Assembly (NCBI GenBank): GCA_025356695.1
Contig: JANXSE010000259.1
Location: 1-21,164 of the forward strand
DNA from: Betaproteobacteria bacterium
Lineage (GTDB): Bacteria > Pseudomonadota > Gammaproteobacteria > Burkholderiales > SG8-41
Length of the DNA stretch: 21,164 bases
Direction of reading: 5' to 3'
Positions 1-21,164 of the stretch are shown here, one piece after another; the stretch's first letter is position 1, and every line of letters starts with the position of its first letter. The notes beneath the pieces were generated by a model that made no database searches, had not been told where the DNA came from, and saw only the letters and a list, made by a program, of their open reading frames with translations. The position numbers and the translations under genes were made by a program.

Positions 1-14
1 TTAGGGTGGGGGGT
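1..14. repeat. truncated outer tail of a GC-rich REP-like arm
   Basis: The window opens inside a repeat. TTAGGGTGGGGGGT is identical to the right-hand tail of the arm at 153-190. The hairpin part lies outside the window to the left. Confidence 0.7.
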
Positions 15-30
15 ATTCGACGCCTGCTGT

Positions 31-190
31 CCCCCCATCCCTGCCTTCCCCCTCAAGGGGGGAAGGGGCCTGCTAATGAATGCCGCTGGTTTTCATTGTG
101 CATCTACTGCTTATTTTGAACGTCGATGCTAACGAGTCCTACTGGTTTCATTCCCTCCCCCCCTTGTGGGGGAGGGTTAGGGTGGGGGGT
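31..190. repeat. REPIN-like doublet 1 (arms 31-68 and 153-190)
   Basis: The left arm has a C-rich tail (CCCCCCATCC) followed by a hairpin of nine-base arms CCTTCCCCC and GGGGGAAGG around a five-base loop. The right arm is an approximate reverse complement ending in GGGTTAGGGTGGGGGG. The spacer of about 84 nt carries CTAATGAATGCC after the first arm and CTGGTTTCATT before the second; related words occur at the same places in the other doublets. The two tails point outward, so the whole unit can fold into one long hairpin or two small ones. Positions 1-257 hold only such repeats and no credible gene. Confidence 0.8.
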
Positions 191-205
191 ATCGGCAGCA
201 TGTTG

Positions 206-241
206 CCCCCATCCTTGCCTTCCCCCACGAGGGGGGAAGGA
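206..241. repeat. single GC-rich REP-like arm downstream of the TPP enzyme gene
   Basis: This is a tail plus hairpin arm of the same family, with loop variant CACGA. It starts only 15 nt past the stop codon of the minus-strand TPP enzyme gene, so it would be transcribed into that mRNA's 3' end. There it could act as a stabilising or pausing stem-loop. No T-run follows, so it is not a classical intrinsic terminator. Confidence 0.7.
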
Positions 242-257
242 GAAAACCATTTGCGAA

Positions 258-1937
258 TTACGCCGTCGGCACCCACGGCAACGGCGCCTGCACCGCGAAC
301 TCGGTCTTCACATCGATCACCGCCGGCAAATCCGACGCGATTGCCTGCTCGAAAGCCTTGCGGAAATCCTGCGGTTTGCCGACGGTGACGCCGAAACATC
401 CAAACGACTGCGCGACCTTGGCGAAATCGGTTTCGAGGTATTCGAAGCACTCGCCTTTGCGGCTCTGGTCGCTGCGGCCTTCGTAGGCGATATTCAGATT
501 GCGCAGCCCCTGCGATAAACAATGGTTGTTGTTGACGATGGTGACGGTCTTGATGCCGCGACGGCGCGCGGTTTCGAGTTCGGGCAGGTGATAGAAGAAA
601 CCGCCGTCGCCGCAGAAGCAGATCACCGGCTTGTCGGGTGCGGCGCATTTGGCGCCGAGCGAAGCGGGAAACGACCAACCCAGCGAACCGGCGGCGCGGT
701 GATATTGCTGGCCGGGGTGATTGAGATAGAGCAGCGTGCCCGTCCACAGCGCGGCATAACCGGTGTCGGCGATAACGATGGCGTCTTTCGGCAGCACTTC
801 GTTCAATTCGCGCACCAGACGCTCGGGCCGCATCGGCTGCGCTTCGGAGTTGCGTGCCTTTTCCGCTTCGACGCGCCATTCGTCGACGTATTTTTGCGTG
901 TGGGCGAGCCAGTCGTCGTGTTTGGCCGCATCGGCCATCACGGCAAGCGCTTCGAGGCCGGCGCGCACATCCGACAACACGCCGATGGTGCCGGCGTAGT
1001 TGCGGCCGATTTCGAGCGGGTCGATGTCGATCTGGATGATCTTCGTGCCTTGCTTCGGCATCACGTAGTTGGCGGTAGTGTGGTCCGAAGTATTGCTGCC
1101 GACGTAGATGACGAGATCGGCTTCATCGACGACGTGATTGGCGCAGCCGCGGCCGTAGAGGCCGACGGTGCCGCGGAACAGTTTGTGGTTTTCGACAATG
1201 ATGTGTTTGGCGTCGAGTGTCGCCACGACCGGCGCCTGAATGCGCTCGGCGAGTTGCACCAGCGCTGCGCCGGCGCTGGAAATGATGGCACCGCGGTCGG
1301 CGATGATGACCGGGCGCTTGCTGGCCTTGATCGCGGCGACAGCGCGTTCAACGGCGGCGGGATCGGGCGCGGGGCGGAAGGCCGGGAAGCGCGTGTGCGC
1401 TTCATCGGCCGTCATGTCGAAGTCGGCTTCGGTCGGCGTTAACGCGTCACCGGTGAAGCCGGCAATATCGAGATGCACCGGGCGCGGCGTGCCGGTGGTG
1501 GCTTCACGGAAGGCGGCGCGGAACAGATGCGGAATCTGCTCGACGTTGTCGATGCGGCCGTTGAATTTGGTTACGGCGTCATAGAGCGGGCCGTGATCGA
1601 CTTCCTGATAGGCGTTGCGGTATTGGAAGGGCGCGACGTGGCGGCCGGTGATGGCGATGACCGGCGAGTGGCCGAGATAGGGGTCCTGCATGCCGGAGGC
1701 GAGATTGGCGGCACCCACCGATTGCGCCATGCAGACGCCGGGCTTGCCCGACACGCGCGCATAACCGTCGGCCATGTAGGCGACGGCTTTTTCCGAGTGG
1801 CCGAGCACGCGCGTGATGCCGAAGTCTTCCATTTCGGCAAGCGCGCGGCGCAGCACCGCGTCCATGAAGAAGACATGCGATACGCCGTGGGCCTGCAAGA
1901 GTTGCGCGACGGCGCGGGCGCCTTTCATCTTTGCCAT
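258..1937 (-). CDS. thiamine-diphosphate-dependent enzyme, acetolactate synthase-like
   Basis: A 559-residue protein with the usual length and three-part layout of the acetolactate synthase/benzoylformate decarboxylase superfamily: N-terminal pyrimidine-binding domain, central domain and C-terminal diphosphate-binding domain. The catalytic glutamate is E49 in GHSEKAVAYMADGYAR. The cofactor motif begins GDGG at 443-446 and closes at NNN 469-471. The ATG is preceded by AGGGAG about 8 nt upstream. It is cytosolic and presumably makes or breaks a C-C bond next to a 2-oxo acid carbonyl. The substrate cannot be read from sequence; no small regulatory subunit (IlvH) lies next to it, arguing against a biosynthetic acetolactate synthase. 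It is isolated from its neighbours by repeat elements on both sides. Confidence 0.9.
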   Translation of the reverse strand: MAKMKGARAVAQLLQAHGVSHVFFMDAVLRRALAEMEDFGITRVLGHSEKAVAYMADGYARVSGKPGVCMAQSVGAANLASGMQDPYLGHSPVIAITGRHVAPFQYRNAYQEVDHGPLYDAVTKFNGRIDNVEQIPHLFRAAFREATTGTPRPVHLDIAGFTGDALTPTEADFDMTADEAHTRFPAFRPAPDPAAVERAVAAIKASKRPVIIADRGAIISSAGAALVQLAERIQAPVVATLDAKHIIVENHKLFRGTVGLYGRGCANHVVDEADLVIYVGSNTSDHTTANYVMPKQGTKIIQIDIDPLEIGRNYAGTIGVLSDVRAGLEALAVMADAAKHDDWLAHTQKYVDEWRVEAEKARNSEAQPMRPERLVRELNEVLPKDAIVIADTGYAALWTGTLLYLNHPGQQYHRAAGSLGWSFPASLGAKCAAPDKPVICFCGDGGFFYHLPELETARRRGIKTVTIVNNNHCLSQGLRNLNIAYEGRSDQSRKGECFEYLETDFAKVAQSFGCFGVTVGKPQDFRKAFEQAIASDLPAVIDVKTEFAVQAPLPWVPTA

Positions 1938-1995
1938 TTTTTTGCTCCCTGGTTGATACGTAAAATTGTTAAAGGTTACGTTGTTGCGAGCATCT

Positions 1996-2116
1996 CCCCC
2001 CCATCCTGTCCTTCCCCCTCAAGGGGGGAAGGGACCCCCTAATCCAGGCGCAAGGTATTTCATGCGCACTGGTTTTGTCCCCTCCCCCTTTGAGGGGGAG
2101 GGCTAGGGTGGGGGGT
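1996..2116. repeat. REPIN-like doublet 2 (arms 1996-2034 and 2079-2116)
   Basis: The left arm has the C-rich tail, then CTTCCCCC-TCAAG-GGGGGAAG. The right arm has CCTCCCCC, loop TTTGA, GGGGGAGG and tail GCTAGGGTGGGGGG. The spacer of about 44 nt begins CCCCTAATCCAGGCGCAA and ends CTGGTTTTGT. The doublet fills the gap between the CMD-like gene (downstream end) and the TPP enzyme gene (upstream end), so it could be read as part of a minus-strand transcript. Confidence 0.8.
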
Positions 2117-2165
2117 AGGTGTTGCCTATTCGACCGGCGTTTCCTTAACCAACAGTTCCCTCAAC

Positions 2166-2696
2166 TCACTTCTTCTCCGGATCAATCGCCAGCGCCTCCA
2201 GAAACCGTGACACCAGGTTGTAGGCGGCAACCAGCGCGGTGAGTTCGGTCATCTCGCGCTGATCAAAATGTTTGCTAACCGCGGCAAAGGTAGCGTCGGT
2301 GACATGCACGTCCTGCGTCATCGCCTCGGTGTAGGCCAGCACCGCGCGGTCGACGTCGGTGTAACAGTTCGCGGTTTTCCAGGCATAGAGGCTGTCGACC
2401 TGCTCGTCGCTGAGGCCTTCCTGTTTTGCATAGGGCACGTGCGCCGTGCGTTCATATTCGGCGCCGTTGATGATGGCAACCAGCAAAATGGCCAGTTCGC
2501 GGTAGCGGCCTTTGAGCACTGTTTTTTTGCGCACCGCGGTGAGCAGGTTCAGCCAGCCCTGCGCCACCGGCGGGCTGTTGAGCAGCATCTTGTAGAGGTT
2601 CAGCATGCGCCCGCCGCGCTCGGCTTTGATCTGCGTGACGAGTTTCTGGAATTCGGGCTCTGGATTGCTGTCGTCGGCGTAACCAATGCGGGCCAT
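2166..2696 (-). CDS. carboxymuconolactone decarboxylase-family protein
   Basis: A 176-residue, mainly helical protein with the core of the CMD/AhpD-like fold (residues about 60-140), including the signature stretch GAEYERTAHVPYA at 78-90. H86 and the acidic residues E80 and E82 sit where family members carry their active-site residues. Both cysteines of the peroxidase-type CxxC are absent (the slots hold acidic residues), so it should not be an AhpD-type thiol peroxidase. It is closer to the decarboxylase/lactone branch. The ATG has a strong AGAGGAG upstream. It stands alone, divergent from the DinB-like gene. The substrate is unknown; related orphan CMD proteins are common in aromatic and organic-acid catabolic regions. 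Confidence 0.85.
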   Translation of the reverse strand: MARIGYADDSNPEPEFQKLVTQIKAERGGRMLNLYKMLLNSPPVAQGWLNLLTAVRKKTVLKGRYRELAILLVAIINGAEYERTAHVPYAKQEGLSDEQVDSLYAWKTANCYTDVDRAVLAYTEAMTQDVHVTDATFAAVSKHFDQREMTELTALVAAYNLVSRFLEALAIDPEKK

Positions 2697-2967
2697 GCAT
2701 CGCTCCTCTGCGCCTTTGCGGCGTGTTGTTGAATGTTCCCGTTCTCTTCGGCATGGCGTCGTGGTTGAGACGGCGCTGTCGGCGCTTTGCGGCCGGCGGC
2801 GTTTCCCCTGACGGTGTGCGTGATCGCCACGCCTGGGCGGCGCGGCGGGTGAGCGGGATTTTTTTGATCTTAGCCCAAGCGCCAGTAGGCGTCCACGCCG
2901 CGGCGCAAGGTGCGGCGGTGAGGGCGGTGTTTGTTATGATGGCGCTTCACTCGACGGGGGATGCATC

Positions 2968-3480
2968 ATGATGACCGCTGCTTCAGCACGCATGTTCGCG
3001 CGTTACAACGCGTGGGCCGACAAGATCATGTTCGATGCCGTGGCGCAATTGCCGCCGGGCGAGGACGTCAAGCCGCGCACGAGCCTGTTCAAGAACATCG
3101 TGCACACGCTCAACCACAATTACGTCGTTGATCAGATCTGGCGCGGTCATCTCGAAGGCCGCGATCACGGTTATACCGCGCGCAACACGCCCGACACGCC
3201 GCTGCTCACCGTTTTGTGGGCGCAGCAGCACGAAGCGCACCAGTGGTACATGGCATGGGCCGACCGCATGACCGACGAGTCGATCAACGAACGCGTCGAT
3301 TACGAGTTGATTGGCGGCAACAAGGGCTCGATGACGCGCGGCGAGATCCTCATGCACGTCGTCACGCACCACTCCTATCACCGCGGCTTCGCGGCGGATT
3401 TGTTTTTCCAGATTCCGGCGCGCCCGCCGACGATGGATTTGCCGGTGTACTTTCGGGAGGCGCCGGCGGAGTACCGGTAG
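2968..3480 (+). CDS. DinB-fold putative metal-dependent enzyme
   Basis: A 170-residue protein of DinB/YfiT type, a four-helix bundle that binds a divalent metal with three histidines. Candidate ligands are H50 in HTLNHNY, and H134 and H138 in HVVTHHSYHRG, the spacing expected for the family. It starts ARMFARYNAWADK, the typical first helix (usually '..yn.wan..'). Two adjacent ATGs (2968 and 2971) could serve; a GGGGG run lies upstream of both. Members are often thiol-dependent transferases or stress-linked proteins, but the activity here cannot be assigned. It is transcribed divergently from the CMD-like gene across a 271-bp gap in which I see no other element. Confidence 0.88.
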   Translation: MMTAASARMFARYNAWADKIMFDAVAQLPPGEDVKPRTSLFKNIVHTLNHNYVVDQIWRGHLEGRDHGYTARNTPDTPLLTVLWAQQHEAHQWYMAWADRMTDESINERVDYELIGGNKGSMTRGEILMHVVTHHSYHRGFAADLFFQIPARPPTMDLPVYFREAPAEYR

Positions 3481-3546
3481 TTAACGCCGGGTGTTTCTTG
3501 TTTGTGGGAAAAGAGTAACAGGGATGTTTGGAAGGGTTGCGCCTTA

Positions 3547-3723
3547 CCCCCCCATCCTGCCATTCCCCCTCAAGGGGGGAAGGAACCTACTAACCAGCTG
3601 CTGTATTCTTTTCTGATCTGAATCTGAGGTTGTAAAAAGTGGCTGTAGGTTGTAATCAGTCAGCCCGTGCAGATGGTGTGGTTTACTCCTTCCCCCCTTG
3701 AGGGGGAAGGCAGGGATGGGGGG
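3547..3723. repeat. REPIN-like doublet 3 (arms 3547-3583 and 3688-3723) upstream of the DUF559 gene
   Basis: The left arm reads tail-then-hairpin and the right arm hairpin-then-tail. The right arm, with its CAGGGATGGGGGG tail, is almost the exact reverse complement of the left arm type. The spacer is about 104 nt, longer than in the other doublets, and more AT-rich. The outer G-run at 3718-3723 lies nine bases before the ATG of the DUF559 gene and is the only Shine-Dalgarno-like sequence there. Confidence 0.8.
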
Positions 3724-3732
3724 TAACAGCCT

Positions 3733-4119
3733 ATGAATATCCGCAACGCCCGCATACTACGCAAAAACCTCACCGACGCCGAAAAATGCCTTTGGCAAAA
3801 ACTCAACCGCCGCCAGATCGGTTCCGTGAAATTCCGCCGGCAGCAACCGATCGGCGAATACATTGTCGATTTTGTTTGTCTGGAGCGGCAGCTGATTGTC
3901 GAGTTGGATGGCGGGCAGCATGCGGAACAGATTGCCTATGATGAAGCGCGTACCGCCTGGCTGCAATCAAAAGGCTATCGGGTGCTGAGGTTCTGGAACA
4001 ACGATGTTCTGGCAAATACCGATGGCGTGGTTCAAACCATCTTTGATGCGTTGGGTGAGGAAGGCTGCCCCCCCATCCCTACCTTCCCCCTCAAGGGGGG
4101 AAGGAGTTCCGCCTGCTGA
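3733..4119 (+). CDS. DUF559 family protein (restriction-endonuclease-like fold)
   Basis: A 128-residue protein matching DUF559, a small PD-(D/E)XK/Vsr-like nuclease fold. It begins with the typical RNARILRKNLTDAEKCLWQKLR-type helix (residues 4-27), then KFRRQQPIGEYIVDF (33-47), the core strand IVELDGGQH (55-63) and RVLRFWNNDVL (83-93). Putative metal or catalytic residues are D46, E57, D59 and H63. Homologues are often annotated as endonucleases, but biochemical roles are poorly known. The conserved domain ends near residue 108; the last ~17 residues (PPIPTFPLKGG...) are translated from a GC-rich repeat arm. The gene is flanked by inverted arms of that repeat on both sides, and its probable ribosome-binding G-run is also repeat sequence. 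This layout resembles RAYT transposases beside REP repeats (an analogy, not homology). Confidence 0.88.
   Translation: MNIRNARILRKNLTDAEKCLWQKLNRRQIGSVKFRRQQPIGEYIVDFVCLERQLIVELDGGQHAEQIAYDEARTAWLQSKGYRVLRFWNNDVLANTDGVVQTIFDALGEEGCPPIPTFPLKGGRSSAC
4068..4104. repeat. single REP-like arm overlapping the 3' end of the DUF559 gene
   Basis: Tail-then-hairpin arm, with the CTTCCCCC-TCAAG-GGGGGAAG core. It lies inside the DUF559 reading frame and encodes its C-terminal residues. With the arm at 3688-3723 it brackets the gene in inverted orientation, with the tails facing the gene. Confidence 0.8.
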
Positions 4120-4191
4120 GATACAATCGTCACCTGTAACAAGTTGCGTCTGCAATAAACCAGTCAAAAATAATCTCCGGAGGAGACCGCT

Positions 4192-5373
4192 TTGAACGCT
4201 GCAACCGGCAAGAACCCGCAACACTTCCAGTATTTTCCCGGCGACTACCGCTGGTCGGCGGAGATGCTCGTGGTCTTGAGCACCGCGAATTTCGGCGGTG
4301 CCGATCTGTCGGAGGTCGACCGCGTCGGCCGCGCGCTGAAAGACAAGGTCGGTGACGACGAGGCGTGGTTCGAGGAGTGGTGCAAGGCCGCCGACATCCT
4401 GCGCGGCCGTGCGGAGAAGGCGGCGGCGAACAAGCACCTGTTGACCGCGGCGTCGAATTACCTGCGCGCCTGCTTCTATTACCAGATCGGCGACCATTCG
4501 CGCCAGCCGAAGGACCAGATTGCGCTCGATATCTACAAACAGTCGCTGGAATGCTTCGCCAACTTCGCGAAATACAGCGACCGTCCGCGCATCGAGCGCG
4601 TCGAGCTGCCGTTCAAGGGCGGCGCCTTTCCTGCCTATTTCGTGCATGCGGAGAACACCAGCGAGAAACGCAATCCGGCGGTGGTGCGTTTCGGTGGCTT
4701 CGATACGCAAAAAGAAATCCAGTATCTGCGCGGCATTCCCGATCTGACGCGGCGCGGTTTTTCCTGTCTGCTGGTTGACGGCCCGGGGCAGGGCGAGTCG
4801 ATCCGTTTCCGCGGCCACTATCTGCGTCACGATTTCGAAGTCGCCGGCAGCGCTGCGCTCGATTACCTCGAGACGCGCAGCGACGTGGACATGAACCGCG
4901 TCGGCATTCAGGCGATGAGTCTGGGCGGTTATTACGCGCCGCGTTGCGCCGCGATGGATCCGCGCTACAAGGCCTGCATCGCCTGGGGGGCGATCTGGGA
5001 TTACCACCAGACCTGGGTCAAACGCCTTGAGAAGATCAAGGAAGCGGCGCTGCCGGTGCCGGCCGACCATCTGCTGTGGGCCTGCGGTGTGAAGACCTAC
5101 GACGAAGCGCTGGTGAAACTCGAAGGCTTCCGTCTCGAAGGCGTGGCGCAGAAAGTGCAATGCCCGTTTCTGCTGATGCACGGCGCGAAAGACGCGCAGG
5201 TCTCGGTGCCCGAAGCGCAGATGCTGATGGACAAGATCGGCTCGAAGGACAAGACGCTGCGCATCTTCACCGAGGAAGAGGGTGGCGCGCAGCACTGCCA
5301 GCGCGATTACCTGACGCTGGCGTGTGATGTGGCGGGGGATTGGCTGGAAGAGAAATTGAAGTGGGGGAAGTAA
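4192..5373 (+). CDS. alpha/beta hydrolase, 2,6-dihydroxypseudooxynicotine hydrolase-like
   Basis: A 393-residue protein with a long helical N-terminal region (about 1-130) and an alpha/beta hydrolase core (about 135-390), the layout of DHPON hydrolase and FrsA-like proteins. The nucleophile is S243 in GIQAMSLGGYY; the first glycine of the usual GxSxG is Ala here. The probable acid is D334 (HGAKDAQV) and the base H368 (GAQHCQRDY). The oxyanion region is RFGGFDTQKE (about 166-175). DHPON hydrolases cleave a C-C bond in a diketone-like side chain, so a C-C hydrolase role is plausible but unproven. The start is TTG at 4192, supported by GGAGGAGA at 4179-4186; no better in-frame ATG exists upstream. 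It is a monocistronic-looking gene between repeats. Confidence 0.88.
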   Translation: MNAATGKNPQHFQYFPGDYRWSAEMLVVLSTANFGGADLSEVDRVGRALKDKVGDDEAWFEEWCKAADILRGRAEKAAANKHLLTAASNYLRACFYYQIGDHSRQPKDQIALDIYKQSLECFANFAKYSDRPRIERVELPFKGGAFPAYFVHAENTSEKRNPAVVRFGGFDTQKEIQYLRGIPDLTRRGFSCLLVDGPGQGESIRFRGHYLRHDFEVAGSAALDYLETRSDVDMNRVGIQAMSLGGYYAPRCAAMDPRYKACIAWGAIWDYHQTWVKRLEKIKEAALPVPADHLLWACGVKTYDEALVKLEGFRLEGVAQKVQCPFLLMHGAKDAQVSVPEAQMLMDKIGSKDKTLRIFTEEEGGAQHCQRDYLTLACDVAGDWLEEKLKWGK

Positions 5374-5401
5374 GGGTGTCGTTGCTGCTGGTGTAACGTT
5401 A

Positions 5402-5521
5402 CCCCCCATCCTGCCCTTCCCCCTCAAGGGGGGAGGGGACCTTCTAATCCGCGCAACTTGCCTGCCGACATCCCCGGTTCTTGTTCCCTCCCCCCTGGAG
5501 GGGGAGGGCTAGGGTGGGGGG
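5402..5521. repeat. REPIN-like doublet 4 (arms 5402-5438 and 5485-5521)
   Basis: The left arm is C-rich tail then hairpin with loop TCAAG. The right arm is CCTCCCCCC, short loop TGG, AGGGGGAGG and tail GCTAGGGTGGGGGG. The spacer of about 46 nt starts CCTTCTAATCCGCGCAA and ends CCGGTTCTTGTT, closely matching doublet 2. It begins 28 nt after the stop of the alpha/beta hydrolase gene. Confidence 0.8.
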
Positions 5522-5582
5522 GAAGTTTCGACGTGTCTTTCCTCTTGAATTACGAAGGAAGTGAAAAGCCAAGGACGCAATA

Positions 5583-6173
5583 ATGACCGACCGCATCACC
5601 CCCGCCACGCCCGCGCACTTCAACCAGATCTCCGACCACATGGAGCGCTGGAAGAAGAGCAAGGGTTATCCACCCAACACCTGGTACACCATGGCGCGGA
5701 AGCCCGCGGTGTTTCGCGCCTATCGCGATCTGCACGGCGCGGTGATGATGGCCGGCGGCGAAGTGGAGCAGGGCCTGAAGTTCATGCTCGCCGCGGTGAC
5801 CAGCACGGCGGCGGGCGACAGCTATTGCGCCGCGCACAACGCCGAGAACGCGCACCACATCGCCGCTGTGCCGCTGGAAAAAATCCGCGCGCTGGCGAAT
5901 TTTCGCAGCGATGCGCAGTTCACACCGGCCGAACGCGCCGCGCTTGAACTCGGGGATGCCGCGGGCGCGCATCCGCCGCGCGTGACTGATGCGCATTTCG
6001 AAGAACTCAAAAAATATTTTTCCGACGACGCGATGGTGGAGCTGGTCGCGGTGATTTCGCTGCTGGGCTGGCTTAATCGCTGGGCGCAGACGGTCGCGCC
6101 GCAGATCGAGCCAGCTGCGCTGGCGTTTGCGCAGCAGCATCTGGCGCCGTCGGGATGGCAACCGCCGGAGTAA
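5583..6173 (+). CDS. AhpD/carboxymuconolactone decarboxylase-like protein
   Basis: A 196-residue helical protein of the AhpD-like/CMD superfamily. The active-site region is TSTAAGDSYCAAHNAENAHH at about 74-93. Compared with the peroxidase signature CxYCxxH, the first cysteine is replaced by Asp while the second Cys and the His are kept, so a classical disulfide-forming AhpD cycle is unlikely. The C-terminal half (VELVAVISLLGWLNRWAQ) is typical of this family's last helices. The ATG follows AAGGAC by about eight bases. It sits behind doublet 4 and is transcribed toward the small membrane protein gene, whose 3' end it overlaps antisense by about 100 bp. Function is unknown; it may be a single-cysteine redox protein or a decarboxylase-like enzyme. 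Confidence 0.82.
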   Translation: MTDRITPATPAHFNQISDHMERWKKSKGYPPNTWYTMARKPAVFRAYRDLHGAVMMAGGEVEQGLKFMLAAVTSTAAGDSYCAAHNAENAHHIAAVPLEKIRALANFRSDAQFTPAERAALELGDAAGAHPPRVTDAHFEELKKYFSDDAMVELVAVISLLGWLNRWAQTVAPQIEPAALAFAQQHLAPSGWQPPE

Positions 6174-6492
6174 CCGGGCTGGCCGCGCGCGCCGCGGGTT
6201 TTTCCGGCGTGTGATGAAAATTGTGGATGCCGACGCTGGCGACCCAGGCCACGGCGGCGGCCCATGTGACCGACATGCCGATCGCCACCACGTGTTGTGT
6301 CAACCCGCTCAACGGTGAAAACAGAATCGCACCGACCACCGGCGCGCCGACGCGATAGCCGATTTCGGCGGCCCAGTGCATCTGCCAGAAATATAGTTTC
6401 ACGCCGGGCGTCACCACCAGCGGCCAATAGGCCGCCTGCAGTGTGAAAAACGCAACCGTTGCTGCAACGGCGATGATTAACGGGCGGCGCAT
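6073..6492 (-). CDS. small integral membrane protein of unknown function
   Basis: A 139-residue protein. Residues about 4-28 form a hydrophobic N-terminal segment (LIIAVAATVAFFTLQAAYWPLVV), and about 47-88 hold one or two further membrane helices. A His/Asn patch (GIHNFHH, about 88-94) follows, then an Ala/Pro-rich low-complexity tail. I do not recognise a family. It starts 12 nt after the stop of the upstream SDR gene on the same strand, so it is probably co-transcribed. No clear ribosome-binding site is visible. Its tail overlaps, antisense, the end of the AhpD-like gene by about 100 bp; the true C-terminus may be poorly constrained. Confidence 0.55.
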   Translation of the reverse strand: MRRPLIIAVAATVAFFTLQAAYWPLVVTPGVKLYFWQMHWAAEIGYRVGAPVVGAILFSPLSGLTQHVVAIGMSVTWAAAVAWVASVGIHNFHHTPEKPAARAASPVTPAVAIPTAPDAAAQTPAQLARSAARPSAPSD

Positions 6493-6504
6493 TTCAACAG
6501 GACA

Positions 6505-7254
6505 TCAATACGACGTTAATCCGCCATCGAGCAGCAGCGTCTGCCCGGTGATGTAGGAACCCGACGGGCCCGCCAGATAAACCGCTGCTGCGGCAATTTC
6601 CTCAGGCGCACAGGTGCGCTTCAACGGAATGCGGTCGACCATCTTGTCGAGATAGCCCGGGTGCGCGTCGGCGTATTCCTTGCGCGTGGCTGTCAGCACC
6701 GTGCCCGGTGCAATCGAGTTGACGCGGATCTGGTGCTCGGCCCATTCGATCGCCAGCATGCGCGTCATGTGCATGACCGCCGCTTTTGAAATGCCGTAGG
6801 TCGAGCGCAGCGGGAAGCCCAGCACGCCGTGCGTCGAGGTGATGCTGATGACGGCGCCCGGCCGCTTCGTGCCGATCAGGTGGCGGCCCATCTGCTGGCA
6901 CATGAAGAAGGTGCCGCTCAGATTGGTCTGCATGATGCTGTCCCAGTCCTCGCGCGTGACATCCACCGCCATGCGCGGCAGCGTGATCGCCGCATTGTTG
7001 ACCAGCACGTCGAGCTGCCCCAGCGTGGCGATGGCTTCCTTGAAGCCGGCTTCGATGCTGGCCTGCGCGGTGACGTTCAGGCTGATCGGTGCGACGCGCG
7101 CGCCGGCGGCGCTGCACTGCGCGGTGATGTCGGCGAGTTTGTCCTTGTTCGTCGACGACAGCGCGAGATCGTAGCCGGCCTTTGCAAAGGCCAGCGCGAT
7201 CGCCGCGCCGATGCCCTGCGCGGCGCCGGAGATGAAGACGGCCGGGCGCGCCAC
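6505..7254 (-). CDS. short-chain dehydrogenase/reductase (SDR 1)
   Basis: A 249-residue classical SDR. The nucleotide-binding glycine motif is SGAAQGIG (9-16), the NNAA motif is at 86-89, and the catalytic Ser is about 140 with Y153 and K157 in YGISK. The end GQTLLLDGG is typical of FabG-like enzymes. It should oxidise or reduce a hydroxyl/ketone using NAD(P)(H); the substrate is unknown. It starts at GTG (7252-7254) immediately after the TAA of the cyclase gene with zero spacing, which indicates translational coupling within one operon. The small membrane protein follows. Confidence 0.93.
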   Translation of the reverse strand: MARPAVFISGAAQGIGAAIALAFAKAGYDLALSSTNKDKLADITAQCSAAGARVAPISLNVTAQASIEAGFKEAIATLGQLDVLVNNAAITLPRMAVDVTREDWDSIMQTNLSGTFFMCQQMGRHLIGTKRPGAVISITSTHGVLGFPLRSTYGISKAAVMHMTRMLAIEWAEHQIRVNSIAPGTVLTATRKEYADAHPGYLDKMVDRIPLKRTCAPEEIAAAAVYLAGPSGSYITGQTLLLDGGLTSY

Positions 7255-8223
7255 TTACTTGATCGCCTGCGGATTGATCGGCGAACCGACGGCACCCGTA
7301 ACCTGCAGCGGCGGCGCGAAGAACATGAACTCATAGACCTTGTCCTGCGCGCAGTCGGCGGCGAGGTCGCGCAGATAGAAAATTTCGCCCATGGTAATGC
7401 CGATCATCGGGATCACCACCCAGTGCCAGGGCTGGCTGGCGTCGTCGGTTTCGTTCGGACGCACTTCGCAGCCCCAGGTGTCGGTGCAGATGGCGGCGAT
7501 CTGTTTTTTGTGGATCCATTCGGCGGTTTCGAAAGCGAGGCCGGGCGCATCACCGCCGGCGTAGCCGCCCCACTCGCCGCAGTCCAGACGTTGTTCCATC
7601 TGGCCGGTGCGCACGATGACGAAATCGCCGCGTTTGATTTCAACACCCTGCGCCTTGGCGCAGGCATCGAGATCGTCGTTGGTGATGGCAGTGCCGTCTT
7701 CGAGGAAGGGCTTGCCGACATGGCGCGCCACGTCGAGCAGCACACCGCGGCCGATCATGCGGTCCTTGACCATGTGAATGCCGTTTTTCTGCGCGCCGTT
7801 CGAATCGACGAGACGCGCGTCGTAGCCGTTCCACATCTTGTCGTCGTAGAAGATGTGGCCGAGTGCGTCCCACTGCGTGCCGCACTGCAGCGGCAGCGAC
7901 ACCATGTCGTCGGCGTAGCGCAGGCCGCCCTTGTCCTGATTGCCGGCCACCGCATCGGTGCCGGTTGCCAGCATGGTGTGAATCGGATTGAAGCGGTTGC
8001 CCCACAGGCCTTTCTGCGGGCCGAACTTGTCGAAGTTGAGCCCCAGCGAAAACGCCTTGCCGCGTTTGATCAGCTTGCCGGCGTTGATGATGTCTTCGGG
8101 CTGCACGTAGTTGAGCGTGCCGGCTTCGTCGTTCGGGCCCCATTTGCCCCAGTTCTTGCATTTCTCGGCAGTGGCGCGCAGATGTTTGATGTCGAATTTT
8201 TTGGCGTCGTAGCGGCGTGGCAT
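7255..8223 (-). CDS. cyclase family protein (kynurenine formamidase-like metal hydrolase fold)
   Basis: A 322-residue member of the cyclase/KynB-like superfamily. The region of the HxGTHxDxPxH metal motif appears as QCGTQWDALGH (113-123): D119 and H123 are retained, but Gln stands where His is usual at two positions, as I recall for a longer subgroup of the family. W74-N76 and the C-terminal half (TDTWGCEVRPNE, HWVVIPMIGITMGE) match this subgroup. Such enzymes hydrolyse amides or lactones. Here it may open a ring or lactone made by the neighbouring dehydrogenases (inference). The ATG has a strong AGAGGAGGA upstream. It is directly coupled to SDR 1. Confidence 0.9.
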   Translation of the reverse strand: MPRRYDAKKFDIKHLRATAEKCKNWGKWGPNDEAGTLNYVQPEDIINAGKLIKRGKAFSLGLNFDKFGPQKGLWGNRFNPIHTMLATGTDAVAGNQDKGGLRYADDMVSLPLQCGTQWDALGHIFYDDKMWNGYDARLVDSNGAQKNGIHMVKDRMIGRGVLLDVARHVGKPFLEDGTAITNDDLDACAKAQGVEIKRGDFVIVRTGQMEQRLDCGEWGGYAGGDAPGLAFETAEWIHKKQIAAICTDTWGCEVRPNETDDASQPWHWVVIPMIGITMGEIFYLRDLAADCAQDKVYEFMFFAPPLQVTGAVGSPINPQAIK

Positions 8224-8290
8224 GGTGATTCCTCCTCTTTGTTGTCTGGCGAACTGCTGGTGGGTGCAGTTTACGGTGTTTTTCGGGGCA

Positions 8291-8417
8291 ATTAAAAATT
8301 CAAAGTTCTAAGCAAGACGAGGCGCGAGTAAAAAATGTTGACGAAGCATATAAACAATATGTGAGCAAAATATTTTTTGCGAGCAACGAAGTATTGCGAC
8401 GAAATTTGAATTTTTAT
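8291..8417. repeat. 127-bp AT-rich imperfect palindrome (MITE-like)
   Basis: The outer ends ATTAAAAATTCAAA (8291-8304) and TTTGAATTTTTAT (8405-8417) are inverted copies. Inward matches include the AAAAAAT/ATTTTTT and CGCGAG/GCGAGC blocks. The centre is CATAT-AAACA-ATATG at 8347-8361. Base composition is far more AT-rich than its surroundings. The right end includes the TAA stop of SDR 2. It fills the gap between SDR 2 and the cyclase gene and would form a long stem in the minus-strand transcript. Confidence 0.75.
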
Positions 8418-9199
8418 CGGGCCGTCCAGCCGCCGTCAATGATGAGGCTCGCGCCGGTCATCAGCGAGGCGGCAGGCGAAGCGGCGAACAGCACCGCGCC
8501 GACCACTTCATCGAGTTGGCCGAGGCGCCCCATGGGGATGCGCTCGTGCACCCAGCGGCTGAATTCGCCCTTGGCGAACATCGGTGCGGTCATCGGCGTT
8601 TCGACGAAGGTCGGCGCCACCGAATTGACGCGGATGTTCTGTGGTGCCAATTCAACGCCGAGTGCCTTGGTCAGGCCCTCGATGGCATGTTTGGTCATGC
8701 AGTAGACGGTGCGGTTTTCGGCGCCGACGTGGCCCATCTGCGAAGTGATGTTGACGATGGCGCCGCCGCGCGCTTTGCGCTCAGGCGATTCCTGCATTTT
8801 TCTCACCGCCGCCTGCGCGACGATGAACATGCTGCGCACATTCAGATTCATTACGCGGTCGAGGCGTTCTTCGCTGACATTGACGAAGGGCTCGGGCAGA
8901 TTCATGCCGGCGTTGTTGACGAGAATATCGAGCGAGGGGATGGCTGCCACCATTTTGTTGACGGCCTGCGCGTCGGTGACGTCACAGGGCGCGGCGTGCG
9001 CGCGGCCGCCGGCGGCCTTAATTTCACCGGCCAGTGTTTCGAGTTCCGATTGTGTGCGCGAGGTCAGCCAGACTTCGGCGCCGGCTTGCGCAAAAGCGAT
9101 GGCGACGCTGCGGCCGATGCCGCGCCCCGCGCCGGTGATCAGCGCGACGCGGTTGTCGAGGCGGAAACGCTCTGAAATATCGCGCGGCGCGCTATTCAT
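8414..9199 (-). CDS. short-chain dehydrogenase/reductase (SDR 2)
   Basis: A 261-residue classical SDR with TGAGRGIG (22-29), NNAG (95-98), Ser 153, and Y166 with K170 in YCMTK. The C-terminal SLIIDGGWTAR is typical of FabG/gluconate-5-dehydrogenase-like enzymes. It is not a close duplicate of SDR 1; the two differ throughout outside the motifs. Its stop codon lies inside the palindromic element. It lies between the HisD-family gene and the cyclase gene on the same strand, so a shared role is likely although the gaps (about 190 bp each) contain repeats. The substrate is unknown. The start has only a weak ribosome-binding site. Confidence 0.92.
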   Translation of the reverse strand: MNSAPRDISERFRLDNRVALITGAGRGIGRSVAIAFAQAGAEVWLTSRTQSELETLAGEIKAAGGRAHAAPCDVTDAQAVNKMVAAIPSLDILVNNAGMNLPEPFVNVSEERLDRVMNLNVRSMFIVAQAAVRKMQESPERKARGGAIVNITSQMGHVGAENRTVYCMTKHAIEGLTKALGVELAPQNIRVNSVAPTFVETPMTAPMFAKGEFSRWVHERIPMGRLGQLDEVVGAVLFAASPAASLMTGASLIIDGGWTAR

Positions 9200-9230
9200 G
9201 AACTTGCGCTCACTTCGTCACGGCGGAGCG

Positions 9231-9357
9231 CCCCCACCCTAACCCTCCCCCGCTTCGCAGGGGAGGGGACTAGTCCGCAACTCACAATTGACGCAATAGC
9301 TAGAGCCTGACAATTGGGTCCCTGCCCCCGTTTACGGGGGAAGGACAGGATGGGGGC
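9231..9357. repeat. diverged REPIN-like doublet 5 (arms 9231-9269 and 9319-9357)
   Basis: The left arm is CCCCCACCCTAACCCTCC followed by a hairpin with loop-side GCTTCGCA. The right arm is CCTGCCCCCG, loop TTTA, CGGGGGAAGG and tail ACAGGATGGGGG. Arm subtypes are swapped relative to the other doublets (CACCC type on the left, GGATG type on the right) and loops differ. The spacer of about 49 nt carries AGTCCGCAA, echoing TAATCCGCGCAA of doublet 4. It lies between the HisD-family gene and SDR 2. Confidence 0.65.
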
Positions 9358-9395
9358 GAGCGGCGGTGTCATTTTTGATGCATCAAAAAAGAAAG

Positions 9396-10697
9396 CTACT
9401 TCTTCGCGCCAAGCCCGACATTTTGCCCGCCATATCGGCGCAGTCTCAAATCCGCCTGTTCCTTGTGCCCCCAGAAGCGTTCGATCGCGCACAGGCGCGA
9501 GCAGTATTCACCCACCACCACGCTCGCCTGCGGTGTGACTTCCTGATAAGTGCAGGTCTTGATGAATTTGCCGACCCACAGGCCGCCGGTATAACGCGCC
9601 GCACCCAGCGTCGGCAGCGTGTGGTTGGTGCCGATCACCTTGTCGCCGTACGACACATTAGTTTCCGGTCCGAGGAAGAGGGCGCCGAAATTTTTCATGT
9701 GCTGCAGGAAGTAACGCGGCTCTTTGGTCAACACTTCGACGTGTTCGGCGGCGAGCTTGTCGGCTTCGACGACGGCTTCTTCGAGTGAATCGACAAGGAT
9801 AATTTCGCCGTAGTCGCGCCACGCCACGCTGGCCACATCCGCAGTCGGCAGCACTTTCAGCTGGCGCTGGATTTCGGCGTCGAGGCCGTCGGCGATTTTT
9901 TTTGAGGTGGTGATGCAGATGGCCGGGCTGTTGGGGCCGTGTTCGGCCTGTCCCAATAGATCGGTGGCGATGATTTCAACGTCAGAGGTTTCGTCGGCAA
10001 TGACGAGAATTTCGGTGGGGCCGGCGAAGAGGTCGATGCCGACGCGGCCGAACAACTGGCGCTTGGCTTCGGCTACATAGGCGTTGCCCGGGCCGCACAG
10101 CATGTCGACCGGTGCAATCGTTTCGGTGCCGAGCGCCATCGCGGCAATCGCCTGCACGCCGCCCAGCACGTAGATTTCATCGGCGCCGGCCAGCACCATC
10201 GCCGCAATCGTTTCAGCATGCGGCTCGCCCTGATTGGGCGGCGTGCATGCAATCACGCGACGGACACCGGCGGTGCGCGCGGTGACGATGCTCATGTGCG
10301 CCGAGGCTACCATCGGATAACGGCCGCCGGGCACGTAACAGCCGACGCTGTCGACCGGAATATTTTTGTGGCCGAGTTTTACACCCGGTAGCGTTTCGAC
10401 TTCGATGTCCTTGATGGCGGCGCGCTGGTGCTGCGCGAAATTGCGGATTTGCGCCTGCGCAAATTTGATGTCTGCAATGGTTTCCGGTTTGACCTTCGCC
10501 ATGATCGCATCGAGATCGGCTTGCGACAGGCGGAAACTCGGCGGCGACCATTTGTCGAACTGCGCCGACAGCTCGCGCACCGCGGCGTCGCCGCGTTTCT
10601 TCACGCTGTCCATAATGCCTTCGACGGTAACGCGCACTTTGGCGTCGATGGCGTCGGTGACGGTCTGGTCGAGTCGTTTCTTGAGAAAGGTCGCCAT
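9396..10697 (-). CDS. histidinol dehydrogenase-family NAD-dependent dehydrogenase (probably catabolic)
   Basis: With the ATG at 10697 the protein has 433 residues, the normal HisD length. The frame is open 29 codons further to a TTG, but the ATG matches where HisD homologues start. Residues corresponding to the zinc ligands are Q250 and H253 (GQAEHGPNS), D352 and H411. The catalytic pair is E318-H319 (AAEHVEV); [10 protein letters not shown] and GTNHTLPT are also intact. HisD oxidises an alcohol twice to a carboxylate with NAD. No other his gene is nearby, and the ending [13 protein letters not shown] resembles catabolic homologues such as HpsN (sulfopropanediol 3-dehydrogenase). A hydroxyl-bearing carboxylic or sulfonic acid is therefore a plausible substrate (inference). 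It is divergent from the selenoprotein operon. Confidence 0.9.
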
Positions 10698-11017
10698 GGG
10701 GATAGGCCGCTTATGCTGGTTGCGCTTTGTATGCGAGGGGGAGTTCGGCGTCAGTTCGGCGTAAATGCGCGCCGGAAACCGCAAAGTTTAAGGCGTTTGG
10801 ACGGATGCGGCAAACCGGCCGCGGCCATGTCGCGGCAGCGCCGCGGCGTTCACGTCGCAGTAACCGTGACGCAGGGTTTTCAGTATGCTAATTTACGTAT
10901 ACCAGAATAGCCCAATATTCTAGTGCGCCGGGGTGATTCGCTGTTTAATGACGCCCAAAGCCGCTTGCGCCGGAACCCCGTTTGAGGGCGGCCGCCGGTG
11001 CATACAGAGGAGCAGGC
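10698..11017. promoter_or_regulatory. divergent promoter region between the HisD-family and selenoprotein operons
   Basis: This 320-bp non-coding stretch separates two divergent operons. An AT-rich island at about 10880-10925 within GC-rich DNA is the likely regulatory core. It holds GTAT...ATAC ends at 10883-10902 and the dyad AGAATA-N6-TATTCT at 10904-10921. No confident -35/-10 pair can be called. The LysR regulator encoded two genes downstream (12744) is the obvious candidate binder (inference). Confidence 0.5.
10904..10921. promoter_or_regulatory. perfect 6-bp dyad, candidate operator
   Basis: AGAATA, six spacer bases GCCCAA, then TATTCT: an interrupted palindrome with AT-rich ends in the middle of the divergent intergenic region. 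LysR-type regulators bind such dyads (T-N11-A-like). Assignment to the local CysB-like regulator is inference. Confidence 0.4.
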
Positions 11018-12712
11018 ATGAATCAGAAAGTCGGTGTCATCAGTCCGGAAGGGTTGCCGCTGGGCGGCTCTAGAAACATCAGCGCGCATTTAGACACGCT
11101 CGAGGGCAAGACCATCGGCGAGGTTTACAACAACCACTTCAAGGGCGAGTTGATGTTTCACACCTATCGCCGCCTTTTCAAGGAAAAATATCCCGGCGTA
11201 AAAATCATCCCCTACACCGAGTTTCCGATCGTCTACGTCGGCGGCGATCCCGCCACGCAGCGCAAGATCGCACAGCAGGTCGCCGCGCTGGCGAAGGAAC
11301 GCGGCTGCGACGCGCTGATCACCGGCAACGGTGGATGAGGCACCTGCACACCGGCCTCGGCGAGGCCGGCGATTGAAGCCGAAAAACTCGGCATCCCCAG
11401 CGTAGTCATCACCACCACCGGCTTCACCGCCATTGCGAAAGCGGTGGCGAAGGCCGAGGGCATGTCCGGTATGCGTGTCGGCGAATATCCCGGCGCGGTC
11501 GGCGTGCATGCCGATGAACTCGTCGTCAAAAACGTCGAGGACGTTTTGTTCGGCCGCATCGTCGATTGCCTGACCAGACCGGCGGCCGGCGAGGCTGCGA
11601 AATCGGCCGCCGCCAGACCCGCCGACGCCATCATTTACGAAGGCAGCTTCGAAGAGATCAACGCGCACTTCCGCGCGCAGCAGTGGACCGATGAACTGCC
11701 GATCATTCCGCCCACGCGCGAACGCGTCGAGGCGTTTCTCAAATACACCGATCGCAAGCCGCACGAGCGCATCGCCGTGCTGCCGCAGGCCAATCTCGAA
11801 GCGGTGCCGTGGAATATCGCCGCCAACGCGGTAATGGCCGGTTGCAGCCCTGAATGCATGCCACTGCTGATCGCGGCGGTCGAAGCACTGGCCGACAACA
11901 CTTACAACCTCAGCAACATCGGCACCACTTGGGGCGTGCTGCCCTTCTTACTGATCAACGGGCCGGCGATCCAAAAGATGGGGGTCGAGAACGGTGGGCA
12001 GATGATTTCGAAGGGCGCCAATCCGTCGATCGGCCGCGCGTTGGGGCTCATCATCAAGAACATCGCCGGCTACAAGCTCGGCCGCAACTACATGGGCACC
12101 TTCGGTTACCCGATGAATTTCACCATCGCGGAAAACGAAGCCGAGTGCCCGTGGGAGCCCTACCACGTCGAGCATGGCTTCAAAAAAGAAGACAGCACCG
12201 TTACCGCCTGCGCGACGGTGACCTGGGGCTGGCCGCCGGCGATCTACGGCACTGCCGACAAAACCGCGGCGCAGACGGCGCTGGAGTTTCTCAGCATCGA
12301 ACTGACGAAGAAGCCCTGCCTCGCACGGCTGGCCGAACGCGGGCCGAAGGGCTTTCGCAACATGATCACCATCATGATCGCGCCGCCGGTGGCGAAGTCG
12401 CTGGCTGAAGAGGGTTACAGCAAGGACAAAATCCGCGAATACCTCTACGAGCATGCGCGCGTGCCGTTCCGCGAACTCGAATTCCTGCTCAAGTACGGGC
12501 ATTCGGAGGCGTTCACCATCCGCGATGCGGTCGAGCGCGGCATTTATCCGGAAGAGTATCTGGTGAAAGAGGACGAGCTGGTGCGCATCCTGCCGGGCCC
12601 CGAGGTGATCAATCTCGTGGTGTGCGGTGATCCGCACCGCAACCGCGTGATGGTGCTGTGGGGCGGTTATGTGAATCCGGTGACCAAAAAAATGGCGTTC
12701 CCGGCGCGTTGA
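11018..12712 (+). CDS. putative selenoprotein: UGSC-type domain with in-frame UGA, fused to a large C-terminal domain
   Basis: Read with TGA 11336-11338 as selenocysteine, this is one 564-residue protein with Sec at 107. The ATG follows AGAGGAG (11005-11011). Frame and conservation-like style continue unbroken through the TGA: DALITGNGG-U-GTCTPASARP, then EKLGIPSVVITTTGF. This matches the family I recall as 'UGSC family (seleno)protein', which has U or C in a [U/C]-G-[S/T]-C motif; here the motif is U107-G-T-C110, a likely selenenylsulfide redox pair. Residues 1-185 form this domain; an Ala-rich linker follows to about 203. The remaining ~360 residues (DELPIIPPTRERVEAFL, C276/C280 in AGCSPEC, IAENEAECPWEP) form an uncharacterised domain I have seen in proteins of this family. 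It heads the operon before the LysR gene. The reaction is unknown. The alternative is a nonsense-disrupted pseudogene. Confidence 0.85.
11336..11338 (+). other. recoded UGA codon (selenocysteine 107)
   Basis: In-frame TGA within GGT-GGA-TGA-GGC-ACC-TGC. No other stop occurs between 11018 and the terminal TGA at 12710-12712. The downstream Cys codon (TGC, residue 110) completes a U-x-x-C redox motif. Confidence 0.82.
11339..11371 (+). promoter_or_regulatory. candidate bacterial SECIS element
   Basis: Twelve bases after the UGA comes a perfect stem, CCGGCCTC (11351-11358), loop GGC (11359-11361), GAGGCCGG (11362-11369). The guanines of the apical loop lie about 21-22 nt from the UGA, inside the distance known for SelB-recruiting bacterial SECIS hairpins, which commonly carry G in a small apical loop. 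The hairpin is within coding sequence, as bacterial SECIS elements are. Confidence 0.7.
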
Positions 12713-12743
12713 TCACACTGCAGGCGGAAAGGCCGCGGCCACG

Positions 12744-13730
12744 ATGAAACTGTCCGGACTCAAATGCATCCTCGAAGTGCACCGCTGCGGCAACCATATT
12801 TCCGCGGCGGCCGAGGCGCTGCACACCTCGCAGCCCGGCATCAGCAAACAGATCCAGCTGCTCGAAGCGGAGATCGGTTTTCCGGTGTTCCAGCGCAAAC
12901 GCAACCGCGTGGTCGGCCTCACCGAGCCGGGGCGCGAGGTGATCGAGATCGCGCGGCGCATACTCAACGATGTCGACAGCCTGCAAACCCTGCGTGACGA
13001 TTACCTCGACCGCGCGGAGGGCCGCCTCACCATCGCCACCACCCACACCTATGCGCGCTATGTGCTGCCGAAGGTGGTCGAGCGCTTTATCAAACAATAT
13101 CCGGACGTGCGCCTCAGCCTGCAACAGGGCAACCCGACGCAGATCTGCGAGGCGGTCGAAGCGGGCGAAGCGGATATCGCCGTCGGCACCGAGACCATGC
13201 GCCCCTTTCCGAACCTCGGCATGCTGCCGTGTTTTCCGGTGGCGCGCAGCGTCATCGCGAAGAAGGGGCACGCCATTCTGCGCGCGAAGAAGCTGACGCT
13301 GCAGGAAATCGCGCGCTATCCGATCATCTCGCATGACCGCGTGCGCAGCGGCAGCTGGAAGGTGATGGACGCGTTTCACAAACATGGCATCGAGCCCAAC
13401 GTGATTTTCGGCGCGGTCGATGCCGATGTCTGCAAGACCTACGTCGAGCTCGGGCTTGGCATCGCGATTCTGGCGACGGTTGCGGTCGATCCGAAACACG
13501 ACCATGATCTGCGCGCGCGCGATGTCAGCCATCTGTTCGAATCGAGCACGACCTATGTGTCGTTGCGGCGGAACACTTATTTGCGGCGTTATGTCAGCCA
13601 CTTCATCGGCCTGCTGGCGCCGGAACTGACACCCGAGGTCATCAGGGGCGAATTGCGCCGGCAGCCGGCACCGGCAAAAGCGCCGTCAGCAAAAACTGCG
13701 CGCGCGAAGGCGGCGGGCGGCGAACGTTAA
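12744..13730 (+). CDS. LysR-family transcriptional regulator, CysB/Cbl-like
   Basis: A 328-residue regulator. The N-terminal winged helix-turn-helix (1-60) reads MKLSGLKCILEV...SAAAEALHTSQPGISKQIQLLE, very close to the CysB/Cbl subgroup. The effector-binding domain (about 93-300) starts GRLTIATTHTYARYVLPKV. In CysB the equivalent residues T100, T102 and Q103 take part in ligand binding as I recall; here T100 and T102 are kept but Tyr replaces Gln 103, so the ligand may not be sulfate or O-acetylserine-related. An Ala/Lys-rich tail of about 25 residues follows. It lies within the operon, 31 nt after the selenoprotein gene and 19 nt before the Bug gene, and probably controls the divergent promoter region at 10698-11017. 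Confidence 0.93.
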   Translation: MKLSGLKCILEVHRCGNHISAAAEALHTSQPGISKQIQLLEAEIGFPVFQRKRNRVVGLTEPGREVIEIARRILNDVDSLQTLRDDYLDRAEGRLTIATTHTYARYVLPKVVERFIKQYPDVRLSLQQGNPTQICEAVEAGEADIAVGTETMRPFPNLGMLPCFPVARSVIAKKGHAILRAKKLTLQEIARYPIISHDRVRSGSWKVMDAFHKHGIEPNVIFGAVDADVCKTYVELGLGIAILATVAVDPKHDHDLRARDVSHLFESSTTYVSLRRNTYLRRYVSHFIGLLAPELTPEVIRGELRRQPAPAKAPSAKTARAKAAGGER

Positions 13731-13749
13731 ACTCAGGCAGGAGCTGAAC

Positions 13750-14733
13750 ATGAAATTGATCGCACGCACGCTGGCCGCCGCGGCCGGCATGACGCTGGCC
13801 ATTGCGGCGCCGGCGCAGCAGACGGACTATCCGAACAAACCGGTGCGCATCGTTTATCCGTTCGCCGCAGGCGGCGGCGGTGATCTGGTGTCGCGCACGC
13901 TGGCGGCGGAACTGAGCCGCGACCTGAAGGAAACCTTCATCATCGACAACCGCACCGGCGGCAACGGCAACATCGGCACCGACATCGTCGCGCGCGCCAC
14001 GCCCGACGGCTACACGCTGCTGGTGACGACCAATGCGACCATCGTCATCAACCCGCAGCTCTTCAAGAAAGTCGTGACCTACGATCCGGTGAAGGATTTC
14101 TCGCCGATCAGTCTGGTCGCTTCGCAGCCCTTTGTGCTGGTGCTGCATCCGTCGGTGCCGGCGAAAACGGTACCGGAACTGATCGCGCTGGCGAAGGCCA
14201 AGCCGGGCACGCTCAACTACGGTTCGTCGGGTTCCGGCGGCGGCGCGCATCTGGCCGGTGAAATGCTGAAGACCTTTGCGCATATCGACATCACGCACAT
14301 TCCGTTCAAGGGCAGCAACCCGGCGCTGATTGCGCTGACCGGCGGGCAGATCCAGTTCATGTTCGTCGCCGCACTCGCCGCGATGCCGCTGGTGGAGCAG
14401 GGACGCTTGCGCGCGATTGCGGTGTCCACCGGCAAACGCAGCCCGGCGCTGCCGACGCTGCCGGCGGTCGCCGAGTTCCCGGGTCTCGAAACCTTCCAAT
14501 CCGATCTCTGGTATGGTTTCCTCGCGCCGGCGAAAACGCCGCAGACCATCATCGACAAACTCAACGCCGCAACCAAAGCGGCGGTGCAGCGCGCCGAGGT
14601 GAAAGCGCGCATCGAACCGAGCGGCACCGTGCTGATCGGCAACTCGCCCAAAGAGTTTGCGCAAATCATTCGCGACGATCTGGCGCGTTGGGGCAAGGTC
14701 ATCACGCTGGCCAAAGTGACGCCGGAGTATTGA
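13750..14733 (+). CDS. Bug/TctC-family periplasmic solute-binding protein (Bug 1)
   Basis: A 327-residue extracytoplasmic binding protein of the tripartite tricarboxylate transporter/Bug family. A signal peptide covers about residues 1-22 (AIAAPA before QQTDYPNKPVR). Family signatures are VRIVYPFAAGGGGDLVSR (about 32-49), DNRTGGNGNIGTDIVARATPDGYTLL and the mid-region VPAKTVPELIALAKAKPGTLNYGSSG. Such proteins bind organic acids or related small molecules in the periplasm. No membrane subunits (TctA/TctB) are in the window, so it may use a distant permease or act as a sensor. AGGAG lies 9 nt before the ATG. It is coupled in the operon to the LysR gene and the first MmgE/PrpD gene. Confidence 0.94.
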   Translation: MKLIARTLAAAAGMTLAIAAPAQQTDYPNKPVRIVYPFAAGGGGDLVSRTLAAELSRDLKETFIIDNRTGGNGNIGTDIVARATPDGYTLLVTTNATIVINPQLFKKVVTYDPVKDFSPISLVASQPFVLVLHPSVPAKTVPELIALAKAKPGTLNYGSSGSGGGAHLAGEMLKTFAHIDITHIPFKGSNPALIALTGGQIQFMFVAALAAMPLVEQGRLRAIAVSTGKRSPALPTLPAVAEFPGLETFQSDLWYGFLAPAKTPQTIIDKLNAATKAAVQRAEVKARIEPSGTVLIGNSPKEFAQIIRDDLARWGKVITLAKVTPEY

Positions 14734-14749
14734 TGCACGGAGACGTCAA

Positions 14750-16114
14750 TTGAACAACGAAGCGGCTTGCTGGGACGCCACCGTTGAAGGCCTGCTCGCC
14801 TACGCGCAGCGTGTGCGCTACGACGCGTTGTCGCAGACCGTGGTGCACGAAGCAAAGCGCCGCGTCATCGACACCTTTGCCAGTGCGCTGGGTGCGTATG
14901 ACGAACCGGTCAGTGCGATGTCGCGCGCGCTGGCGGCGCGCACGCGTTCGGACCAGACCGCGCGCGTCTGGGGCAGCGACATCGTCACCACGCCGGAACT
15001 GGCCGCCTTCGCCAACGGCGTGATGGTGCGTTCGCTCGATGTCAGCGACACCTATCTTGGCCGCAGCCGCGGACATCCGAGCGATATGACACCGGGCCTC
15101 GTCGCGCTGGCGGAGATCATGCACGCCGACGGCAAGGCGTTGCTTGCAGCGATCTCGCTCGCCTATGACGTCTATTGCAGCTTCTGCAAGGCGGTTGATG
15201 TCAACGCGAAAGGCTGGGACCAGCCGCTGTATACCGTGCTCGGTTGCGCGCTGGGGGCGGCAAAGTTGTTGCAGCTCAATGCCGATGCCACCGGTCATGC
15301 GCTGTCGCTGGCGTTGACGCCGAATATGGCGCTGGCGCAGGCGCGTCGCGGCAGTCTGTCGAGCTGGAAGGGCTGCGCAGGGGCCAACGCGACGCGCAAT
15401 GCGGTGTTTGCCGCACTGCTGGCGAAAGAAGGGTTTACCGGGCCGACCGCGGTGTTCGACGGTAGCGGTGGTTTGTGGGAGGCGATCGGCCGCTGTGAAT
15501 GGCCGTTGCCTGACGCGCCGATGATCGGCCAGACGCATACGAAGAGCCTGCCGGTCTGTTATCACGGCCAGTCGGCAGTGCTCGCCGCACTCGAATTGCG
15601 CGATCGCGTGAAGATCGACGAGATTGCGGAAATCAGGGCCGATGTTTACGCCACGGCGGTGTTCATGATGGGCGCTGATGCTTCGCGCTGGGCGCCGGCC
15701 ACGCGTGAAACGGCGGATCACAGCCTGCCGTACTGCATTGCCATTGCGTTGATCGACGGCGCGGTGACGCGCGATTCGTTTGCCGAGGCGCGCCTCGGCG
15801 ATCCGGCGGTCGCTGCATTGATGCAGAAAGTGAAAGTGATGGAAGACCCGGCCCTGTCGGCGCGATATCCGGAGGGCGCACCGGGACGCGTTACCATCCG
15901 CCTGCAGTCGGGTAAGACGCAGGTGGTCGAAATCATCTATCCGCGCGGTCACGAAAAAAGTCCGATGAGCGACGGTGAGATCGAACAGAAATTCCACACG
16001 ATGTGTGCGGGGCGTCTCGATGCGGCGCGGCGCGCTGCGGCGCTGGTGGCGCTGTGGCGTCTTGAGAATGTGCGCGACGCCGGCGAGATCACCGCATTGT
16101 TTGCCGTGGCATGA
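14750..16114 (+). CDS. MmgE/PrpD family protein 1 (atypical active site)
   Basis: A 454-residue member of the MmgE/PrpD family, which includes 2-methylcitrate dehydratase, cis-aconitate decarboxylase and iminodisuccinate epimerase. Aligned by eye with cis-aconitate decarboxylase, LDVSDTY...GHPSD gives D97/D100 and H109; K207 sits in SSWKGCAGANA; K265 and H272 in TKSLPVCYHGQ. The His expected around 155-160 is missing (GWDQPLY). The late motif TRETADHSLPYC is typical. The start is TTG at 14750, supported by GGAGA six bases upstream. An ATG at 14733 opens only a six-codon frame. It probably dehydrates, decarboxylates or epimerises a polycarboxylate; the substrate is unknown. Confidence 0.9.
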   Translation: MNNEAACWDATVEGLLAYAQRVRYDALSQTVVHEAKRRVIDTFASALGAYDEPVSAMSRALAARTRSDQTARVWGSDIVTTPELAAFANGVMVRSLDVSDTYLGRSRGHPSDMTPGLVALAEIMHADGKALLAAISLAYDVYCSFCKAVDVNAKGWDQPLYTVLGCALGAAKLLQLNADATGHALSLALTPNMALAQARRGSLSSWKGCAGANATRNAVFAALLAKEGFTGPTAVFDGSGGLWEAIGRCEWPLPDAPMIGQTHTKSLPVCYHGQSAVLAALELRDRVKIDEIAEIRADVYATAVFMMGADASRWAPATRETADHSLPYCIAIALIDGAVTRDSFAEARLGDPAVAALMQKVKVMEDPALSARYPEGAPGRVTIRLQSGKTQVVEIIYPRGHEKSPMSDGEIEQKFHTMCAGRLDAARRAAALVALWRLENVRDAGEITALFAVA

Positions 16115-16153
16115 TCAATAAAAAAACTGAAACGGGTCAGAGGAGAAATACAG

Positions 16154-17563
16154 GTGTCGACTGAAAAATCACTGCTGCCTGGCGCCACGCGCGATCTGGC
16201 GGCGTTCGCATCGAATCTGCAATACACCGCCATACCGCGCGAGGCGATCGAACGCATGAAGCTCTCGGTGCTCGACAGCATCGGCTGCTGCATCTTCGGC
16301 GCGACGCTGCCGTGGACGCGCAAGGTCGCCACGCTGGCGAAGGCCGAAGGCGCAGCCCCCGTGGCCTCGTTGACGGGCATGGGTGAGAAGACCTCGATCG
16401 CGCTCGCGGTGCTGGTCAACGGCACCGGCGGTCACGCCTTCGAACTCGACGACATCCACAAGGAATCGATCGTGCACGCCGGCTCGATCGCGACACCGAT
16501 TGCGTTTGCCTTTGCCGAGCAGCAGGGCGGCGCGCCGGGCAAAGACATCATCACGGCGATGATTGCGGGCTATGAAGTCGGTCACCGCGTTGGCAATGCG
16601 GCGACCATGAGTTTGTTCTTCCGCGGCTTTCATCCGCAGGGCACCTCGGGCACTTTTGTCGCGGCGGCCACTGCGGCGCGCGCGCTTGGGCTCGATGCGG
16701 CGCGTTTTCAGCATGCGCTGGGCATCTGCGGTTCGCAGGCCGGCGGCCTGATGGCGGCACAGGAAGGTGCGATGGTGAAACGCTTTCACAGCGGGCGCGC
16801 GGCGCAAAGCGGTGTCTATTCGGCGCTGCTGGCGCGCGACGATTTCACCGGTATCAGCGATGCGCTTGAAGCCGGCTACGGCGGTTATCTCAGCAGTTAT
16901 TCCGACAAGCCGGCGCCGGCGCGTTTGACCGACGGTCTTGGCACGACGTGGGAGACGCTCAACGTCGGCTACAAGCCGCACGCGAGTGTGACCAGCATCC
17001 ACACCGCGCTAGACGGGCTGGGCGATATCCTGCGCGAAAACAGGATCACCGCCGACGACGTGGCGAAGGTGGCAGTGGGCCTCTCGCCGATGACGCATGT
17101 GCATTGCGCCTGGGAATACAAGGCGCAGGGTGTGACCGCCGCGCAGATGAACCTGTATTACGGGCTTGCCGTCATTGCCATCGACGATATGGCATTTACC
17201 GACCAGTACCGTGAAGAGCGCCTGCGGGACCCGCGCATCCTCGATTTCATTACGCGCATCACGGCCACCGTCGACGCCGAAATCGAAACAATGGGCGCGC
17301 CGTTCCGTCATGCCGCGCGCGTCAAGGTGACCACACGCGACGGCCGCAGTTTCGAGAAGCTGATTCTGCATCGGCGCGGCAGCCCCGAGACGCCGCTGAC
17401 GCCTGCGGACATCGAATACAAATTCCGCCACGTCGTGCGTTCGTGCATTCCCGAAGATCGCATGTTGCGCATCATGGATCTCGTGCGCGGCCTCGAAACA
17501 CTCGATAACACCGGCGAGCTGTTGCAGCTCGTCGCCGCGCCTGTTCACTTAAATCAGCACTGA
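16154..17563 (+). CDS. MmgE/PrpD family protein 2
   Basis: A 469-residue MmgE/PrpD protein with the complete set of residues I would expect: ELDDIHKESIVHAGS (D99/D100, H108), GFHPQGT (H160), MVKRFHSGRAAQSG (K209), and YKPHASVTSIHTALD (K274, H283). It lacks the ADHSLPY motif of its neighbours and has WEYKAQGVTAAQMNLYYGLAVI instead, placing it in another subfamily. The GTG start at 16154 is set by AGAGGAGA at 16139-16146. It is second of three tandem family members and should act cytosolically on a hydroxy- or unsaturated di/tricarboxylate. Identity of the reaction is not readable from sequence. Confidence 0.91.
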   Translation: MSTEKSLLPGATRDLAAFASNLQYTAIPREAIERMKLSVLDSIGCCIFGATLPWTRKVATLAKAEGAAPVASLTGMGEKTSIALAVLVNGTGGHAFELDDIHKESIVHAGSIATPIAFAFAEQQGGAPGKDIITAMIAGYEVGHRVGNAATMSLFFRGFHPQGTSGTFVAAATAARALGLDAARFQHALGICGSQAGGLMAAQEGAMVKRFHSGRAAQSGVYSALLARDDFTGISDALEAGYGGYLSSYSDKPAPARLTDGLGTTWETLNVGYKPHASVTSIHTALDGLGDILRENRITADDVAKVAVGLSPMTHVHCAWEYKAQGVTAAQMNLYYGLAVIAIDDMAFTDQYREERLRDPRILDFITRITATVDAEIETMGAPFRHAARVKVTTRDGRSFEKLILHRRGSPETPLTPADIEYKFRHVVRSCIPEDRMLRIMDLVRGLETLDNTGELLQLVAAPVHLNQH

Positions 17564-17579
17564 AAGCGAAAGCACCGTC

Positions 17580-18983
17580 ATGTCAAAAAAAGCCGCATCT
17601 GCCAATTCAGCAAATACGCTCGCCGTCAAACTGGCCGAGCACCACGCCAAACTGTCGTACCGCCAGATCCCCGAGGCCGGGCGGCACGCCATGAAGCGCC
17701 TGCTGCTCGATTACATCGGCGTTGCGATTGCCGGCAGCCAGAGCGAGAGCGGCGTCATCGCGCGCGAATTCGCGGCGCTGCAGGGCAAGGCGGCCGAAGC
17801 GACATTGATCGGCGGCAGCGGGCGCGTACCGATGGCGGCGGCGGCGTTTGCCAATGCGATCTCCTGTCACAGTATCGAACTCGACGATATCGATGTGCTG
17901 GCGCTGTTTCATTTCAGTCCACCGGTGTTCTCGCCGGCGCTGGCGGTCGGTGAAGCGGTCGGTGCCAGCGGCAAGGATCTGATCACCGCGCTCGCCGCCG
18001 GCTGTGAGGTGATGGAACGCGTCAGCCAGGCGGCGAACAACAATCTGCGCAACCGCGCCTTTCACACCACGCCGACCTGCGGCGTATTCGGTGCGACGGT
18101 GGCGGCCGGCAAACTGCTGAAACTGACACCGGCCAAACTGACCTCGGCCTTCGGGTTGGCCGGCGCGCAGGCGTCGGGCCTGATGGAGATGTACGGCCCG
18201 TCGATGCAGAAGCGTTTCAATCCGGGCCCGGCTGCGCGCAACGGCGTCACCGCTGCGCATATCGCCAGCCTCGGTTTCACCGGTGCCGATACCATCTTCG
18301 AAGGTGAACGCGGGTTTCTGCGCGCCTTCGCCGGTCGCGAGGGCGCCGGCGCCGAAATCATCCGCGATCTCGACAAGCCGTTCGAGCTGCGCATCGAGTT
18401 CAAGCCGTACTCCTGCGCGCGGCCGATCCACAACGCGATCGATTGCGCGCTCGAGATCAAACAAAAACACGCGCCTGCGCTCGATAAAATCCGCAGCATC
18501 GTGGTCAAACGGCATCCCGACTGGGCGCATTATCATCTGAACATGGCGCCGCGCACTTATCACGAGGCGCAGGTCAGCCTGCCGTATTCGGTGGCGGTGG
18601 CTCTGATCGAAGGCAAGGCGCTGCTCGCGCAGTACACCAACAGCAAGCTCGGCAACCGGGAGATTCGCCGCTTGATGGATCTGACGCACATTGAAACCGA
18701 TGCGCGCCTGCCGCGCGGCGTGTCCTGTCATACGACCATGACCATGCAATCGGGCGAGAAGTACGTGTCGCAGGTCGATTTTCCGAAAGGCTCGATCGAA
18801 AACCCGATGAGCGACGACGAGTTGCGCGGCAAGTTCGAAAGCCTGGCCGTGCCGGTGATCGGCGAAATGCGTGCCGCGCAGATCTGCGATGTGGTATCGC
18901 GCATCGAGCGCTGCGCCAACGTCGGCGAGTTGATGCGGCTGACGGTCGCGCCGGCGCGCAAGCCGGCACACCGCAAGCGCTGA
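17580..18983 (+). CDS. MmgE/PrpD family protein 3
   Basis: A 467-residue MmgE/PrpD protein, clearly diverged from the two before it. Expected residues are present: IELDDIDVLALFHFSPP (D102/D103, H111), AFHTTPT (H162), MQKRFNPGPAARNG (K211), and FKPYSCARPIHNAID (K275, H284). The late motif reads RTYHEAQVSLPYSVAVALIEG. A short basic C-terminal tail follows (RKPAHRKR). The start codon ATG lies 17 nt after the preceding stop with only a weak ribosome-binding site, suggesting coupling. Three consecutive members of this family with different subfamily marks suggest successive or alternative steps on related acids rather than recent duplication. Confidence 0.91.
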   Translation: MSKKAASANSANTLAVKLAEHHAKLSYRQIPEAGRHAMKRLLLDYIGVAIAGSQSESGVIAREFAALQGKAAEATLIGGSGRVPMAAAAFANAISCHSIELDDIDVLALFHFSPPVFSPALAVGEAVGASGKDLITALAAGCEVMERVSQAANNNLRNRAFHTTPTCGVFGATVAAGKLLKLTPAKLTSAFGLAGAQASGLMEMYGPSMQKRFNPGPAARNGVTAAHIASLGFTGADTIFEGERGFLRAFAGREGAGAEIIRDLDKPFELRIEFKPYSCARPIHNAIDCALEIKQKHAPALDKIRSIVVKRHPDWAHYHLNMAPRTYHEAQVSLPYSVAVALIEGKALLAQYTNSKLGNREIRRLMDLTHIETDARLPRGVSCHTTMTMQSGEKYVSQVDFPKGSIENPMSDDELRGKFESLAVPVIGEMRAAQICDVVSRIERCANVGELMRLTVAPARKPAHRKR

Positions 18984-18985
18984 AG

Positions 18986-19966
18986 ATGACGATGCACCGC
19001 ACCCCGGTTTGTGCCGCACTGGCGTTGTTCACGGCCTGCGGGTTTTCCGCCAGCAGCATGGCGCAGAATTATCCCGTGCGGCCGGTGCGTCTGGTGGTGC
19101 CTTATCCGCCGGGCGGCGCCACCGATTTCACCGCACGTGAAATCGCGCAGGCGCTCGCCGAATCGATGGGCCAGCAGTTTGTCGTCGATAACCGCAGCGG
19201 CGCGGCCGGCAGCATGGGCCACCACATCGTGGCGAAGGCGGCGCCGGACGGCTACACGCTGGTGGTCGGCACCTTCGGCGGTCTTGTCAGCGGCCCGGCG
19301 CTGCTGGGCGCGCAGATCCCGTACGATCCGGAGAAAGACTTTGCGCCGATCGGTCTGGTGGTGCACACGCCGTGGGCGCTGGTGGTCAATCCGAATGTGC
19401 CGGCGAAAAACGTCCGCGAGCTGATCGATATTGCCAAGGCGGCGCCGGGCAAATACAACTACGCCTCGACCGGCACCGGCACGCCCAACCATCTCGGCAT
19501 GGTGTTGCTGCTGGTGAACACCGGCATCAACATGCTGCATGTGCCGTACCGCAGCGCCGGGCAGATCACCGTCGACCTGATCAGCGGCCAGGTGCAGAGC
19601 GTGTTCTCTGGCGTGCCGCAGATATTGCCGCATGTGAAGACCGGGCGCTTGCGCGCGATCGGCGTCGGCCATCCAACACGATTGAACGCGCTGCCCGATG
19701 TGCAGGCGATCGCGGAAGTCATTTCCGGTTTCAACAACTCGGGTTATTACGGCCTGCTGGCGCCCTTGCACACGCCGCGCGCGCTGATCGAGCGCCTCAA
19801 TGCCGAATTGAAAAAAGCCTTCACTGCGCCGGAGATGGTGAGGCGGCTCGAAGGCAACGGTCTGGTGGCAACGACCGGCACGCCGCAGGAATTCGGCGCG
19901 CTGATCCACAAGGACCTCGTGTTGTGGCGCAAGGTCATCAAGACGGCGGGTGTGACGCCGGATTAA
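18986..19966 (+). CDS. Bug/TctC-family periplasmic solute-binding protein (Bug 2)
   Basis: A 326-residue Bug protein. The signal peptide is about residues 1-26 (ASSMA before QNYPVRPVR). Signatures are VRLVVPYPPGGATDFTAR, DNRSGAAGSMGHHIVAKAAPDGYTL and VPAKNVRELIDIAKAAPGKYNYAS. ATG 18986 is two bases after the preceding stop; an alternative ATG lies at 18992. It is quite different from Bug 1, so the two likely bind different ligands or one acts in signalling. It ends the seven-gene plus-strand run. No TctA/TctB is in the window. Confidence 0.93.
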   Translation: MTMHRTPVCAALALFTACGFSASSMAQNYPVRPVRLVVPYPPGGATDFTAREIAQALAESMGQQFVVDNRSGAAGSMGHHIVAKAAPDGYTLVVGTFGGLVSGPALLGAQIPYDPEKDFAPIGLVVHTPWALVVNPNVPAKNVRELIDIAKAAPGKYNYASTGTGTPNHLGMVLLLVNTGINMLHVPYRSAGQITVDLISGQVQSVFSGVPQILPHVKTGRLRAIGVGHPTRLNALPDVQAIAEVISGFNNSGYYGLLAPLHTPRALIERLNAELKKAFTAPEMVRRLEGNGLVATTGTPQEFGALIHKDLVLWRKVIKTAGVTPD

Positions 19967-19996
19967 ACCGGAACCTTGCCGTAAGCGCCGTAGCCT

Positions 19997-20141
19997 GGAA
20001 GGAGCGATAGCGTATTCCGGGGTTCCGCTGCGCATCGGATACGCGACGAAAAAATTGTTGCACGCGGATACAAGTTAATCCGTAGCGTTCAGCGCCCGGG
20101 AAAATCGAATGCCGATCCCGGAATACGCTATCGCTCCTTCC
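19997..20141. repeat. 145-bp element bounded by a perfect 24-bp inverted repeat
   Basis: The left end GGAAGGAGCGATAGCG... (19997-20020) and the right end ...CGCTATCGCTCCTTCC (20118-20141) are exact reverse complements over 24 bases. Each end is itself built around a short GCGATAGCG-like dyad. The 97-bp interior has a smaller stem (CGGAT...ATCCG) and AT-rich stretches but no gene. It resembles the intergenic palindromic repeats common in beta/gammaproteobacteria, or a MITE. Confidence 0.75.
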
Positions 20142-20148
20142 GGGTTAC

Positions 20149-20184
20149 AAAAACAAAGGGACGCATTTGCGCCCCTTTGTTTTT
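20149..20184. terminator. bidirectional intrinsic terminator
   Basis: A 15-bp stem with one mismatch: AAAACAAAGGGACGC (20150-20164), loop ATTT, then GCGCCCCTTTGTTTT (20169-20183). A T-run follows on the plus strand and an A-run precedes it (T-run on minus). It lies between the convergent Bug 2 gene and the flavoprotein gene. Confidence 0.85.
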
Positions 20185-20212
20185 ACCTGGCCTTCAGCTT
20201 GAGCCTGAAGAC

Positions 20213-21164
20213 TCAGGCGCCCTTGACCGCATCCCCCGCGCCGTTGCCGGCAATGCGTCCGAACACCGAGCCTGAAACAAGGCCGGTGCCTGCCGCATAG
20301 TTGAAGTAGAAAATGCCGCCGACCATTTCACCGGCCGCGTAGAGGCCGGGGATCGGGTGCATGTTGACGTCGAGCACCTGGCCGTTTTCGTGGTTGATGC
20401 GCAGCCCGCCGAAGGTGAAGGTGATGCCGCAGGTAACGTGATAGGCCTCGTAGGGCGGCGTGTCGAGCACGATCGCCCAGTTCGATTTCGCCGGTTCGAT
20501 GCCGACCGTGCAGCGGCCGTCTTTTACTGCGTGATTGAACGGCACCTCGGCTTTGATCGAGGCGTTGTATTCCTTCACGGTTTTCAGGAATTGCGCGGCG
20601 TTGACACCTTCGAGCTTGCCGGCGAGTTCTTCGAGCGTGTTGGCGGTGACCTTGGTCACTTGCTTGTCGTTGTACTCGGGGCGCAGCAGCGGTTTGGCCT
20701 TGGCGTCGAACACCTGATAGGCGAACTGCTCGGTCTGCTTCAGCACTTCGGCGCCGTATTTGGCATAGGTGTAATTGTAGAACTCGATGCCTTCGTCGAC
20801 GAAGCGTTTGCCCTCGGCATTGATCATCAGCGACAGCGGGAAGCTGTGACGGTATGAACTTTCCGGAATGTTGAGGTCGCCGACTTCCGGTGCGTGGCGT
20901 TCCCACGACACGGCGTGGCGGCCCGACCAGTTGCCGTAGGGGCAGGCGCCGATGGCGAGCGCCATGTTGAGACCGTCGCCCATGTTGAAGCGCGTGCCGC
21001 GCACTTTCGCCAGTTCCCAGCCCGGGCCGAGGTATTTGGTGCGCATTTCCGGATTGGCTTCGAAACCGCCGCAGCCGAGCACCACGGCCTTGGCCTTGTA
21101 CTCAATCTGCTTGCCCTTGCATTTGGCTTTGACGCCGAGTACTTTTTCGCCGTCATAGATGAGA
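20213..21164 (-). CDS. FAD-dependent flavoprotein, fumarate reductase/tricarballylate dehydrogenase-like (partial)
   Basis: The C-terminal ~317 residues of a flavoprotein; the frame stays open to the window edge, so the N-terminal FAD Rossmann motif is outside. Visible signatures are AVVLGCGGFEANPEMR, RFNMGDGLNMALAIGA, CGITFTFGGLRIN and GLYAAGEMVGGIFYFNYAAGTGLVSGSVFGRIAG. The last is characteristic of the FAD-binding_2 fumarate reductase/succinate dehydrogenase family and most like TcuA-type tricarballylate dehydrogenases, which oxidise tricarballylate to cis-aconitate. That would fit a region rich in Bug and MmgE/PrpD genes handling tricarboxylates, but other 3-oxosteroid or fumarate-type substrates are possible. 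It is convergent with the Bug 2 gene across a terminator. Confidence 0.87.
   Translation of the reverse strand, partial: LIYDGEKVLGVKAKCKGKQIEYKAKAVVLGCGGFEANPEMRTKYLGPGWELAKVRGTRFNMGDGLNMALAIGACPYGNWSGRHAVSWERHAPEVGDLNIPESSYRHSFPLSLMINAEGKRFVDEGIEFYNYTYAKYGAEVLKQTEQFAYQVFDAKAKPLLRPEYNDKQVTKVTANTLEELAGKLEGVNAAQFLKTVKEYNASIKAEVPFNHAVKDGRCTVGIEPAKSNWAIVLDTPPYEAYHVTCGITFTFGGLRINHENGQVLDVNMHPIPGLYAAGEMVGGIFYFNYAAGTGLVSGSVFGRIAGNGAGDAVKGA

Follow-up and report, generated by a model that had tools for sequence, protein, structure and literature searches.

Proteins of the UGSC family have been carried on lists of selenoproteins since 2007-2008 with no function given (PMC2398784 for 2008). The 2008 report, a Global Ocean Sampling study, described both UGSC selenoproteins and a fusion of UGSC to an unknown domain (UGSC/Unknown_1, Fig. 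S1A), and neither a function nor a paralogue expansion features in the excerpts of its account used here. The UGSC fold was called likely thioredoxin-like in the same report, and UGSC was placed alongside thioredoxin-fold selenoproteins in a review (PMC13188914). The nearest systems with described chemistry are GrdB and PrdB, of the glycine, sarcosine, betaine and D-proline reductases, and FarB, of a proposed fluoroacetate reductase. In GrdB-type proteins selenocysteine (Sec) and a second component hold and attack the substrate, cleavage of the C-F bond in fluoroacetate has been attributed, as a proposal, to a GrdB/GrdE-like pair (FarB/FarE), and eight predicted grdB genes occur in one Synergistota genome (PMC10838667).

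The window analysed here, a 21,164-nt stretch of a betaproteobacterial contig, contains a complete selenoprotein gene of 564 residues at positions 11018-12712 of the plus strand, in which a UGSC domain is fused to a partner domain of about 365 residues. The translation comprised 565 codons, with a sole internal TGA at codon 107 (11336-11338, plus strand) and a terminal TGA at 12710-12712. Residue 107 is the first position of a U-G-T-C motif, and Cys110, its fourth position (11345-11347, plus strand), was invariant in alignments A1 and A4. A Shine-Dalgarno-like GAGGAG could be read in the sequence at 11007-11012 (plus strand) before the ATG at 11018. The sequence-only reading had proposed a single 564-residue frame passing through one TGA, and this was borne out by alignment of the Pfam profile PF24696 across the TGA, where residues 15-185 scored 87.7 bits and the two halves separately 20.4 and 46.1 bits. 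The probability of the 457-codon open frame was about 7e-7 from base composition; long spurious frames are frequent in GC-rich DNA, and for this reason the comparative evidence was given greater weight. At the level of sequence, comparison with relatives demonstrated a Sec-decoding signature, a single frame, a conserved Sec/Cys site, both fused and split architectures and a large paralogue expansion. The TGA at 11336 is almost certainly decoded as selenocysteine, and it is very likely that the gene encodes one selenoprotein that is also one two-part enzyme, a judgement that excludes its chemistry.

The UGSC domain (residues 15-185; 11060-11572, plus strand) exceeded the PF24696 gathering score of 25 bits but fell short of the cut-off of the NCBIfam equivalog NF041046 (58.7 vs 125 bits). 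Membership of the UGSC family, which the sequence-only reading had proposed from the motif, therefore held at the level of Pfam and not at that of the NCBIfam model, and the motif itself is U-G-T-C rather than U-G-S-C. By these profile scores the N-terminal domain is a divergent UGTC form or subfamily of Pfam UGSC, not a member of the NF041046 equivalog. As in described UGSC proteins, G-x-C comes directly after a Sec or Cys in the corresponding position; the differences are the U-G-T-C motif and the fused partner. Its AlphaFold2 model was Rossmann-like; PurE headed the VIA list, and the structural matches listed included PurE, FtsZ and other chains. UGSC/Unknown_1 likewise joins UGSC to an uncharacterised conserved domain and probably represents the same architecture, likened by description rather than by sequence (PMC2398784).

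The partner domain occupies the C-terminal residues 196-564 (11603-12709, plus strand) and occurs in relatives as a separate gene beside stand-alone UGSC genes. A search of Pfam and NCBIfam yielded no family above cut-off for this domain, and comparison with the PDB gave no clear match. No GrdE/PrdA-type family was matched in the Pfam and NCBIfam libraries, which presumably include models of that type. A cysteine, Cys276, in an N-A-V-M-A-G-C motif (11843-11845, plus strand) was invariant in the 25 sequences of alignment A1 and at least 90% conserved in A2. For 16 of the 17 stand-alone UGSC genes in one metagenome-assembled genome (MAG), G073, a partner-domain match was found within 338 bp (counted by hand), and in eight UGSC/partner gene pairs the stop and start codons overlapped as ATGA or GTGA. 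Because the two parts are neighbouring genes elsewhere, UGSC and the partner are taken to form one two-part enzyme. At three Chloroflexi (Dehalococcoidia) loci, L044-L046, a stand-alone UGSC gene lay between partner-domain genes, and partner-domain copies in L045 and L046 were without the NAVMAGC cysteine.

Downstream of the selenoprotein gene by 31 nt is a CysB-family LysR regulator (12744-13730, plus strand; 383.7 bits against a curated cut-off of 402), and a CysB-family regulator also adjoins the orthologues at L001, L002, L006, L014 and L037. CysB regulators respond to sulfur supply. The regulator is followed on the plus strand by a homologue of TctC (Bug-type) substrate-binding proteins (13750-14733), grouped by BLAST with other TctC genes, and by three MmgE/PrpD-type genes (14750-16114, 16154-17563 and 17580-18983), the first of which has both Pfam domains and the other two of which were grouped with it by BLAST. 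A further gene at 18986-19966 (PF03401) fell in the BLAST group of the first TctC homologue. Nearness to TctC was judged uninformative, because G073 carries at least 150 TctC genes: all 150 candidates scored were above the cut-off, with 995 candidates at first look in 5.7 Mb. Elsewhere, orthologues neighbour enolase-superfamily, TauD, GMC or sulfopyruvate-decarboxylase-like genes. Two-gene pairs resembling sulfopyruvate/phosphonopyruvate decarboxylases were seen near UGSC orthologues at L015:2032-3164 and L024:829-1958 (minus strand), with TauD-family genes adjoining. Relatives of histidinol dehydrogenase include sulfonate dehydrogenases. Taken together, the neighbours suggest a role in the catabolism of organic acids, perhaps of organosulfur compounds.

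The distribution of the family was strongly concentrated. The A1 profile matched all 74 genomes examined of the betaproteobacterial GTDB family of the starting genome, G006, at E <= 1e-20, although what is matched in some of these may be just the partner domain, or just a split pair. Among the matches listed for these genomes all contained TGA and two also contained TAG, and selA was present in 67 of the 74. For 229 genomes drawn from the class, with at most six candidates scored per genome, three matched at E <= 1e-30, namely G006 itself, one genome with a TGA-containing match and one with the partner domain only. The TGA-containing UGSC genes numbered 52 in G073 (5.7 Mb; fused and split forms together), 18 in G001 (12 fused, 6 stand-alone) and 21 in G003 (13 fused, 8 stand-alone). 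The count in G073 is close to the records for entire bacterial selenoproteomes, stated as 57 and 63 in the review PMC13188914, in which the count of 63 belongs to Methylomirabilota. The scale of the expansion is easily missed, because the database copies examined are cut at the Sec codon. The UGSC family and its fusion to an unknown domain were already known; the literature searched, of incomplete coverage, yielded no mention of a paralogue expansion or of UGSC function, and the large expansion thus appears unreported there. A second selenoprotein family, PrdB-like and with a UPxC motif (L129-L147, for example L137 and L139), was found in 14 of 20 genomes searched, with three matches in G073. 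Several orthologues that are closest to uncultured betaproteobacteria (L002, L006, L013, L015, L018 and others) lie in MAG records titled Bordetella parapertussis; these titles are probably wrong.

By analogy with GrdB/GrdE, PrdB/PrdA and FarB/FarE, the leading, though tentative, proposal for the chemistry is that small organic acids are the substrates and that a carbon-heteroatom bond in them is cleaved reductively. The UGSC and partner domains, fused here and often encoded by neighbouring genes in relatives, would act as a two-part enzyme in which substrate binding and activation fall to the partner domain. The Sec selenolate and Cys110 would form the catalytic U-x-x-C pair, attacking the organic acid bound to the partner, by analogy with GrdB-type enzymes, and a thiol donor would then return the pair to its reduced state. 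The paralogues may differ in substrate. GrdB, PrdB and FarB have in common with the proposal for UGSC that a Sec component acts together with another component, the presence of several paralogues in one genome is shared with the Synergistota example (PMC10838667), and the U-x-x-C sites of GrdB/PrdB and UGSC aligned in two alignments and also, by coordinates, in the curated profiles. The differences are that UGSC scored far under the curated GrdB/PrdB cut-offs (17.3 vs 65.45 bits for TIGR01918 and 19.6 vs 300 bits for TIGR04483 with the N-terminal domain) and that its partner has no detectable similarity to a known family. Curated GrdB/PrdB profiles matched the Sec region weakly, with a best E of 5.4e-5 (GrdF, among 24 members), and gly_red_sel_B was matched at E <= 0.01 by six of the 24. 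Profile-profile comparison of UGSC with GrdB/PrdB placed Sec opposite Sec at a probability of 6% (E 0.006); hmmsearch of UGSC against PrdB-like proteins was not significant, and the reverse search gave a best E of 0.002. The sequence link between GrdB/PrdB and UGSC is thus weak.

A general thiol/disulfide or peroxide-handling oxidoreductase, rather than a substrate-specific carbon-heteroatom reductase, would also suit a U-x-x-C redox motif and the likely thioredoxin-like fold and thioredoxin-fold grouping given in PMC2398784 and PMC13188914. The Rossmann-like model of the N-terminal domain, with PurE at the head of the VIA list, tells somewhat against this, and many paralogues, most with a partner domain, fit substrate diversification better than housekeeping redox; we regard a general oxidoreductase as a doubtful, if real, prospect. 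A Sec-using isomerase, lyase or racemase acting on organic acids, in which Sec would serve in acid/base catalysis and not as a redox nucleophile, is less probable again. Returning to the reductase proposal in its broadest form, it is conceivable, though rather unlikely as a whole, that UGSC and its partner constitute a large class of organic-acid reductases that are Sec-dependent and substrate-specific. Such enzymes would combine a GrdB/PrdB-like selenol domain with a subunit that has an unrecognised fold and activates the substrate, possibly through the near-invariant Cys276, and within one betaproteobacterial family they would have diversified to tens of paralogues in each genome.

The reading of TGA as Sec is supported by its conservation. 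A contig scan of genomes identified 48 loci, and residue 107 was TGA in 50 of the 51 covering alignments, drawn from Betaproteobacteria and Chloroflexi MAGs. The sole exception was a paralogue at L030 (30% identity) that has TCA and lacks the Sec motif. TGA was kept across identities from 93% to about 30% and across more than one phylum. The codon recurs in every one of the separate assemblies at 93-69% protein identity, which makes a read-level error there unlikely. In all 24 full-length orthologues the first stop was TGA at codon 107, and the second, at codons 561-588, drifted between TGA (14), TAA (8) and TAG (2); this set left out L022 (alignment broken in two), L027 (one further stop besides the TGA at site 107) and contig-cut loci. 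There were 2120 hits in a profile search with the UGSC domains, and the best 120 were examined. Among the 54 of these with at least 140 aa (P0211 being a 329-aa fused fragment), 49 had Cys at the Sec site (48 by script and P0212 by reading), four had Trp, Leu, Arg or Gly, and P0220 was without the motif. The 66 shorter, stand-alone relatives ended just before the Sec site, 63 in ...MAD and three in ...MGD. Relatives with TGA or Cys at position 107, as anticipated from the sequence, were found. A fused paralogue at L149 (G003:C5:86313-87479, minus strand) has Met in place of Sec (DMGIC) and retains the Cys.

Were the TGA an ordinary stop, the locus would consist of two adjacent genes or of a pseudogene created by a nonsense mutation. 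Gene callers do give pieces, as had been predicted: in a whole-protein search the best 120 of 1837 relatives were 417-491 aa long and covered 74-80% of the query, and all nine of those inspected at the start begin 3' of the TGA. Further stops also occur, in L027 and as TAA or TAG in one G059, two G003 and two G073 matches, and seven stand-alone matches have two TGA codons, of which one may be the terminal stop. Against this stand the retention of TGA over the range of identity and phyla given above, the single domain profile that crosses it, and an internal start, the GTG at 11444 (the first listed in-frame start 3' of the TGA), with no Shine-Dalgarno-like ribosome-binding sequence upstream. 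The stretch from the TGA to that start is, moreover, under codon-level purifying selection. Over codons 108-142, differences from 25 orthologues were 0.109 at codon position 1, 0.075 at position 2 and 0.429 at position 3, and the changed codons comprised 312 synonymous and 121 non-synonymous cases; this pattern indicates that these 35 codons are translated. An ordinary stop is therefore very improbable.

The selenocysteine reading is further supported by a bSECIS-like hairpin at 11351-11369 (plus strand), with an 8-bp stem CCGGCCUC/GAGGCCGG and an apical loop GGC lying 20 nt after the UGA, in agreement with the constraints on bSECIS elements that PMC13188914 quotes. This stem-loop would recruit SelB with Sec-tRNA, leading to Sec insertion at residue 107. 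The 60-nt fold had a z of -2.76 vs dinucleotide shuffles, and the 48 nt 3' of the UGA folded at -20.5 kcal/mol (z -2.09 vs synonymous-codon shuffles). Across 85 sites the mean folding z of the hairpin region was -1.15 vs synonymous-codon shuffles, against -0.58 to +0.36 in windows elsewhere; the hairpin itself is overlapped by the +6 window, also at -1.15, and in part by the +24 window. Of the 81 unique sites, 68% had an uninterrupted stem of at least 6 bp; among shuffles the share was 15%. Stems varied by subfamily, for example CCGGCCUC/GAGGCCGG, GUCGUGG/CCACGAC and CCCGC/GCGGG. In one register, 13 distinct sequences chosen for pairing (at least 6 of 8 pairs) showed two-sided changes in three pairs, their covariation score was reached by 0 of 500 shuffles, and the innermost stem pair failed in 8 of the 13. 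The strict bSECIS stem/loop/spacing rule, applied without MFE, was satisfied by 66 of the 81 unique sites; most of the 15 that failed had a stem mismatch or a loop not starting with G. These 15 sites, together with the Met at L149 and the TCA at L030, count against the selenocysteine reading.

Selenocysteine machinery was counted in the genomes of relatives, at curated cut-offs and with 14 control genomes. It was found that selA was present in 32 of 33 relatives' genomes (G028 being without it) vs 1 of 14 controls, selB in 32 of 33 (the G009 copy in pieces) vs 2 of 14, and selD in 32 of 34 (G015 and G032 being without it) vs 2 of 14. tRNA-Sec was likewise detected in 32 of 33, at 66 bits or more in 31, at 47.3 bits in G030 and not in G026, and at a lenient cut-off in 5 of 14 controls. 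The selD match carried its own TGA in 31 of 32 genomes. A UGSC match oriented away from selA lay 215-307 bp from that gene in at least 12 genomes, and in G001, among the closest relatives, a UGSC gene, selA, selB, tRNA-Sec and a second UGSC gene occurred within 17.1 kb of one contig. Such machinery, whose absence would have spoken against a selenoprotein, was, so far as relatives show, present in nearly all of the genomes counted. Genome-wide reassignment of TGA (for example to Trp), which an open frame by itself cannot distinguish from local Sec recoding, is the least credible reading of all, given the terminal TGA of 9 among the 19 frames of the window regarded as genes (the selenoprotein frame included), the 49 Cys against one Trp at the site in the 54 longer relatives, the Sec machinery in relatives' genomes and the hairpin 3' of the UGA.

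For the UGSC family, these results add a defined partner domain, a model of the N-terminal domain that looks Rossmann-like and not thioredoxin-like, a weak link to glycine and proline reductases and an expansion, and they present a concrete two-part enzyme that is now open to testing. If the reductase proposal in its broadest form were true, the family would represent a modular set of selenium-based tools with which carbon-heteroatom bonds are broken, and these TctC-rich uncultured betaproteobacteria would be among the richest selenoprotein users known.
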